A DNA stretch of 64,000 bases from Chryseobacterium carnipullorum (lineage in GTDB: Bacteria; Bacteroidota; Bacteroidia; Flavobacteriales; Weeksellaceae): the NCBI RefSeq assembly GCF_900142785.1, contig NZ_FRCD01000009.1:124001-188000 (forward strand). The letters are read 5' to 3'. The position numbers and the translations under genes were made by a program. Below are positions 1-64,000 of this stretch, one piece after another. The notes under the pieces are model-generated. The model saw only the letters and a program-made list of their open reading frames with translations, made no database searches and was not told where the DNA came from. Position 1 is the first letter of the stretch. The number at the start of each line of letters is the position of its first letter.

Positions 1-2297
1 CTCGGATCGTTGTTCATATTGATGGAAAGCACCTGAGATTTTTCTTTATCCGTGAGGCCAAGCATCGCCTGGATGTCATCGAATTTGTTCATATACTTTC
101 GCTGATCCAAAAGGATCTTACAGTCTGAATTATTTATGATGCTTTCTTTGACGATCGGTGACTGGATGATGTCATCCACTTCCTGCGTCACGACAATGGC
201 TTCACCGAAGAATTTCCTGACCGTCTTGAACAGATATTTGATATACTCTGCCATCCCCTCTTTGGCAATTGCTTTCCAAGCTTCTTCGATCAGGATGAGT
301 TTTCTGATGCCCTTGAGCCTTCGCATCTTATTGATGAAAACCTCCATAATGATAATGGTCACGATCGGGAACAGGATCTTGTGGTCTTTGATCGCATCGA
401 TCTCAAACACGATGAAACGTTTCGACAAGAGATCAAGTTGCTTTTCTGAATTCAACAGGTAATCGTATTCACCACCTTTGTAATAAGGCTCCAGCACATT
501 GAGAAAGTTGGCAATGTCAAAGTCCTTTTCCCGGACCTTCTTCAGTTCCAGAACTTTCTGGTAGTCATCTTTTACATAGTCATAGAATCCGTTGAAAGAC
601 GGAAATTGAGCACTGCGTTTGATCTGTTCAATATAACCGCTTACCGCATTGGACAGTGCTACTTCTTCCGAACGGGTTGGTGGTTCATCATCCCTTTTCC
701 ATAAGGTAAGAATCAGGGTTTTGATACTTTCCCGTTTTTCAATGTCAAAGACACCGTCATCGGTATAGAATGGATTAAAAGCGATCGGATTATCTTCGGT
801 ATAGGTAAAATACACACCGTCCTCCCCTTTCGTCTTGCCCTTTATCAGTTCGCACAATCCTTGGTAAGAATTTCCTGTATCCACCAGCAATACGTGAGCA
901 CCCTGTTCATAATACTGCCTGACCATATGGTTGGTGAAAAAAGATTTACCACTTCCGGACGGTCCCAAAATAAATTTGTTCCTATTGGTGATGATCCCCT
1001 GTTTCATTGGGAGATCGGAGATATCCAGATGAATGGGTTTTCCGGTCAGCCGGTCGGCCATCTTGATCCCGAACGGTGAGGGTGAATCCTGATAATTGGT
1101 TTCCTCCGTGAAGAAACACAAGGCCGGTTCGATGAAGGTGTAAAAGCTTTCCTCACTTGGAAAGTCACCCGCATTCCCGGGAATCCCTGCCCAATATAGG
1201 GTTGCCGTATCCGTGGTATTGTGGCGTGGCTTGCATTCCATTAAGGCTAAGGCACTGCCGGTATCATTCTTTAGCTGTTTCAATTCTGAAGTATTATCAG
1301 ACCATGACATCACATTGAAATGAGCACGGATGGATTGCAGACCGTAAGAATGGGCTTCATTCAAATACTTTTCAATCCATTCCTTGTTGATCTGATTGGC
1401 TCTGCTGTACCTTGCCAATGAATGCATGTTTCGCGCGGACTTTTCGAATTTACTCAGGTTCTCATCGCTGTTATCAATGAACAGATATTGGTTGTAAATA
1501 TGATTGCAGCTCAACAGCAGTCCTACAGGAGAAGCAAACGAAAGCAGACAGTCACTTCTGTCGGTGCTTAGTTTTTCATATCGGCTGTGTGATGAAACTG
1601 TGCCGGGAAGATCATCGGTATCGGATAATGTATGCATACTGATCCGATTGTTACCAATCCGCATTTCTTCCGATCCTAGCTTGATATCCTGCAAAGAGGG
1701 ATTCGGTTCTCTTGATAAGGTCAGGTACTGTTCTAATATTCCGGATTGGTCGTCGGTTCCTGAGATCTCATCTTCGGTCATCCGTTCCAGATGGACATAG
1801 CCGCTGTCATTCATAATTCTTTCAAACTGGTCGACAGCTTCCATAAAGCGACTGATAACCTCTCGGTCTTTGATCTCTTTTGGGATCAGTTTGCCCTTGC
1901 ACAGCGAGGAAAAGTTGCTCTGCATCCGCATTCTTTCCCTACTGGTTTTCGTAATGAACAGATAGCAGTAATGGTTTAAGAATGGTCTCTCATTGAAATG
2001 TCTTTCAAAAGATTTTGACAGAAAACTCTGGTCTTCTTTAGGCAAATCAGGATTGTAGTTTTCTTTGATAAACCAGTCTTGCTTATGCACAACCGTAAAA
2101 TCAGGCAGGGTCTTGATAGCTTTGAACCAGGCTGAATGCATCGCTTCATACTCAGCGGAGGCCACTGTGAATAGTTCTGGAAGTCTGACCTTGAAGCAAA
2201 CCGTGACATCCGCATCTTTGGAAATAATACAGTCGTTCTCAATCGCAAGCAGTGGAAATTTACTCTCCAGCGTTGCGGCTTTGGAGGTATTTCTCAT
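1..2297 (-). CDS. traG: TraG-type conjugation ATPase (VirB4 family), 3' end outside window
   Basis: This is the energy-supplying ATPase of the Bacteroidota conjugation machine, related to VirB4 and acting at the inner membrane. The minus strand is open from the ATG at 2297 to the left edge, giving about 765 codons with no stop, so the C-terminus lies outside the window. A Walker A motif GPSGSGKS falls at residues 445-452 and a Walker B segment ending in two glutamates (LILIEE) at about residues 667-672. The start codon overlaps the TGA of the preceding gene (ATGA), which indicates translational coupling within the tra operon. Family proteins are typically a little over 800 residues, so most of the protein is present. 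The identification is secure from the motifs plus the traE-traF-traG order. Confidence 0.93.
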   Translation of the reverse strand, partial: MRNTSKAATLESKFPLLAIENDCIISKDADVTVCFKVRLPELFTVASAEYEAMHSAWFKAIKTLPDFTVVHKQDWFIKENYNPDLPKEDQSFLSKSFERHFNERPFLNHYCYLFITKTSRERMRMQSNFSSLCKGKLIPKEIKDREVISRFMEAVDQFERIMNDSGYVHLERMTEDEISGTDDQSGILEQYLTLSREPNPSLQDIKLGSEEMRIGNNRISMHTLSDTDDLPGTVSSHSRYEKLSTDRSDCLLSFASPVGLLLSCNHIYNQYLFIDNSDENLSKFEKSARNMHSLARYSRANQINKEWIEKYLNEAHSYGLQSIRAHFNVMSWSDNTSELKQLKNDTGSALALMECKPRHNTTDTATLYWAGIPGNAGDFPSEESFYTFIEPALCFFTEETNYQDSPSPFGIKMADRLTGKPIHLDISDLPMKQGIITNRNKFILGPSGSGKSFFTNHMVRQYYEQGAHVLLVDTGNSYQGLCELIKGKTKGEDGVYFTYTEDNPIAFNPFYTDDGVFDIEKRESIKTLILTLWKRDDEPPTRSEEVALSNAVSGYIEQIKRSAQFPSFNGFYDYVKDDYQKVLELKKVREKDFDIANFLNVLEPYYKGGEYDYLLNSEKQLDLLSKRFIVFEIDAIKDHKILFPIVTIIIMEVFINKMRRLKGIRKLILIEEAWKAIAKEGMAEYIKYLFKTVRKFFGEAIVVTQEVDDIIQSPIVKESIINNSDCKILLDQRKYMNKFDDIQAMLGLTDKEKSQVLSINMNNDP

Positions 2298-2626
2298 ACG
2301 GATGCTTTTTGACGGTTAGTTTTTATGTAGCGGTATATGCACTTTCTACTGATGATGTATCTGGGATGCTTCTTTTGAGCACCTAATTTCATCAGGCCGT
2401 GTTCTCCATATTTTCCGTTCAGTGAGAAGGTCTGCCAGATCAGGATTCCACTGCTGGCTCCGCCAAGCGTGAGGCAGAGATAGGTATTGACACCGGCCAT
2501 GTACATGACCATCACGAATACGAGTATCCCCAACAATCCCCCTGCAAAAATGAACAGATATTGTGCTTTTAACCCTTTGAACTCAACCGTCCTTCCGATG
2601 CCTTTGTTGATATGATAGGTATTCAT
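2294..2626 (-). CDS. traF: TraF-type conjugative transposon protein (DUF4133)
   Basis: A 110-residue membrane protein of the DUF4133 family, always found beside TraE and TraG in Bacteroides-type conjugative transposons and presumed to belong to the inner-membrane part of the mating channel. The ATG at 2626 (MNTYHINKGIGR) was chosen because family members begin this way; a longer reading from an upstream non-ATG codon overlaps traE and lacks family resemblance. Two adjacent hydrophobic helices lie at roughly residues 25-70. The stop codon overlaps the traG start by four bases. Its exact biochemical role is not known. Confidence 0.88.
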   Translation of the reverse strand: MNTYHINKGIGRTVEFKGLKAQYLFIFAGGLLGILVFVMVMYMAGVNTYLCLTLGGASSGILIWQTFSLNGKYGEHGLMKLGAQKKHPRYIISRKCIYRYIKTNRQKASV

Positions 2627-2637
2627 AATCAAAAATT

Positions 2638-2943
2638 TTAAAGGAAAAATGAACGAAGGATCGTTGCTGCCACGATCAGGAATATACACGCGCCAAACCA
2701 GCTGGCAGCGGTCTTGCTGGTGTCGGGATCGCCGCTGCTGAACTTGTTGTAGACCTTAACACCGCCTATCAGTCCGACAACCGCCCCTATGGCATAGATC
2801 AACTGGGTAGCCGGTTCAAAATAGGAGGTCACCATTTGCGTGGCCTCGTTGATTCCTGCGGTACCATTGCCTTGGGCAAAGGCACCTGTTACTGCTAAAA
2901 AGCTTAGACCTAATAGCAGTAGTTTTTTTCTTTGTTTTTTCAT
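2638..2943 (-). CDS. traE: TraE-type conjugative transposon protein (DUF4134)
   Basis: A 101-residue protein of the DUF4134 family, a VirB2/pilin-sized component of the Bacteroidota transfer apparatus. It has a clear N-terminal export signal (KKQRKK followed by a hydrophobic run and an AFAQ cleavage-type end), then two hydrophobic segments, at about residues 43-62 and at the C-terminus. It is the first gene of the traE-traF-traG run. A CCGCA-ctt-TGCGG hairpin lies in its leader, about 30-45 bp upstream of the start. The pilin-like role is an inference from size, topology and gene order. Confidence 0.9.
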   Translation of the reverse strand: MKKQRKKLLLLGLSFLAVTGAFAQGNGTAGINEATQMVTSYFEPATQLIYAIGAVVGLIGGVKVYNKFSSGDPDTSKTAASWFGACIFLIVAATILRSFFL

Positions 2944-3440
2944 AATTGAAACACATCAATTTGTTATGGTGTGCCGCACTTTGCGGAACTATGGGACAAA
3001 GATGTCAGGGTCTTAGAATCATTTTAGGAGAATGGCAGTATGGGGAATTCTTTGGCTTTTAACTAACAATGAACGTTAGTTAAATAAGACAGTCTAAAGC
3101 CAAAGTCTTGTCGCAATTGATCAAAACCGATAAGGCAGAGATCGAAGGTTTTTTCGGATAAAATCTTTGAAGAATGAAGCAATTTTATGAAACCTTTAAG
3201 GAGGGTTCCAAAAGTCTCAACATTGTTGAGAGAAACCAACACGAACATCGCCAATACCATTAAGTACAGCTATGTCTTTGATTTTTTGTTATGTGTTCAA
3301 AATACTTTCGTAATTGCTTTACAGAAATGAATTAATAATATCTTTTGAATAGGCTATGTAATATTAGAACCTTTCCAATTGTCATACTAAAAACATCTTT
3401 GAATTTATAAAAATAGATGACCAAAGAACTACCATCGATT
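2944..3440. other. Non-coding stretch upstream of traE
   Basis: About 500 bases separate traE from the divergent lipoprotein gene. The stretch holds a short hairpin in the traE leader (2974-2986) and the perfect inverted repeat at 3058-3084. A 65-codon minus-strand ORF inside it has no recognisable content and was not accepted. Confidence 0.5.
3058..3084. promoter_or_regulatory. Perfect 10-bp inverted repeat upstream of traE, candidate operator
   Basis: TTTAACTAAC at 3058-3067 and GTTAGTTAAA at 3075-3084 form a perfect inverted repeat with a 7-base spacer. The right half and part of the spacer (TGAACGTTAGTTAAA) recur with one change as TGAACATTAGTTAAA overlapping the start of the ParA-like traA gene near 6366-6380. 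The same half-site beside both tra transcription units suggests a shared regulator. This is inferred from sequence only. Confidence 0.5.
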
Positions 3441-4448
3441 ATGAAGAAAATATTTTTGTTAACAATTAGCGTACTGCTCTTTAGCTGCATTGCACGCAAA
3501 AAGGACACATCCGATTTTGATTTCAGAAGGATTGAGAAAGTTGCGGATAGCATAAAAATTCAGAATATTACAGTCCATAACCTGTTTAAATCCCAGATCT
3601 TGGCACATAGATCTAAGGATTTTGATTCAACAATGATCGTTAGCAAAGTTTATCTGCCCCATAGGAAACTTTGGGACAGCTGCTATGGTGCTATCTTTGG
3701 AGAGGATAACGGAAAGATGTTTAACAATGAAAAGGGTATGATGGATTGGAATAGAACGCTTCTCGAAAAAGAAAAATCATTAATAGTAGAACGAACCAAC
3801 TTATTGTTAAAATTAAACATAGACAAGTTGCTTAAAACTAATCTTAAGAAATTTAATCGGCTTGTTCCTGAAAGTCCGACAGCCAAGATGAGTATTGTTT
3901 TAACTCCTTTCGACGGAATCGGTTTCGGGGGATGTAATTTCGAACAGTTTGCGCTGGAACTCAATAATAAATCTTTGGATATTGATCACACCTTAAACAA
4001 GGGGCTGCCTCATGAATTAAATCATTTGGTGTATGAAAAATATAGAAATAAGCGTTCAGATAAAGACACGGCCCTTAGCCAAACTATTGATGAGGGATTC
4101 GCTTGTTATTTCACCTATATCTTTTTTGATAGAAAAATCACTCCATACGAGGCAGTGGAAAACATGTCGAAAGCAGAATGGGAATGGTTTATGAAACACG
4201 AAAAAGAGATCTACACAAAAAATAGATCGTATTTTTCAGATAAGTCCGGAGATAATCCCCTACTAAGAAACGATAAACTAAAAATTTTTCCTGATGCTCC
4301 AAAATCTTTATACTATTGGCTGGGTTTTAGGATCATTTCTAAATATGTTGAAAAATATGGTGCTGACTCCTGGAAGGATATTTATAAGCTGACACCTGAG
4401 GAAGTTCTTGCCAAGAGTGAATATGAGAGTTATATTGAGAATCTGTAA
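3441..4448 (+). CDS. Lipoprotein with HExxH metalloprotease signature (DUF2268-like)
   Basis: A predicted exported lipoprotein of 335 residues. The start at 3441 is preferred over the in-frame ATG at 3417 because it begins a typical lipoprotein signal, MKKIFLLTISVLLFSC, with the lipobox cysteine at residue 16. An HELNH zinc-binding motif is encoded at 4011-4025 (about residues 191-195), followed some 28 residues later by a DEGFA segment that could supply the third glutamate ligand, as in gluzincin proteases of the DUF2268 type. It lies in reverse orientation between traD and traE and splits an arrangement that is normally continuous, so it looks like cargo. The substrate is unknown; protease activity is inferred from the motif. 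Confidence 0.7.
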   Translation: MKKIFLLTISVLLFSCIARKKDTSDFDFRRIEKVADSIKIQNITVHNLFKSQILAHRSKDFDSTMIVSKVYLPHRKLWDSCYGAIFGEDNGKMFNNEKGMMDWNRTLLEKEKSLIVERTNLLLKLNIDKLLKTNLKKFNRLVPESPTAKMSIVLTPFDGIGFGGCNFEQFALELNNKSLDIDHTLNKGLPHELNHLVYEKYRNKRSDKDTALSQTIDEGFACYFTYIFFDRKITPYEAVENMSKAEWEWFMKHEKEIYTKNRSYFSDKSGDNPLLRNDKLKIFPDAPKSLYYWLGFRIISKYVEKYGADSWKDIYKLTPEEVLAKSEYESYIENL

Positions 4449-4548
4449 CGATAAATGATACTATTGGTAATTAAGACAGGAATTATGCACAAGATTTATC
4501 GTTAGAAGCTTTTCTATGGTAATATTACAAAATGAAAAAGGAGTCTGA

Positions 4549-5172
4549 TTAAACAAACTCCCCAATATCGAAACCTTCTGCATTATCTTTACGCTTAAAA
4601 GAAATTTCCTCATCTTCATCTGAAATACTCTGGCTCAGCAAAACTGCAATTCGCTTTGAAGCGCCATCCAACGAATTTTCTAAAAGATCAAAAAGCTCGG
4701 TTCCCTGAATTTTTTGAATAATGGTAACTGCTTGTTGTTCTAAGTCAGGCTCCAGCACATCTTGCTGAAGCAGCTGTCCCGCAGTACTCAATTCCTGAAA
4801 GGTAACCCCTGTAGCAAACCCGCTTTCTATTTTAGAATCATCCTGGTACTGCCAGTCTTCTTCCTCGTATTCCCAATCATTATTTTTGACTAGTATCTCG
4901 TCAAGTTCTTTCTTTGAAGCCGTATTTTCAAATACCTCCTCCTTGGTTTCTGAATCAAAATTATCTGCTGTAGGCGAGATAGAGTCGCCTTGGCGTTCAT
5001 CGATATCAAATGGCATTGGTTTTCTCTCTTCTATCTTTGTTTTTCCCATAATAGAGGGCACAGTTAGGTGAGCTTCGGCACTTTTTTCCTTTGGATGCTG
5101 ATTTGTAAATTTCTTATCCCACAGTAGTAAGATAATAATCAGTAATAGCCCTATGATGATAAATTGTTCCAT
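4549..5172 (-). CDS. TraD-like conjugative transposon protein
   Basis: A 207-residue protein with a single N-terminal membrane segment (residues 3-18) followed by a long, acidic, low-complexity cytoplasmic part rich in Glu and Asp. It follows the ParA and DUF3408 genes directly, the position in which Bacteroidota ICEs carry the poorly conserved TraD. No catalytic motif is visible. The name rests on position and topology more than on sequence; the function in transfer is unknown. Spacing to the DUF3408 gene is 11 bases, consistent with one operon. Confidence 0.65.
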   Translation of the reverse strand: MEQFIIIGLLLIIILLLWDKKFTNQHPKEKSAEAHLTVPSIMGKTKIEERKPMPFDIDERQGDSISPTADNFDSETKEEVFENTASKKELDEILVKNNDWEYEEEDWQYQDDSKIESGFATGVTFQELSTAGQLLQQDVLEPDLEQQAVTIIQKIQGTELFDLLENSLDGASKRIAVLLSQSISDEDEEISFKRKDNAEGFDIGEFV

Positions 5173-5183
5173 AAGATGATAGA

Positions 5184-5576
5184 TTAAAAGATTGGACGGT
5201 ATTTATTATTGAAATCATCGGTGATCTCTTTTTCAAAAGTTTCGAAGTGATGCGCTAATACATTGTCGAGATATGCGTACAGAGGGATCTGGTCGTCGGC
5301 AATGATCTGGATGATTCGGGAAAGTCGCTCATGATATTCAGGACGGATGTAGATACTCTTATCACCACGCTTGGTCATCGTGTGATGGGTCAAAAACTGC
5401 TCAGCGTAAGTGTTTCCAATGCTTTTTTTGCTTTTTATTTTTTGTTTGACCTCCTGTTTTTCCTGTCGGGACTGCGGCTCCTGGTTCGGAGACTCATTCT
5501 TTGTGCTGCCCGCCATAATGGACATCAGATATTGTTCGTCGATGCTTTTGTCTTCCTTATTATTTTTACTTTCCAT
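5184..5576 (-). CDS. DUF3408 protein (TraB/TraC-like) of the tra operon
   Basis: A 130-residue protein with a lysine- and glutamate-rich N-terminus and a C-terminal DUF3408 domain recognisable from residues like SIYIRPEYHERLSRIIQII and the following YLDNVLAHHFE segment, a ribbon-helix-helix-like fold. The ATG at 5576, with an AAGGG ribosome-binding sequence just before it, was taken as the start; an upstream TTG would add six residues. It sits between the ParA-like and TraD-like genes with almost no spacing. It probably partners the ParA-like ATPase in DNA positioning or relaxosome docking, but this is an inference. Confidence 0.82.
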   Translation of the reverse strand: MESKNNKEDKSIDEQYLMSIMAGSTKNESPNQEPQSRQEKQEVKQKIKSKKSIGNTYAEQFLTHHTMTKRGDKSIYIRPEYHERLSRIIQIIADDQIPLYAYLDNVLAHHFETFEKEITDDFNNKYRPIF

Positions 5577-5580
5577 ACCC

Positions 5581-6372
5581 TTATAATTTGACAATATTTA
5601 AAAACTCCTCCATAAACTGATCGAGCCGGCATAATGACATTAGTTTAGGGTCTGCCGGCAGTAATGTCGAGCGGAAAACGGTTTTTGCGACCGTCTCACC
5701 TTCTTTACGAAATCTCTTGCTGTCTGTGATAGAGGTTTTCATCAGTTGAAGCCCAAGATCTTTGATCACTTTCTCATAGTTTTCATACAAAAGTGTTCGC
5801 TCCCTGCCATCGACCTGATTCCAGAAAAGATGGATGCTTTTGATCTCGGTATGCTTTTTCTTCATCAGGACATTGGTCAGAACATCCGTGAAACTCAGGG
5901 TGCTTTCAAGAACAACCCGGTCTGCCGTGATAGGGGAAAAAATATGATGGACATTGGCGAGCGTACTTAAAATGCCAGCCGTATTGACTGTTCCGGGCAG
6001 ATCCAGAAAAATAACGTCTGGTGATAGTGCTGAATTAGCAACATATCCTTCAAGCTCTTCCAAAACCGTATCGGTCTTGCTCTGGAAAACAGGATAGGCT
6101 TTTTTATTGATACTGGTAAACTGCTTGTGAGCGATTTTTTTTAGCACCTCATTTTGCATCACTGTTTTAAGATCCCTTTCTCTCATCTGTACCAAACTGT
6201 ACTGCGGGAAATCACAGTCGAACACTGCGACTTGATACCCTAAGCGGTAATGAAGAATACTGGCTAAAAGTGCTGTGAAAGTACTTTTGCCTACCCCTCC
6301 CTTTTGAGTAGAAAAGGCAATAATTATTGGTTGTTGTTTTGTTTCCATTTTTTTGATTTTATAGTTGAACAT
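5581..6372 (-). CDS. traA: ParA-type ATPase of the conjugation region (TraA)
   Basis: A ParA/MinD-superfamily ATPase of 263 residues (255 if translation starts at the second ATG, 6348). The deviant Walker A KGGVGKST is in the N-terminal region, followed by the FDCDFPQYS and IFLDLPGTV segments expected of this family. It is the first gene of the traA-DUF3408-traD unit, with the next gene starting 5 bases after it. The ATG at 6372 overlaps the repeated TTTAACTAAYGTTCA half-site, so start choice affects whether that site is coding. Family members position DNA or protein cargo using ATP; here the likely role is in ICE transfer or maintenance. Confidence 0.88.
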   Translation of the reverse strand: MFNYKIKKMETKQQPIIIAFSTQKGGVGKSTFTALLASILHYRLGYQVAVFDCDFPQYSLVQMRERDLKTVMQNEVLKKIAHKQFTSINKKAYPVFQSKTDTVLEELEGYVANSALSPDVIFLDLPGTVNTAGILSTLANVHHIFSPITADRVVLESTLSFTDVLTNVLMKKKHTEIKSIHLFWNQVDGRERTLLYENYEKVIKDLGLQLMKTSITDSKRFRKEGETVAKTVFRSTLLPADPKLMSLCRLDQFMEEFLNIVKL

Positions 6373-7007
6373 TAGTTAAAGGTAATTGTAGAATGACTTA
6401 TGGCGAGAAGGATTGCGCTACTTCCAGCTTTCCTTAAATCTTGCACAACTGAAAGCATATCTGACTTCAGGAATTGGGGTAATCTTTCAATCAGTCAGTT
6501 GGTCTTTCTTGAATAGACCCCATTCTTCCGTCAGGTTGTAATTCCTGACTGATCTCTGTCCTTTGGAAATTCCGTATAACCGGAAAGCTTGAATTCCTGA
6601 ATGCTGGAATGCTAGCTATCTAGATCTCAAACGATTTTGCCATACATCAGTCCTGCTGACATTCTTGCACAAATAAATAACATCCGGCTGCACTCAGCTT
6701 CTGAGTGGTTGTCTTTGTCTTGCAATGGTTTTGTTTGGCTTTATGAACATCAGAGAATCTGTGCATCATTGTGTTTTACTTTGTCAAAGGGTGATTGAAT
6801 GGATTAATACTGTAAATCTTTTCAAATAGGAAGAGCCTGCAATGCTGGATTGAATCTATTGTATTGTAGGTTAATCCTTTCACCCGAAAGGGGCAAGTTG
6901 TGTTTTGAGCATCTCGAAACGTTTTCGGATGCTCAAAACAACTTGCCCTGCCGGGAGCTGAAAAACAATCTCCGAAGTCGATGTTTTAATAATTAATTAG
7001 ATAGATT
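6373..7007. other. Intergenic region between traA and mobA
   Basis: A 635-base non-coding stretch between divergent transfer units. Its right-hand part contains the two hairpins described as the candidate oriT. The remaining 450 bases show no convincing ORF; several short partly repeated strings (for example CTGGAATGCTAG and GCAATGCTGGA) occur without clear architecture. Confidence 0.5.
6876..6948 (+). other. oriT: Candidate origin of transfer (oriT): two adjacent hairpins before mobA
   Basis: CCTTTC-ACCC-GAAAGG at 6876-6891 is directly followed by a very strong stem-loop at 6891-6948. Its arms GGGCAAGTTG(TG)TTTTGAGCATC and GATGCTCAAAACAACTTGCCC pair with only small bulges, and an inner CGAAA/TTTCG stem closes it. 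It ends 60 bases before mobA. Bacteroidota mobilisation regions carry oriT, with inverted repeats, immediately upstream of the mob genes. There is no T-run after the stem, so it is not a simple terminator. The nick position cannot be read from sequence. Confidence 0.6.
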
Positions 7008-7445
7008 ATGAAGGATCATAATGGTAAACCACAGAAAAAAACAGGACGCCGTCCGAAGGCTGATCCTGCCAAGATTCGATATACGATCTCATTTAATGAG
7101 GTGGAACATACCCGCTTTCTTGAACTTTTTGATAAGTCGGGAATGAAAGTGAAGGCTCATTTTATAACAGCTTGCATATTTGAAAAGACGATCAAGACCG
7201 TGAAGGTGGACAAAGGAACAACCGATTTCTATATGCGGTTGACCTCATTTCACAGCCAGTTTCGGGCTGTCGGAGTGAACTATAATCAGATGGTAAAACT
7301 GTTGTACACTAATTTTTCTGAGAAAAAAGCATCGGCTATCCTTTATAAATTGGAAAAACAGACTTTAGAAATGGTGGAGATTTTCAAAAAAGTGATGCAG
7401 TTGATAGAAGAATTTGATCATAAGCATTTGAAAAATCCAGAATAA
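7008..7445 (+). CDS. mobA: MobA relaxosome accessory protein
   Basis: A 145-residue basic protein whose N-terminus (KKTGRRPKADPAKIRYTISFNEVEH) and helix-rich remainder match the MobA/MobC-type ribbon-helix-helix accessory proteins that bind oriT and help the relaxase. It lies directly downstream of the candidate oriT and its stop codon is one base before the mobB start, so the two are almost certainly co-translated. No enzymatic motif is expected or seen. Confidence 0.86.
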   Translation: MKDHNGKPQKKTGRRPKADPAKIRYTISFNEVEHTRFLELFDKSGMKVKAHFITACIFEKTIKTVKVDKGTTDFYMRLTSFHSQFRAVGVNYNQMVKLLYTNFSEKKASAILYKLEKQTLEMVEIFKKVMQLIEEFDHKHLKNPE

Positions 7446-7446
7446 G

Positions 7447-8730
7447 ATGATCGCGAAAATTGGGAGAAGCAGTAATCTTTTTGGCACATTGTCCTATAAT
7501 AATTCAAAAATGAACCAGGATAAAGGAGAAATTCTGATGACCAACAAAATGATTGAAACAGCTGATGGAAAGTATTCTGTTGCTCAATTAGCGAGATCAT
7601 TTGCGCCTTATTTATTGGCAAACCGAAATACTGAAAAACATACCTTGCATATTTCCTTAAATCCTGATCCTAACGACAAGGTCTCTGATGAAAAATATAA
7701 AGAAATAGCTGAGAAGTATATGAATGAAATGGGTTATGGCGATCAGCCTTTTATCGTGTTCAAGCATACCGATATCGACCGCAGCCACATCCATATTGTT
7801 TCAGTTTGTGTTGATGAAGATGGAAAAAAGATATCCGATCAATTTGAAAAGATCCGATCAATGAAAGCCTGCCGGGAACTGGAAAAAAAATTCGGTCTGA
7901 TATCCGCAGTTGAGAAGAAGTCTCAGCAAAATCAAAAGATCTTTCGACCGATCGATTATAAATCTGGAGATATCAAAAGTCAAATTGCATCCGTCATACG
8001 ACATATACCCTCCTACTATCAATTTCAATCCTTTGGGGAATACAATGCGTTGCTATCTGTTTTCAATATTACTGCGGAGAAATTGGAGGGCGAATTACAA
8101 GGCCAAATAAAAAGAGGATTGCTTTATTTTCCTTTAGATGACCAAGGAAAAAAAGCAGGAAATCCTTTTAAAGCATCTTTGTTCGGGAAAAATGCAGGAA
8201 TCGATGCTCTCGAAAAACACTTCACTGCTTGTAAAAACAAAAGTAATGATCAACCGCTCAAACAAAATTTGAAAAGATCGATTATTGAAGCACATCATTC
8301 TTCGAAAGATGAGCAAGCATTTAAAAAGAAATTGAAAAAAGAGGGAATTGATACTGTTGTCCGTAAAAATGACAACGGCAGGATCTATGGAATAACTTTT
8401 ATCGATCATCATTCTAAAAGCGTTTGGAACGGGTCACGCTTAGGCAAAGAGTTTTCTGCTAACACCTTTAATGATTATTGGAACGATAACATCAAAGCCG
8501 ACCTTACAAAAGATGACCAGTCACCAAAAGCTTCACAGTCCAACAATAAGGAGAATTTGCCTGCTGAAGAAACGCATCATTTATTTGACTTCTTACATAC
8601 TGAAAAACACGGAGATAGCATATTTGAAGCATTAGGTGGTTTACTTCCAGAAACACAAGGCGAAGATTATGAAGAACAGGATTTTGCAAACCAATTGAAG
8701 AAAAAAAGAAAGAAAAACAGATCAAGGTGA
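7447..8730 (+). CDS. mobB: MobB relaxase/mobilisation nuclease
   Basis: A 427-residue relaxase that would nick oriT and attach to the 5' end of the transferred strand. The N-terminus MIAKIGRSSNLFGTLSYN carries the candidate catalytic tyrosine region, and the metal-binding HxH motif appears as SHIHIVS with histidines 114 and 116, preceded by KHTLHISLNP, the usual third histidine element. The C-terminal 200 residues are lysine-rich and not conserved. It is transcribed with mobA. Downstream the expected mobC is separated by an inverted GNAT gene. Confidence 0.92.
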   Translation: MIAKIGRSSNLFGTLSYNNSKMNQDKGEILMTNKMIETADGKYSVAQLARSFAPYLLANRNTEKHTLHISLNPDPNDKVSDEKYKEIAEKYMNEMGYGDQPFIVFKHTDIDRSHIHIVSVCVDEDGKKISDQFEKIRSMKACRELEKKFGLISAVEKKSQQNQKIFRPIDYKSGDIKSQIASVIRHIPSYYQFQSFGEYNALLSVFNITAEKLEGELQGQIKRGLLYFPLDDQGKKAGNPFKASLFGKNAGIDALEKHFTACKNKSNDQPLKQNLKRSIIEAHHSSKDEQAFKKKLKKEGIDTVVRKNDNGRIYGITFIDHHSKSVWNGSRLGKEFSANTFNDYWNDNIKADLTKDDQSPKASQSNNKENLPAEETHHLFDFLHTEKHGDSIFEALGGLLPETQGEDYEEQDFANQLKKKRKKNRSR

Positions 8731-8749
8731 GCGAATAATATGAGTATTT

Positions 8750-9391
8750 CTAAGATGGGATGACAATTGATGTATATAGACTACAAACTTTCCACCCTAA
8801 CGATTGATAAAGTGATCTGCCTTGCTCTGTTGCTACCAAAAAATTTTCATGAACATTTTGTGATACCGCAATTTTCTCAAGCTCCGCAATCAAATACGTT
8901 GCCAGACCTTTTCGCTTGTGATTTTCTTCAGTAGAAATTCTATCGTATATAGCTAAATCCTCTACTATTGTAATACGACCTATCGATGCCAATTCCCCTT
9001 CTTTCGTCAGCACTTTTATTAGGGTAGTTGAATTATAATTTTTAACATCAGCCTTGTAGTTAGCAGGCAGGGTAATTTTTTGAATATTCATTGGTGAAGA
9101 ACAGTTCATCATGTACCCTTGTGGTTGAATCACCCATTGATCAGAGATTACATTTATAAGATCTTCAGGAGCAGCGCAGACTTTGAGGAACACCCAGGTT
9201 TCTTTTATAGTTTTTGTAAGTTGTATAAAATCGTCATTAAGCTCTGCAAATATATACCGCGTCTTTTGCTTCTCATAACCGACATCAACTTTAAAACCTG
9301 ATTTAAATTTTGTTGGTAGTGGCAATTGACGTGACAAGGTCCAGGCGCGAAGCCACTTTTCTAAAATATGTGAAGAAATACCGTTTATCAT
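8750..9391 (-). CDS. GNAT-family N-acetyltransferase, cargo gene
   Basis: A 213-residue protein whose C-terminal half is a GNAT acetyltransferase domain: strand IGRITIVEDLAIYDRI followed by the acetyl-CoA pyrophosphate loop HKRKGLATYLIAELE (R-x-x-G-x-A type) at about residues 157-171, then EQGRSLYQSLGW near the end, typical of the family. The N-terminal 90 residues are not recognised. The gene faces against mobB and mobC and separates two genes that usually adjoin, so it is probably acquired cargo. The substrate (protein, antibiotic or metabolite) cannot be told. Confidence 0.82.
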   Translation of the reverse strand: MINGISSHILEKWLRAWTLSRQLPLPTKFKSGFKVDVGYEKQKTRYIFAELNDDFIQLTKTIKETWVFLKVCAAPEDLINVISDQWVIQPQGYMMNCSSPMNIQKITLPANYKADVKNYNSTTLIKVLTKEGELASIGRITIVEDLAIYDRISTEENHKRKGLATYLIAELEKIAVSQNVHENFLVATEQGRSLYQSLGWKVCSLYTSIVIPS

Positions 9392-9553
9392 TGATCAGCC
9401 TTTATTTTATAACAATTTTTAAAGATAGAAATTTGAAATAACATTACCTGTTACTCAACGCCAAATGTATGCATACAATGCCACAGGCTGCCACATTTCC
9501 GGTACCTGATCAAGGCACAATACATTGATTGTCTAAAATTAAACTTTACAGTT

Positions 9554-11566
9554 ATGCAGGGAGAAGATGATTTAAGAGGACTTGCCAAAATAATGGCATT
9601 TATGAGAACGGTCAGTGTTATTTTGGTTGTGATGCATTTGTATTGGTATTGCTATGGCTTTTTTGAAGAACGCGGCTGGACTTTAAATCTTGTCAATAAG
9701 ATCCTTCAAAACTTTGATCGGGCAGCAGGATTATTTAGCAAACCACTGTATTCAAAACTTTTTGCAGTGCTTTTGTTGAGCCTGAGTTGCCTTGGCACCA
9801 AAGGGGTGAAAAATGAAAAGATCACCTGGAACAAAATATATGTTGCTTTGGGTTTGGGTGTATTATTATTCTTTTTTAGCATACCCCTTTTAAAACTGTC
9901 ATCGGACTTTGTGGTTCCCTTATATATGCTGTCAACTGGTTCGGGTTATATTTTCTTGATGATGGCTGGTGTGTGGATGAGCAGACTTCTGAAACATCAT
10001 CTAATGGATGATGTATTCAACAGCGAAAATGAAAGCTTCCAACAGGAAATAAAACTTCTTTATAACGAATACTCTGTCAATCTACCAACTAAGTTTTATT
10101 ATCAAGGGAAATGGCATCCTGGTTGGATCAATGTAGTGAATCCTTTTCGCGCTACCATTGTTCTGGGTACGCCTGGATCGGGAAAATCATTCGCTGTAGT
10201 CAACAACTATATAAAACAGCATATTGAAAAAGGATTTTCCATGTATATCTATGATTTTAAGTTCGATGACCTTTCAACCATTGCTTACAACCATCTGTTA
10301 AATCATTCAGAGGGATATTCGGTAAAACCTAAATTCTATATCATCAACTTTGACGATCCTAGAAAAAGCCATCGTTGCAATCCCCTAAACCCGAACTTTA
10401 TGACGGATATTTCTGATGCTTATGAAGCAGCCTATACCATTATGCTGAATCTCAACAGAAGCTGGATACAAAAGCAGGGCGACTTTTTCGTGGAAAGCCC
10501 TATTATCCTTTTAGCTGCGATCATTTGGTTTCTGAAAATCTACAAAGGTGGGATATACTGTACGTTTCCACACGCCATTGAATTGCTGAACAAAAAATAC
10601 GAGGATGTCTTTACGATTCTCACTTCTTACTCCGAATTGGAGAACTACCTCTCCCCTTTTATGGATGCCTGGCAGGGCGGTGCACAGGATCAGTTGCAGG
10701 GGCAGATCGCTTCGGCAAAAATCCCTTTGTCGCGGATGATCTCTCCGCAACTCTATTGGGTAATGACAGGGGATGACTTTGCGTTGGATATCAATAATCC
10801 GAAGGAACCGAAGATTTTGTGTGTAGGAAATAATCCTGACCGGCAGAATATATATTCAGCAGCTCTGGGACTTTACAACTCAAGGATTGTCAAACTGATC
10901 AATAAGAAAGGACAGCTAAAAAGCTCGGTCATAATTGATGAGCTCCCTACGATTTATTTCAGAGGATTGGATAATCTGATCGCAACCGCCAGAAGCAACA
11001 AGGTTTCTGTTTGTCTGGGATTTCAGGATTTTTCACAGTTGACCAGGGATTACGGCGATAAGGAAAGCAAAGTGATCCAAAACACCGTTGGGAATATTTT
11101 CAGCGGACAGGTGGTTGGAGAAACTGCAAAAGCCCTGTCAGAGAGATTTGGCAAGGTTTTGCAGAAAAGGCAAAGCATCTCCATCAATAGAAATGATACT
11201 TCAACATCCATTTCAACACAATTGGACAGCCTGATCCCGGCCTCTAAGATCTCGACTTTGACACAGGGATTTTTTGTCGGTGCCGTCTCAGATAATTTCG
11301 ATGAAAGGATCGAACAGAAAATATTCCATTCAGAAATCGTCGTTGACACCGTTAAACTTTCTGCACAGGAAAAAGACTATCAGCAGATCCCTCAGATCCG
11401 TTCATTTATTGATGGGCAAGGACAGGATTGCATGCAGGAAGAAATCACAGCCAACTATAAAAATATTAAAGCTGATATACTGATGATCATTAATGATGAA
11501 ATGGAGAGAATCTCAAATGATCCAGATCTACAGCATCTGATCAATAAAGATCAAGGAAAACCTTAA
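9554..11566 (+). CDS. mobC: MobC/VirD4-type coupling protein
   Basis: A 670-residue type IV coupling protein that would link the relaxase-DNA complex to the mating channel at the inner membrane. The N-terminus holds about four hydrophobic segments up to residue 150. A Walker A GTPGSGKS is at residues 205-212. The segment SSVIIDELPTIYFRGLDNLIATARSNKVSVCLGFQDFSQL, here cited only as a landmark in two parts (IIDELPTIYF and CLGFQDFSQL), is the Walker B region and the conserved QDxxQL motif of the TraG/VirD4 family. It faces the same way as mobA-mobB. Confidence 0.92.
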   Translation: MQGEDDLRGLAKIMAFMRTVSVILVVMHLYWYCYGFFEERGWTLNLVNKILQNFDRAAGLFSKPLYSKLFAVLLLSLSCLGTKGVKNEKITWNKIYVALGLGVLLFFFSIPLLKLSSDFVVPLYMLSTGSGYIFLMMAGVWMSRLLKHHLMDDVFNSENESFQQEIKLLYNEYSVNLPTKFYYQGKWHPGWINVVNPFRATIVLGTPGSGKSFAVVNNYIKQHIEKGFSMYIYDFKFDDLSTIAYNHLLNHSEGYSVKPKFYIINFDDPRKSHRCNPLNPNFMTDISDAYEAAYTIMLNLNRSWIQKQGDFFVESPIILLAAIIWFLKIYKGGIYCTFPHAIELLNKKYEDVFTILTSYSELENYLSPFMDAWQGGAQDQLQGQIASAKIPLSRMISPQLYWVMTGDDFALDINNPKEPKILCVGNNPDRQNIYSAALGLYNSRIVKLINKKGQLKSSVIIDELPTIYFRGLDNLIATARSNKVSVCLGFQDFSQLTRDYGDKESKVIQNTVGNIFSGQVVGETAKALSERFGKVLQKRQSISINRNDTSTSISTQLDSLIPASKISTLTQGFFVGAVSDNFDERIEQKIFHSEIVVDTVKLSAQEKDYQQIPQIRSFIDGQGQDCMQEEITANYKNIKADILMIINDEMERISNDPDLQHLINKDQGKP

Positions 11567-11599
11567 ATGGAGGTAGACCATTTAAGGTTTTCAAAAAAA

Positions 11600-12445
11600 T
11601 CACTCACCTTCAGTATTCAGGAAGTGCTGATTGAGATGGTCACTGACCAAATGCAGAAATTTCGTTGGACCCTGTTTGCGGTTCCTGATCTCAAATATCG
11701 TTTTGTGAAAGTTGCCCAGATCCGTGTCCAGAGATCTTTCCACGAATTTGATGACCTCACTGAGTTCTACATTCCCCCCGTTGAAACAGCGCATCTGATA
11801 TAGGGCGTACACAAGCTCGATCAATCCGACCTTGGATGCAGACCATACCAATGGTGACAAGGTTTTAGTGCTGACATTATCACTTAAGTTTTCAAGTTGT
11901 TTTTTCAGGTATTTGTCCATCTGCTGGCTGGCCATGAATCTTGCTACCAGATGATCATGAGAAGTGGTGAAGCTGGTGTCAAAATTGTAGAAGCCGAATG
12001 ATAATTTCATTTTCAGGTCGTATGAATTCCTGACAAAGACCTTATGATCTAGATAGGTAGCCTCTCTACGGTAATAGCCGTAAAATTCTGCTTGCTCCAG
12101 ATAAAAGCTTTTGAGTTTTTCCTGTTCTGCCTCGTAATATTTTTTCAAGGTCTTGTTCCCGGCACTCGGTTTATGGGATTCGAGGTCTAAAATTGTGGAA
12201 TAGTAGATGAATTTTGAAATGAACTGAGGCTTTAGTTTTTTGAAGAAATGAACCTCTTCGGCGATGGTTTCAAAATGATGGTTGGTGATCATCTCCTTTA
12301 ACTTTCTGATGGATTCATCGATCAGTATCAGTGAACGCTCTGCGACCTTGACCATGTCTTCATCATCGTCATACACTTCGTTGATCCTTAACTCTAATTC
12401 GTCATACAATTGAGCGATCTTTCTAAAAATAGTTCTTGTTACCAT
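11600..12445 (-). CDS. rteC: RteC-type regulator of ICE excision
   Basis: A 281-residue protein recognisable as RteC by its all-helical N-terminal half and C-terminal block KVGLIELVYALYQMRCFNGG followed by the EVIKFVERSLDTDLGNFHKT segment. In CTnDOT, RteC activates the operon encoding the excision proteins. No rteA/rteB two-component pair is visible in this window, so the signal chain above it must differ or lie elsewhere. Its target here would plausibly be the HTH-DUF3945-topB operon near 37 kb. It converges with mobC. Confidence 0.9.
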   Translation of the reverse strand: MVTRTIFRKIAQLYDELELRINEVYDDDEDMVKVAERSLILIDESIRKLKEMITNHHFETIAEEVHFFKKLKPQFISKFIYYSTILDLESHKPSAGNKTLKKYYEAEQEKLKSFYLEQAEFYGYYRREATYLDHKVFVRNSYDLKMKLSFGFYNFDTSFTTSHDHLVARFMASQQMDKYLKKQLENLSDNVSTKTLSPLVWSASKVGLIELVYALYQMRCFNGGNVELSEVIKFVERSLDTDLGNFHKTIFEIRNRKQGPTKFLHLVSDHLNQHFLNTEGE

Positions 12446-12491
12446 GTCCTTTTTTTAGAAAATTACAAAAAATCCTTTATTCATGCCACTA

Positions 12492-14201
12492 TCAACCGAT
12501 TCCCAATTCCTGTTTGCGCTTCTTGATGTAATCAGTCGGACGTATGCCATTAATATCAAAAAAAAGATTCGAGAAATTCTGGCGGGATGCGATGCCACAT
12601 TCCTTCGCCAACGCCTCAATGGTGAAGTGGAGATACATGTTGTTGGTATTGAGAAGATTGGTGATATAGTTGATCCTGAGCTCCGCTATATACTTGTTGA
12701 AGTTCATCCCCTTGTGTTCGTTGATGTAGACTGACAGATAATGGGAATTGGTTGATAGCTTTACTGCAACGTCCTTTTCGTTCAGTCCTTTCTTTAGAAA
12801 TTGTTTTTCCAGTTCAAATTTTTCCAGTTTTCCTCTGATCTCAAAGCTCATTTCTGGTGTCAAAGAGGTTTTTCTTGATGTGTCTTCAACAGTTTCATCT
12901 TGTATAATGTCTTTGAGAATATAAGTATCGTCAGTTATTCTTTTTTGAAGCAGATCATACTGTTTCTTTATTTTCCGGTCTTTAATGTAGCGTATAACAA
13001 AAAAACTGAGGACAATTGTTCCTGAGAATATGAGGATCTGTGCAAAGAATATTTTTCTTTTATCTGCCCTTTCTATATCCTCTTTTTGATCGATCAGGGT
13101 TTTACGGTCATAATCCTTATGAAGTTTTGAGGACAGATAAGGGTAATCTTTGGAGATCGCACTGTCAGCTTTAAGAAGTTGATTGGTGTAATAAAGCTGT
13201 TTGCTCTCATCAATATTTTTATTTTTATAATATTCAATGAGATAATGATAGCTCCTATAAACTTCAGGGAGTATAAATTCATGCTTTTCGAAGATCTTGT
13301 CTATTTCACTATAGTAATAGATGGCCTCACCTATATTATTTTGAGCTTCGGAGATCTTACCTAAATGGTAATAAATGACTGAAACCCAGGCAAAGTCATT
13401 TCTTTTCAAAATAACAGGCAATGCTCTTTCCAGGTCTTTCTTTGCCTCAGCGTAATTTTGCTTATGAAATTTTGAGATGCCCATGCATTTAAGAAAATAG
13501 CTGTTTTCAAGATCAAAATCATGATCATTTAAGGTCAATTGATATCCCAACCTGCTAAGGCTGTCACTTTTAGTGAAGTTTTTAAGATATCTGTTAACGA
13601 TGGTCATTTGGTGAAGACTATTCAGATAGGCCTTTTTGTAATTGAACTTCTCATTATCGTGCAGAATATGCTTTGGTTTTGATGAATAAAAAGTAACGCA
13701 GTCCTGAAAATGTTCCAGGGCTTCTTCATAATACCCCAAATGTTCTTTGACGACCCCGAGATGATAGATCACCTTATAATGATGATACTTATCTTCTGAC
13801 CCTTTTGAATATTGATAAGCTTTTAGATATTGGTCCAAAGCGAGCTTATATTTTTTTTGATAGAAATAATAGATGATTCCCTTGCTTAAATAATCTTTGC
13901 TGATGTCATCACTGGTTCCGTGCTTCATGCTGACTGCTATGGCACTGTCGGCATACTTGATCTTGTTATGGTAGTCAAACTGCCTCCCATCCCTGTAACC
14001 CTGAATTAATTTCGGAATGTTATTTTCGCTTTTCGCCTTCTGGATGTACAATTTCACATAGGGCATTGCATCCATGTCATCAATGGTCATTTTTTCGTAG
14101 TGTTTTCTGATCTCACTGAAAGTCGTTTCTTTTTTTTGCTGGGAAAATAGCAGGTGTGAAAATGCAGAAAATAGCACGAGAAAGTAATTTAACTTTTTCA
14201 T
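12492..14201 (-). CDS. TPR-domain transcription regulator with C-terminal AraC-type HTH
   Basis: A 569-residue membrane-anchored regulator of a type common in flavobacteria. It has an N-terminal signal sequence ending LLFSQQ, tetratricopeptide-like helices over about residues 40-360 (for example YHLGVVKEHLGYYEEALEHF), one transmembrane segment (IFFAQILIFSGTIVLSFFVI, near residue 385), and an AraC-family DNA-binding domain in the last 100 residues (NEKDVAVKLSTNSHYLSVYI; CGIASRQNFSNLF). The periplasmic TPR part probably senses a signal and the cytoplasmic part binds DNA. It is divergent from the lipoprotein-MauE-DUF6520 operon, which is its most likely target. The ligand is unknown. Confidence 0.85.
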   Translation of the reverse strand: MKKLNYFLVLFSAFSHLLFSQQKKETTFSEIRKHYEKMTIDDMDAMPYVKLYIQKAKSENNIPKLIQGYRDGRQFDYHNKIKYADSAIAVSMKHGTSDDISKDYLSKGIIYYFYQKKYKLALDQYLKAYQYSKGSEDKYHHYKVIYHLGVVKEHLGYYEEALEHFQDCVTFYSSKPKHILHDNEKFNYKKAYLNSLHQMTIVNRYLKNFTKSDSLSRLGYQLTLNDHDFDLENSYFLKCMGISKFHKQNYAEAKKDLERALPVILKRNDFAWVSVIYYHLGKISEAQNNIGEAIYYYSEIDKIFEKHEFILPEVYRSYHYLIEYYKNKNIDESKQLYYTNQLLKADSAISKDYPYLSSKLHKDYDRKTLIDQKEDIERADKRKIFFAQILIFSGTIVLSFFVIRYIKDRKIKKQYDLLQKRITDDTYILKDIIQDETVEDTSRKTSLTPEMSFEIRGKLEKFELEKQFLKKGLNEKDVAVKLSTNSHYLSVYINEHKGMNFNKYIAELRINYITNLLNTNNMYLHFTIEALAKECGIASRQNFSNLFFDINGIRPTDYIKKRKQELGIG

Positions 14202-14477
14202 ATACTGATTATTAGAACCTCACCATCTCAAAATTAATCATTTTGTATTTAAATAAAGCAGTTTTAAGGGCGCTGGAATCTTATCAGCAGTCGTATTCCA
14301 GAATCCTTGATCTACAAGGCTTTCACAGCTATTTATCCTTGTATCAATTTTAAAATTGAGACGTATCTATTTTAAAATGGGTCCATAGAGTAGTTTTTTT
14401 CGTGGCTTCAGCCGGATAACTTTGGCTTCAGAATTCTAATACAATCCGGCCGGGATAACCAACCAAAAAAATTAAAA
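14202..14477. promoter_or_regulatory. Divergent promoter region with two inverted repeats and a -7 box
   Basis: The space between the TPR-AraC regulator and the divergent operon holds CTGGAAT (14273-14279) paired with ATTCCAG (14295-14301), a perfect 16-bp palindrome TCAATTTTAAAATTGA at 14344-14359, and two direct copies of GGCTTCAG at 14404-14411 and 14424-14431. TAACTTTG at 14417-14424 fits the Bacteroidota -7 box TAnnTTTG for the rightward operon, with only a weak -33 partner. The palindromes are candidate regulator sites. Confidence 0.5.
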
Positions 14478-14699
14478 ATGAAAAAGTTTATCCCAATTTT
14501 TAGTATAACGATAGCTTCAGTTTTTATGCAAAACTGTACCCATCGAGATGAGGAAATCAATGTACGTGATGATCGACCTGATCAGATAGAAAAAACAATG
14601 ATGATGAAAGGAGATTCTGCCAAAACATCAGAAGAAATTGTAGATCCTGACCCGCCGGTACGGGATGGTGACAACTGGCGGCTTGTTCCAAATAAATAA
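14478..14699 (+). CDS. Small secreted lipoprotein, hypothetical
   Basis: A 73-residue protein with a signal peptide and lipobox (FMQNC, cysteine at residue 19), followed by a short acidic, proline-containing tail ending DGDNWRLVPNK. No known domain. It is the first gene of an operon with a 55-aa ORF, the MauE-like protein and DUF6520. Comparable short lipoproteins occur beside such clusters in flavobacteria; no function is assigned. Confidence 0.7.
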   Translation: MKKFIPIFSITIASVFMQNCTHRDEEINVRDDRPDQIEKTMMMKGDSAKTSEEIVDPDPPVRDGDNWRLVPNK

Positions 14700-14715
14700 T
14701 CAAATTATATGACCT

Positions 14716-14883
14716 ATGATTCCCCTTACCTCCATATCAGTTGTCACAGGCTTACCATGTCCGGAAAGCGGCATTTGGGAAAGTATGGGGAATTTTAGAA
14801 CGACAGTGACCTTATTCAAGGGTGAGAAAATGCCTGACTATTGTGGGAGGAAGATCAAATGGAGATTGATTCAAGTCTGTTAA
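14716..14883 (+). CDS. Overlooked 55-residue protein with CPESGIW motif
   Basis: An ATG-to-TAA frame of 55 codons between the small lipoprotein and the MauE-like gene, 16 bases after one and 18 bases before the other. It reads TGLPCPESGIWES, then FKGEKMPDYCG and ends WRLIQVC, with three cysteines. The composition (Cys-Pro-Glu-Ser-Gly-x-Trp, Gly-Glu-x-Met-Pro, Trp) looks like real protein, and I recall similar C-P-x-S/T-G-x-W short proteins in Bacteroidota, but I cannot verify this. No signal peptide is visible. The spacing favours translation as part of the operon. Confidence 0.6.
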   Translation: MIPLTSISVVTGLPCPESGIWESMGNFRTTVTLFKGEKMPDYCGRKIKWRLIQVC

Positions 14884-14901
14884 ACTAATACAAAGAAAAT
14901 T

Positions 14902-16347
14902 ATGAAAAAAATTGCTAACATCATTGCTACAGGAATAAGTTTCTTCTTGATCTTATTGTTTGTATATGCCAGTGTAAGTAAATTGACTGATTTTGAGAAC
15001 TTCCAGGTACAGATAGGGCAATCTCCTATACTCGGCGAATATGCAGGCTTTTTTTCTTATGCTACAATAATATCTGAGATTATAATTGTTATCGTATTAT
15101 TTTTTAAGCACTCGCGTATGATAGGATTATATGCCTCGCTAGGTATGATGTTCACGTTCACGTTCTACATATATCTCATCTTACATTTTAGTGATTCAAT
15201 TCCTTGCTCTTGTGGCGGCATACTGGAAAAGATGACCTGGAATGAGCATCTTATATTTAATTTGGCTTGTATCGTATTGATAATAATTGCAATTAATACA
15301 ATAGAGTCTAAAAACAAAAAGAAGTTGCTGGTAGTTGGCGCGTTGATCGCTACACTGCCAACATTATTGCTTATACTAATATTTTGTCCACATATCAATG
15401 ATAATCAGGGAGATTTTAAAAGGAAGATGATAAGTCCATTAAGATCTGAATATAAAACATTACAGTTACCTACGGACAACTATTATTTTGCAGGCAATCA
15501 TGGTGATACATTATTTTTAGGTTATAGAAAAACACCACTGCTACTTTCGACTGTTATGCCATCTTTTAATGATGTAAAAGTGGATACCATAAGACTCGAT
15601 AACTATAACTACCAATTCAGAAATGTCTCTATCAATGTATTGTATCCGTATTTCAGTGTGTCCGATGGCAAAGTACCGGTAATTTTTGAAGGGAAGCTTC
15701 CTTCGTTAAAAGTTTACGATACAGGTATTAACCGACTGTATTTTTCAAAGTTTTATTTGTTGGAACCAAAGAAATATGTATTTAAAACGATGCTTATTAA
15801 AACAAGAAAAAGTGAATTAGGCGTCTTAAAAAGCTCTTCAAAAAATTATGTTCTAGCTCCTGAAGTTCTAAAGACCAACGCTGATGGTATTTTTGATGTT
15901 GACGGCAATATGATTATTGACCATATAAATCACCAAATCATCTATACGCTGCTCTATCGAAATCAAACAATAACTACTGATTTTGATCTTAAAAATATTC
16001 AGAGGCACCATACATTACTGGATATATCCTCTAATGATACCATTAAAACTACAACATTAAATAATGGTCAGACAAAATTGCTGAAAGCACCGCTTGAAAT
16101 AAACACAGCACAAACAGCATCCAATAACAAATTCTTTAATGTATCTAAAGTACGAGGAAAAGACGAATCATTTATTAAGTTTCGAAAAAGTGACGTGATT
16201 GACGTGTATGATCTACCAACTAAAAGATACCGCTATAGTTTTTACATAAAAAATGACAGAAGAAACAAAATCACAAGTATTTTAAGCACAAAACATCATT
16301 TATATGTACTGTCAGGAAATCAAATTTCTCGATATACATTTAAATAA
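14902..16347 (+). CDS. MauE/DoxX-type redox membrane protein with extracytoplasmic C-terminal domain
   Basis: A 481-residue protein. The first 165 residues form about five transmembrane helices of the MauE/DoxX redox-associated type, including LLFVYASVSKLTDF and the Cys pair in SIPCSCGGI (residues about 98-103), typical of this family, which supports disulphide or methylamine-dehydrogenase maturation. The remaining 300 residues are a non-membrane domain rich in beta strands with no recognised motif, presumably outside the inner membrane. The same operon carries a cysteine-containing DUF6520 peptide, so disulphide handling for exported small proteins is a reasonable but unproved role. Confidence 0.75.
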   Translation: MKKIANIIATGISFFLILLFVYASVSKLTDFENFQVQIGQSPILGEYAGFFSYATIISEIIIVIVLFFKHSRMIGLYASLGMMFTFTFYIYLILHFSDSIPCSCGGILEKMTWNEHLIFNLACIVLIIIAINTIESKNKKKLLVVGALIATLPTLLLILIFCPHINDNQGDFKRKMISPLRSEYKTLQLPTDNYYFAGNHGDTLFLGYRKTPLLLSTVMPSFNDVKVDTIRLDNYNYQFRNVSINVLYPYFSVSDGKVPVIFEGKLPSLKVYDTGINRLYFSKFYLLEPKKYVFKTMLIKTRKSELGVLKSSSKNYVLAPEVLKTNADGIFDVDGNMIIDHINHQIIYTLLYRNQTITTDFDLKNIQRHHTLLDISSNDTIKTTTLNNGQTKLLKAPLEINTAQTASNNKFFNVSKVRGKDESFIKFRKSDVIDVYDLPTKRYRYSFYIKNDRRNKITSILSTKHHLYVLSGNQISRYTFK

Positions 16348-16423
16348 GATCTGTTGGCCAACAGAACAGGGGTTGCCGAAAACCTGTTGATTTAGAGTAG
16401 GCATAACATCAAATTTTATTAAA

Positions 16424-16705
16424 ATGAAAAATTACATTTTACCAGCAGTTCTAATTCTGATAGGAACCGGAACTGCATTCGCTACTCAAAAAGAAAAAAG
16501 TAGCAGTGAGAATTTAGCTGTTAGACAAGGCTATATTTTTAATAGTCTAACTAATCAGTGGGACAGAAGTGTCATGTGTCAAGAAGAAGATGCTCCAATA
16601 TGTACGGTTGACGGAACAGTCACCGGTGCGCAGGTTTTCGGAACGAGCGGCCCGCAAGTGGACCATCCCGAAACGGCTAATCTTGAATTGTATAAAATAA
16701 ACTAA
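16424..16705 (+). CDS. DUF6520 family small secreted protein
   Basis: A 93-residue exported protein: signal peptide MKNYILPAVLILIGTGTAFA, then a short mature part with two cysteines (VMCQEED and PICTVDG). DUF6520 proteins are short secreted products found in many copies in Sphingobacteria and Flavobacteria, often beside MauE-type membrane proteins and SusC/SusD pairs, exactly as here. No activity is known. It ends the rightward operon and is followed by a strong terminator. Confidence 0.75.
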   Translation: MKNYILPAVLILIGTGTAFATQKEKSSSENLAVRQGYIFNSLTNQWDRSVMCQEEDAPICTVDGTVTGAQVFGTSGPQVDHPETANLELYKIN

Positions 16706-16735
16706 AAAAAGAGCTCCCAAACGGGAGCTTTTTTA
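16704..16735. terminator. Bidirectional intrinsic terminator
   Basis: AGCTCCC (16712-16718) and GGGAGCT (16723-16729) form a stem with an AAAC loop, with seven A before it and six T after it. It serves the DUF6520 operon from the left and the S9 peptidase operon from the right; the peptidase stop codon lies in the T-run. Confidence 0.85.
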
Positions 16736-19231
16736 TTCAGTTATTGGACGTAGCCAATCTGCTAGTGGTTGATTTTTTAAATAATAGTCAAACCATTGCC
16801 AAATTCTGACGTTCAGATCACGTTGATTTTCTTTTGAGTTAATAGTATGGGTCTCATTAAAATATTCTAATAGTACCGATTTCTTCTGTAACCTTTTCAT
16901 CCCTAAAAAAAACATTTTTGATTGCTCAGGCGAAACATTTCTATCTTTCAATCCTGTCCAGATCAATACCGGCACTTTAACATTTTTAAGATAATAAATT
17001 GGTGAGTATTCCTGATAGTTTTTCCAACTGTCAAATAACTGGTTTTTCATCCGGTATTGTCTGCTCTCCACCCGAAGATAGTTAGGTTCTGACATAACTT
17101 CAGACTGACTTAGTGTCCTAGTTACAAGGTCGGAAACCATTACGCCCGCAACGCCCGTTTTAAAATAACTTGAATTTCCCAAAGCTAATCCCGTTTCGTA
17201 GCCACCAAATGATAATCCCAAGACTCCAATATTTTTTTTATCGACAGAAGCTAATTCTTGGGCAGAATCGATGCTCATTTCTAAAGATGATATAATACTA
17301 TTCTTAATGTTTGAAATATCGTATTGTAAGTCTGGCAAAAGTACAATATAGCCATTCAGCAGATAATGCATATAATTAAAACCATCTCTGGCTGACAAAA
17401 AAGGTTGAGCATAAGTTAGAACATTCAACGATTGCTGTTCATATACATTAACGATGAGGGGATATTTTTTCTTGTTGTCGTAGCCAATAGGAAGTAACAG
17501 GGCAGCATTCGCTCTACCAAAAATTGTCTCGTATTGAAAAATATGATATTTCAAATTTTTAAGTAACGATCTTTCTTCATTTTGAGATTGATACACTATT
17601 TTAATGGCACTCTTGTCAGCAATAGATAATTTTAAAGGCTCAAAAGCAAATTCAGAAGTGAATAAAATGCCATTTTTATAAGGTACTGCTTCCTTATAAT
17701 GTCCTTGATCATAATATGTTGATTTTTTCTTCTTATAATGATACATGCTGAATCCAGTAGTGTAATCCATCATATTAAATCTTTTAAAAATCATTTCTTT
17801 TTCTAAGTCTATCGTTGCCAGTTTTAGATTCCAGGGAGATTCAGAATAATGATCCTGCGTTCGTTGCAACTCGTACTTTAGCTTTTTTTCTTCGCCATTC
17901 GTAATCCTTTCTAAATGATGTGACTTTAAATCAAATATGAGATAATCAAACTCATTAGAAAGCATAACCGCTGATCTGTCTTTGATTAGGATTGTTTTAC
18001 GATCAGGACTATCTGATAAAACAGCTCTTGAATTGTCTTTCCGTTCTTCATCATCTATTGGCAATAAAATATCAGTTTCTGAATCCACGTTATAACTCCT
18101 CCATCTCCCTTCATTGAAATAAACGAATTGTCTCGTGTTGCTGTCCCATAAATAATTTCCGTCATTACTTCTTTTTTTAGCTAATAAATAAGAACTTTTA
18201 CCATAGTCCAAAATCAATTTTAAATCTCTTACAACATTTTCCTGATTTTCTACTTTATCTGAGCTCTGGTCATACACAATAAAATCGCCCTTGTCATTTA
18301 GAAATTTATAGACTGGTGAAACTTCAAATTGATTAGGTGTATACTCCCAATTATGTCTGGCGATATTGTAGATACCAAGATGATGATATAAAATTTGATC
18401 TTTACTGTTTCTATTGGAGTACGTAATTTTAAGGTCAGAATTCTCACTTTTTATCAATTTACTTTTGAGGTACAGCGGCAGCAACAAATGTTCGTCTTCC
18501 CTAATCTCAAAATAAGTATCTAATGATTCAGCCAACTCAAAACCTTCAGGACAACGAATGATTTGTTTATAGAATCGGTCAGCTGAGTTATCCAAAGTAT
18601 ATATCTCCAGCTGCAAAGCCTGCCTATGAAAAAGATATACCTTTGCGCTAGTAAAGCTAATCCAATCAATCTCACTTTCCAAGTTATACGTTTTCGCTCG
18701 CTTCGTTTTCAAATCGACAATTCCCACCTGCTTTCCCGAAGCGTAGATTAATTGCTCAGAATGCTCATCCACTTTGTACGTTTGCACCGTATTTTCTTTC
18801 CATAGGACCTCTCCCGTTTTGGATGTTAAAATTAGCTTCTGTAACCTTGTATCATACAGTAAAACCGAACCTGAACGCTTTAAAACTGTAACTGAGAACC
18901 CACCTTTGACATCATTATACTTCCCTCTTTTTAAATTTTGAAATCTTGTCCTTTCCGAGGTCTGCATAATGAGGTCTTCATCTCCAACAAAACTGTACTT
19001 TATATGTTTTTCAACGACAGTTCCCTTTCCAGTCTTCAAATCAACAATCTCATCTTCATTTTTACCATAAGTATTATTGTGATTCACTACAGCATATTTG
19101 CCGGATGGACTTACGGTTAACAGATCAGTTTTGTAAAATTGACTATAGACCGAATCCAGGCTGTCTATGTTCTGAGAAAAACAATAGGCCTGTGTAAGCA
19201 GAAAAACAAATGTCCAAAACCTAATAACCAT
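16733..19231 (-). CDS. Secreted S9-family (prolyl oligopeptidase type) serine peptidase
   Basis: An 832-residue exported enzyme: signal peptide ending AYCFSQ, an N-terminal beta-propeller-like half, and a C-terminal alpha/beta-hydrolase peptidase domain. The nucleophile is Ser674 in GLSFGGYETG, the acid Asp763 in TGLKDRNVSP, and the base His795 in NETHTINSKE. Its start overlaps the end of the SusD-like gene by 11 bases, so it is co-expressed with the SusC/SusD pair and probably cleaves peptides taken up or displayed by it. The family prefers proline-adjacent bonds in short peptides; the actual substrate is unknown. Confidence 0.87.
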   Translation of the reverse strand: MVIRFWTFVFLLTQAYCFSQNIDSLDSVYSQFYKTDLLTVSPSGKYAVVNHNNTYGKNEDEIVDLKTGKGTVVEKHIKYSFVGDEDLIMQTSERTRFQNLKRGKYNDVKGGFSVTVLKRSGSVLLYDTRLQKLILTSKTGEVLWKENTVQTYKVDEHSEQLIYASGKQVGIVDLKTKRAKTYNLESEIDWISFTSAKVYLFHRQALQLEIYTLDNSADRFYKQIIRCPEGFELAESLDTYFEIREDEHLLLPLYLKSKLIKSENSDLKITYSNRNSKDQILYHHLGIYNIARHNWEYTPNQFEVSPVYKFLNDKGDFIVYDQSSDKVENQENVVRDLKLILDYGKSSYLLAKKRSNDGNYLWDSNTRQFVYFNEGRWRSYNVDSETDILLPIDDEERKDNSRAVLSDSPDRKTILIKDRSAVMLSNEFDYLIFDLKSHHLERITNGEEKKLKYELQRTQDHYSESPWNLKLATIDLEKEMIFKRFNMMDYTTGFSMYHYKKKKSTYYDQGHYKEAVPYKNGILFTSEFAFEPLKLSIADKSAIKIVYQSQNEERSLLKNLKYHIFQYETIFGRANAALLLPIGYDNKKKYPLIVNVYEQQSLNVLTYAQPFLSARDGFNYMHYLLNGYIVLLPDLQYDISNIKNSIISSLEMSIDSAQELASVDKKNIGVLGLSFGGYETGLALGNSSYFKTGVAGVMVSDLVTRTLSQSEVMSEPNYLRVESRQYRMKNQLFDSWKNYQEYSPIYYLKNVKVPVLIWTGLKDRNVSPEQSKMFFLGMKRLQKKSVLLEYFNETHTINSKENQRDLNVRIWQWFDYYLKNQPLADWLRPITE

Positions 19232-20615
19232 TATTCTGAGGGTTTAAATTAGGATTTAACAAAAGTTCCTTTTCCGGTAACGGCAACAATTTAAAGTTCG
19301 GCTTCCACCCGGATTTCTTTACTTGCATCACATCATCCAACAGATTGTAATGACGAAGATCAAAGAAACGGTGTCCAAACTCTGTGAATAGTTCAAACCT
19401 TCTCTCTTTGATAATGGCATTCAGCAAAAAGGCGGAATCCGAAGTATTTGCAATACCGTTTAAACCAGCTCGGGTACGGACCGAATTAATGTCAGCAACC
19501 GCCGCATTGTACTGAGCCATCTTCAACATAGCCTCAGCTCTTATTAAATACAACTCCTCCACTCGTAAGATCACAGAATATTCCATCGTTGTGGCACTGC
19601 TGGAGTACTGTTGGTATTTAAAGGGGTAATAGTAAGTTTTGTTTTGTGAATCCTTGATCTGCGCAACCCAGGAACTGAACCTTTTATCGCCGGTTTCAAA
19701 CTCGGAGATAAAATCCTGCCGAAGCGCAACATTTGAAGGTGGTGCTGTTTTGATAATAAATACGTTGCCCTGATAAGTATTGTATCCTGCACCATAAGGC
19801 AATAGTTGCCAAATACTGCTGGTGCTGTCTTTTAAGAACAACTTATCTAGGACTTCCATCTGATACTGCGGATTGTTGATAACAAGATCGCAATAATGCT
19901 TAGCACTACCCCAGTCGGATTGATAGTAGCCAATTCTTGCAAGCAAAGCATAAGATGCCATCTTTGTGGGATAAATTCTACTGCCTTTAGGTAGTGTTTC
20001 CGGCAGCAGGGCAAGTGATGCTTCAAGATCATTCCTACATTTTAAATAAACTTCATCAACACTGATTTTACCTATACTTTGATTAACCTCATAAGCTGTT
20101 GTTGTAACATAAGGTACAGCACCGTAAGTCAATGCAAGATAAAGATGAAGGATGGAACGTAAAAACAGTGCTTCTCCTTTGAGCTGAGCCTTCACCGCAG
20201 TGCTCAGCTGATCTGAATTTTCCACCCCTTCAATCACTGCATTGATATTGTAGATCTGAGTGTAACTTGTATTCCATACCGTACTGATTTTATCTGTACT
20301 GGCAGTATGGCTCAATTGATAGAAAATTGAAGCATCCGTTGTGGCAGCGCCATAAGACTGTAGCTCATCAATATAGGATCCCCAGATCACCTGCGCTCCT
20401 GATGAAGAACCAGACAGAAATCCTGACTCTTCCAGCGACCTGTAGATTCCTGCCATGGCAGCCTTTGCCAACTGGTCATCTTTAAAGACCACATCTCTTG
20501 TTATTTGATTTTTTGGCAATCCAACATCCGTAAACTCATCACAGCTTTTACAAAGCAGAAGGGATATGATTAAAATTGACAGTAGAATAATATTTCTGAT
20601 AATTGTATTTTTCAT
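19221..20615 (-). CDS. SusD/RagB-family outer-membrane lipoprotein
   Basis: A 464-residue SusD/RagB-type surface lipoprotein with a lipobox around LLLCKSC (residues about 19-25), TPR-like helices and the usual C-terminal sequence ERRFELFTEFGHRFFDLRHY. SusD proteins form the lid over the paired SusC channel and capture nutrient. It sits 13 bases after the SusC gene and overlaps the S9 peptidase gene. With a peptidase rather than glycosidases nearby, peptides are more likely cargo than glycans, as for the RagAB system. Confidence 0.92.
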   Translation of the reverse strand: MKNTIIRNIILLSILIISLLLCKSCDEFTDVGLPKNQITRDVVFKDDQLAKAAMAGIYRSLEESGFLSGSSSGAQVIWGSYIDELQSYGAATTDASIFYQLSHTASTDKISTVWNTSYTQIYNINAVIEGVENSDQLSTAVKAQLKGEALFLRSILHLYLALTYGAVPYVTTTAYEVNQSIGKISVDEVYLKCRNDLEASLALLPETLPKGSRIYPTKMASYALLARIGYYQSDWGSAKHYCDLVINNPQYQMEVLDKLFLKDSTSSIWQLLPYGAGYNTYQGNVFIIKTAPPSNVALRQDFISEFETGDKRFSSWVAQIKDSQNKTYYYPFKYQQYSSSATTMEYSVILRVEELYLIRAEAMLKMAQYNAAVADINSVRTRAGLNGIANTSDSAFLLNAIIKERRFELFTEFGHRFFDLRHYNLLDDVMQVKKSGWKPNFKLLPLPEKELLLNPNLNPQNNGY

Positions 20616-20628
20616 GATAATTAAGGTA

Positions 20629-23600
20629 CTAATAGGTTAATGAAAATCCACAACTGATGACGCGTAATGGACTGCTGTATCCTGCTAACATAAATTCAGG
20701 ATTACTGCCCTTATAGTTGGAGAATACAAAGAGGTTTTGCCCACTTGCAAAGATCTTCGCCTTGAGTTTGCTTTGATTCAATGACGGAATTGTGTACGTC
20801 AATGTCGCATTCTTGACCCTCACTGTAAAAGAATCCGATACCGTTGCATCACTGTTGATAAAGAGTGAGCTTGTTGTTGCAGCTGCAGGATTAAAGCCGG
20901 CACTGGGCTTCTGAAACTGGGCATCAGGATTATCCGGGGTCCAATAATCATTGTACATTGCAGGTCGGTTGGCCATTACCCCTAAGTTATTGTACATCGA
21001 GTACGCATTATACTGACTTTGACTGACAAATTGCAGAAGCACGTCAAAAGTCCAGTTTCTATATTGTACACTATTTTGAAGGCCACCATACCAGTACTCT
21101 TTCAGCTCCTTACTCACCACACGGTCCGCAGTATTGATAATCCCGTCCTTATTGGCATCATAAAAAGTATAGAGTCCCGTTACAGGATCGATGCCCGTAT
21201 ATTGGTATAATTTGACCAATGATGTAGACTTTCCAACCTCAAATTTGTTGGAATAGGTTGAAGTAGCCAGATTAGGAAACTCAAGCAGTTGATTTTCAGG
21301 CAACGTGAAATTGAGATTAGTCGTCCACTTCCAGTTTACTGATTGTACATTGACCGACTGGAACGAGATCTCTAGACCTCTGTTTCTCACCGTGGCATCA
21401 AGATTCGCCTGGATACTTGTAAATCCGACCGTGGCCGGCATTGGGATTCCAACCAACTGATTAGAGCTTATGTTATGATAATAGCCTAATGTAAAATTCA
21501 ATCGTTCCTTAAACAATCCCATTTCCAGAGCTGCCTCAAATTTCCTTGTAAGCTCCCAGCCAAAATTTTTATTATAAAGCCTTTGCGGTACCAAGCCTGA
21601 ACTGCCACCATATGACCCGCCGCTAGATTGGTAGGTATCGTAATACTGATAGTCGCCAATTTGATCATTACCAGCCACCCCATAACTTGTTCTCAATTTT
21701 CCAAAACTCAGCCAGGACGAGTCTTTCAGCATATTTTCTTCAGAAAAAAGCCAGGCCGCACCTAAAGCACCAAAGTTGGCATATCGCCTGTCGGAACCAA
21801 ACCTGCTGGAACCATCTCGCCTTCCCGTTAAATTCAGAAAATACCGTTTGTTAAATCCGTAATTAAGCCTTGCATATACAGCCTGATAGCGGTAAAGTGT
21901 TTCACTGGCGCTAGGAACCGTGATGGTAGTTGCCGCTGCAATATTGGTCAACATTTCATCAGAAGGAAAATTTTTGGCGAGGATCACTACATTGTCAGAC
22001 TTCTGTTCCTGTAACGAAGCACCCAACAAAGCTGACAGCTTATGTTTACCCCACCTTTTTTCATAATTCAGCTGGGGCTCCAGTATCCAACTCTGATTCT
22101 GCTTCTGTCCTTTTCTTATTGATGAATTACTGCTTCCTATATTGCTTGCAGGATTGTAAGTCGTCTTTGGAAATAATTTTTGGTCATAAGCATTATAACT
22201 GCTGTAGCCCGTGTTGAGGTTGACAGAAAACCCGCCTCCCATATTGTAGCTGGATGTAATGTTGGCATTCAAGCTGTTGGTTTTAACAGAATAGGTCTGC
22301 GTTGCAGGTCCCATCGGATTCGAAAACGTACTGTTCTCCCAATTGATCTTATGATCAGCCGTATAGAGGTCAGGTGCATTGGGAGCCAACGAAGCATACA
22401 GAATATTAAAGTCTGTCGGAGGCAGGACATTGTTTTGTAAAGCTGCTGTACCATTAAACCCTATCTGGAATCTTCGGTCTTTACTCGAGTGGTTGAGGTT
22501 AATGCCTAAGTTATTTCTGGTGTAGTGGTAACTTCCCGGAAATACTGTTGTTTCTTCATTGTGACCACCGGAAACCGAGAATTGTGTATTGCCGCTTCCG
22601 CCAGATACACTGAGCTGTACATCTGAAAATTCAGCCTGATTGCCGACGAAGTATTTCTGCCAGTCTGTATTTTTTGTAGAACTCCACACCCCATTGACAT
22701 CGTAGGCATTGGCAGGAATCGCAATACCATCATTGGCGAAAGCCAGTTTACGCATTGCCGTATATTCCTCAAGAGTCATCATTTTAGGAAGGTTGGTCAT
22801 ATCGCCAAGACCATAACTTGTTCTCAGACTTACCTCTGTTCGCTCCTTCTTTCCTTTTTTAGTAGTGATCAATATGACGCCATTGGCACCCTTGCTACCA
22901 TAAATGGCGGTTGCATCAGCATCCTTCAAAACTTCGAAGGACTCGATGTCTTCAGGGTTAATGGAATTTAGGGGATTGGTTTCACTGAAAGGCATAATAT
23001 TTCCGGACATTCCGGTATTAAAATCATTGATTTGAGGTAAAGGAACACCATCGACTATGCATAACGGTTTATTGCCGTCATAGCCTGTAGAAGCATAGCT
23101 TCTTAAACTGTTTCTACCCCTGATCTGCACATCGAAACCACTTCCGGGAACACCTGAATTCTGTGTAATCGTCACACCCGGCATCCTGCCCTGCATGGCT
23201 GATAATACATTATTCACAGGCTGGTTTTCTATGTCTTTTGCCGTGACCTTGGCTATACTTCCGGTACTTTCTTTCTCTCTTACTTTGTAGTAGCCGGCGT
23301 TGAGAATAACTTCTTCGATTCCCTTTACTTTTTGTTCTAAGCTGATATTGACGACGGTCTGATTGGTGGCTGTGATTCGTTCTTGAGCGTAATCAGGATG
23401 TCTGAACAATAGGATGGGATTTTCTGCTGAAACCTGTAATTGGTAGGTTCCGTTTTCGCTGGTGGTCGTTATCTGATCGCTTCCCTCTTGGGAGATGGTT
23501 ACTCCTGAAAGTGGTTTGTTGGATGCAGTAACGGTACCGGAAATGGTGCGTGTTTGGGCTTTTGTGTTGGTGCTGATAGCGGTCAACATAAGGCCAAAGA

Positions 23601-23634
23601 AAATACCTCCTATCTTGTAATAGGAATTTTTCAT
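20629..23634 (-). CDS. SusC/RagA-family TonB-dependent outer-membrane transporter
   Basis: A 1001-residue SusC/RagA protein: signal peptide ending TNTKAQ, an N-terminal carboxypeptidase-like domain (residues about 30-110), a plug with the Sus signatures SGVPGSGFDVQIRGRNSL and DADATAIYGSKGANGVILI, then a 22-strand barrel ending in aromatic residues (SFSLTY). It imports a bound nutrient using TonB energy. First gene of the SusC-SusD-S9 unit; the 630-base leader region upstream contains strong secondary structure. Substrate unknown, peptides inferred from context. Confidence 0.93.
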   Translation of the reverse strand: MKNSYYKIGGIFFGLMLTAISTNTKAQTRTISGTVTASNKPLSGVTISQEGSDQITTTSENGTYQLQVSAENPILLFRHPDYAQERITATNQTVVNISLEQKVKGIEEVILNAGYYKVREKESTGSIAKVTAKDIENQPVNNVLSAMQGRMPGVTITQNSGVPGSGFDVQIRGRNSLRSYASTGYDGNKPLCIVDGVPLPQINDFNTGMSGNIMPFSETNPLNSINPEDIESFEVLKDADATAIYGSKGANGVILITTKKGKKERTEVSLRTSYGLGDMTNLPKMMTLEEYTAMRKLAFANDGIAIPANAYDVNGVWSSTKNTDWQKYFVGNQAEFSDVQLSVSGGSGNTQFSVSGGHNEETTVFPGSYHYTRNNLGINLNHSSKDRRFQIGFNGTAALQNNVLPPTDFNILYASLAPNAPDLYTADHKINWENSTFSNPMGPATQTYSVKTNSLNANITSSYNMGGGFSVNLNTGYSSYNAYDQKLFPKTTYNPASNIGSSNSSIRKGQKQNQSWILEPQLNYEKRWGKHKLSALLGASLQEQKSDNVVILAKNFPSDEMLTNIAAATTITVPSASETLYRYQAVYARLNYGFNKRYFLNLTGRRDGSSRFGSDRRYANFGALGAAWLFSEENMLKDSSWLSFGKLRTSYGVAGNDQIGDYQYYDTYQSSGGSYGGSSGLVPQRLYNKNFGWELTRKFEAALEMGLFKERLNFTLGYYHNISSNQLVGIPMPATVGFTSIQANLDATVRNRGLEISFQSVNVQSVNWKWTTNLNFTLPENQLLEFPNLATSTYSNKFEVGKSTSLVKLYQYTGIDPVTGLYTFYDANKDGIINTADRVVSKELKEYWYGGLQNSVQYRNWTFDVLLQFVSQSQYNAYSMYNNLGVMANRPAMYNDYWTPDNPDAQFQKPSAGFNPAAATTSSLFINSDATVSDSFTVRVKNATLTYTIPSLNQSKLKAKIFASGQNLFVFSNYKGSNPEFMLAGYSSPLRVISCGFSLTY

Positions 23635-24021
23635 AGATTTGTAAAAGGTTTTTAATCGTTAAATTAATTACTGATCTGCTCTTTCCCTATGTCGTCAAAC
23701 TGTATGGGAAGGGGCTTTTTTGTTTTTTTATTTTTTGTAATTAATGTGATGGATTCATCGATGGATAAAAACTTTCCTGATGCCCTTTGGTATGAAAAAG
23801 GACTGGTGAGGTTCTGTAAGCAGTGACCGCAAGGCACCGGAAAGCATTTAATATGAATGAAATCTGTGTCCCGTGTGAGCTATTGAAAGCCGCAATAGGT
23901 TGTACCTTCCTATTGTATCGTGTAATCTGATACTGTATTTTAGGAAGCGGGCTTAGATTTTATTGTAGAGGTAAGGCGAACAGCATTGAAAGAAAAACGG
24001 CATGGGACTCAACATATCCGA

Positions 24022-24124
24022 ACAGAGGTACTGGTATACACATCCCAAGATAAGTGAGCCCACGCCTAGGTCGTGAGCTACTTTACTTATCATCTTAGGG
24101 ATTTAAAAATTACCAGTTTTCTGT
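24022..24124. repeat. Long imperfect inverted repeat, about 103 bases
   Basis: The outer arms ACAGAGGTACTGGTA (24022-24036) and TACCAGTTTTCTGT (24111-24124) pair. Inside them ATCCCAAGATAAGT (from 24042) pairs with ACTTATCATCTTAGGGAT (ending 24102), and the centre CACGCCTAGGTCGTG is a near-palindrome. The whole could fold as one long hairpin. There is no ORF within and no T-run. It could be a structured leader for SusC, a miniature mobile repeat, or the border of the AT-rich island. Confidence 0.55.
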
Positions 24125-24170
24125 CCAAGACTCTAAGCAATAGCTTCTAATATTTCTTTGAAGTATCGCA

Positions 24171-24236
24171 AAGTTACATTTCTGTAACTTATTTTACAAA
24201 TATAATAAAAAATTACATACAACACATATATGTGTT
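24171..24236. promoter_or_regulatory. Two palindromes upstream of XRE regulator
   Basis: AAGTTACA-TTTC-TGTAACTT at 24171-24190 and the perfect 16-bp palindrome AACACATATATGTGTT at 24221-24236 lie 35-100 bases before the XRE-type regulator gene. Both are likely operators, possibly autoregulatory. Confidence 0.5.
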
Positions 24237-24270
24237 TATGAAAAATTAAAGAAATCCCAAAATTTACTAA

Positions 24271-24579
24271 ATGTATATATGGGAAGTAGATGAATTAAAA
24301 TTTCAAGTTGGAAAAATATTTCAATTTCATAGATTGAAAGGTAAACTTTCGCAATTGCAACTTGGCAATGAGATTAATCTTTCAAGTAATCAAGTTGGTA
24401 GAATTGAAAGAGCAGAAACTAATCCAACTATAGAAAGTATCGTAAAATTTTGTAATTTTTTCAAAATTGACATATTAATTTTGTTTACAAAGTTGACTGA
24501 CATTGAATATGAAAAACTTCAAATTGAAATTAAAGAATTACAAAAAGAATTTAAAAATCATAATAGAAGAAAATCCTAA
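24271..24579 (+). CDS. XRE-family HTH transcription regulator
   Basis: A 102-residue protein that is essentially one XRE/Cro-type helix-turn-helix domain (SQLQLGNEINLSSNQVGRIERAETNPTIES in outline; recognition helix around SSNQVGRIERA) followed by a short charged coil. It begins the AT-rich island and is preceded by two palindromes and followed at once by a terminator. It resembles the small repressors of restriction-modification and toxin systems, but no partner gene overlaps it. Confidence 0.85.
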   Translation: MYIWEVDELKFQVGKIFQFHRLKGKLSQLQLGNEINLSSNQVGRIERAETNPTIESIVKFCNFFKIDILILFTKLTDIEYEKLQIEIKELQKEFKNHNRRKS

Positions 24580-24605
24580 CTCAAAAAAGTTAGGGTTTTT
24601 ATTTT
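24575..24605 (+). terminator. Intrinsic terminator after XRE gene
   Basis: CCTAACT (24575-24581) and AGTTAGG (24589-24595) form a stem with an A-rich loop, followed by GTTTTTATTTT. The XRE stop codon lies in the left arm. Confidence 0.8.
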
Positions 24606-24840
24606 ACATTTCAATTTCCTTGTAGAAACGGTCAGAGCATTGCCGGGGAACTTCTTCTGTTTCCTAAGCATCTTTTTGCAATGAGTCTATCCAAATTAAA
24701 ATCCCTTATAAGCAACGACTCATTTAATATTATAGATTTTTGAGTTTTATCTTGATCTATCAGTATGAAAGTATTATTCAAAAATAATGTTATTATTTTT
24801 GAAATTTCGGAAAGTTGAAAAAATTCACGACAGTAGTTTG

Positions 24841-24848
24841 TATATTTG
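24841..24848 (+). promoter_or_regulatory. -7 promoter box for the channel gene
   Basis: TATATTTG matches the Bacteroidota -7 consensus TAnnTTTG and lies 16 bases before the ATG of the channel gene. A TTG at 24815-24817 is 23 bases upstream, at the long end of accepted spacing. Confidence 0.5.
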
Positions 24849-24864
24849 GTTATAGTAATAACTT

Positions 24865-26256
24865 ATGATTGATATAATAGATACGATTTATGAGGAAAAT
24901 ATTGGAATTTCGGAAGATGATTTATTAGCCAAAATTATTCACATCGAAAGATTGACGCCATTAGATTTATGGCTCTTACCTCAATATGTCTTTGATGAAT
25001 GGCGAAAAAAACATGACTATCCAATCATATTTGATAATTTTAAAAGAAGATTAAAAAAATTTGATGATTGGATGAAAGAATATTCATTATCACAAGATAT
25101 TCTTTTCGACGGTTATATAAGTAGTTTCATTGAAAATAAATATACTGAAAACAAGGAAATTAAAACAAAACACTTATTGAAAGTCACCTATAAAAATAGA
25201 ACCAAATATCAGGTTTGGGACAACTATGAGGTGGACTTTGCACAAAATGATGATGAAATTGAATATGAATATGTAAAAGAATTTTTAGGCTATTTAGATT
25301 GGTGCGAAAATAAAAACATTGACAGCGATTTTTTAAAACAGATAAATCGTTACGGACGAGGTTCAGAATACGAAGAAGTTTTTTACAATTTTGACCTTCG
25401 TTTACTGAAAATGGGAGGAATTGAGCCACCTACAAACGGATTAAATCAAATTTTAAGGCCAAAAAAAATTGAATTTGTCAATGTTAATGGTTTAAAATTA
25501 AATGAGGAAATTAGCAACAATCAATCTATTGAATTTAATTATTGCACAATTGATAACTTGACTTGTAAACATCTGAAAATATTGTTTATAACATTTCGCA
25601 ATACCAGTGTTCAAAACTTGAATATGTTTAATTCACAAATTAGCAATTGGAAATTTATTAATTCTAATGTTACGGGGAGAATTACCGACAGTTCAATGAA
25701 AAATATAAGGATTTGGGGAGGGCAGTTTATTCCTATTTTTCAAAATGCAGATTTAGAAAATTTTGGAGTTTGGTTTTCTAATATTAAACATTCTGAAAAT
25801 TTTGACAGGACATTTAGAGCCCTATATAAGGCAAATAATGAATTAGGCAATTATAAGATAGCAAATGATTTTAAAATTAAAGAATTAGATTATAAAAGAT
25901 TAAAAGCAAAAGGTTTTAAAAACAAAATTGCTTGGAATTTTGATAAATATTTTTGGGGATATGGTAGAGAACCAAAAAGAATTTTAATAGTTATCTTTTT
26001 GACAATCTTGATATTTGCTTTTATTTATTCTGTAGTATCAAAGGATATTATTCCAAAAGAAATTGATAATGATTTAAGTTATTTTGAAAAGTTTTGTTAT
26101 GGATTGTATTGCAGTATAATAAGTTTTGTGACACTTGGTTTTAGTGATATTTTTCCACGAACAGGAATAACTAAAATTATTGTTTCAATAGAAGCAATTA
26201 TCGGAGCGTTATCAATGGGTGCATTTGTTGTAAGCTTAACAAAGATAAAAGATTGA
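24865..26256 (+). CDS. Potassium-channel-type protein with large cytoplasmic pentapeptide-like domain
   Basis: A 463-residue protein. The last 100 residues form a two-helix ion channel (Ion_trans_2 type): helix RILIVIFLTILIFAFIYSVV, pore segment with filter-like TLGFSD in place of the usual TVGYGD, and helix IVSIEAIIGALSMGAFVVSL. The middle (about 200-320) is a run of short strands resembling a degenerate pentapeptide solenoid, joined by the linker ALYKANNELGNYKIANDF and WGYGREPKR, which is characteristic of pentapeptide-channel fusions. The N-terminal 190 residues are unrecognised. The position in an AT-rich accessory island suggests a membrane-depolarising stress or defence effector; that is inference. 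Confidence 0.72.
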   Translation: MIDIIDTIYEENIGISEDDLLAKIIHIERLTPLDLWLLPQYVFDEWRKKHDYPIIFDNFKRRLKKFDDWMKEYSLSQDILFDGYISSFIENKYTENKEIKTKHLLKVTYKNRTKYQVWDNYEVDFAQNDDEIEYEYVKEFLGYLDWCENKNIDSDFLKQINRYGRGSEYEEVFYNFDLRLLKMGGIEPPTNGLNQILRPKKIEFVNVNGLKLNEEISNNQSIEFNYCTIDNLTCKHLKILFITFRNTSVQNLNMFNSQISNWKFINSNVTGRITDSSMKNIRIWGGQFIPIFQNADLENFGVWFSNIKHSENFDRTFRALYKANNELGNYKIANDFKIKELDYKRLKAKGFKNKIAWNFDKYFWGYGREPKRILIVIFLTILIFAFIYSVVSKDIIPKEIDNDLSYFEKFCYGLYCSIISFVTLGFSDIFPRTGITKIIVSIEAIIGALSMGAFVVSLTKIKD

Positions 26257-26292
26257 AGATTATTGTAATTTTGATTAAACTAATAAACAAAG

Positions 26293-27285
26293 ATGAATTT
26301 ACCACTAGATCGCAAATCATTCACTTTGCATAACAATGATTTAGCAGTTAAAGTTTACGAGCCTTTACCTGATAAGCTTTATAAGTATTTTTCCCTAAAT
26401 AAAAATAGTATTAATAATTTCATAACAAGCAAAGTCCATTTTTCCAATCCATTTAAACTCAACGATATAATGGAAGGAAGCAGTCAGCTTTGGAATCTAG
26501 AGTCATTCATTGATGATTATAGAGCGGAGACAGGAAATGATTGGCGTGAAATATTCGATTATATATCTAAGGAGATTCCTGAAGAATTTTTTGCTCATAG
26601 AGGAGTTTTATGCCTGACTGATTCATTTGACAATAACTTATTCTGGCCTCATTATACATCAGAATTGGGCTTCTGTGTAGAATATAGTCAGAAATCCTTT
26701 TTTGATTCTATTGTTTGCGATAATAAATTATTATATCCTATAGATTACAAACCTTTAGAAAGAATTGAATTTACAAATTTTATAATTAAGACATCGAATG
26801 GTAGCAAAATGACAGTAGAAGCCCTATTACCTATGATCTATTCGATTTCTATAAAAGATTTGATCTGGGGATATGAAAGAGAATGGCGTTTAATGATCAA
26901 AAAAGAACATCTGGGGAAAGTTTCTCATCCGCTTAGAATTATTGATGAGAAGGAAAACAATATCGAAGTAAATAATCTGCAAAACCGTAATATCACTTTT
27001 GATAAAGATTCAATTCAAAAAGTAATTGTTTCCACTTTATTTTTCAGCAATTCAAGATTTTCAAATATTGAAGTGATTAATGATTCTACTAAAAAATACC
27101 ACTTTAAAGGTGACAGCGTATATTTATTTTTATTTTTTTTAGAGATAGCTAAAAACTACAATGATAGATTATTTCAGATTGATAGAGATGTTAGCAATAA
27201 TATAATAGTAAGTAAGTTAAACTACAAGCATGAAGTTATTGATATTACTGAAAAATATGTAGTTTTAGTATCCACCAGAATATAA
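26293..27285 (+). CDS. DUF2971 family protein
   Basis: A 330-residue protein recognisable as DUF2971 by LYKYFSLNKNSINNFI and VHFSNPFKLND near the N-terminus, LFWPHYTSELGFCVEYS in the middle, and YEREWRLMIKK further on. The biochemical activity of the family is not established; members are frequent in accessory and defence-rich islands. It follows the channel gene by 36 bases in the same direction and may be co-transcribed. The last 60 residues are not conserved to my eye. Confidence 0.78.
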   Translation: MNLPLDRKSFTLHNNDLAVKVYEPLPDKLYKYFSLNKNSINNFITSKVHFSNPFKLNDIMEGSSQLWNLESFIDDYRAETGNDWREIFDYISKEIPEEFFAHRGVLCLTDSFDNNLFWPHYTSELGFCVEYSQKSFFDSIVCDNKLLYPIDYKPLERIEFTNFIIKTSNGSKMTVEALLPMIYSISIKDLIWGYEREWRLMIKKEHLGKVSHPLRIIDEKENNIEVNNLQNRNITFDKDSIQKVIVSTLFFSNSRFSNIEVINDSTKKYHFKGDSVYLFLFFLEIAKNYNDRLFQIDRDVSNNIIVSKLNYKHEVIDITEKYVVLVSTRI

Positions 27286-27508
27286 TTTGTCGATTTTTTT
27301 TTGAGCATCTCTAAAAATTGCAACATATTACAGTTAACAACTATAATTATTAGAAACATTTCAAATAATAAAACTTCTCATTTATTCACTATTTTATATG
27401 ATATTAATACCTTGATAAATTAATGAAAGATAGCCTTTTGGAGATGTACTTAAAAATGATAATTATCCAATGCAATTACACTTATAATCGATTTTTATTA
27501 TAATAACC

Positions 27509-28483
27509 ATGGAAAAAAAACACGAATTTATTCATATTCTTATGGATAAAGCTAGAGGAACCAAATATTACAAGAAAAATGTACGACTTTCTGCAAAAGA
27601 TGCGTTTTTACAAACCGAAAAAGAATTCCGGAGATTAAATACTATCGTCAATAAAAATAAGGTGTCTGAATTAACCATTGCTAACAGTATCTATAAAAAA
27701 CTTCGAGGGCAAATTAATGATAGTGAAATTGATGCTTTCGCTAAAAATCACTTTGCGGCGGCATTCTATAGTTTACTGGATATCAAGCAGAAAATGATAG
27801 ACGAAGGAATTTTTAAACATACTGGGATTAAAAAGTACGGTTTTTTGATTAATGAACTTATTTTTGACCTTGTAATCTTTGCTAATCATATAGGGCAAAA
27901 AACAGAGCCTAATTATCGTTTGCTTAATAGCTGGAAGGCAACTACAGAAGATTCAAAATGGCATTTTTTAGGTACGCATCAATTATTATACTATAGTATT
28001 TACAACGACAAAAGACTTGATAATAAGTTTTCTTTTATCATATCTCCAGTAATTCTGAGACAGACTATTGAACTTAAGATGAATAGAATAGTAGGCTTAG
28101 GTGATATTCTTGATAATAATGGAGAAAAAATTTTCACTAAACATAATTTTATTTTTGACTTTGTTCGAAAGAACAAATCTCTTTTCGAGTTTGATTTTGA
28201 TATTACTATCATTCAGAAAATTTTTGAATTCTGCAACGAAAGTGTTCACAAAGGTATAATGCCTTATTTCTGGCAAATGTTCTATGCAATGAAATTCTGC
28301 GATAAATTGTTTTACGATCCAAATTTTAAGAAAGCGGCATCTGTGTATAGTGCAATTAAAATAAAAGATTTTTCTCTTGTAAAATCAAAGTTGGAAACGG
28401 AGTTAAAAAGTTTATTTCCTAGCCCTAAATATGATATTGAAATATTTTGGATTAAGCCAGAAGCCCAAATACTTAAGAATTAA
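27509..28483 (+). CDS. Uncharacterised protein, possibly HEPN-like
   Basis: A 324-residue, mostly helical, lysine-rich protein with no domain I can name. The segment RQTIELKMNRIVG followed 60 residues later by EFCNESVHKGIMPYFWQM resembles the helical arrangement of HEPN-like or DUF5677-like proteins (conserved Arg, then Asn and His), but the canonical Rx4-6H motif is not clear. It stands alone with over 200 bases on its upstream side, in AT-rich accessory DNA. Treat the HEPN suggestion as a guess. Confidence 0.6.
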   Translation: MEKKHEFIHILMDKARGTKYYKKNVRLSAKDAFLQTEKEFRRLNTIVNKNKVSELTIANSIYKKLRGQINDSEIDAFAKNHFAAAFYSLLDIKQKMIDEGIFKHTGIKKYGFLINELIFDLVIFANHIGQKTEPNYRLLNSWKATTEDSKWHFLGTHQLLYYSIYNDKRLDNKFSFIISPVILRQTIELKMNRIVGLGDILDNNGEKIFTKHNFIFDFVRKNKSLFEFDFDITIIQKIFEFCNESVHKGIMPYFWQMFYAMKFCDKLFYDPNFKKAASVYSAIKIKDFSLVKSKLETELKSLFPSPKYDIEIFWIKPEAQILKN

Positions 28484-28633
28484 TTTAGAAATTAATTCTT
28501 TAAGATAATAGTGACTCATAAACATATAGTATTGGAATACTGTCAATTTATTCTGCATAACCTATCTTAAATTATTTCAATTTCTGATAATAATATTAAA
28601 ACCATTTGAAATTGATAAATTAATATATGAATA

Positions 28634-28655
28634 ACCTCACGAATTAACGTGAGGT
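28634..28655. terminator. Hairpin between converging genes
   Basis: ACCTCACG (28634-28641) and CGTGAGGT (28648-28655) form an 8-bp stem with an AATTAA loop. On the minus strand it follows the 47-aa gene by about 20 bases and is followed by an AT-rich but broken T-run, so it is a plausible terminator for that operon. Confidence 0.6.
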
Positions 28656-28674
28656 CATGTAATTTTCAAAAAAA

Positions 28675-28818
28675 CTAGAAATTACTTTTTGTTACTTTAC
28701 CAATATTGACATCTCCACCACCTTTAATATGACTTCCGTTTTTCACAGAAACTTTATCTGGTGTACGTACTTCACTTTTAGGTAACTGTGGTTTTTCTTT
28801 CTTTTCTTCTTCTGCCAT
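28675..28818 (-). CDS. Overlooked 47-residue charged peptide with GGGDVNIG motif
   Basis: A 47-codon ATG-to-TAG frame only 6 bases downstream of the membrane-protein gene. It has a lysine/glutamate-rich first half (MAEEEKKEKPQLPK) and a second half reading NGSHIKGGGDVNIGKVTKSNF. There is no signal peptide or membrane segment. Tight spacing, a proper start and stop, and a hairpin right after it argue that it is the last gene of the operon. GDVNIG-type strings occur as short linear elements in some conflict-system proteins, as I recall, which would fit the context, but no function can be assigned. Confidence 0.6.
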   Translation of the reverse strand: MAEEEKKEKPQLPKSEVRTPDKVSVKNGSHIKGGGDVNIGKVTKSNF

Positions 28819-28824
28819 GATTTA

Positions 28825-29373
28825 TTAATTTATAAGTTTAATGAAATAAAATACAATTATAATTATTGTTGACGCAACCCCTAAAAAAATACCATTTTTA
28901 GATTGAGCGTAAAATTCAGAACGTTTTTGATTAATCAAAAAATTGGTATTAGCACAATCCATAAAACTATCTTTCAAATAATTATTCATCAACAATTCTG
29001 CATCTTCTAAAGTTTCTTGCTCTTCTCTCAAATTTAACTCGTAATCAAAAATTTCTTTTGGATTTCCAATTTCTTTATAAATATAAGATTTAGGAAAATT
29101 AACAAACGATTTTAATAAATAATAAAGAGAACAAGCGATACTTCCCAATGTTATGGATACAAATACTTTAAGAATACAGATTACAAAATACTTATCCAAA
29201 GGTTCTTTTAAAAATTTTTCAAGAACAAAAAGATTTACAGCAACAATCGTTGTATAAATTAGTATTGGTAGATTTATCAAATTATCAAACTCTTTTTTTC
29301 TCTCAATTTCTTTAAAATACAGCTCTTTATAAAAGTCAAATGTATTAATCTCCTTTTTTTCAATGTCATCCAT
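28825..29373 (-). CDS. Three-helix membrane protein of unknown function
   Basis: A 182-residue protein with two adjacent membrane helices near the N-terminus (LPILIYTTIVAVNLFVL; ILKVFVSITLGSIACSLYYLL), a charged cytoplasmic-type stretch of about 70 residues, and a third C-terminal helix (IFLGVASTIIIIVFYFI). The layout recalls SLATT-like or small pore-forming effectors in defence operons, without sequence proof. It lies 15 bases after the XRE-ImmA gene and 6 bases before the 47-aa gene, so all are likely co-expressed. Confidence 0.65.
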   Translation of the reverse strand: MDDIEKKEINTFDFYKELYFKEIERKKEFDNLINLPILIYTTIVAVNLFVLEKFLKEPLDKYFVICILKVFVSITLGSIACSLYYLLKSFVNFPKSYIYKEIGNPKEIFDYELNLREEQETLEDAELLMNNYLKDSFMDCANTNFLINQKRSEFYAQSKNGIFLGVASTIIIIVFYFIKLIN

Positions 29374-29388
29374 TTCCTTTATTAAAAT

Positions 29389-30486
29389 TTAAATTAATCT
29401 AAGATTGATTTTACTCCTACTTAATTTTGGGAAATATGAATGCAATTGAGGATAATTTTGAATATAACATCTATAAAATTCATCGATATTTAAACCAAAC
29501 ATATTTTGAATTTCCTCAATAGAATATTCTAAATCATTAAAATGTAATTCAAAGAGTTTTGGAAGCAAACTTGGCGATTCGATTTCAAATTCAAAAGGTT
29601 CTACTTTTCTCCAGCCATTATAATTAATTTTTGTAATCCATCTTCTATGTTGGTCTAATGTCATTGCTCCATTTTTATTAGCCTTATAAATAATTGCTTG
29701 AATTGAAACTTTCCAATAACTTTTAAGTACAAATAAATTTTGTTCAGTTAAATTAAATAAATATTTTTTTATTTCTTTTATTGGAATTAAGAACTCTGAA
29801 GCAAATCTATCAGCTTCTTTTTCTAAGTCTCTATTTTCATCTATAATACCACCTTTATAGTGCATTAATAGATGTGCTAATTCATGAGCCAATGTGAATC
29901 GCTTTCTCGAACTTGGAATACTATTATTAATTATAATTAAAGGTATACCATCAGGAGTAATGAAGCTCACACCTGAAATTTTTAGGTCTTTATTAAAGTC
30001 ATAAAAATGAACGACAACACCCTGTTTTTCTAATATATTGACAAGATTTTTAACTGGTCCATTAGGAAGATTAAAATATTGTCTAACTACTAAAGCAAAT
30101 GCCTCTGGGGTCGTCTCTTCTTTTTCTAAGTCAATATATGGTAAATCTACCTTGATATCGACACTTTCTGCTAAATCAATAATGTTACTTGAGAAAATGT
30201 TTATTATCGATTCAATTTTTTTTGAGTTTGTAACAGTTGTACCTAAGTTCTTTCTAAAATAGAAATGTTTTAAAGGATATACTTCGTGACTTTTATAGAA
30301 AAAATCTTTTTTGTAATCAAGAACAGAAGCTATTTCAGTAATCATTTCCTCATTTACATGATATAGTCCTTTTTCAATTTTAGATAGAGTAGCCTGATTA
30401 AAACTCAGTTGCTGAGCCATAGAAGTTTGAGTCAATCCTCTGCTTTCTCTGGCAAGTTTTATTCTGTCTACACTGATTGTTTTCAT
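29389..30486 (-). CDS. XRE-HTH fused to ImmA/IrrE-type metalloprotease
   Basis: A 365-residue protein with an N-terminal XRE helix-turn-helix (residues about 8-60; LTQTSMAQQLSFNQATLSKIE) and a central COG2856 ImmA/IrrE peptidase domain with the zinc motif HELAHLLMH at 201-209 and a downstream EKEADRFASEFLIP giving the third ligand. In ICEBs1, ImmA cleaves the repressor ImmR; fused forms usually act as stress- or phage-sensing switches that regulate their own operon. Here it precedes a membrane protein and a 47-aa peptide. The C-terminal 100 residues are unrecognised. Protease activity is inferred from an intact motif. Confidence 0.88.
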   Translation of the reverse strand: MKTISVDRIKLARESRGLTQTSMAQQLSFNQATLSKIEKGLYHVNEEMITEIASVLDYKKDFFYKSHEVYPLKHFYFRKNLGTTVTNSKKIESIINIFSSNIIDLAESVDIKVDLPYIDLEKEETTPEAFALVVRQYFNLPNGPVKNLVNILEKQGVVVHFYDFNKDLKISGVSFITPDGIPLIIINNSIPSSRKRFTLAHELAHLLMHYKGGIIDENRDLEKEADRFASEFLIPIKEIKKYLFNLTEQNLFVLKSYWKVSIQAIIYKANKNGAMTLDQHRRWITKINYNGWRKVEPFEFEIESPSLLPKLFELHFNDLEYSIEEIQNMFGLNIDEFYRCYIQNYPQLHSYFPKLSRSKINLRLI

Positions 30487-30526
30487 TTTTTGTAGATTTT
30501 TAAAGCGGGGTGGGTTGTTGTTAATG

Positions 30527-31231
30527 TTACTTTATTTCTTTTTTCTTTTTGACAACGTCTTTGTTTAACGTTACATTTTCTAAATTACTATTTTCTTCTC
30601 TTTTTGTTCGAAGTTTGATTGGCTCCTGATATTGATAATTAAATAAATCTGGAGTTTCAGTCGTCCAGTTCACTTCCTTTCTATTAATCAAAGAGGTGAC
30701 AAATGAACCATCACCTTTTTTAGGATTCGGACCAACAAATAAAAATGGAATATGTTTACCTATAAATAAACTTCCCGAAAACGTTTTCAAACTATTTGCC
30801 GTTGGATAGCAATTAGGCTTATTTTGTTTTCCATTTAACTTTTTGATAAATACAGCATATCTATCCTTGACAATAAAAAATGGTGATCCATGATTATATC
30901 TAACTTGGACTTTATTGCTAAAGTTTTGATCTTCATTCATTTTTCTGAAAACTTTCGATTTTATCGTAGCGTTCAAATCAGTAGCAAACATACCCGTCAT
31001 TTTATATTTTAGACTATCTGCTCCTTGCCTCTCAAACACTTCTTTCAGCGATTTTGTAATAATACTATCCAAAATTGCCAGTATATCCCCAATCTCAGTT
31101 TTCACTGCGTCTTGGTTCGCCAAATCAGAATATAACTCTAATTTCTCTTGCATACTCTCCAAATCTTTTGTAGATTTGCCCAATAATTCAGGAGAGTACC
31201 AGTCACCTGAATTTAAGTTTCTAAAATTCAT
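30527..31231 (-). CDS. Uncharacterised protein heading the XRE-ImmA operon
   Basis: A 234-residue soluble protein with no recognised domain. The first half is helical (ESMQEKLELYSDLANQ; FERQGADSLKYKMTGMFATD), the middle strand-rich (VRYNHGSPFFIVKDRYAVF), and the C-terminus is very lysine-rich. It lies 40 bases upstream of the XRE-ImmA gene in the same orientation. It could be the sensor or the substrate of the protease, but that is inference from order only. Its leader contains a CCCAC/GTGGG inverted repeat. Confidence 0.6.
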   Translation of the reverse strand: MNFRNLNSGDWYSPELLGKSTKDLESMQEKLELYSDLANQDAVKTEIGDILAILDSIITKSLKEVFERQGADSLKYKMTGMFATDLNATIKSKVFRKMNEDQNFSNKVQVRYNHGSPFFIVKDRYAVFIKKLNGKQNKPNCYPTANSLKTFSGSLFIGKHIPFLFVGPNPKKGDGSFVTSLINRKEVNWTTETPDLFNYQYQEPIKLRTKREENSNLENVTLNKDVVKKKKEIK

Positions 31232-31246
31232 AATAAAAAATATTTG

Positions 31247-31261
31247 CCCACCCCGCGTGGG
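31247..31261. promoter_or_regulatory. CCCAC/GTGGG inverted repeat in leader of the 30-31 kb operon
   Basis: CCCACCCCGCGTGGG is unusually GC-rich against an AT-rich background. Its inner ten bases CCCACCCCGC are complementary to GCGGGGTGGG at 30505-30514, in the gap before the XRE-ImmA gene. It is a candidate operator for the XRE domain or an RNA-RNA pairing element. Confidence 0.4.
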
Positions 31262-31493
31262 TATTTTTGTAATATTACCCTGCGCAAATATAGTATAAAT
31301 TATTCTTATATTATTCCTAACTAAGATAAATGTTATATTTTTTTACTAACATTTATCTTATTGATTAAATTATAATTTATTCTGATATCTTTTTGGACTA
31401 AGTATCGGATTAAATAATTTAGAATAAAGCCATATGTTTATATGTAGGGATAAACTTCAATAATTTTATAGATAAATTCAGGAAAGAACGAGG

Positions 31494-32582
31494 TTAAATT
31501 TTTGAAATTTTATTTTTTGAGTTAATTTTTTTAAATTCTTGCATCATCATATATTCGTCACTCTTTGACAAATCATTATTCTGTTTTTTATATTTTTCAT
31601 GATATAATTTGATAAGATAGTAGGCATCATCTCTACTATTGTCTCTTTCGCAATCTTCAATTATTTGTTTTAAAACATCCATTTTTCTATGAATTGAAGT
31701 ATCGTCAATAATCTCTTTATGTTCTAAAAATTTTTGATAATCATTTTCACTACAAATAACAAATCTTTTTGCTTTTGAAATAGTTTCATAATTAATCAAG
31801 CTGACACTAAAATTTGGCATCTTCTGACGATAAATATAATTTACCATCTTATTTTTGTCATGATATAATTTAACCAGATGTTTTTTACTTAAAGGTAGAG
31901 AGAATTCAACTGTCCTTTTAAACGGATTGTTTGATTTATCAGATGTAATATCCTCAAAAAAGACAGGATTATCATTAGTAAAGAAAATTGAATCATCTTC
32001 AATAGTGTGAATTTCAATAATTAAAAATTCGTGCATTTCAGAAAATGCTGCCGTTAAGTCGAGATGATTTTCTCTAAATATTTTATCAATTTTAGAAGTG
32101 ACTTCAGACCTTATTACATCAATATTAAAACCCTCGACTAAATATTTTTCGTCCAAATAATCAAATCTTGCTTCGTTTGCTTTTACAGCATGATCATAAA
32201 GACTTTGAATATTAATAATATGTTCATCTATCATTTTAGAGAAAACATGTGGATTTCTATGTAATAGGTGAAGTATAGAAATTATAATTTCAGATCTTTC
32301 TAAATTATTTATATTCGTCCTTTTTTTATCAAATAATATTTTTATTGATCTATTAAACATAGGTTCAATGAAATTGGCATAGACATTTTCTACAGCTAAC
32401 GCATCATTTGACTTTTGGCTTGGTAAAACTAAAGTATAAAGGTTTGTAATAGCTAAAATATTATCCGTAGCAACTTTAAAGAATCTTTTTTCTTGTTTGT
32501 CGTAGACCTCTATAGTATATGTACGTTTATTTTTCTCTCCAAAATTTTTCAAATATACCTTTGGAACATAATGTTGTCTCAT
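31494..32582 (-). CDS. DUF4238 family protein
   Basis: A 362-residue protein that begins MRQHYVPKVYLKNFG, the hallmark of DUF4238, and has the conserved IFFTNDNPVFF segment in the middle. Members are common in accessory and defence islands; the activity is not established. It has its own 260-base upstream spacer from the neighbouring operon, so it is probably transcribed alone. The C-terminal 90 residues are helical and charged. Confidence 0.8.
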   Translation of the reverse strand: MRQHYVPKVYLKNFGEKNKRTYTIEVYDKQEKRFFKVATDNILAITNLYTLVLPSQKSNDALAVENVYANFIEPMFNRSIKILFDKKRTNINNLERSEIIISILHLLHRNPHVFSKMIDEHIINIQSLYDHAVKANEARFDYLDEKYLVEGFNIDVIRSEVTSKIDKIFRENHLDLTAAFSEMHEFLIIEIHTIEDDSIFFTNDNPVFFEDITSDKSNNPFKRTVEFSLPLSKKHLVKLYHDKNKMVNYIYRQKMPNFSVSLINYETISKAKRFVICSENDYQKFLEHKEIIDDTSIHRKMDVLKQIIEDCERDNSRDDAYYLIKLYHEKYKKQNNDLSKSDEYMMMQEFKKINSKNKISKI

Positions 32583-32803
32583 ATTTACGGAAATATTAAT
32601 TATATATTTAAATCATTTAAAATTAGGATATATATGTCGCTTTTGAAGAAATTTAATTTGTTTAAATCTTCAAGAAAATGTTTCGATATCTTTCTGGGGC
32701 TAAAATGTCAAAAAGAAAAATATTTCATCAAATCTCAAAATAATCTATTGCAATAGTAATTCTGTTTACTAAGACAATACCGCATATTAAGTTTTAGTCA
32801 AAA

Positions 32804-33022
32804 TCACTCAAGAAGCATTTCTACAGAAGATTCTCTGATGTCTTTGTAAAGAAACCATGCGATATTGATGATTTTGAGGTAATCAGTTTTGGCTCCCAGC
32901 TGTTTGGATTCTTTTTCAGATAAAAGTTCTGCGGTTGAAATGTATTCTCCAATACGGGGGAGGTACGGAAGATCCCATTTGATTACAACTGATGAATGTT
33001 TATGGCATAAAAACACTTTCAT
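32804..33022 (-). CDS. Small conserved ICE protein, hypothetical
   Basis: A 72-residue protein (MKVFLCHKHSSVVIKWDLPYLPR start) with no known domain. It lies 36 bases downstream of topB on the same strand, so it is likely the last gene of the HTH-DUF3945-topB operon. Similar short proteins accompany topoisomerase genes in Bacteroidota elements, as far as I recall. No function assigned. Confidence 0.6.
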   Translation of the reverse strand: MKVFLCHKHSSVVIKWDLPYLPRIGEYISTAELLSEKESKQLGAKTDYLKIINIAWFLYKDIRESSVEMLLE

Positions 33023-33058
33023 ATTTTTTATTTCTAAGATACTTATTTTAAAATAAAT

Positions 33059-35182
33059 TTAGTGATCAGGGAATTCAAAGATGGTTTTGTGATCCTCTTT
33101 CAAAACGATGTAGGCACTGAACTTTTTTCCGTTTTTTGCTTTCATATTTTTGATAAGTGGGGTTTTTCTGTTGTTGATGAGTGAAGTGATCTGCTCTATG
33201 CTGAGCTGTACTCCGCAAACAGTTCTGAACTGTAACCAGTTGCATTGCTCATCTGGACATTTAATGATTTTGTCCTTGATGATAAGGTTTTGCTGCTTGC
33301 ATTTTGGGCATTTGAGTTCCGGGATGTTTTCTTGAGCGATGGATAATAATAAAAGTTCTTTGGTGATCTCTGTTGTGTAGTCTTTGATATCGGTGATGAA
33401 TTGTTTTGCATCGAGTTTGCTGTTTTCGATCTTATCCAATGCCATCTCCCACTCTGCGGTCATCTGTACATTGGCTATCTTTTTATCTTTGACCAGATGG
33501 TAAACTTTGATTCCTTTTTCGGTTGGTACTAGAGTCTTGCTTTTTCGGATGATGTAGTTTCTGCTGAGCAGGGTTTCAATAATGGAGGCTCTGGTGGCGG
33601 GTGTACCTATTCCAATGTTCGAAATCGCTTTCTGAGCTTCTTTGTCTTCGATCGATCTTCCTGCATTTTCCATTACTGACAACAAATCTGCCTCACTGTA
33701 CAGTTTGGGCGGTTGGGTTATCTTTTCCTGTAGATCTGCTTGGGAGATCTTCAACTCATCCCCGATCTTCATTTCCGGCAGTTCAATGAGTGTTTCTTCG
33801 ACGTTATGGTTATTGGAAGTGCTGTCGTTATTTTTGCTGTTATTGCTGTTGTGATCTGAGAGGATGCCTTTGATGGCCCGCCAGCCTTTGGTGAGTATTT
33901 TTGATCCTTTGATGCTGAATTCATAGTGGTGCACTTTGAGCGTAATATGACTGACCTGCTTGGAGCAATGTTCTGAAAGGGATTCCAGTAAACGATAGGC
34001 GATCATATCGTAGATGGCTTTCTCCGTTGCGGTGAGTGCCGATGGTATTTTTGTAGTCATGAGGAGCCCGTGGTGATCGGTCACCTTGAGGTCATTGACC
34101 ATCCTTTTGTTGAAGTTCCCGAATTTAAGGGTTGAAATGGCAGGTTTGAATTGATCGACCGTATTGAGGATTCTGACCAGCTCCGGGATCTCCGCCCAGA
34201 GGTCTTCGGGAATATAGTTGCTGCCAGTTCTTGGATAGGTGATGAATCTCTTTTCGTAAAGTGACTGTGCGGTCTGCAAGACCTCATCGGCTGATAGTCC
34301 CAATTTTCTGTTGGCTTCCTTCTGAAGTTCTGTCAGGTCAAAAAGTAGGGGTGCTGGTTCTTTTAAAGTTTGGATTGAGACATTCTCAACAGTGGCCCTG
34401 CCCTCTCTTTCTATGGATCTTAGGATCTGCTCTGCCTGTTTTTTGTCTTCCCATTGTTCAGTTGACTGGCTGGTGAAATCCAGGTATTCTTTTCGGTGCT
34501 TTAACTGGATCTGGAAGTATTTCTTCTGTTTGAAATTTTGATGGTCATCAAATCTTTTGCAGATCAAAGCTAATGTCGGGGTCTGTACCCTGCCTAAGGA
34601 ATAAACATCCTGGTTAGCGGTAATGCTCAATGCCTGGGTGGCATTGATCCCGACCAGCCAGTCGGCTTCGCTTCTGGCTTTGGCTGCCTGATACAAACCA
34701 TCGAATGCTGAACCGGACTGTAGCTTTTTGAAGCCATCCTGTATGGCTTTTTCTGTAAGGGAACTGATCCACAGTCTTTCAAATGGTTTGTTACATTCTA
34801 GATGGTGGTAGATGTATCTGAAGATCAGCTCTCCTTCCCTTCCCGCATCGGTAGCTACAATAATGCTTTCGCATCTATTGATGATATTTTGTATGATCTT
34901 TAATTGTTTGAGGGCTGACGGATCAGGCTGGTAACCTTTGTGGTTTTGCTTTTTGATGGACCTTGGGATCAACAGGAATGGATCTGGAAAGATAGGTAAA
35001 GAGGCTTTGTCAAAGCCTCTTATACCATAATCTTCCGGCATTCCCAATGACACCAAATGACCTAATGCCCAGGTTATGCAGTAACCGTTGCCCTCCAGGT
35101 AACCGTCTTTTCTTTCGTTGGCATTTAACAATTGGGCGATCTCTCGTGCAACACTTGGCTTTTCTGCGATGATGGCTTTCAT
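33059..35182 (-). CDS. topB: DNA topoisomerase III (Exc-like) of the ICE
   Basis: A 707-residue type IA topoisomerase. The N-terminal TOPRIM domain starts MKAIIAEKPSVAREIA and has the VATDAGREGELI acidic motif. The active-site tyrosine lies in RFITYPRTGSNYIP, and a C-terminal zinc-ribbon-like CPKCKQQ...CPDEQCNW follows. In CTnDOT the exc gene encodes a topoisomerase III within the excision operon, and the gene order here (Xis-like HTH, DUF3945, topB) matches that layout. It would relax or decatenate ICE DNA during excision and transfer. Confidence 0.94.
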   Translation of the reverse strand: MKAIIAEKPSVAREIAQLLNANERKDGYLEGNGYCITWALGHLVSLGMPEDYGIRGFDKASLPIFPDPFLLIPRSIKKQNHKGYQPDPSALKQLKIIQNIINRCESIIVATDAGREGELIFRYIYHHLECNKPFERLWISSLTEKAIQDGFKKLQSGSAFDGLYQAAKARSEADWLVGINATQALSITANQDVYSLGRVQTPTLALICKRFDDHQNFKQKKYFQIQLKHRKEYLDFTSQSTEQWEDKKQAEQILRSIEREGRATVENVSIQTLKEPAPLLFDLTELQKEANRKLGLSADEVLQTAQSLYEKRFITYPRTGSNYIPEDLWAEIPELVRILNTVDQFKPAISTLKFGNFNKRMVNDLKVTDHHGLLMTTKIPSALTATEKAIYDMIAYRLLESLSEHCSKQVSHITLKVHHYEFSIKGSKILTKGWRAIKGILSDHNSNNSKNNDSTSNNHNVEETLIELPEMKIGDELKISQADLQEKITQPPKLYSEADLLSVMENAGRSIEDKEAQKAISNIGIGTPATRASIIETLLSRNYIIRKSKTLVPTEKGIKVYHLVKDKKIANVQMTAEWEMALDKIENSKLDAKQFITDIKDYTTEITKELLLLSIAQENIPELKCPKCKQQNLIIKDKIIKCPDEQCNWLQFRTVCGVQLSIEQITSLINNRKTPLIKNMKAKNGKKFSAYIVLKEDHKTIFEFPDH

Positions 35183-35239
35183 AGGATTGGATTTATTATG
35201 ATTAGAATTGTTTTTGTGATTGTAATTGTAAGTCTTGGA

Positions 35240-36697
35240 TTACATCTTGCGCCCTTTGGATCTGACGGGTTTCTTCTGCTGGGCTTCCTGTTGCTTGTTG
35301 GCAGGCTGTTGCTGTTTGGAATCTAAAGGCTCTTTGAGATTCTTGGTGGCTTCATTCGTCTTGCCATCGGAATTGACCGCTTTCTGTGTCTTATGGTCTT
35401 CTGATGTTTGGGCTTTTTCTTTCAATTTGTTGGGGTTGGTAAAAGAAAAATCCGTTTTAGATGTTTCCTTGTTGAAGGTGATGTAGCCTTGGTAGGCTTT
35501 TCCTTTGCCGTCAACAAGTCCGTCAACATACACCGTCTGCCCTGCTTTGAATTTATCATACTGTGCATCATCCAGTTCTTTTCCACGGAATACTCTCGGG
35601 GCTTCCCCACCTTTGGATTGATTTTGCAAGGTAGATTGACTCTGCTGTTGCGTTTGCTGCTGGTTCTGGTTGTTGTTGAAAATGAATTCAACATAGCGTT
35701 TGTCAGCGTTGAACTGTACAGTAGCATCAAACAGTTCTCCTTTTTTGGAGGTCATTCCTTCCAGATAAAGTGGCTTACCTTCGAGTAAGGTCTGCTTCTG
35801 GTGATCATCCAGCTTGATGCCCTTGATCTCATCCGGGATCTTCATATACTCTGCCCTGTACGCAACCAATTCATTGGTCAGTCGGTCACGGCTGATGACT
35901 GATGGGATGATCTCATCGGTCTTGGGGTTGACCAGATCGACGACCCTTCCCATATTGCCACTTTCTTTAAGGTTTTTCTTGTCTTCGTCAGTGAACTCGT
36001 GACCGAGGAACTTAAGATTGTAGTTAGGCTCTTTGCGAATGCCGTGCAGATTCACGGCAACCTCTCCGTTGTCTGCGGTCTGGAGTGATAGACGGACATC
36101 CATCTTGCTGACCGCTGTTCCCAGATTGATGGTAATAGGAATTAAATTATTGGTCTTGAAACCTCTGAGCAGAGGATCCATAGCATTCATCTTTTCTAGC
36201 TTTTCCTTGTTAAGCCCAAATTTTTCCATTGTCTTCCAGTCGATCTGTTCCGGCTGAAAACGGTATTCCTGAGTTTCTGTGTTGTTTTCCATTGTATTCT
36301 GATTTTTTAATGGGTTTGTATTTTTTAATTGTATTGCATAATCTTTCAGCTTTTCCTTTTCTTCAGGGGATGCCTGATCAACATATTGCTGAAGGTCTTT
36401 CGCCGTGTTGACGGCATCGTATTCCGAGACCTTGAAGAAATTGAAATGCGATGGGTTTTTAAGCTGCCGGTAAAAATTGGAAAAGAAGTTCGAGAACAGG
36501 TCACCCTGCTTGTCAACCCGGATCAATTGGTCGTTGTCTCTTTTCTCTTTGGGAGGTATCTTTTGAAGGTTTCCATCTTGGTCGATTCCTTTAACCATCT
36601 CGACCGCATTGGTATGGATGTTCAAGACAAGCAATGTGTCGGACACCGGCTTGATTTTATTCGTTTCATTGGGTGCATTCTGTACCTTCTCTTCCAT
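35240..36697 (-). CDS. DUF4099/DUF3945 domain protein of the excision-type operon
   Basis: A 485-residue protein. An N-terminal region of mixed charge (1-160) is followed by a DUF4099-like block (residues about 160-250; LLRGFKTNNLIPITINLGTA) and two DUF3945 repeats: KLDDHQKQTLLEGKPLYLEG and the similar ELDDAQYDKFKAGQTVYVDG, each with a following strand block. The tail is glutamine- and lysine-rich. Such proteins sit between the HTH gene and topB in Bacteroidota ICEs, at the position of CTnDOT orf3. Their role is unknown. Confidence 0.85.
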   Translation of the reverse strand: MEEKVQNAPNETNKIKPVSDTLLVLNIHTNAVEMVKGIDQDGNLQKIPPKEKRDNDQLIRVDKQGDLFSNFFSNFYRQLKNPSHFNFFKVSEYDAVNTAKDLQQYVDQASPEEKEKLKDYAIQLKNTNPLKNQNTMENNTETQEYRFQPEQIDWKTMEKFGLNKEKLEKMNAMDPLLRGFKTNNLIPITINLGTAVSKMDVRLSLQTADNGEVAVNLHGIRKEPNYNLKFLGHEFTDEDKKNLKESGNMGRVVDLVNPKTDEIIPSVISRDRLTNELVAYRAEYMKIPDEIKGIKLDDHQKQTLLEGKPLYLEGMTSKKGELFDATVQFNADKRYVEFIFNNNQNQQQTQQQSQSTLQNQSKGGEAPRVFRGKELDDAQYDKFKAGQTVYVDGLVDGKGKAYQGYITFNKETSKTDFSFTNPNKLKEKAQTSEDHKTQKAVNSDGKTNEATKNLKEPLDSKQQQPANKQQEAQQKKPVRSKGRKM

Positions 36698-36792
36698 AGC
36701 AGATATTTTGTTCGATGAAGATAGAGGGGTTGGTGGTGACTGTTTTGATTTGGAACTTTGTCTACTTCTTTGGCAGCATCTGTCCTACTTCA

Positions 36793-37074
36793 TTATGCAC
36801 TTAAACATTCTCTGATGAGCTGATGGACATCGGACAGCTTGTAATACAATTTGCCACTGATGGTGTAGTAAGGCAGCTTCTTGTCCGTGCGGTAGCGTTG
36901 CAATGATCTTGAACTGATCTTTAAGAGTTGTAATACGTCCTGATTGTCAAGCAGCACCTCGCCGTCGATCTCTATGAATCTGGACTGGCTGGATGAGACT
37001 TGTTCTTTGAGGATGTCGAATCGTTCCATGATCTTTTCCATCCATGCGATAAATTCTGTTCTTTCGGTATTCAT
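36793..37074 (-). CDS. Xis-like helix-turn-helix protein
   Basis: A 93-residue protein with a coiled N-terminal helix and a MerR/excisionase-type winged HTH: LLDNQDVLQLLKISSRSLQR followed by YRTDKKLPYYTISGKLYYKL. This matches the small DNA-binding proteins (Xis2c/Xis2d type) that head the excision operon of CTnDOT-like elements. It is the first gene before DUF3945 and topB. Only one such gene is present here where CTnDOT has two. It probably bends DNA at att sites or activates transfer genes. Confidence 0.82.
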   Translation of the reverse strand: MNTERTEFIAWMEKIMERFDILKEQVSSSQSRFIEIDGEVLLDNQDVLQLLKISSRSLQRYRTDKKLPYYTISGKLYYKLSDVHQLIRECLSA

Positions 37075-37172
37075 AACGGTGATTTTTTGATGTTAATAAT
37101 GATTTGAACAGTTGATCAACTTTTTATTGGGGTAAAGTTGGAAATTGCACATCACATAAAATCACTACCTTT

Positions 37173-37248
37173 TCGTAGTACCGAAAAGATTTATTGTATT
37201 TATATTTTAGAATAAATATCTTAATCGGTTTTATCGTCGTACTGAATA
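37173..37248. promoter_or_regulatory. Direct-repeat pair upstream of the Xis-like operon
   Basis: TCGTAGTACCGAAAA at 37173-37187 and TCGTCGTACTGAATA at 37234-37248 agree at 12 of 15 positions and are 61 bp apart. The first is also part of an inverted repeat CTTTTCG-tagta-CCGAAAAG. They lie 100-175 bases upstream of the Xis-like start, in the divergent region shared with the DUF2945 gene, and are candidate binding sites for RteC. Confidence 0.5.
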
Positions 37249-37346
37249 TCGTATGATATAAAGTAAAAAGGTTCTTTTATAAGGTATGGTTTTTGTCTTT
37301 ATATTGGTTTATCAGATCATATTGAAATCGGTATAAAATAAAAATA

Positions 37347-37547
37347 ATGTTGAAAAAAGGAGATAAGGTCAAATGGAAATTTCGTTATGGAGAGACCCAT
37401 GGAATCATCACAACAATTCATACCAGCGATTTTATTTTTATAAACAGGCAGAGAAGAGCTTCTCAAGACAGCCCGCAATATGATGTGATGAGCGAAAAGA
37501 CCGGTAAAAGTGCTGTCCACAAAGCTTCAGCTTTAAAGAAAATATAA
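37347..37547 (+). CDS. DUF2945 (HVA1-type Tudor-like) protein
   Basis: A 66-residue protein starting MLKKGDKVKWKFRYGETHG and containing the SEKTGKSAVHKASALKKI ending, which is the DUF2945/HVA1 family with a small Tudor-like beta fold. Frequently found with stress and DNA repair cargo on plasmids and ICEs; molecular role not established. It is the first gene of a rightward unit with exonuclease III (15-base gap). Confidence 0.82.
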   Translation: MLKKGDKVKWKFRYGETHGIITTIHTSDFIFINRQRRASQDSPQYDVMSEKTGKSAVHKASALKKI

Positions 37548-37562
37548 ACGTAAGTCGTAACG

Positions 37563-38339
37563 ATGAAAATAGCAACATACAATGTGAACGGCATCAACAG
37601 TCGCCTGCCTGTCCTCCTTAAGTGGCTGAAAAATGCAAAGCCAGATATCGTATGCCTTCAGGAATTGAAGGCGCCGCAGGAAAAATTCCCTATTGCTGAA
37701 ATTAACCAAGCCGGCTATCAGGCGATATGGCATGGACAAAAGCAATGGAATGGAATAGCAATCCTATCTAGAGGTTTTGACATGACAGAAGTCCAGCGTT
37801 CACTGCCTGGTAATGCAGATGATATTCAAAGCCGCTATCTTGAAGTGATTATTGACCAGATCGTGATCTGCTGTCTCTACTTACCGAATGGAAATCCTTT
37901 TCCAGGGCCAAAGTTTGAATACAAAATGGAATGGATCAAGCGTCTAAAAAAAAGAACAAAACAATTTATCGATATGAATCTGCCTGCCATATTGATAGGC
38001 GATTTTAATATTATTCCGACTGAAAAAGATGTTTATAAACCTGAAAGATGGAAAGATGATGCACTTTTTCAACCAGAAGTCAGACAAGTTTACAGCCAGT
38101 TTCTGAAAAATGGATGGACAGATTCTATCCGTACCTTATTTCAAGATGAAACGATCTATACATTTTGGGACTATCTATACAAAGCGTACGACAGAAATGC
38201 GGGAATCAGATTAGACCATATTTTATTAAGCCCATATTTGAAATCAAGCCTGCTCAGAGGGGGTATCGACAAGGAAGTCCGCGGCTGGGAAAAAAGCAGT
38301 GACCATGCACCTGTCTGGATCGAACTCGACAGAACATAA
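37563..38339 (+). CDS. xth: Exodeoxyribonuclease III (AP endonuclease family)
   Basis: A 258-residue exonuclease III. It shows the family signatures MKIATYNVNGINSRL, IVCLQELK with the metal-binding Glu, the LIGDFNIIPTEKDVYKP core, and the final SSDHAPVWIEL with catalytic Asp-His. It would repair abasic and oxidised sites in DNA. It is likely a second copy in addition to a chromosomal one, carried as ICE cargo with other repair genes (AlkB, DinB, DnaE). Confidence 0.93.
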   Translation: MKIATYNVNGINSRLPVLLKWLKNAKPDIVCLQELKAPQEKFPIAEINQAGYQAIWHGQKQWNGIAILSRGFDMTEVQRSLPGNADDIQSRYLEVIIDQIVICCLYLPNGNPFPGPKFEYKMEWIKRLKKRTKQFIDMNLPAILIGDFNIIPTEKDVYKPERWKDDALFQPEVRQVYSQFLKNGWTDSIRTLFQDETIYTFWDYLYKAYDRNAGIRLDHILLSPYLKSSLLRGGIDKEVRGWEKSSDHAPVWIELDRT

Positions 38340-38358
38340 TTATTTTTAAATTTGTTAA

Positions 38359-38562
38359 ATGGAAAAAGTAGATTTTTTGATACTAAAGTACTTGTCACAA
38401 GGTCTGAAGATCGGTGATATACCGAAACAACTTGAGGACGACGAATCGATCATTACAAGTAAGAGCAGCATTGAGAAAAGACTTACAATTATAAAAAAGC
38501 TATGCGGTGCGAAAACGCCTTTCCACCTTGCCGTTATTGCCAAAGAGAGAAAACTGATCTAG
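38359..38562 (+). CDS. Stand-alone LuxR-type HTH protein
   Basis: A 67-residue protein that corresponds to just the DNA-binding part of a response regulator: FLILKYLSQGLKIGDIPKQL, then SSIEKRLTIIKKLCGAKTPF, and ending VIAKERKLI. No receiver domain is present upstream. It starts 20 bases after exonuclease III and ends the rightward unit. It could regulate the local repair genes, but there is no direct evidence. Confidence 0.7.
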   Translation: MEKVDFLILKYLSQGLKIGDIPKQLEDDESIITSKSSIEKRLTIIKKLCGAKTPFHLAVIAKERKLI

Positions 38563-38588
38563 TAACGTGTCTCGGTTCAAAACGCTAT

Positions 38589-39932
38589 TTAAACCAGTTT
38601 TGCTAAGAAAAAGCCAATGATCAATGCTATAAGAAAAACTATAATAATCTTCCCATAATTAGTTTTATTTCTGTGCACTTCCTGATTCAGCCTTACATTA
38701 TCCTGCCTTACATTTTCTAAAAGAATTCTTAATGAAGCAGTCTTTTCATTGATGGCGGACTGGACATTCTTTTCGTGCAGAATGGCGATCTCCTTTTTGT
38801 AGTTTTCCATTTCAGCCTGGCGCTGTTTCTGCTGCTCCTGGAAATTCTTCTGAAGATCTTCCAACTGTTTACCAGATGATAACTGAAGTTTCTGAAATTC
38901 CTCGTTTCTGATTTTCAGTTGGTCTGTAAAGGTTTTGTTATGGTTCTCTACTTGCTCTTTATATATTTTCTGGGCTTCGGTGAACTCTTCATTTTTCTTC
39001 TTCAGCTGTTTTTCCAAAGCTTCTACCTGCTCCGAAAACTGCTTGGTGACATCTTTTTTCACCTCATCGATTAGGAGGGCTCTTGAATTGGATCTTTCGT
39101 GGGATAGCTTCTCTGCAATGGCATGCAATCCAGCACCGTAATCGTGGGGTAAATGAAAACGCTTGTCGGCCAGCTTATCCAATAAGGTCTCATCGACCGT
39201 ATGACCGATAGCCGTGACAGTAACCGGTTTCATTGTGATGAATAATTCGGATAAGTTCAGGTCATTAAAAGTTTCCATACTTTGCCTGTCACCTCCTCCC
39301 CTGACCAAGGCAACAATGTCATAATCCAAAGCTGAAATTTCCTTCAGTTTGGAAATGATCGCCGTGGAGGAAGTGATATTGCAGCTGTGATCTGAAATAT
39401 CAAAATATTTTAGGGAAACATCCAATCCTTCAAAAAAATCCTTCTGGACAATGGCGTTGTTCCCATAGATGTTAGCGACCCTGACTTTTTCATCTTTGAG
39501 CATCTTATCCCTGATCAGGGTCTCAAGGTCTTTTGATCCTGTCTCCAGTTTTTTCTGGATCAGCCCATACCTTTCCAGTTCTTCTTCGGAGATGGATCTC
39601 TCTTCCTGCTGAACGATCTCATCAACCACAAAACGCAGTTCAATCGAAGAATTTTTAATGCTTTTCTCAATAAAGCCTCTGAGTGTGTAGACCTCATTAT
39701 TGGTGATCTTGCTCCTGAGCAATGAAGAAATACGAATCCCTATCGAAGTATGATCACCTTCTGAGAACAGAAGGTCATAATAGTAGTTCCCATAGGATTT
39801 ACCGCCACCAAAAGCATATCTGCCTTTAAGATAGATCAGATTGACCGTGGCATTGAGCTTCAGGGCATTGCTGAAGATCCCAATGACTGAGGCTGGTGAA
39901 TAGACCGGATATGTGACATCTTGATCGTCCAT
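38589..39932 (-). CDS. XseA-like protein with coiled coil and C-terminal membrane anchor
   Basis: A 447-residue protein. The N-terminal 280 residues resemble the large subunit of exonuclease VII: an OB-fold-like part (VIGIFSNALKLNATVNLIYL) and the core signatures VALVRGGGDRQSMETF and VTAIGHTVDETLLDKLADK. Instead of the normal C-terminus it continues with about 120 residues of coiled coil rich in Glu, Lys and Gln and ends in a transmembrane helix (IIIVFLIALIIGFFLAKLV). No small subunit (XseB) is nearby. This suggests a membrane-tethered nuclease-like or scaffold protein. It converges with the LuxR-type gene. Confidence 0.75.
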   Translation of the reverse strand: MDDQDVTYPVYSPASVIGIFSNALKLNATVNLIYLKGRYAFGGGKSYGNYYYDLLFSEGDHTSIGIRISSLLRSKITNNEVYTLRGFIEKSIKNSSIELRFVVDEIVQQEERSISEEELERYGLIQKKLETGSKDLETLIRDKMLKDEKVRVANIYGNNAIVQKDFFEGLDVSLKYFDISDHSCNITSSTAIISKLKEISALDYDIVALVRGGGDRQSMETFNDLNLSELFITMKPVTVTAIGHTVDETLLDKLADKRFHLPHDYGAGLHAIAEKLSHERSNSRALLIDEVKKDVTKQFSEQVEALEKQLKKKNEEFTEAQKIYKEQVENHNKTFTDQLKIRNEEFQKLQLSSGKQLEDLQKNFQEQQKQRQAEMENYKKEIAILHEKNVQSAINEKTASLRILLENVRQDNVRLNQEVHRNKTNYGKIIIVFLIALIIGFFLAKLV

Positions 39933-40141
39933 GTGATTGACTGTCGTTTTAAAAAAGCTTGATAAGCAAAGGTATTGCTAATTGAACTTAAATAAAATAG
40001 CCGTGTTTACATATCCTGAAAAGGTGAGCTTTTAAATTGAATGCAACAATTACCTATACTTTAAAAGAATATAGAACGTATGTCGCTTTCTAACTTTTGG
40101 CTTCAACTATTACAACATTTTAGTTGCTTTAGAAATAAAAA

Positions 40142-40162
40142 ATCCCCAAATAATATGGGGAT
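40142..40162 (-). terminator. Terminator downstream of DJ-1 gene
   Basis: ATCCCC (40142-40147) and GGGGAT (40157-40162) form a stem; on the minus strand it is followed by TTTTTATTTC. It lies about 190 bases past the DJ-1 stop codon. Confidence 0.55.
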
Positions 40163-40202
40163 AAAAACTAATAACCATGAAAACCTTTATAAAAGTATTT
40201 CC

Positions 40203-40233
40203 TTTGCAAAATTATGTAAACTAAATACATTTG
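40203..40233 (+). promoter_or_regulatory. Orphan promoter motif TTTG-N19-TACATTTG
   Basis: TTTG at 40203-40206 and TACATTTG at 40226-40233 are separated by exactly 19 bases, the Bacteroidota consensus (-33 TTTG, -7 TAnnTTTG). Transcription would run rightwards through about 115 non-coding bases and then antisense to the end of the DJ-1 gene, suggesting a small or antisense RNA if it is real. Confidence 0.45.
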
Positions 40234-40352
40234 AAAGTGAATGGTGGTGTTAATTGTATTTTAAAAAAGACCTGATTATCCTAATTTTTCCTAAAAAGAA
40301 TGGAATTATTTTACAGTCGAACGTTAAGGTCTGATCCTTTGGAATGAAAAAA

Positions 40353-41030
40353 CTAAATAAGTTTTAATAATTCCTCAGCCACTTTTTCAGATGATGCAGG
40401 ATTTTGTCCTGTGACCAGTCTTCCGTCAACCACAGCGTAAGGAGCCCAATCTTCAATTTTACTGTATGATCCGCCATTCTGTTTCAGCATATCTTCAACC
40501 AGAAACGGAACTATCTCCGTAAGTTGTACAGCCTCTTCCTCGGTATTTGTAAATCCAGTGACATTTTTATCTTTTACCAAATATTCACCGTCAATTTTCA
40601 CATCCTTCAAAACCCCTGGTGCGTGGCATACAAATGCTACAGGTTTGTCATTGGTATAAAAATCTACGATAAGTTGTTGAGAAACCTTATCTTCAGCCAG
40701 ATCCCACAAAGGACCGTGTCCACCAGGATAAAATACCGCATCAAAATCTTCACTTTTAACCTCCGATAATTTATGGGTGTTTTTTAATTTATTCTTTAAA
40801 ACCTCATCATTGTCCATTCTGCGTGTGGCATCCGTTTGAGATGAGGGATCTTCACTTTTCGGATCGATCGGCGGTTGACCTCCCTTCGGAGATACCAGTG
40901 TTATTTCAACTCCTTTATCAGACAGTGCATAATAAGGGGCAGCCAATTCTTCGGTCCAGAATCCTGTCTTCAAACCAGTATTTCCTAATTCGTCGTGACT
41001 CGTTAACACGAATAAAACTTTTTTGCTCAT
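40353..41030 (-). CDS. DJ-1/PfpI (Hsp31/glyoxalase III type) protein
   Basis: A 225-residue member of the DJ-1/PfpI superfamily. The nucleophile is Cys135 in AFVCHAPGVL, with the acidic partner in the EELAAPYYAL region and the YPGGHGPLWDL loop. Length and the start KVLFVLTSHDELG fit the type 1 glutamine amidotransferase-like, Hsp31/glyoxalase III group, which degrades reactive carbonyls or acts as a holdase chaperone. It has its own upstream palindrome and a CRP-type site, and is probably a stress gene. Confidence 0.88.
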   Translation of the reverse strand: MSKKVLFVLTSHDELGNTGLKTGFWTEELAAPYYALSDKGVEITLVSPKGGQPPIDPKSEDPSSQTDATRRMDNDEVLKNKLKNTHKLSEVKSEDFDAVFYPGGHGPLWDLAEDKVSQQLIVDFYTNDKPVAFVCHAPGVLKDVKIDGEYLVKDKNVTGFTNTEEEAVQLTEIVPFLVEDMLKQNGGSYSKIEDWAPYAVVDGRLVTGQNPASSEKVAEELLKLI

Positions 41031-41072
41031 TTTTATATCTATTTAATTTAGTACTACAAAGTTGGAATTTAT

Positions 41073-41125
41073 CTGTGTTTTAAACACAGGACCCAAATCA
41101 CTATTTTAATGTGATCTGGATCACA
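41073..41125. promoter_or_regulatory. Palindrome and CRP/FNR-type box upstream of DJ-1 gene
   Basis: CTGTGTTT-T-AAACACAG at 41073-41089 and TGTGATCTGGATCACA at 41110-41125 lie 43-95 bases upstream of the DJ-1 start. The second fits the CRP/FNR-family pattern TGTGA-N6-TCACA perfectly and is itself a palindrome apart from the two central bases. Confidence 0.6.
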
Positions 41126-41165
41126 CTAGTTTTGATACGCAGACAAATGAAAATTATCTTATGTG

Positions 41166-41378
41166 TCATAGAGTTCCTTTATTCTGGAATACGCTAAGAC
41201 CTTCTATCTTGTTATTGATGGTCTTATATACGATCTCAACTGAAAAACTTGACAGCTCATACAATACAAACTTTAGTCCATCCTTAGAGGTTTCACTGAT
41301 GACCCTTCCTTCGGCCAAGGCCAATTCGTATTGAGATTGAGTGGGTAGATTTTTAAAATCGTAGTAAGAAATAGACAT
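41166..41378 (-). CDS. Small hypothetical protein next to alkB
   Basis: A 70-residue protein starting MSISYYDFKNLPTQSQYELA with no known domain; the sequence alternates short strands and looks like a compact beta fold. It starts 33 bases after the stop of alkB on the same strand and is likely co-transcribed. I recall similar small proteins in Bacteroidota ICEs but cannot name the family. Confidence 0.6.
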   Translation of the reverse strand: MSISYYDFKNLPTQSQYELALAEGRVISETSKDGLKFVLYELSSFSVEIVYKTINNKIEGLSVFQNKGTL

Positions 41379-41410
41379 ATAACTATTATTTAATTTTATT
41401 TTTTATGATA

Positions 41411-42025
41411 TTATAGTTCACTGATCAATCGGAATATTAGATCAATACGTTTCTTCATACGTACAGTAGATTTGGCGATCCGGTGTTCCCAGTTTTCCTG
41501 CAGGTCACCTTTCATAATAAGGAGTGAACCATTAGGAAGCGGCAGACCGTATTTGCTTTGATGGTGGTCTCTTTTTCTGAAATCAAAGTTCCTGGTCTGC
41601 CCAAGGCTGATCGATGCAATGACAGGGCGTTTTCCATATCTGTTTTCTTTGTCCCTGTGCCAGGCAACTGAATCATTGTTGTCACGATAGAGATTTAATA
41701 GAACACCATTGAACCTATATCCAAATTCTTTTTCAATTCGCTCTTTCAGGGATAATAGCTCCGGGATCCAGAGATTGGTACTTGAAGTATTATTATCAGC
41801 TGATTCGTAAGATTTGTTCTGATCGCCATACCAGGCAGTTAGTCGCGGCGTCAAGACGGTCTTATCATACATTTTCTGAGTACGCTGTTCCCATTTGGCG
41901 GTTGTAAGCAGATGGTCTTTTAATCCATCAGCCTCTTCCCTACTCAGGAAATTCTCCCTGTATTCCAAAAGGTCTTTTGGAAACTCGTAAAACTCTTCGG
42001 CATCAAATAAACTCAGCTGACTCAT
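41411..42025 (-). CDS. alkB: AlkB-type 2-oxoglutarate/Fe(II) dioxygenase
   Basis: A 204-residue DNA alkylation repair dioxygenase. The iron ligands are in WHRDKENRYG (HxD) and ENWEHRIAKS (distal His), and the 2-oxoglutarate-binding arginine is in the final RMKKRIDLIFR, matching the RxxxxxR motif. It removes methyl groups from bases such as 1-methyladenine by oxidation. It lies next to a LexA-like repressor and error-prone polymerases, so it belongs to the DNA damage cargo. Confidence 0.93.
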   Translation of the reverse strand: MSQLSLFDAEEFYEFPKDLLEYRENFLSREEADGLKDHLLTTAKWEQRTQKMYDKTVLTPRLTAWYGDQNKSYESADNNTSSTNLWIPELLSLKERIEKEFGYRFNGVLLNLYRDNNDSVAWHRDKENRYGKRPVIASISLGQTRNFDFRKRDHHQSKYGLPLPNGSLLIMKGDLQENWEHRIAKSTVRMKKRIDLIFRLISEL

Positions 42026-42059
42026 TGCAATCTTCTTCTAAAATTTTTATATTTGACCG

Positions 42060-42084
42060 TCCCATATTTGTGGGATATTTTTTT
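42060..42084 (+). terminator. Plus-strand terminator-like hairpin
   Basis: TCCCA-TATTTG-TGGGA followed by TATTTTTTTT. It is oriented for rightward transcription although alkB and the repressor on either side are leftward. Confidence 0.5.
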
Positions 42085-42100
42085 CATCATTTGTGTTTTT

Positions 42101-42124
42101 AACTTCCCTTCGGGGGAGTTTTTT
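42101..42124 (+). terminator. Second plus-strand terminator-like hairpin
   Basis: AACTTCCC-TTCG-GGGGAGTT followed by TTTT, a stable tetraloop hairpin overlapping the end of the repressor gene. Like its neighbour it faces rightwards, with no known gene to end. Confidence 0.55.
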
Positions 42125-42908
42125 ATGGATTGATCTTCAATATTCCATTCTCAAGATTTGTGATGCTTCGCTTGGCTTCATCAATCAAACTTCTTAGGTT
42201 AGTTTGTTCTGGCAAATAATAAGGTTTATAATCCTCCGGTAAGATCCCTCTTACGTAACGCCATATCTGTACGATATCCTCTAATGCTATATCATAAGAA
42301 TCATAAAATGTATTATCAGCAGATACTGTCAAGGTCTTCCTATTTTTTTTACCAAATGTTTTAAAAGTATAGCCATCAGTTGTGATAAACATATATTGTT
42401 TTCCTTTTTTCAGGTCATCCAACGTTTCTACATATTCACCGACTATACAAGTGCCGTTTGCAAAAGGCGGCATAGAATCTCCATCGGCCATAAACCCTCG
42501 AAATATACCATGTCCTAAAAATGGCAACTGTATCCTGGGGAGGCTTTCAATATATTCGGGATCACTGAATCCGTTCAGATAGCCCATCGAAGCTTTTTGG
42601 GGAACAATTTCAATATACTTGTTTCCTTCATTGTCTACCACCACGGGCAGTAATATCTTATTCCCGGGCAGGTTGACCATTTTGTCTAAAGGATACTTTC
42701 GAATGTCAACAGTGACCAAAAGATCAATGCTGATGTTGTAGTATTTGGATATCCTGACCAATACTTCAATAGGAGGTTCCGCATTCCCATATTCATAGGA
42801 AACATATCTCGATCTGGTAAGGATGAGATCATCTGCAAGCTTATGCTGGGTTAGATTTTTTTGACCTCTCAAAAACACGATGTTATCTGCAAAAATTGAC
42901 ATTGTCAT
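42123..42908 (-). CDS. LexA-like XRE repressor with S24 peptidase domain
   Basis: A 261-residue repressor: N-terminal XRE HTH (residues about 6-65; LTQHKLADDLILTRSRYVSYE) and C-terminal S24 LexA/CI-type autoprotease domain with serine in MADGDSMPPFANGT and lysine in the TTDGYTFKTFGKK stretch. DNA damage signalled through RecA would trigger self-cleavage. It is divergent from dinB and dnaE, with a perfect operator-like palindrome over its own start, so it probably represses both itself and the mutagenesis genes. Translation may start at the first or third codon (both ATG). Confidence 0.9.
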   Translation of the reverse strand: MTMSIFADNIVFLRGQKNLTQHKLADDLILTRSRYVSYEYGNAEPPIEVLVRISKYYNISIDLLVTVDIRKYPLDKMVNLPGNKILLPVVVDNEGNKYIEIVPQKASMGYLNGFSDPEYIESLPRIQLPFLGHGIFRGFMADGDSMPPFANGTCIVGEYVETLDDLKKGKQYMFITTDGYTFKTFGKKNRKTLTVSADNTFYDSYDIALEDIVQIWRYVRGILPEDYKPYYLPEQTNLRSLIDEAKRSITNLENGILKINP

Positions 42909-42920
42909 AATTTATGACAA
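42902..42920. promoter_or_regulatory. Perfect operator palindrome of the LexA-like repressor
   Basis: TTGTCATAATTTATGACAA is a perfect 19-bp palindrome with one central base. It overlaps the first codons of the repressor and is 43 bases before dinB. A TATATTTG (-7 type) box for the repressor lies next to it on the minus strand, and TAAGTTTG at 42952-42959 is a -7 box for dinB. A repressor bound here could block both promoters. Confidence 0.7.
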
Positions 42921-42963
42921 CAAATATACACAATTTGTTTAAAAACGTGACTAAGTTTGCAGT

Positions 42964-44106
42964 ATGGAAAGAGCAATTGCACATATGGACCTGGACACAT
43001 TTTTCGTATCCTGTGAGCGGCTGAAAAACTCTGTGTTGGAGAAACAGCCCGTAATCATTGGAGGCGATGACCGTGGTGTGGTGGCATCATGCTCGTATGA
43101 GGCGAGAGAATTCGGTGTCCGCTCGGCAATGCCCATTAGGATGGCTTTGAGGTTATGCCCTGAAGCCAGAGTCATCAAAGGTGACATGGAATATTATTCC
43201 AATATGTCACATCTGGTGACCGAGGTCATTCAGGAAAAGGTACCGATATTGGAAAAGGCCAGCATTGATGAATTTTATCTGGATCTTTCAGGAATGGATA
43301 AATTCTTTGGCTGTTACCAATGGACCAATGAAGTTGCGGATGCCGTGATGAAAAACACAGGCTTACCGATCAGTTTTGCCCTTTCCACCAATAAGACGGT
43401 CTCCAAGATCGGGACGGGTGAATCCAAGCCCGTTGGAAAACTGGAGGTCAAAGCATTGGATGTCCGGCCGTTCTTAAATCCTTTGTCTATCAAAAAGATC
43501 CCGATGGTGGGTCCTGAGACCTTCCAGTTGTTTTCCAGATTAGGTGTCAAGACCATAAAGACGCTTTCTGAGATGCCCGTCCATGTATTGCAGGAGCTGG
43601 TCGGAAAGAATGGTACGACCCTTTGGAAGAAAGCACACGGTATCGACGAAACGCCGGTTGTTCCATACTCCGAAAGAAAATCGATCTCTACAGAGAATAC
43701 ATTTTCTCAGGATACCATCGATATTCAGAACATCAGAAGTGTATTGTCAGGAATGGTTGAAAAACTTTGTTATCAGCTGAGACACGAAAAATGGCTGACC
43801 TCAACAGTTTCCATTAAGATTCGATATGCGAATTTTGATACGGAGACCAAACAATGCAGGATCCCCTATACTTCGGCTGATCATACTTTGCTCAGGTATG
43901 TTTTGGAACTATTCAATAAGGTCTATACAAGAAGAATGAGGATCCGATTGATCGGTGTCAGATTTACCGGTCTGGTCCATGGCCTGCACCAAATGGATCT
44001 TTTTGAAGATACGGAAGAATTGATCTCTTTGTATCAGACGATGGATCATCTGAAGGATAGGTTCGGTCCATCCAGTGTCGGCAGAGCATCAGGTCTAATA
44101 CTTTAA
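42964..44106 (+). CDS. dinB: Y-family DNA polymerase (DinB/Pol IV type)
   Basis: A 380-residue translesion polymerase. Landmarks are the N-terminal IAHMDLDTFFVSCER (first catalytic Asp and steric-gate Phe region), ASCSYEAREFGVRSAMP, the second metal site SIDEFYLDLSGMD, and the little-finger domain in the C-terminal third. It copies damaged DNA with low fidelity. It lies 9 bases before a DnaE2-type polymerase and is controlled in all likelihood by the divergent LexA-like repressor. A normal beta-clamp motif may be present in the ending LHQMDLFED (QxDLF). Confidence 0.93.
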   Translation: MERAIAHMDLDTFFVSCERLKNSVLEKQPVIIGGDDRGVVASCSYEAREFGVRSAMPIRMALRLCPEARVIKGDMEYYSNMSHLVTEVIQEKVPILEKASIDEFYLDLSGMDKFFGCYQWTNEVADAVMKNTGLPISFALSTNKTVSKIGTGESKPVGKLEVKALDVRPFLNPLSIKKIPMVGPETFQLFSRLGVKTIKTLSEMPVHVLQELVGKNGTTLWKKAHGIDETPVVPYSERKSISTENTFSQDTIDIQNIRSVLSGMVEKLCYQLRHEKWLTSTVSIKIRYANFDTETKQCRIPYTSADHTLLRYVLELFNKVYTRRMRIRLIGVRFTGLVHGLHQMDLFEDTEELISLYQTMDHLKDRFGPSSVGRASGLIL

Positions 44107-44115
44107 TATTTTATT

Positions 44116-47100
44116 ATGTTTCTCAATTGCCATACTTATCACAGTTTGCGTTATGGAACCATTTCTGTTGAAGATCTGGTTCAGCTCGCTGTTGACCATA
44201 AACTAAAGGTTTTGGCATTGACCGACATCAATACGGTTACGGGTATCTACCAGTTTTATAAGCTTTGTCAGAATGTAGGGATCAAACCAATTGTTGGGGT
44301 TGATATTCGGGTGGAGAATGAACAATACTACATCTGTCTTGCCAAAAACCCAAAAGGCATCGCAGAGGTCAACAGGCTTTTGACCAATTACAATTGTGAA
44401 GGAATCGAGATCCCTAAAGCTAATCCTCAGCTGGAAGATAGCTTTGTGATCTACCCTCTGAAGAATATACCGGAAAAACTACTGGAACATGAATATATAG
44501 GAATAAGACAGGATGAATTAAATCTGTTATACGCTCCTGAGCTGACGGCCTTGACCCATAAAATGGTTATCCTGCATCCGGTAACCTTTAAGACGGATGA
44601 AGAATATGAACTGCATAAGGTTCTGAGGGCAATAGCAGGCAACACTTTATTTACTAAACTCACAGAGGATGATTATTGTAAAAGCAATGAGACTTTTATC
44701 GGTAAAAGAAGACTGTTAGAGAAGTATTCCCAATATCAGGAGATCATTGAAAACACCAAATATATTGTTGATGAATGCAGTTTTGACTTTGACTTTAAAA
44801 CACCCAAAAACAAAAAGTACTATACCGAAAACAAGGAAAATGATTTTAAATTATTGAAAAAACTGGCTTATGAGGGCTTAGACAAAAGATATCCTGATGA
44901 TAACGTACAGGCAAAGGCAAGAGTGGATAAAGAACTGGCAGTGATCGATCAACTTAATTTCTGTGGCTATTTTTTGATCACCTGGGATATCGTCCAGTAC
45001 AGCAATCGGATGGACTTTATGCATGTTGGTCGTGGCAGCGGTGCCAATTCCATTGTGAGCTATTGTATCGGGATCACGGACATATGCCCTTTGGAACTGG
45101 ACCTTTATTTTGAAAGGTTTTTAAATCTTAACAGGAAGACACCACCAGATTTTGATCTGGACTGGAGCTGGAAGAACCGGGACACCATACTGCAATATAT
45201 CTTTGATAAATATGGAAAAGACCATGTTGCCTTTTGCGGAACGAATGTGGAATTTAAAAGCAGATCGAGGTTTAGGGAATTGGGGAAAGTGTTCGGGCTA
45301 CCCAAAGAAGAACTGGATATTCTATCTAAAAAACCGAGGGATCAGCATGATCAGAATTCCATCGTTGATGAGATCTATAAATATGAAAAATTATTAGTAG
45401 GTTTCCCTAATCAACGAAGCATGCATTCCTGCGGGATACTGATCTCAGAGGAACCGATCACGAATTATTCTGCTTTGGAATTTCCCCCAAAGGAATTCCC
45501 GATCGTACAATTTGATATGCATACTGCAGAAGATATAGGTTTAGAGAAATTTGATATTCTATCACAAAGAGGATTGGGAACCATAAAAGATACGGTTAGA
45601 CTGATTGAAGAAAAAAGAGGGATCACTGTTGACATTGAGGATACAAGGATCTCAAAGAATGAAGCCAAGTGCAATGAGTTCCTGAGTATCGGAAAGACGA
45701 TTGGCTGTTTCTATATTGAATCGCCTGCTATGCGGGGATTATTGAGAAGATTGAAGTGTGAGAATTACAAGGTTTTGGTGGCCGCCTCATCCATTATCCG
45801 TCCTGGTGTAGCCCAAAGCGGAATGATGCGGGAATATATATTCCGGCATAACCATCCCGATCAGTTCGAATATTTTCACGAGGTCTTTGAAAAGGAATTG
45901 GGAGAAACCTATGGTATTATGGTCTATCAGGAGGATGTCATCAAAATCGCACTTCATTTCGGTGGTGTTTCTGCAGAAAATGGTGATGTCTTGCGCAGAG
46001 CAATGAGCGGTAAAGGCCGTTCTTTATCTGCATTACAGAAATTAAAAGATGATTTTTTTGAGTCTTGCAGGAAAAAAGGACATCCTGAACAATTATCTCA
46101 GGAAGTATATCGCCAGATCGAATCGTTTGCCGGCTATTCATTCTGCAAGGCACACTCGGCTTCCTATGCAGTGGAGAGCTACCAAAGCCTTTATCTCAAG
46201 GCCTACTACCCTATCGAATTTATGGTATCAGCCATCAATAACGGTGGTGGATTTTACAGAACAGAAGTATATGTCCATGAAGCCAAAATGGCTGGGGCAA
46301 CCATTCATAATCCCTGTGTCAACCTCAGTGAATTTCAGACGACAGTGTATGGGACTGACGTATATCTTGGTTTTATGCATATCGAAAAACTGGAAGCTTC
46401 TCTCAAGCAGTTAATTACTGACGAACGAAGAAACAATGGAGATTATACATCACTTGAGGATTTTATTAAGCGAGTACCGATCGGTATAGAGTCACTGCAG
46501 ATACTCATTTTTATTGGGGCCTTCAGGTTTACAGGAAAACAAAAACATGAATTGCTGATCGAAGCTCGATTCCTATTATCAAAAGGGCAGTATAAAACGA
46601 AGATCATTTCTTTATTTGATGAGCCTCAGAAGGATTATCAACTGCCTGTTATTGAACGGAATCAATTTGAAGATGCTTTTGATGAGATCGAAATATTGGG
46701 CTTTCCTGTTTCCTTTTCTATGTTTGACCTGCTGAAGACAAAATACAGAGGTCACGTTTTGGTGAGGGATCTGCTGAAATACCATAAGAAACAGGTTAAG
46801 ATGTTGGCCTATCTGATCTCAAGAAAGCATGTGCCCATTAAAAAGAAAAATCATCCCGGGAAGAAGGATGATATGTATTTCGGGACTTGGATCGATGCCG
46901 AAGGACAGTATTTTGACACAGCCCATTTCCCTGATAGTCTCAGAAGGTTTCCTTTTAAGGAAGGTGGTATCTATCTTCTATTGGGAACCGTTGAGGTAGA
47001 TTATCACTTTCCGACCGTTACCATCACAAAAATGGCAAAGATGCCGCTGATTGCAGATCCTCGATATTCGATGGATAAGGAAAAATCACTGGAAATAGAA

Positions 47101-47187
47101 AGAAGTCTTCGGGAAGATGTGAGTGTCACTTTTAGAGAGCCATATCCACATGAAATTGAATTGCCCCGTAAGAAAATGGGATATTAA
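44116..47187 (+). CDS. dnaE2: Error-prone DNA polymerase III alpha subunit (DnaE2/ImuC type)
   Basis: A 1023-residue C-family polymerase. It has an N-terminal PHP domain (FLNCHTYHSLRYGTIS; ALTDINTVTGIYQF) with some usual PHP histidines altered, the catalytic palm with PDFDLDWSWKNRD, and GYSFCKAHSASYAVESYQS in the finger domain. The length is that of DnaE2/ImuC rather than the 1150-residue-plus replicative DnaE. Together with dinB it forms a mutasome-like pair analogous to ImuB-DnaE2, although no ImuA gene is visible and the Y-family partner looks catalytically intact. Confidence 0.9.
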   Translation: MFLNCHTYHSLRYGTISVEDLVQLAVDHKLKVLALTDINTVTGIYQFYKLCQNVGIKPIVGVDIRVENEQYYICLAKNPKGIAEVNRLLTNYNCEGIEIPKANPQLEDSFVIYPLKNIPEKLLEHEYIGIRQDELNLLYAPELTALTHKMVILHPVTFKTDEEYELHKVLRAIAGNTLFTKLTEDDYCKSNETFIGKRRLLEKYSQYQEIIENTKYIVDECSFDFDFKTPKNKKYYTENKENDFKLLKKLAYEGLDKRYPDDNVQAKARVDKELAVIDQLNFCGYFLITWDIVQYSNRMDFMHVGRGSGANSIVSYCIGITDICPLELDLYFERFLNLNRKTPPDFDLDWSWKNRDTILQYIFDKYGKDHVAFCGTNVEFKSRSRFRELGKVFGLPKEELDILSKKPRDQHDQNSIVDEIYKYEKLLVGFPNQRSMHSCGILISEEPITNYSALEFPPKEFPIVQFDMHTAEDIGLEKFDILSQRGLGTIKDTVRLIEEKRGITVDIEDTRISKNEAKCNEFLSIGKTIGCFYIESPAMRGLLRRLKCENYKVLVAASSIIRPGVAQSGMMREYIFRHNHPDQFEYFHEVFEKELGETYGIMVYQEDVIKIALHFGGVSAENGDVLRRAMSGKGRSLSALQKLKDDFFESCRKKGHPEQLSQEVYRQIESFAGYSFCKAHSASYAVESYQSLYLKAYYPIEFMVSAINNGGGFYRTEVYVHEAKMAGATIHNPCVNLSEFQTTVYGTDVYLGFMHIEKLEASLKQLITDERRNNGDYTSLEDFIKRVPIGIESLQILIFIGAFRFTGKQKHELLIEARFLLSKGQYKTKIISLFDEPQKDYQLPVIERNQFEDAFDEIEILGFPVSFSMFDLLKTKYRGHVLVRDLLKYHKKQVKMLAYLISRKHVPIKKKNHPGKKDDMYFGTWIDAEGQYFDTAHFPDSLRRFPFKEGGIYLLLGTVEVDYHFPTVTITKMAKMPLIADPRYSMDKEKSLEIERSLREDVSVTFREPYPHEIELPRKKMGY

Positions 47188-47358
47188 TTTTTAAAACAAA
47201 AAATATTATAATAATTTGATATTCTAATAAATGAATTTTAGATTCAATTTAATTTGTAGTATCAATTGTTTAACTTAATATGTTAAATTAGCTCATAAAT
47301 ATTTTAGTAATTACAAATATTGTACGAAAAGATAGCTAAAAAAAATCAACCATAACCG
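47188..47358. other. AT-rich spacer after dnaE2
   Basis: About 170 bases of strongly AT-rich sequence with no ORF. Composition changes here from the GC-richer polymerase genes to accessory DNA. Confidence 0.4.
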
Positions 47359-47590
47359 ATGAATAGAAAATTAACTACAAACTCTAGATTAGTAAATGAA
47401 TTATTTGCAAACTACATTAGTACGTTTACAGCATTTTGTGAATTAATTAACAATTCTATCCAGGCAAAAGCGAACAATGTATGGATTGATATAGATTATA
47501 CAGATAATTCTGAAATACATCCAACAATTATAAGTCAGATTACAATCAAAGATGATGGAATTGGCGTACACAGAAATGAACTGATTGGTG
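47359..47590 (+). pseudogene. N-terminal fragment of a GHKL ATPase
   Basis: The first 75 or so codons encode the start of a GHKL (MORC/Hsp90/MutL-like) ATP-binding domain: FCELINNSIQAKANNVWIDI is the Glu/Asn-bearing first motif and ITIKDDGIGVHRNEL is the DxGxG second motif. The frame then runs into IS1-like sequence read backwards and stops at 47703. No continuation is found on the other side, so most of the gene is lost. GHKL ATPases of this kind are frequent in defence islands. Confidence 0.75.
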
Positions 47591-47867
47591 GCTTAACAAC
47601 TTTAGAAGCGATTTTTAAAATCTTTTTTAGTACAGTCGTCTTGCTGACATCAAGTAATCTGCTAATACCCCTAATACCAACTCCTTCTTTTATTAGTTGC
47701 TGAATATTATGATTAGTACTTTTATGATATGCACGATAAGAATAGTTCCCAATGAACTTCTTTTTACATTTTTTGCACTGATAGCGCTGCTTATTTTGTG
47801 ATGTTGTTCCTGCCTTGATACAGTAGCTGTAATTACAGTGAATGCATTGATTTCGCCGTTTATTCAT
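47590..47867 (-). pseudogene. Truncated IS1-family InsA-like transposase
   Basis: About 92 codons of an IS1-type protein: an N-terminal zinc ribbon with four Cys in two pairs (CIHCNYSYC, RYQCKKCKKKF) and a HTH segment GIRGISRLLDVSKTTVLKKI. It ends near KIASKVVKPPI, where the catalytic domain of the IS1 transposase should begin. Beyond that the frame is antisense GHKL sequence. Confidence 0.8.
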
Positions 47868-47905
47868 AATGATTTAAAGTAAATTAGTAACTCCACAACT
47901 GAACC
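47590..47905 (-). mobile_element. IS1-family remnant with one terminal inverted repeat
   Basis: The preserved end reads on the minus strand GGTTCAGTTGTGGAGTTACT from 47905, which aligns with the classical IS1 terminus (GGT, then G-TG, TTACT-ATTTA). The opposite end is missing; the left boundary near 47590 is the junction with the GHKL fragment and is placed by where protein similarity changes, so it may be off by ten bases or so. Confidence 0.75.
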
Positions 47906-47962
47906 ATCTAGCATAAATTACTACGTTCCGGAATCGCTATTTTGCTTTTTTAGTCGGCAAAA

Positions 47963-47999
47963 AATAAAAAACGATGCATTATAGTACATCGTTTTTTTT
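47963..47999. terminator. Bidirectional terminator-like hairpin
   Basis: AACGATG (47970-47976) and CATCGTT (47987-47993) form a stem, with A-runs before and eight T in a row after it. It isolates the AraC regulator gene from the IS1 remnant. Confidence 0.75.
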
Positions 48000-48073
48000 A
48001 TTATATCTTTGTATAGTATTGATAATCAATAAAGTTATTTAAAAACTCCACATCTGTACCATTAACCGGAACT

Positions 48074-48949
48074 ATGAAAGCTTACGAAAGTATTAAAGAA
48101 ATATTATCTTTTTATCAGGTACACTGTGATGAACCTTACTATATATCTTCAGGAAAACTCATTTTTGAATTCCCAAAAAGACTGTTCCGCATGGATTTTT
48201 ATGCATTCTGCATCTGTGTTTCCGGTAGTATTGATTTAGAAATTGATAATCACCATTACAATATATCCCAAAACGGATTCCTGATATCTGCTCCGTCAAC
48301 AATTATAAAATTTGTAAATACCAGCAAAGATTTCCGCATGAAGGTTCTATTCTTTGAAAAGAATTTCCTGCTTAAGAACATTTCTAATCCATTTTTTATC
48401 GAGAATCTGTCTCTATTCAATAAAACTACCTTTAATGTAGTTATTTCCAACGAAGCAAGTAGTAAACACTTAATCAATTTGTTGGAATATCTTCAGCAGC
48501 AGACCACGAGGAATGGTCGTTTTACAGAAGATATTCTTCGTACTATTATTATTAATATTTTATTGGAAGTTGCAGTCCTAACTGATGAAGGCAGAAAAGA
48601 CAACGCATATTCCACTCCACAGGATAACAATCATATTTTTTTTAAATTCAATGAATTGGTGAAAGAAAATATTTTGCAGCATAAGGACGTACAATACTAT
48701 GCGGACAAGCTATTCATTTCCAACAAATATCTTATTCTGATTGTAAAAAAAGCGACCGGCAAAACGCCGCATCAGATTATTGATGAGGCCTTATTAAAAG
48801 AGGTTTGCGTTCTGCTCGGCTATCCAGAAAAAAATATTTCTCAGATTGCATTTGAAACAGGCTTTAATTCTACCTCTGCATTCGGCCGTTTCTTTAAAAA
48901 GCATGCGTTAATATCGCCCCAAAGGTACCGAAGACAACAGCATTTTTAA
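48074..48949 (+). CDS. AraC-family regulator of the fatty-acid module
   Basis: A 291-residue AraC-type regulator: an N-terminal cupin-like sensing domain (residues about 15-165, containing FCICVSGSIDLEIDN and GFLISAPSTIIKF) and the two HTH motifs of the C-terminal domain (KDVQYYADKLFISNKYLILI and ISQIAFETGFNSTSAFGRFF). It is the first gene of the module, 98 bases before the first oleate hydratase and in the same direction. The candidate motif GAATTWTGGTATAT in three nearby promoter regions is likely its site. The ligand is plausibly a free fatty acid, inferred from context. Confidence 0.88.
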   Translation: MKAYESIKEILSFYQVHCDEPYYISSGKLIFEFPKRLFRMDFYAFCICVSGSIDLEIDNHHYNISQNGFLISAPSTIIKFVNTSKDFRMKVLFFEKNFLLKNISNPFFIENLSLFNKTTFNVVISNEASSKHLINLLEYLQQQTTRNGRFTEDILRTIIINILLEVAVLTDEGRKDNAYSTPQDNNHIFFKFNELVKENILQHKDVQYYADKLFISNKYLILIVKKATGKTPHQIIDEALLKEVCVLLGYPEKNISQIAFETGFNSTSAFGRFFKKHALISPQRYRRQQHF

Positions 48950-48974
48950 AAAAGAAATTCCGTATATGATTTTC

Positions 48975-49006
48975 GAATTTAGGGATACTAGGGAATTATG
49001 GTATAT
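48975..49006 (+). promoter_or_regulatory. Candidate AraC site upstream of first oleate hydratase
   Basis: GAATTATGGTATAT at 48993-49006 matches motif copies at 60250-60263 (minus strand) and 54996-55011. A related string GAATTTAGGGATAC lies 18 bases upstream at 48975-48988. It is 41 bases before the oleate hydratase start. Confidence 0.55.
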
Positions 49007-49047
49007 CAATATCTTTATCATATAAAAATAACCTAAAAAAATATCAT

Positions 49048-50640
49048 ATGAGCAATTCGAACAAACATGCATATTTCATCGGAGGCGGATTGGCAAGTCT
49101 TGCCGGCGCCGTATATCTGTTAGAAGACGGAGGCTTTAAAGGCGAAAACATTCACATCATTGAAGCCCTGCCGATTTTGGGCGGTAGCAACGATGGTGCA
49201 GGAACTAAAGAAAAAGGGTTCATCTGTCGTGGCGGGCGTATGCTCAACGAAGAAACCTATGAAAACTTTTGGGAATTAACATCCCGTATCCCTTCTCTGG
49301 ATGTCCCGAACATTTCCGTAAAAGATGAAATTCTGGCATTTGACCACGCAAATCCGACAAATGCAAAAGCTCGATTGATTGACAAGAACGGAAACATTTT
49401 ACCTGTAACGGATATGGGTTTCAATACTCAGGACCGGATGAAATTTTTGAAATTGTTTTTTGCCGATGAAAATGATTTAGACAACATTACTATTCGTGAT
49501 TGGTTTGACAATCATTTTTTTACAACCAACTTTTGGTATATGTGGCAAACCACTTTTGCCTGGCAGGAATGGAGCAGTATTTTTGAATTTCAACGCTATA
49601 TGAAACGTATGCTGTTGGAATTTTCAAGAATCGAAACACTCGAGGGGGTTACCAGAACACCATACAACCAATATGAATCCGTTATCTTGCCGTTGAAGGC
49701 ATTTCTGGATCAGCATAAAGTGGACTTTTCATTAAGAAAAACCGTTACCGATTTGGATTTTGCCGATGATGATAATGGCATTACCGTAACGGAAATAGAA
49801 TGCATCAATGCAGAAGGAAACACAGAGAAAATAACCGTGAATGAAGGCGATTTGGTATTCTTTACCAACGGATGTATTACAGACAATTCTAATAATGGCG
49901 ATTATGATACGCCTGCAAAATATTTGCCCGCAAATCCACCAAGTTTTGCATTATGGCGCAAGATTGCCGATAAACAACCGGGCAAACTGGGGAATCCCGA
50001 CCCGTTCTTTACAAAACCGGACGAAACAAAATGGTATTCTTTCACACCAACATTCAAAGGAAATAGACTACTGAAACTTATTGAGGAATACACTGGTAAC
50101 AAACCAGGAAGCGGCGCCCTAATGACATTTAAGGATTCTGCGTGGAGGTTATCTATCGTCGTAGCGGCGCAGCCACATTTCAAAGCACAGGAAAAAGACA
50201 CCACCATTTTATGGGGTTATGGATTATATCCCGATGCAGTGGGAGATTATGTAAAAAAGCCAATGATAGACTGCACCGGAGAAGAGCTTCTTACCGAATT
50301 GCTCCATCATCTGCATTTTGAGCAGTATGAGCAAGAAATCAAGGAAAGCGTGGTGAACGTCATCCCGTGTATGATGCCTTACATCGATGCCTTGTTTCAA
50401 CCAAGAGCAAAAAAAGACCGCCCTGCAGTTGTTCCTGAAGGCAGCACCAACCTGGCTCTTATCAGCCAGTTTGTGGAAATACCGGAAGATATGGTATTCA
50501 CAGAAGAATATTCGGTTCGTGCAGCACGCCTTGCGGTCTATACCCTGCTCGGACTCGATAAAAAAGTAACACCAGTAACGGAACACTGGAAAAAACCAGA
50601 CGTGCTGGCAAAAGCCATTCATACCTCTTACAGAAATTAA
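49048..50640 (+). CDS. Oleate hydratase, variant active-site type
   Basis: A 530-residue FAD-dependent fatty-acid hydratase that adds water to cis-9 double bonds to give 10-hydroxy acids. FAD-binding Rossmann motif FIGGGLASLAGAVYLLEDGG and IHIIEALPILGGS are present. Where the Elizabethkingia enzyme has RGGREME (catalytic Glu), this one has RGGRMLNEETYENFWEL, the variant seen in the monomeric Rhodococcus erythropolis type, in which Met replaces that Glu. It differs in this and in length from the second hydratase at 55 kb, so the two are not a recent duplication. First structural gene of the lipid operon. Confidence 0.92.
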   Translation: MSNSNKHAYFIGGGLASLAGAVYLLEDGGFKGENIHIIEALPILGGSNDGAGTKEKGFICRGGRMLNEETYENFWELTSRIPSLDVPNISVKDEILAFDHANPTNAKARLIDKNGNILPVTDMGFNTQDRMKFLKLFFADENDLDNITIRDWFDNHFFTTNFWYMWQTTFAWQEWSSIFEFQRYMKRMLLEFSRIETLEGVTRTPYNQYESVILPLKAFLDQHKVDFSLRKTVTDLDFADDDNGITVTEIECINAEGNTEKITVNEGDLVFFTNGCITDNSNNGDYDTPAKYLPANPPSFALWRKIADKQPGKLGNPDPFFTKPDETKWYSFTPTFKGNRLLKLIEEYTGNKPGSGALMTFKDSAWRLSIVVAAQPHFKAQEKDTTILWGYGLYPDAVGDYVKKPMIDCTGEELLTELLHHLHFEQYEQEIKESVVNVIPCMMPYIDALFQPRAKKDRPAVVPEGSTNLALISQFVEIPEDMVFTEEYSVRAARLAVYTLLGLDKKVTPVTEHWKKPDVLAKAIHTSYRN

Positions 50641-50697
50641 ACAAAAAAAATTTTGTTAACGACAATATTAGATTGACAATTTAAATTAATACAAAAA

Positions 50698-51330
50698 ATG
50701 AAAAAAATCACACTGGCCATTGCACTTTGTGCAACTACTTTCGCTGTAAAGGCGCAAATAACGATTGACCCTGAAATAGGTCTGAATTTTAATAAAATAA
50801 AGACAGAGGTAGGCGATAATTCTTCCGAATCCGATGACTCCAAAACGGGGTTCCGTATCGGGGCAGGCGTTAACATCCCTTTGTCACAAGGTTTCTACGT
50901 AAAGCCCGGTTTATTTTACAGCAACAAGGGCTCAAAAACCACTACCAGCATCGGAGATTTCAAAACCAGCATGGATTACCTTGAAGTCCCTGTTAATCTC
51001 GGATATCAGTATAAAATTGAAGGAGGAAAGTCCGGAGGAATTTTTGCAGAGGTAGGGCCTTACATCGGATTTGGAGTAAGCGGTAAATATAAAGGAGAGA
51101 ATATCCCAGTAATCGGTTCTCAGGAAACCGACATCAACTTTGGTAGTGGCAGCGATGAAACTAAAGGATTCGATTGGGGATTTAATTTCGGTGCCGGATA
51201 CGAAACACCTTGGGGAATCTATCTGAAAGGACAATATGGCCTGGGATTAGGTAATCTTTCCAATATAGACAACGTAACATCTTATAACCGTGGATGGAAT
51301 CTTTCATTAGGATATCGAATCTCTCTTTAA
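50698..51330 (+). CDS. Outer-membrane beta-barrel protein (PorT-like)
   Basis: A 210-residue exported protein with a signal peptide (MKKITLAIALCATTFAVKAQ) and an 8-stranded barrel pattern: GFRIGAGVNIPLSQGFYVKPG, GGIFAEVGPYIGFGVSGK, FGAGYETPWGIYLKGQYG as landmarks and the typical C-terminal WNLSLGYRISL with aromatic residues. It belongs to the outer-membrane beta-barrel (OMP_b-brl_2) class. Within a lipid-transport operon it may pass or bind fatty acids at the outer membrane, which is inference. Confidence 0.82.
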   Translation: MKKITLAIALCATTFAVKAQITIDPEIGLNFNKIKTEVGDNSSESDDSKTGFRIGAGVNIPLSQGFYVKPGLFYSNKGSKTTTSIGDFKTSMDYLEVPVNLGYQYKIEGGKSGGIFAEVGPYIGFGVSGKYKGENIPVIGSQETDINFGSGSDETKGFDWGFNFGAGYETPWGIYLKGQYGLGLGNLSNIDNVTSYNRGWNLSLGYRISL

Positions 51331-51430
51331 TCAATAAAAGAGATTTTGTATAATAACCAATTTATCTAACTTTATTCTGCTCTTACTTTTGTCAAGGGCA
51401 GAATTTGTTTTTGTGCAAAACCAACCGACT

Positions 51431-52390
51431 ATGGCAAGGCATACATCAGGCTATATAATCAAGCAGAAAATTGGCAACTCAGGTTCGCACACGCTTTTTT
51501 ATGAATTATCCGAACCAATAAATGAATCACCAAAGGCTACGGTTCTTATTCTCCACGGGATGCAGGAGCATAGCGGTCGTTATAAGGATTTTGCGGAATA
51601 TCTGGCGAGCAATGGTTTTGCTGTTCTCGTATACGACCATCTGGGACACGGAAAAACGGCGGAAAACCAAGAAGAGCTTGGTTATTTTCAAAAAGAAAAT
51701 CCCAAACAGCAACTGATAGACGATGCTGGAACGATGGCGGCATTTTTAGAAAACCAATACCCGTACGTTTCTCACTTTTTACTGGGACATTCTATGGGGT
51801 CTTTCATTGCAAGGTGTTTACTGCAGAATCAGAAAGCTGATTTTAAAGGAGCGGTAATTGTGGGAACGGGAGGAAAAATCAATGGAATCGGTTTTGCTAA
51901 ATTTTTCCTGTGCATCAACAATCTTATTGCCCCAAAACACAGGAGCAAATTCATCAATCGAACTTTTTCCAAAATTAATAATGAACATTTTAAAGGCGAG
52001 AAGGATGGCGACCTTACCAGTTGGCTGAGCCTTAGCAAATCCAACCGTGAATCGTTCTGCAAGGACAGCCTCAACGGAATTCCTTTTACCAATAACGCTT
52101 TCTTCACACTCATCTCATTGAACAAACAGGCAACGGAAAGAAACTGGGCAGAAAAAATCTCAAAAGAATTTCCTTTTCTTTTTGTAAGCGGAGCTGATGA
52201 CCCGATAGGAGACTTCGGAAAAGGTATCGAAAAAACGGTTACGCAAATGCAAAAAGATGGATTTAAAGATGTTAAAACAAAAATCTATCTTGACATGCGG
52301 CACGAAATACTTAATGAGGATATTAAAGAATATGTATATGAAGATATAAGGGATTGGCTCAATAAAAAAATACAGCAATTGGAAAAGTAG
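51431..52390 (+). CDS. Alpha/beta hydrolase (monoacylglycerol lipase type)
   Basis: A 319-residue serine hydrolase of the monoglyceride lipase/S33 group. The start at 51431 (MARHTSGYI) is taken because the longer frame begins at a TTG. HGMQEHSGRYKDFAEYLASNG is the oxyanion-hole region; the nucleophile is Ser121 in LLGHSMGSF; acid and base lie in SGADDPIGD and DMRHEIL. It could free fatty acids from glycerides or phospholipids for the two hydratases in the same operon. The substrate is inferred from family and context. Confidence 0.85.
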   Translation: MARHTSGYIIKQKIGNSGSHTLFYELSEPINESPKATVLILHGMQEHSGRYKDFAEYLASNGFAVLVYDHLGHGKTAENQEELGYFQKENPKQQLIDDAGTMAAFLENQYPYVSHFLLGHSMGSFIARCLLQNQKADFKGAVIVGTGGKINGIGFAKFFLCINNLIAPKHRSKFINRTFSKINNEHFKGEKDGDLTSWLSLSKSNRESFCKDSLNGIPFTNNAFFTLISLNKQATERNWAEKISKEFPFLFVSGADDPIGDFGKGIEKTVTQMQKDGFKDVKTKIYLDMRHEILNEDIKEYVYEDIRDWLNKKIQQLEK

Positions 52391-52426
52391 ACTAAAAATA
52401 TTTTAATTTAAAAAAATAATTTGTTA

Positions 52427-53188
52427 ATGATTAAAATACGTAGTTTTTTACAGGAAACAGGCAATATCACACAGTTTACCAAAAATTACTTTCTATTAGG
52501 TTTCCGTCCACCATATGAAATAAAGGAACTGCTCGCACAATGCTATCTCATAGGTTACAAATCTTTGGGGCTTATTGCCATGACAGGCTTTATCATCGGC
52601 TTGGTTCTTACGATGCAGCTGCGGCCAAGCCTCGTACGCTATGGTGTGGAATCCCAGCTGCCTGTAATGGTAGGCATTGCCATCATCCGTGAAATAGCAC
52701 CCGTAATCGCCGCTCTCATCTTTGCAGGTAAAATTGCCAGTAGCATCGGGGCAGAGCTGGGCTCGATGCGGGTTACCGAACAGATAGACGCAATGGAAGT
52801 AAGCGGTACACATCCTTTTAAATACCTTGTTGCCACACGTGTCCTGGCTACAACATTTATGCTTCCCGTACTTATCATCCTGGCGGATGCCATTTCACTA
52901 TATGGTGCCTGGATAGGTGTTAACATTGGCGGTACAACTAGCCTGTCACTTTTCTATTCACAGGTTTTTGACTCCTTGGATTTCAGTGACATCATACCAG
53001 CTTTTATCAAAAGCTTTTTTTTTGGTTTTGCAGTGGGAATCGTGGGTGCCTATAAAGGCTATAATGCAGTAAAAGGAACACGGGGCGTGGGGAACGCCGC
53101 CAATTCAGCGGTCGTGCTCTCCTCTATCCTTATCTTCGTTTTGGACCTGATTGCGGTACAGATAACCGGCATTCTCGGATATAATTAA
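52427..53188 (+). CDS. mlaE: MlaE-type ABC transporter permease
   Basis: A 253-residue permease with five to six hydrophobic helices and the MlaE signature region EIAPVIAALIFAGKIASSIG followed by AELGSMRVTEQIDAME, the cytoplasmic helix contacting the ATPase. The ATG at 52427 was chosen over an upstream TTG. MlaE with MlaF and MlaD moves phospholipids or other lipids between inner membrane and periplasm. First of three adjacent transporter genes (gaps of 9 and 3 bases). Confidence 0.92.
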   Translation: MIKIRSFLQETGNITQFTKNYFLLGFRPPYEIKELLAQCYLIGYKSLGLIAMTGFIIGLVLTMQLRPSLVRYGVESQLPVMVGIAIIREIAPVIAALIFAGKIASSIGAELGSMRVTEQIDAMEVSGTHPFKYLVATRVLATTFMLPVLIILADAISLYGAWIGVNIGGTTSLSLFYSQVFDSLDFSDIIPAFIKSFFFGFAVGIVGAYKGYNAVKGTRGVGNAANSAVVLSSILIFVLDLIAVQITGILGYN

Positions 53189-53197
53189 ATCATCATT

Positions 53198-53965
53198 ATG
53201 GCGGAAACAAAAACAACAGCAAACGGCAATAATGACAATGGACCGGCCATCGTCATTGAAGATATTTATAAAAGCTTTGGTGAAAAAAAAGTGCTTAACG
53301 GTTTTAACCTAACGGTCGATAAGAACGAAAATGTTGTAGTTCTCGGAAAATCAGGCACGGGAAAATCTGTGCTTATCAAATGTATCGTCCGGCTTTTAAC
53401 ACCTGATAGCGGTAGGATAATGATTTCCGGGCAGGATATTGTCCAACTGGAAAATCAAGAGCTGGACAAGGCACGCTCAAAAATAGGTTTTCTTTTTCAG
53501 GGAAATGCCATCTATGACTCTATGACCATCCGCGAAAATCTGGAATTCCCTTTAAGAAGACGGTGGTTCCGGCTGAAGCAGGTTGAAATTGACGCACGGG
53601 TTGAAGAAGCACTCGATAGTGTGGGGCTTAAACATACCGTAGACCTTATGCCATCCGAATTGTCGGGAGGGATGCTGAAAAGAATAGCTCTGGCACGTAC
53701 TGTCATCCTCAAGCCGGAAATCATCCTTTATGATGAGCCTACCACCGGACTTGATACGGTAACGGCAAAAGAAATAGACAGCCTTATCATGGATATACAT
53801 AGAAAATACAAAACATCATCAATCATTATCTCACACGATATGAACTGTGTGAAAAATACGGCTGACAGAGTAGTCTTGCTGCTTGACGGAAAATGCTATG
53901 CACAAGGTACTTATCAGGAATTTGAAAGTTCTGATGACGAAAACATTAAACAATTTTTTGATTAA
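53198..53965 (+). CDS. mlaF: MlaF-type ABC transporter ATPase
   Basis: A 255-residue ABC ATPase with Walker A GKSGTGKSVLIK, signature ELSGGMLKRIALARTV and Walker B IILYDEPTTGLD, followed by the switch His in IIISHDMN. SGGM in place of the usual SGGQ is typical of the MlaF group. It powers the MlaE permease. Position between mlaE and mlaD genes confirms the role. Confidence 0.94.
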   Translation: MAETKTTANGNNDNGPAIVIEDIYKSFGEKKVLNGFNLTVDKNENVVVLGKSGTGKSVLIKCIVRLLTPDSGRIMISGQDIVQLENQELDKARSKIGFLFQGNAIYDSMTIRENLEFPLRRRWFRLKQVEIDARVEEALDSVGLKHTVDLMPSELSGGMLKRIALARTVILKPEIILYDEPTTGLDTVTAKEIDSLIMDIHRKYKTSSIIISHDMNCVKNTADRVVLLLDGKCYAQGTYQEFESSDDENIKQFFD

Positions 53966-53968
53966 AAT

Positions 53969-54967
53969 ATGAATAAAAATAATATCAAGCTCGGCTTATT
54001 TGTAATTTCGGGGCTTATACTTATGATGGCTGTTTTCTTTTACATTGGCAGCGGTTCGGGTATTTTTACCAGCAAATTTGAGCTCAGGGCAAAATTCAAA
54101 AACTCTAATGGGCTCAGGGAAGGAAGCAATGTGCTATTTTCAGGGATGCAGGCGGGTTCTGTAAAATCTGTAAAATTGTCCGAAAGGGATGATATAGAGG
54201 TCATTATGCTTATAGACAAAGATATTGCAAAGCATATAGACAATAGTGCCAAAGCCTCGATTGGAACAGAAGGCATTATCGGCAATGCGGTGGTCAATAT
54301 TTTACCTTACGGGAAGCCGGGCAGACCGGTGCAGGAAAAAGAATATCTCACGGCAGATACCAAATCAGGTGTGGATGAAATACTCAACACGCTATCGGCA
54401 AGCAACAACAATATACACGATATATCCAAATCTCTTAAAAACACTGTGCATAAAATTGACAGCAGCCAGATTTTAAAATTAATTAATGACAAGGCATTTG
54501 CCGAAAACTTAAAATTATCCATCCTGAAAATACGCCAAAGCACGGAAAATATAGAAAACCTGAGCAGTACTGCAGAAGCCATCATTACGTCTACACGCCA
54601 GGGAAAAGGAGCAACGGGACTTCTCCTTGCCAACAAAGATTTTGAGTCCCAGCTTAAGCAGACTTTCAATAACGTCAATGCCGCCAGCAATAATCTTAAT
54701 ACAGTAAGCAATGAACTTATCACAGTTGGTAAAAACCTGCAGACATTCAGTAAAAATATAGAAAATGGAAAAGGACCGGTAAATGCCCTTATCACTGATA
54801 CCGTTCTTACAAAAAACATCAATAACAGCCTTTACAATATCGAAAAGGGAACCGAAGGCTTCAACCAGAATATGGAGGCTCTGAAGCATAATTTTCTCTT
54901 CAGAGGTTACTTCCGCAAACAGGAAAAAAAGAAAAGGGAAACCGAAAAACAGAATCTCCAAAGATAA
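53969..54967 (+). CDS. mlaD: MlaD/MCE-family lipid transport protein
   Basis: A 332-residue protein with a single N-terminal membrane anchor (LGLFVISGLILMMAVFFYI) and one MCE domain (residues about 35-115; LRAKFKNSNGLREGSNVLFS), then a long helical region suited to form a periplasmic needle or coil, and a basic tail. MCE proteins carry lipids across the periplasm. No MlaA, MlaB or MlaC gene is next to it. With the hydratases and lipase around it, fatty acids or their hydroxylated products are plausible cargo. Confidence 0.9.
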   Translation: MNKNNIKLGLFVISGLILMMAVFFYIGSGSGIFTSKFELRAKFKNSNGLREGSNVLFSGMQAGSVKSVKLSERDDIEVIMLIDKDIAKHIDNSAKASIGTEGIIGNAVVNILPYGKPGRPVQEKEYLTADTKSGVDEILNTLSASNNNIHDISKSLKNTVHKIDSSQILKLINDKAFAENLKLSILKIRQSTENIENLSSTAEAIITSTRQGKGATGLLLANKDFESQLKQTFNNVNAASNNLNTVSNELITVGKNLQTFSKNIENGKGPVNALITDTVLTKNINNSLYNIEKGTEGFNQNMEALKHNFLFRGYFRKQEKKKRETEKQNLQR

Positions 54968-54974
54968 CATTATT

Positions 54975-55011
54975 GGAATATCAGCACATACAATTAGAAT
55001 TTTGGGATATA
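54975..55011 (+). promoter_or_regulatory. Candidate AraC site upstream of second oleate hydratase
   Basis: GAATTTTGGGATATAT at 54996-55011 resembles the motif GAATTWTGGTATAT of the other two promoter regions. A weaker copy GAATATCAGCACATAC begins exactly 21 bases upstream at 54975. Confidence 0.5.
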
Positions 55012-55094
55012 TAAAGTGAAAGCAATATGTGTAACTTTATTAAACAAAAACAAGGTTATTTTATCATATATTATAAACTAAAAAAAATCTAATT

Positions 55095-56864
55095 ATGTAT
55101 TACAGTAATGGGAATTACGAAGCATTTGCCCGCCCGAAAAAACCGGCAAATATTGAACAGAAATCTGCCGTACTTATCGGTTCTGGATTAGCTTCATTGG
55201 CCGCCGCAGCTTTTTTGATACGCGATGCGCAAATGGAAGGAAACAAAATCCGTATTCTGGAAGAATTAGCTTTACCCGGTGGCAGTATGGACGGTATCTG
55301 GAATGAGCAGAAAGGCTACATCATACGAGGCGGACGGGAAATGGAAACACATTTCGAAACCCTCTGGGATTTGTTCCGCTCGATACCCTCATTAGAAACG
55401 GAAGGCGTTTCCGTACTGGACGAATATTATTGGCTCAATAAAGAAGACCCTAGCTTTTCCCACGCCCGTGTTATCGAAAACCGTGGAGAAAGACTGCCCA
55501 CGGATGGCAAGCTTACACTTTCCCAGAAAGCCATCCACGAACTTATAGCGCTGGTTCTTCTTCCTGAAGAAAAACTACAGGATGTACAGATAGACCAGGT
55601 ATTTACAGAAGAATTTTTCCAATCCAACTTTTGGACCTACTGGGCTACGATGTTCGCATTCGAACCCTGGGCAAGTGCGATGGAAATGCGCCGATATGTT
55701 CTTCGTTTCATCCATCACGTTGGCAGCATAGCAGATATGTCCTCACTACGCTTCACGAAATACAACCAATATGAATCACTGATTCGTCCGTTGGTAAGCT
55801 ACCTTGAGTCCCACGGTGTTACCTTCCAGTATGATAGCCAGGTTCAGAACATACTTGTAGAAAATGAAAACGGCAAAAAAGTAGCGAAGAAAATCGAATA
55901 TATTAAGAATGGCAATGCAGAAAGCATCAGCCTGACCGAAAACGACCTGGTGTTTGTTACCAACGGCTCCATTACCGAAAGCAGTACATACGGTGACAAT
56001 CATAACCCTGCTCCTGTTGCTGACGGCATTGGCGGAAGTTGGCAACTTTGGCAGAATCTGGCAGACCAGGATGATGCCTTTGGAAAACCCGAAAAGTTCT
56101 ACAAAAACATTCCCGAAGCCAACTGGGTAATCTCCGGAAGCATTACCTTCTTCGACGAAAAAGTGATTCCGTATATAGAAAAAATAACAAAAAAAGACCC
56201 AAGAAGCGGTTCTATAGTGACTAGCGGACCTGTCACAATAAACGATTCTAACTGGTGGTATGGCTTTTCCATCAGCAGACAGCCCCACTTCAAGGCTCAG
56301 AAAAAAAATGAAGTAATTGTTTGGGTTTATGGGTTGTATTCTCATAAACCAGGAAATTATATCCAAAAGAAAATTACGGAAGCCACGGGGATAGAGCTTT
56401 GCAAAGAATTTTTATACCATATTGGTGTTTCTGAAAATGAAATTGCAGAAATTGCACAAGCTGCCAACAGCATCCCTTGCCGTATGCCTTATATCACATC
56501 TTACTTTATGCCTCGTGCATTGGGAGACCGCCCATTGGTGGTTCCGGAGGGTTCTGTGAACCTTGCTTTTATCGGTAATTTTGCCGAAACTGGAAAAGAC
56601 ACCGTATTCACGACCGAATATTCCGTGCGTACAGCAATGGAGGCAGTTTACACCCTTTTGGATGTAGACAGAGGTGTCCCGGAAGTTTTTGCTTCTTCAT
56701 ATGACATCAGGGTACTGCTGAAATCCATCTATCACCTTAATGACAATAAAAACCTAAATGAAATTGAATTTCCTTGGTTGATTTCAATCCTTGAAAAATA
56801 TGGTGTCAAGAAAATAGAAGGTACTTATGTTGAAGAGATTTTAAAAGAAGCCAAGTTGTTATAA
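55095..56864 (+). CDS. ohyA: Oleate hydratase, classical type
   Basis: A 589-residue FAD-dependent fatty-acid hydratase with Rossmann motif [34 protein letters not shown], and the classical catalytic stretch [19 protein letters not shown] containing the Glu equivalent to E122 of the Elizabethkingia meningoseptica enzyme. C-terminal extension relative to the first copy is present. It converts oleate and related unsaturated acids to 10-hydroxy acids, which detoxifies them. It is followed by a strong terminator and has its own promoter-type motif. Confidence 0.95.
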
Positions 56865-56901
56865 AAGATTTTTTTAATTTAATTATTTATACAATTATAA
56901 A

Positions 56902-56936
56902 AAGAGGCTGTTACAAAGCAACAGCCTCTTTTTATT
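56902..56936 (+). terminator. Strong intrinsic terminator after second oleate hydratase
   Basis: AAGAGGCTGTT (56902-56912) and AACAGCCTCTT (56920-56930) form a perfect 11-bp stem followed by TTTATTTT; the A-run before it could also serve leftward transcripts. Confidence 0.9.
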
Positions 56937-57089
56937 TTGAAAATGAATCTACATATACTTTTCTAATTCCCCTCTGTTGAAATCCATTTCTCATCTTTAA
57001 AATAAAAGGGAAATTTCCTAGAAATAGCAGTATCACATAAATTTCCAGGATATTAGCATTTGATTTTCGATTTTCTTATTTATAATATT

Positions 57090-58226
57090 TTACAATTTAT
57101 AAAACTCCGGATTGAATGCTTCCTCCAAGTTCTTTGGTTCTTGACGTTTTTTGTGGTTCAGCTCGTGTCTTGAGGTTGAAGATGTTACATACGCTGACTG
57201 TCGTGAACGCTGTAAATTTCCAATCGGTGAATTCTCTTCGATGGTTCTAAACGGTGTAAAAGACAGATTTTCCATAATTTCAAAATTACCATCCTCAGGA
57301 ACCGATTGTTTTGGTATTGTGATTTTTGCCACCGTACGGAATGGTGATAATTCCTGCGACCATTTTTTTGTAAGGTCATTCACAGGCATTTCTTTCAGGT
57401 CTTTGCAAAGTTGTATTTGCAACTCAAATGTAAGTTCTTTTTGAGCTATTTCTTTGATAATTCCTTTTCTGTACGGCCATTCTGCGCTGTCTAGATCAAT
57501 ATCTTTTTCCGTGATGGCGTTCTTGGTCTGCTCAGTTGGGATCACTCTTACTTTGGCGATATAATCACCGTGGCGTACCGCTCCCATACTGTAAAATTCG
57601 TAAAGAAAACTGTTGATGGAAGGGATTTTTTCAAAAGTTTTAAGAGCGCCCAATTCCTTCAAAGCCTCAAAATTTGGAAATGCTTTTTTATTTTCGGTGA
57701 CCCAAAGTGTGGCAAATTCCAATTTTCCCAAGGCTCCCTTTTCAAAGAAATCATTTAGCTTTAAAAAAAGCTTTGAAATGAAAACATAATGTTCTGCCGA
57801 GTTACAGAAAAACACGGGATTATTAATCAGGTTAAAATCAACATTGGGAGAATCTTCCTCTCCGGGAGATAATTTTTTGCCATCTATCCCAAAAATCTTT
57901 AAAGCAAATCCTTGTGCATTACCGCTTAGTTTATCGGGCAAAACTCTGGACGAACCATTGGAAAAGCGAACTGCTGCCTGGTGTGTTCCGGGTTTCGCAT
58001 AAATGCCCTGCGCCAGTTCTTTGGGCAGATTATCCAAAATTTCAACCTCTGCTTTCAGCACTGCATAGCCATTGGCGTGCGCATCTCTTGTATGATGGGT
58101 CGCCCTGCTTAGGTTTGGCGTATTTTTGATGTATTCGCGGATATCGTTATTAATGGTGGTAATATACTCATCGAAATTTTCTGGAATTTCTTCCACTTCG
58201 TAACTGTACTTGATGTATTCTTCCAT
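57090..58226 (-). CDS. Catalase-like heme protein
   Basis: A 378-residue protein of the catalase-related superfamily. The distal histidine region is seen in SRATHHTRDAHANGYAVLKA, followed by AAVRFSNGSS and DSPNVDFNLINNPVFFCNS, which are in the usual catalase order although more divergent and shorter than true catalases. Catalase-related proteins include enzymes that act on lipid hydroperoxides (for example allene oxide synthase-like). Last gene of an operon with a DyP peroxidase; lipid peroxide handling is the inferred role. Confidence 0.8.
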   Translation of the reverse strand: MEEYIKYSYEVEEIPENFDEYITTINNDIREYIKNTPNLSRATHHTRDAHANGYAVLKAEVEILDNLPKELAQGIYAKPGTHQAAVRFSNGSSRVLPDKLSGNAQGFALKIFGIDGKKLSPGEEDSPNVDFNLINNPVFFCNSAEHYVFISKLFLKLNDFFEKGALGKLEFATLWVTENKKAFPNFEALKELGALKTFEKIPSINSFLYEFYSMGAVRHGDYIAKVRVIPTEQTKNAITEKDIDLDSAEWPYRKGIIKEIAQKELTFELQIQLCKDLKEMPVNDLTKKWSQELSPFRTVAKITIPKQSVPEDGNFEIMENLSFTPFRTIEENSPIGNLQRSRQSAYVTSSTSRHELNHKKRQEPKNLEEAFNPEFYKL

Positions 58227-58237
58227 AGTGCTTTTTT

Positions 58238-59596
58238 TTATTTTAATTCGCTAATCCATTTTAAAGCAGAAATGCTTGGGATAAAACAATATTCGCCGCC
58301 TTTCACGATGTTGTAGGTCTGCAAACCACGGTATCTTTTGATGAGGGGTTCTCCCGGTGCAGAAAACAGTGCGTCTTCGTCCTGTACACCGATCATAGGA
58401 TCTTTTTCTGTTCCCAGATTTTGGGCGTTACCATCGTTTGCCCATTGTTTTTGAAGAAATTCCAGTGTTCCCATTGCATCAGCACTAATGCCAATAAAGT
58501 ACTGTCCACGTTCCTTACCGTCATTTTTGGTTACCTCCGGCGGAACAATGTCGCCAAAAGTTACACTTTTTCTGATAATCCTGTGCAAACGTTCATCCTC
58601 CAAAACAAAAGATTTGGAATCTCTTGGGTTCATCCTGCGGATATGCGAACTGAACGGACACTTTTTACCGTACTCATCATTCTTGAAAGAAAAATCATTG
58701 TTTTTTTGCATATCATCTCCTAGCGATTTATCATCCTTTTCGGGAGCTAAAACCAAAGGTGCACCACTTCGCCAGCGACCTACCATTTTAGCAGCCAAGA
58801 GCTCTCCCTCTTCCGGCGAAGAAGAATTTTCTTTAACGAACTGATTAAATTCCGCCACTTGGCTCTGGTACTTTCTGAAAACCATAAAAGAACCGTTCTT
58901 CCCTAAAACTTCAGGCTGTGGAAACGGCTTTATGGTGCCGGCTTCTCCAGGATAGCCCAGTATAAATTCGCCTGCTTTAAGCGGGCGGTCAAATCCAGCC
59001 GGAACTTCTATCCCACTGCCTTCAATTTCCGGGTTGCTAATACCGTCTCTGAATCCGAACACATTTTTAACCTCTTCAGATACGCTGAAATTGTGACTCA
59101 AGATTACTTCTATGCCTCTATTATCAGCCAATTTAGACCGAAATTCCTCCAGCTTGCTTTTCCACGCCTCTTCATTGTTGGCGATAATCGCCGCAGCGAT
59201 GTGAATATGCGACCTTTTAAAAACCCTTTCCCAGTTTTTGGGGTCATTGACACCAATGTCATATAGAAAACGGGAGCGGTCTGCCATTCCTTCCTTGAAG
59301 GATTCGGGGAAAGTCTCAAGCGACTCTTTAGGCACGCCGATTTTTTCCAGACCTTTATAAGTGAACGTCAACGTAACCGATGCCCCTTCATTCTTATGCC
59401 AGTCTTCCGCAGAACTCACAATCGGCAAGAGTTTTTGGAGCATTTGTCTGGCTGCCACAGCATCTTTGATTTCAATGATTGCCACCGTTCCGAAATACGG
59501 AATAGGGCGGCTTCTGAGAATTAAGGCCTGTATTTCGTTCAGCTCAATTTCTACTTTATTGGGATTGAATATCCGCTTTAAAAATTCCAATGCCAT
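58238..59596 (-). CDS. DyP-type heme peroxidase
   Basis: A 452-residue dye-decolourising peroxidase. The GFRDG motif (VFGFRDGISNPEIEGSG) with catalytic Asp, the distal Arg in MVGRWRSGAPLV and the proximal heme His in CPFSSHIRRMNPR identify it. The long form corresponds to the larger DyP classes. No signal peptide is present, so it is cytoplasmic unless exported with a partner. It is 2 bases after the upstream gene and 11 bases before the catalase-like gene. Confidence 0.92.
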   Translation of the reverse strand: MALEFLKRIFNPNKVEIELNEIQALILRSRPIPYFGTVAIIEIKDAVAARQMLQKLLPIVSSAEDWHKNEGASVTLTFTYKGLEKIGVPKESLETFPESFKEGMADRSRFLYDIGVNDPKNWERVFKRSHIHIAAAIIANNEEAWKSKLEEFRSKLADNRGIEVILSHNFSVSEEVKNVFGFRDGISNPEIEGSGIEVPAGFDRPLKAGEFILGYPGEAGTIKPFPQPEVLGKNGSFMVFRKYQSQVAEFNQFVKENSSSPEEGELLAAKMVGRWRSGAPLVLAPEKDDKSLGDDMQKNNDFSFKNDEYGKKCPFSSHIRRMNPRDSKSFVLEDERLHRIIRKSVTFGDIVPPEVTKNDGKERGQYFIGISADAMGTLEFLQKQWANDGNAQNLGTEKDPMIGVQDEDALFSAPGEPLIKRYRGLQTYNIVKGGEYCFIPSISALKWISELK

Positions 59597-59598
59597 AC

Positions 59599-60150
59599 TT
59601 AGATTTTATTTGCTTCGTCAATCGCCCTATTAAGTCCGGTAATGATTTTATCATTTCTCCTCACATCATTTACAGTAAGATGCGGAACACCAACATACCA
59701 GCCGGTCGCGGTAATCTGATGGTCTAGAATGAACTGTTTTACACTCGGGTCTTTTATGCCCGGCCAGCCTTCCACATTACCGAAAATGATGTCCATCAGC
59801 TGCGGAATTTTTGTGGCGAAATCATCAATATAAGCATCCCAGTCGCCATCATAAGCCGTGCAGAAAAGAATCTTGGTATCGTTATCAAATAAAACGATAC
59901 GCAGGTCGTGCAGTGTTCCTACTTTGGTTGCCCCTTTCAGGTTTCCGCCTGCAATTTCCATTATGGTCCTGAGGTTTTCTGCACCTCCCGGTTTAAGGTC
60001 TGCCATCGCCGTTAACTCAGATACACGCCCAGAGCGTAACCCTTTTTTGCCGGCAGATGTAGTGGAATGGTCGTAACCATCATCAATACCTTCACTGAAA
60101 TTCGCCTTTGCCAATTCGGCAGTCAATTTGATTTTGTCTATGAAACCCAT
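59599..60150 (-). CDS. Conserved protein heading the peroxidase operon
   Basis: A 183-residue soluble protein with no secure family. Landmarks are LRIVLFDNDTKILFCTAYDGDWDAYIDDF and a WYVGVPHLTVNDVRRND end, together a ferredoxin-like alpha/beta pattern that resembles half of a DyP or chlorite-dismutase fold (cited here as LFDNDTKILFCTAYDG and DWDAYIDDF). It is the first gene of an operon with DyP and catalase-like genes, and may be a heme or lipid-binding partner. This is inferred from context. Confidence 0.65.
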   Translation of the reverse strand: MGFIDKIKLTAELAKANFSEGIDDGYDHSTTSAGKKGLRSGRVSELTAMADLKPGGAENLRTIMEIAGGNLKGATKVGTLHDLRIVLFDNDTKILFCTAYDGDWDAYIDDFATKIPQLMDIIFGNVEGWPGIKDPSVKQFILDHQITATGWYVGVPHLTVNDVRRNDKIITGLNRAIDEANKI

Positions 60151-60220
60151 AATTCAGATTTTTGATTAATTATTCACATTGTTTTTTGAGATAAAAACAA
60201 TAATTTTCAAGAGTGTACTA

Positions 60221-60284
60221 CAAATGTAAAGCCACAGGCAGCCTTAAAAATATACCAAAATTCGTATATTATGTACTAAAACTC
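60221..60284 (-). promoter_or_regulatory. Promoter and candidate AraC sites of the peroxidase operon
   Basis: On the minus strand, GAATTTTGGTATAT (60250-60263) matches the oleate hydratase motif in 13 of 14 bases. A second copy GAGTTTTAGTACAT (60271-60284) is placed exactly 21 bases upstream, and a -7 type box TACATTTG (60221-60228) lies downstream. The proximal copy is also within an inverted repeat AATATAC/GTATATT (60249-60270). Confidence 0.55.
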
Positions 60285-60398
60285 CCTAATCCCACCTATT
60301 TGCTTTAAAAGCTTCAATTGATAAAAGGAAATATCTTATCTTTAATCTTGTTGTAATTTTGAGAGAATAAAACCTATTTAACTATAAAAAATCAATCT

Positions 60399-61793
60399 TT
60401 ATAATTGAGATTTCTCAATATTATTTATACTGTTGATTATTTCTTCAATATCAGAGTTATTTACACTAAAAATTGTATCAAATATGTGTTTTACTGAACT
60501 TAAACCTTTAGTTAAATTAGCAGTTAATTCAAGCTCTTTAAAACTTGTTATCAATGAGTTAATTTTATAAGTTAATTCTTTTTCTGTAAATACTATGTTA
60601 TTTTCTAAAGAATGAGAATCAAAATTTCTTTTGATTATTCTTAAGTTTATAATTGAAGGTGAAAATAAAAATTTGCTTAAAGAACGTATAAGTCCAAAAG
60701 AGGAAGTATTCATATTTTTATGAGGTAAAGACCCAAGACCAACCACGTGATACTTTTGACGAAGTGACTTACTTATGAAATAAGCATCTCTCCAACTCGT
60801 TGTTAATATAGCAATATCGGATAATTCAGCTTTACCATCACTTATAAGCTTGGCTATGGTATTAGCTATGTAATCATTATTATTGTCATTTTTGGTTTCA
60901 CAAATTACTATATCAAAATTAAAGTCTTTGTACTTTGAATCATTCTGTAATTCAATATGATCTTTAAAAAGAATTGAGTATCCTTTAACTATATTTGTAG
61001 TAGAACGATATGTTGTATCTAAATTTTCTATTTCTGCTTGAAAATCATATGATGCTCTACTGAATGCATTATCAATAGCTCCAGCAAAGGCATATATTTT
61101 TTGTTTTTCATCTCCAACCATAAAAAATGTACAATCTTCAGATTCATTTCGAATAGCCTTTAAAATTTCGTATTGAAATATATTTGTATCCTGAAACTCA
61201 TCAATCGATATTTCGTAAAATTTATTTGCTATAGATTGTGCAACAAAATCATTTTCAGAAACAATCTTATGTGATTTGAATAAAATTTCATTGAAATCTA
61301 TTGCCTTTTTATCTCTTAAGAAATTGAAATATAATTCAGAAATATATATCCACGATTCAATGTTATCAGTATTTGAACAATCTAAATCACCATTTAAAAG
61401 TCTTTTTATTTTACTTAGTTCATCAAGTGGATTATCTCCTAACTCAATATCGGAGTTTATTTCTATAAATTCTTTCAGCTCATCATATGAAATTATTCTT
61501 GGCTTATGCCATTTGTAAATCCAAGAAAAGGGTCTTAATATAAATTCAAGGCAAAATCTATGAATTGTACCAATAAATATATCTTTATCATCGGTATTTA
61601 ATCTACTAGCAATTTCATCTGCGGCAGCATTTGTATAAGTTATAAGAGCTAAAGACTTATGTTTAGGAATAGACTCAAGTTTTTTTTGTGCTCTAGCAAT
61701 TAGAGTTTTTGTTTTACCTGTTCCTGGAGAGGCGCTTACTATTGTATTTCCAGAGATTTCAAATGCTGCTTTCTTCTGCCTACTATTTAGCAT
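60399..61793 (-). CDS. UvrD-type helicase, GajB-like (Gabija)
   Basis: A 464-residue superfamily 1 helicase: Walker A SASPGTGKTKTLIARAQ, motif Ia ITYTNAAADEIASRL, Walker B EISIDEFQDTN, motif III MVGDEKQKIYAFAGA, and DTTYRSTTNIV (motif IV). It is shorter than UvrD or Rep and similar in size to GajB of the Gabija antiphage system. The 3' end of an OLD-type nuclease reading frame overlaps its start, as in gajA-gajB. Since that partner is truncated, the system is probably inactive as it stands. Confidence 0.8.
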   Translation of the reverse strand: MLNSRQKKAAFEISGNTIVSASPGTGKTKTLIARAQKKLESIPKHKSLALITYTNAAADEIASRLNTDDKDIFIGTIHRFCLEFILRPFSWIYKWHKPRIISYDELKEFIEINSDIELGDNPLDELSKIKRLLNGDLDCSNTDNIESWIYISELYFNFLRDKKAIDFNEILFKSHKIVSENDFVAQSIANKFYEISIDEFQDTNIFQYEILKAIRNESEDCTFFMVGDEKQKIYAFAGAIDNAFSRASYDFQAEIENLDTTYRSTTNIVKGYSILFKDHIELQNDSKYKDFNFDIVICETKNDNNNDYIANTIAKLISDGKAELSDIAILTTSWRDAYFISKSLRQKYHVVGLGSLPHKNMNTSSFGLIRSLSKFLFSPSIINLRIIKRNFDSHSLENNIVFTEKELTYKINSLITSFKELELTANLTKGLSSVKHIFDTIFSVNNSDIEEIINSINNIEKSQL

Positions 61794-62104
61794 TTATAGA
61801 AATTTTTTTACAATTTGCAATGTGTGTAATAGCATTTTTAATATAGCCTGGCACAATGAATTCCCCATAAATTAGCGCCCCTCCCTCAATTAAAATACTT
61901 AGTTCTTGAGCAAACCTTCCCTTTTTTATAGTATTGTCAATTCTTTTAATTAACTCAGACTCCCAAAGTTCAGGATTTTCCCTTGTTTTTTCAATTAAAT
62001 TATCATAAGATTTTGAATGTCCTAAGTTTTTAAAGCATTCTTTTAAATATTCTGTATTGATATCAGATGAAGGAAATAAATCAATTTCTAATGTTTTTTT
62101 TAAC
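61783..62104 (-). pseudogene. C-terminal remnant of an OLD-family nuclease (GajA-like)
   Basis: A frame without a start codon runs from the junction near 62104 to TAG at 61783 and encodes about 105 residues: KKTLEIDLFPSSDIN at the beginning and KKGRFAQELSILIEGG then VPGYIKNAITHI near the end, which are the closing elements of OLD-type TOPRIM nucleases such as GajA. It overlaps the helicase start by 11 bases, an arrangement that fits a gajAB pair. The N-terminal ATPase and most of the TOPRIM domain are missing. The junction abuts a LigD fragment. Confidence 0.75.
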
Positions 62105-62342
62105 CATACGGATGATCTTCTACCATCATCGCAAGTCTTTTGATATTCGGATCCAGTGAAGGCCCTTTCGGTACCGCCCAGCTTTTCAGGACGCCATCCA
62201 TTTCCAGACGAAAATCATAATGCAAATGTGAAGCATCGTGTTTCTGAACGACAAATCTCAATTCTTTTCCTGACGGAACACCGCCGAAGGGTTCAGGTGT
62301 TTTGTCTTCTGATCTTTTTTTATGATATTTTGATAAGCTCAT
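62100..62342 (-). pseudogene. N-terminal remnant of LigD phosphoesterase domain
   Basis: An 80-residue frame covering the start of the 3'-phosphoesterase domain of Lig[41 protein letters not shown] and MVEDHPYG, with the catalytic His and Asp region intact. A full domain would continue after VEDHP with the DYxxFEGxIPEG segment, absent here; the frame ends at TAA at the junction with the GajA-like remnant. LigD repairs DNA ends with Ku; no ku gene is visible. Confidence 0.8.
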
Positions 62343-62437
62343 ATTAATTTCTTTAACAAAAAAAATCTCCCTGACAATGCCAGAAAGATCAGATCATTAA
62401 AAAGCTTTCTGCTGTTTGCTGTTTGCTTTTTAAATTA

Positions 62438-62626
62438 TTATTTATGCTTATCTTTTAAATAAGCTTCAAGTGTCTTGCGGTCATTAGACCCCGTTGCCCG
62501 GATTGCTCCGGTTACTGCCTGTGAGCTTACGCCCAGTTTATCTTTGAAATATTGAATTTCATAATTTTCAGAACCACTGACCTGGCTGCGGTCACGCTGG
62601 TCTTTTTTTGATTTATTGTCTGCCAT
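62438..62626 (-). CDS. DUF3606 protein
   Basis: A 62-residue protein with a basic N-terminus (MADNKSKKDQRDRSQVSGS) and the compact DUF3606 helical domain (YEIQYFKDKLGVSSQAVTGA). Short cytoplasmic proteins of this family accompany LigD and stress genes on many mobile elements; function not established. It lies 95 bases upstream of the LigD remnant on the same strand, so they were probably once one stress module. Confidence 0.8.
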   Translation of the reverse strand: MADNKSKKDQRDRSQVSGSENYEIQYFKDKLGVSSQAVTGAIRATGSNDRKTLEAYLKDKHK

Positions 62627-62887
62627 AATGTGATTTTGATGAAAAGAAACAAATAAAATGCCAGTGTAATGACATCAATAGCCACAAAGCGAAGATTACA
62701 TGTTGATTGTAGAATAAAAGTTTCAAAAGAAGAACCAATATTCATTTACAGAGCCTTATCCACAGGAATACGAAATTGGCTGCCTAGAAATAAGTTTTTG
62801 TACAAAAGTCACATCACATAATTCCATATTCTCAGTGATTTTCAAATAATTAATAAAAATAAGAATCCTTCAGTCAACCCAAATAAC
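62627..62887. other. Non-coding spacer between DUF3606 and integrase fragment
   Basis: About 260 bases without a supported gene. No obvious attachment site repeat could be recognised by eye. Confidence 0.4.
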
Positions 62888-63336
62888 CTAACAACTTATT
62901 GCAATTTTCTTTTTATCAATAAATTTCTGTTTCAATTCCATCATATCCTCACTGACTTTTTCATCAAGTATTTTGGCATAATGCTGTGTTGTCTTAATAC
63001 TCTTATGACCTAGCATTTTACTCACACTTTCAATTGAAACCCCGTTAGATAAAGTGATCGTTGTTGCAAAAGTATGGCGTGCAATATGATAGGTCAATTC
63101 TTTGTTAATTCCGCACAGGTCAGCAATCTCTTTAAGATATGCATTCATTTTTTGATTACTAAGAATAGGCAGCAACTTTCCAGTATTAAGACATACAGGG
63201 TGATTTCTATACTTTTCAATAATTTTCTCTGTTTGAGAAAGCAAGGGAATATTAGAAGTATTTTTAGTTTTCTGACGTTTGGTATAGATCCATTGAGAAC
63301 CATCAAGTCCTAAATTGATATTTTGGTATGTTAACC
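62888..63336 (-). pseudogene. int: Tyrosine integrase, C-terminal catalytic fragment, cut by IS982
   Basis: About 149 codons of a Bacteroidota-type tyrosine recombinase. The C-terminal catalytic residues are visible in ELTYHIARHTFATTITL (His-x-x-Arg) and MLGHKSIKTTQHYAKI (His and nucleophile Tyr). The N-terminal arm- and core-binding domains and the first catalytic Arg are missing: the frame meets the IS982 end at 63336, and the apparent start MHYG is encoded by the IS terminus. It is the likely former integrase of the ICE or of a nested element. Confidence 0.85.
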
Positions 63337-64000
63337 CGTAGTGCATTATAAAAAAGGTTACTCATAATACGAAAATTTTGTATATTGTATTGACTATCAA
63401 TCTAATACGTTATGAATAACCTAGATGCAATTTACGATTTTATTTTAAAGGAATTAAGAAAATTAACCATCAAAGAAAATTTTTATTTCAAACCAATTAA
63501 ACCAAAATTATCTGATTTAGAGCTCATTGCAATAAATATTTCTGCGGAATATTTATCGATAGATTCAGAATATCAGTTGTTTAGATACCTCTCTAATTCA
63601 AAACTAAAGGGAATGATTGAGAGAAGTGTGTTTAATCGCAGAAAAAGAAAGCTTTTCTTACACTTGGAAAATATTAGAAAACTTATGGTTGCTAAATTTA
63701 ATGAGATGGAAACCACTTTTATTGTAGATTCGATGCCTTTAGAAATCTGTAAAAACGCAAGAGCGAACCGCTCTAAAATTTGTAAGGAAAATGAATTTTC
63801 GTTTCCCAGCAAAGGTTATTGCGCTTCTCAATCGAGTTATTATTATGGTTACAAATTACATGCTGTTTGTTCTGTTTCCGGAGTTTTCCAAAGTTTTGAT
63901 ATTTCTACAGCAAGCATTCATGATATTCATTTTTTGCAAGATATCAAGCATCAAATGAACAATTGTACGTTGATTGGAGACAGGGGTTATTTATCCACCC
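63336..64000 (+). mobile_element. IS982-family insertion sequence, right end outside window
   Basis: The left end begins around 63336 with ACCCGTAGTGCATTATAAAA, an ACCC-starting terminus of the type used by IS982 elements. A transposase gene starts 77 bases inside and reads off the window edge. The integrase frame is interrupted exactly at this point. The second terminus and any target duplication are not visible. Confidence 0.8.
63413..64000 (+). CDS. IS982-family transposase, partial
   Basis: An open frame of 196 codons reaching the right edge without a stop. Landmarks are the N-terminal MNNLDAIYDFILKELRKLTI, LSDLELIAINISAEYLSIDSE, the first catalytic Asp in TTFIVDSMPLEICKNAR, and the second Asp in CTLIGDRGYLS, in the spacing of the IS982 DDE family. 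Full proteins are near 290 residues, so the C-terminus with the catalytic Glu is outside. Confidence 0.92.

Follow-up and report, generated by a model that had tools for sequence, protein, structure and literature searches.

Joined fragments of ligD and Gabija genes beside a Chryseobacterium integrase are very likely inherited remnants of illegitimate joining

Introduction

How did the beginning of a repair gene come to be fused to the end of a defence gene? The window analysed here, a stretch of 64,000 nucleotides from Chryseobacterium carnipullorum, carries on its minus strand a frame (62100..62342) made of residues 1-79 of a ~900-aa LigD, one changed residue and a stop. It abuts a start-less frame (61783..62103) that holds approximately the last 95-100 residues of a ~585-aa GajA, with its stop at 61783-61785. 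The two meet in an A8/T8 run at 62094..62101, hereafter joint 1. The original prediction, made from the letters of this stretch, took the junction for a deletion within an integrative and conjugative element (ICE). Our comparison with relatives leads to a different emphasis: the locus is very likely a patch of nonfunctional gene remnants among the cargo of a mobile element with an integrase, produced by illegitimate joining in an ancestor and spread afterwards. Illegitimate-recombination joints and pseudogene debris are known from the cargo regions of integrative elements.

Results

On the LigD side, open reading frame analysis delimits a frame of 80 codons followed by TAA (62102-62100), of which 62342-62106 of the minus strand is LigD-derived. 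Residues 33-79 correspond to positions 1-47 of the 107 in Pfam LigD_N (E 1.6e-21), leaving the phosphoesterase domain incomplete, and the ligase and primase-polymerase domains are absent, a full-length LigD query matching the window over residues 1-79 only. We fetched 13 LigD loci, the best matches outside the joint copies (149 of 173 genomes of the genus gave some LigD match), and 12 of them are 86-94% identical to the head across its 79 residues. In ten the frame continues across the joint for a total of 894-902 aa; the other three frames measure 628, 582 and 73 aa. DNA identity to the window stops at 62095-62105 in all 13, and in all 13 a DUF3606 gene adjoins the LigD match. Such a gene, which usually accompanies LigD of this subfamily, lies at 62438..62626 (minus strand; Pfam DUF3606, E 8.4e-10) in the window. 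The likeness to LigD of bacterial NHEJ thus consists of a PE-first start and an upstream DUF3606 gene, whereas the full PE, ligase and primase-polymerase domains of an intact relative (L059) are lacking. The genome also carries a separate 850-aa LigD (at C35). A plasmid search returned 145 records, and the 20 listed ones all match the LigD head only. An independent decayed DUF3606-LigD head, followed directly by a piece of integrase, was seen in another genome (G018, L071:9292-10254).

The GajA tail was assigned no family in the Pfam search, and its frame holds no open reading frame of at least 40 aa starting from ATG, GTG or TTG. It matches the C-terminal end of the PADLOC GajA model (positions 506-593 of 596, E 1.3e-11) and aligns to residues 489-580 of an intact GajA (L069) at 61% identity. 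In that intact protein Pfam places AAA_15 at 1-341 and OLD-like_TOPRIM at 391-458, both upstream of the retained tail, and the window copy accordingly lacks the ATPase and TOPRIM domains together with approximately the first 487 residues. In three relatives (G038, G160 and G179), 58-64% identical, the frame is open over 586, 586 and 594 aa, and the DNA identity to the window stops at 62099-62101 in all three. Further matches are distant (31-40% in G034, G116 and G174), and 395 sampled genomes of the phylum added, besides the genome itself, two distant tails at 23-26% identity. The tail had no match among plasmids, and a phage search likewise gave none. At ~61850-61890 the tail has 7-8 extra residues, reading EGGALIYG where intact relatives have DKD.

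These comparisons bear out the core of the original prediction, namely that a LigD head meets a start-less GajA tail at an 8-base A run, both homologies ending inside the run, and that each protein is normal up to the joint and absent beyond it, relatives being intact in 10 of 13 cases for LigD and 3 of 3 for GajA. The comparison it proposed, with relatives carrying a complete ligD or gajA, yielded complete frames for each, separately.

The prediction had missed that the next gene is also cut. A 3'-truncated gajB (60399..61793, minus strand) follows in the usual order, the GajA stop at 61783-61785 overlapping the gajB start at 61793. Its product matches PADLOC GajB (E 1.4e-63) and, in Pfam, only the N-terminal UvrD-helicase domain; it is 464 aa long against 556 and 557 aa in two relatives (L069 and L070), and its last residues come from neighbouring island DNA. 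The C-terminal domain is lost: UvrD_C lies at residues 470-542 of the 557-aa relative, past the end of the window protein. In its matches to the PADLOC GajA and GajB models, its gene order and its overlapping genes, the piece resembles a Gabija locus (an OLD-family nuclease, GajA, with a UvrD-like GajB), but GajA is missing up to approximately residue 487 and GajB over its final ~100 residues. The claim that a defence locus and a repair gene were merged therefore stands as far as ligD and gajA are concerned, but describes only one end of the Gabija piece.

At its other end, gajB DNA meets intergenic DNA of a peroxidase island at 60422..60423 (joint 2). When window positions 59500-60560 were searched as DNA against 320 genomes of the family, 39 gave some match, many of them very short. 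In six (G224, G221, G150, G053, G044 and G075) a match of 91-100% ends at query base 923, equivalent to window base 60422. Since these six (loci L119-L124) agree with one another past this position, at 99.4-100% for 169 bp or more and in five cases over 1411 bp, the window carries Gabija DNA where they carry other DNA. Isocitrate lyase follows beyond 60422 in five of the six; in L124, Pfam identifies genes for isocitrate lyase and malate synthase there. At most a few bases are shared at joint 2. Between the two joints lies a Gabija piece of 1.68 kb (~60423-62101) comprising the end of gajA and most of gajB.

The adjoining island genes (57090..60150, minus strand) encode, according to Pfam, a 183-aa protein, a DyP-type peroxidase and a catalase-family protein, and are 93-97% identical in DNA to the same genes of other genomes. 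As a whole, the island (48068-60422) encodes an MCRA-family protein (oleate hydratase type) besides the DyP peroxidase and the catalase-family protein, occurs in several genera of the family and adjoins isocitrate lyase in some genomes. Its left edge is clean: island matches begin at 48068-48072 in L120, L121, L124, L125 and the G068 and G016 elements, and the counterpart of 47584-48067 in L119 is at a separate place. The edge at 48068 may be the border of a mobile module.

Joint 1 occurs five times, in four genomes belonging to two genera, at 99-100% DNA identity: in the window genome (G000), twice in G068, once in G016 and once in G235, which belongs to another genus of the family. A further genome, G220, has joint 2 and lacks joint 1 in the DNA seen. 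Approximately 60 bases on each side of joint 1 are identical in all five copies, which rules out an assembly error of a single genome; an assembly artefact was rejected as the origin of the joint, five places in four genomes carrying it. Over the whole region the joint copies are 99.6-99.96% identical.

What surrounds these copies differs. G068 and G016 have in common a stretch of ~53 kb at 95-99% that contains the joint region, and in both an integrase, intact or nearly so, marks the end of the region next to tRNA-Asp genes. Within the ~100 kb compared, the window has only 48068-63333 in common with them, at 98.4%, plus 5.7 kb at 77% in G016. Because at least two different surroundings carry joint 1, the joint is older than the separation of these surroundings, and the event that formed it is neither recent nor local to the element of the window. 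The claim that the merger took place within this ICE was thus not borne out. At the integrase end, G016 has four tandem tRNA-Asp genes (L057:11146-11540) and G068 one.

In the window, the C-terminal part of a tyrosine integrase occupies 62888..63346 on the minus strand (Pfam Phage_integrase, E 1.7e-14); the gene is intact in L055 (412 aa). The DNA match of the integrase region to L055, L057 and L078 stops at 63333, where a transposase-bearing insertion starts and interrupts the gene, with a DDE_Tnp_1 transposase frame from 63412. In G068 (L056) the same insertion as window 63334-64000 and the same following chromosome were observed, and gajB there breaks off at 60731, next to two transposon-like open reading frames. 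Relaxase and coupling-protein genes identified by Pfam at 7.4-11.6 kb of the window indicate that it likely contains a conjugative element, to which the 48-63 kb part would also belong.

Whether the pieces still function was judged from their domains, essential residues and variation. In reported experiments GajA loses its activity upon E379A, D511A or K541A mutation, and resistance to T7 requires the whole gajAB cassette (PMC8136825). D432 and D434 are likewise listed among the essential GajA residues (PMC10781630). With its ATPase, TOPRIM core and start gone, the GajA tail would be inactive, as would the truncated GajB, which has lost its C-terminal helicase domain. The LigD phosphoesterase is described as depending on His84 and Tyr88 (PMC8656161). 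The window frame ends in HPYG-stop where relatives have HPYDY, so that, judged by the HPxDY spacing without alignment to the P. aeruginosa protein, the stop appears to sit at the expected position of Tyr88. With this site, half of the phosphoesterase domain, the ligase and the polymerase gone, the LigD head is probably inactive as well.

Variation among the copies points in the same direction. Three of six copies have an interrupted gajB, in G235 at 61603-61605, in G220 at 61591 and in the second G068 copy at 60731; in the other three it is still an open frame of 464 codons. Foreign DNA at two contig ends suggests that an insertion element broke the G235 copy. Across gajB and the tail of GajA, all ten substituted sites among the copies change the protein, one of them (in G235) to a stop. 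Two of the sites, accompanied by small indels, lie at L118's ragged end, are likely an alignment edge and were excluded from the smaller counts; a third lies beyond joint 2. Without these three, all seven sites are nonsynonymous. With synonymous changes expected at a share of 0.23-0.24, such a pattern has a chance of ~0.12 over 8 sites and ~0.16 over 7, which is not significant. The LigD head has zero substitutions across the five copies. Judging purifying selection, or its absence, from the substitutions alone was rejected as too weak.

We considered whether the short frames might be real genes, for a LigD-like peptide of 80 aa or for a short GajB that serves a new role. The LigD head is unchanged and gajB is open in half of the copies, as such genes would be, and the original prediction had named conservation of the same 80-residue frame in a relative as a sign of real short genes. 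The frame is indeed unchanged in the four other copies, but their 99.6-99.96% identity reflects recent shared descent and is too high to reveal constraint, so its conservation does not support a real short gene. As gajB is interrupted in the other half, domains are halved and essential residues are gone, we regard real genes as very improbable. Missing domains and residues, the broken gajB copies and the all-nonsynonymous substitutions, although too few for significance, lead us to read the pieces as inert remnants, very probably old inherited debris.

A translated LigD-GajA fusion was also weighed. Runs of eight A can slip, which might in principle join the two frames. However, these frames differ, and the LigD stop comes before the free part of the run: since TAA takes the first two A, a gain or loss of A downstream of the TT leaves the stop in place. 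Fusion by slippage was rejected on this ground, and we give it next to no credence.

Discussion

Both joints, intact relatives of either side and the shared descent of the copies are documented by the comparisons above; how the parts were joined, and in what order, is a matter of interpretation. The A-rich character of joint 1 offers one clue. Distant relatives of the two parents are A-rich at this place, reading TATAAAAATTTT in one LigD and GAAAATACATT in one GajA. The plus strand of 60301-62500 contains two T8 runs and one A8 run, and a run of this type is therefore not rare in the region. The original prediction favoured a deletion driven by slippage or microhomology. A short-homology joint fits, but a deletion as such goes beyond the evidence: because the Gabija piece is bounded by another joint on its far side (60422/60423), capture or several steps fit equally.

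In its simplest form, one ancestral deletion ran from inside ligD to inside gajA through short A-run homology, and a separate, unrelated step removed the end of gajB. The two genes have the same orientation, as a simple deletion requires, and both parents are A-rich at the joint; yet the genes were never seen adjacent. Related integrases (78-97% identical) had LigD, GajA or GajB at none of 31 loci, examined on the cargo side (in two of which this side measures less than 2.3 kb), and the fetched loci of the two intact gajAB gave no LigD match. The version that the original prediction had suggested looking for, with intact ligD, intact gajAB and the intervening DNA, was accordingly found neither at the 31 integrase loci nor at the two intact gajAB loci. 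We hold a single deletion to be a serious candidate, at somewhat less than even chances. The cargo beside related integrases differs between elements, which fits a hotspot.

The missing halves speak to another possibility. In five genomes searched for the missing parts, the GajA one (residues 1-487) had no match above 43% identity and the LigD one none above 57%; the other halves are therefore not kept elsewhere in these genomes. Insertion into ligD leaving its other half elsewhere was rejected on the same result for LigD.

Fragment capture would account for both ends at once: a broken piece of gajAB served as filler between the broken ends of ligD and of the peroxidase island in one end-joining event. 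Non-Gabija DNA lies on both sides of the piece, both of its own ends are missing and its flanks are unrelated to each other. Nevertheless, two successive deletions would look identical, and no locus with the ligD head directly abutting the island was seen; we consider capture unlikely, though worth keeping in view. Bolder still, and somewhat less likely, is the full scenario in which one end-joining event sealed a loose 1.68-kb Gabija fragment between a broken ligD and a broken metabolic island, the scar then spreading between genera. If true, the gene of an end-joining ligase would itself have been destroyed by end joining, and the scar would be a marker across genera.

We therefore return to illegitimate joining in an ancestor as the preferred account. 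An internal 1.68-kb Gabija piece would have been joined on the right to the first 79 codons of ligD and on the left to intergenic DNA of the peroxidase island, both joints probably arising through illegitimate, homology-poor end joining, joint 1 within a parental A-rich stretch and joint 2 at a few common bases at most. Two or more deletions, or a deletion plus the capture of a fragment, in the ancestor's cargo hotspot adjoining the integrase are the most likely steps, and the joined product would then have passed with its surroundings into several strains. The patch resembles the illegitimate-recombination and pseudogene debris of integrative-element cargo in that unrelated broken genes are joined beside an integrase without long homology. 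Nothing sets it notably apart from such debris; here relatives of the DNA on each side document the two joints.

For annotation, the 80-aa frame may be miscounted as LigD by annotation pipelines, and the 464-aa GajB as a partial Gabija by defence-system finders. The joints are handy markers: across four genomes from two genera, joint 1 tags a single lineage of cargo DNA. Beyond annotation the patch matters little: it is an ordinary kind of inherited debris.
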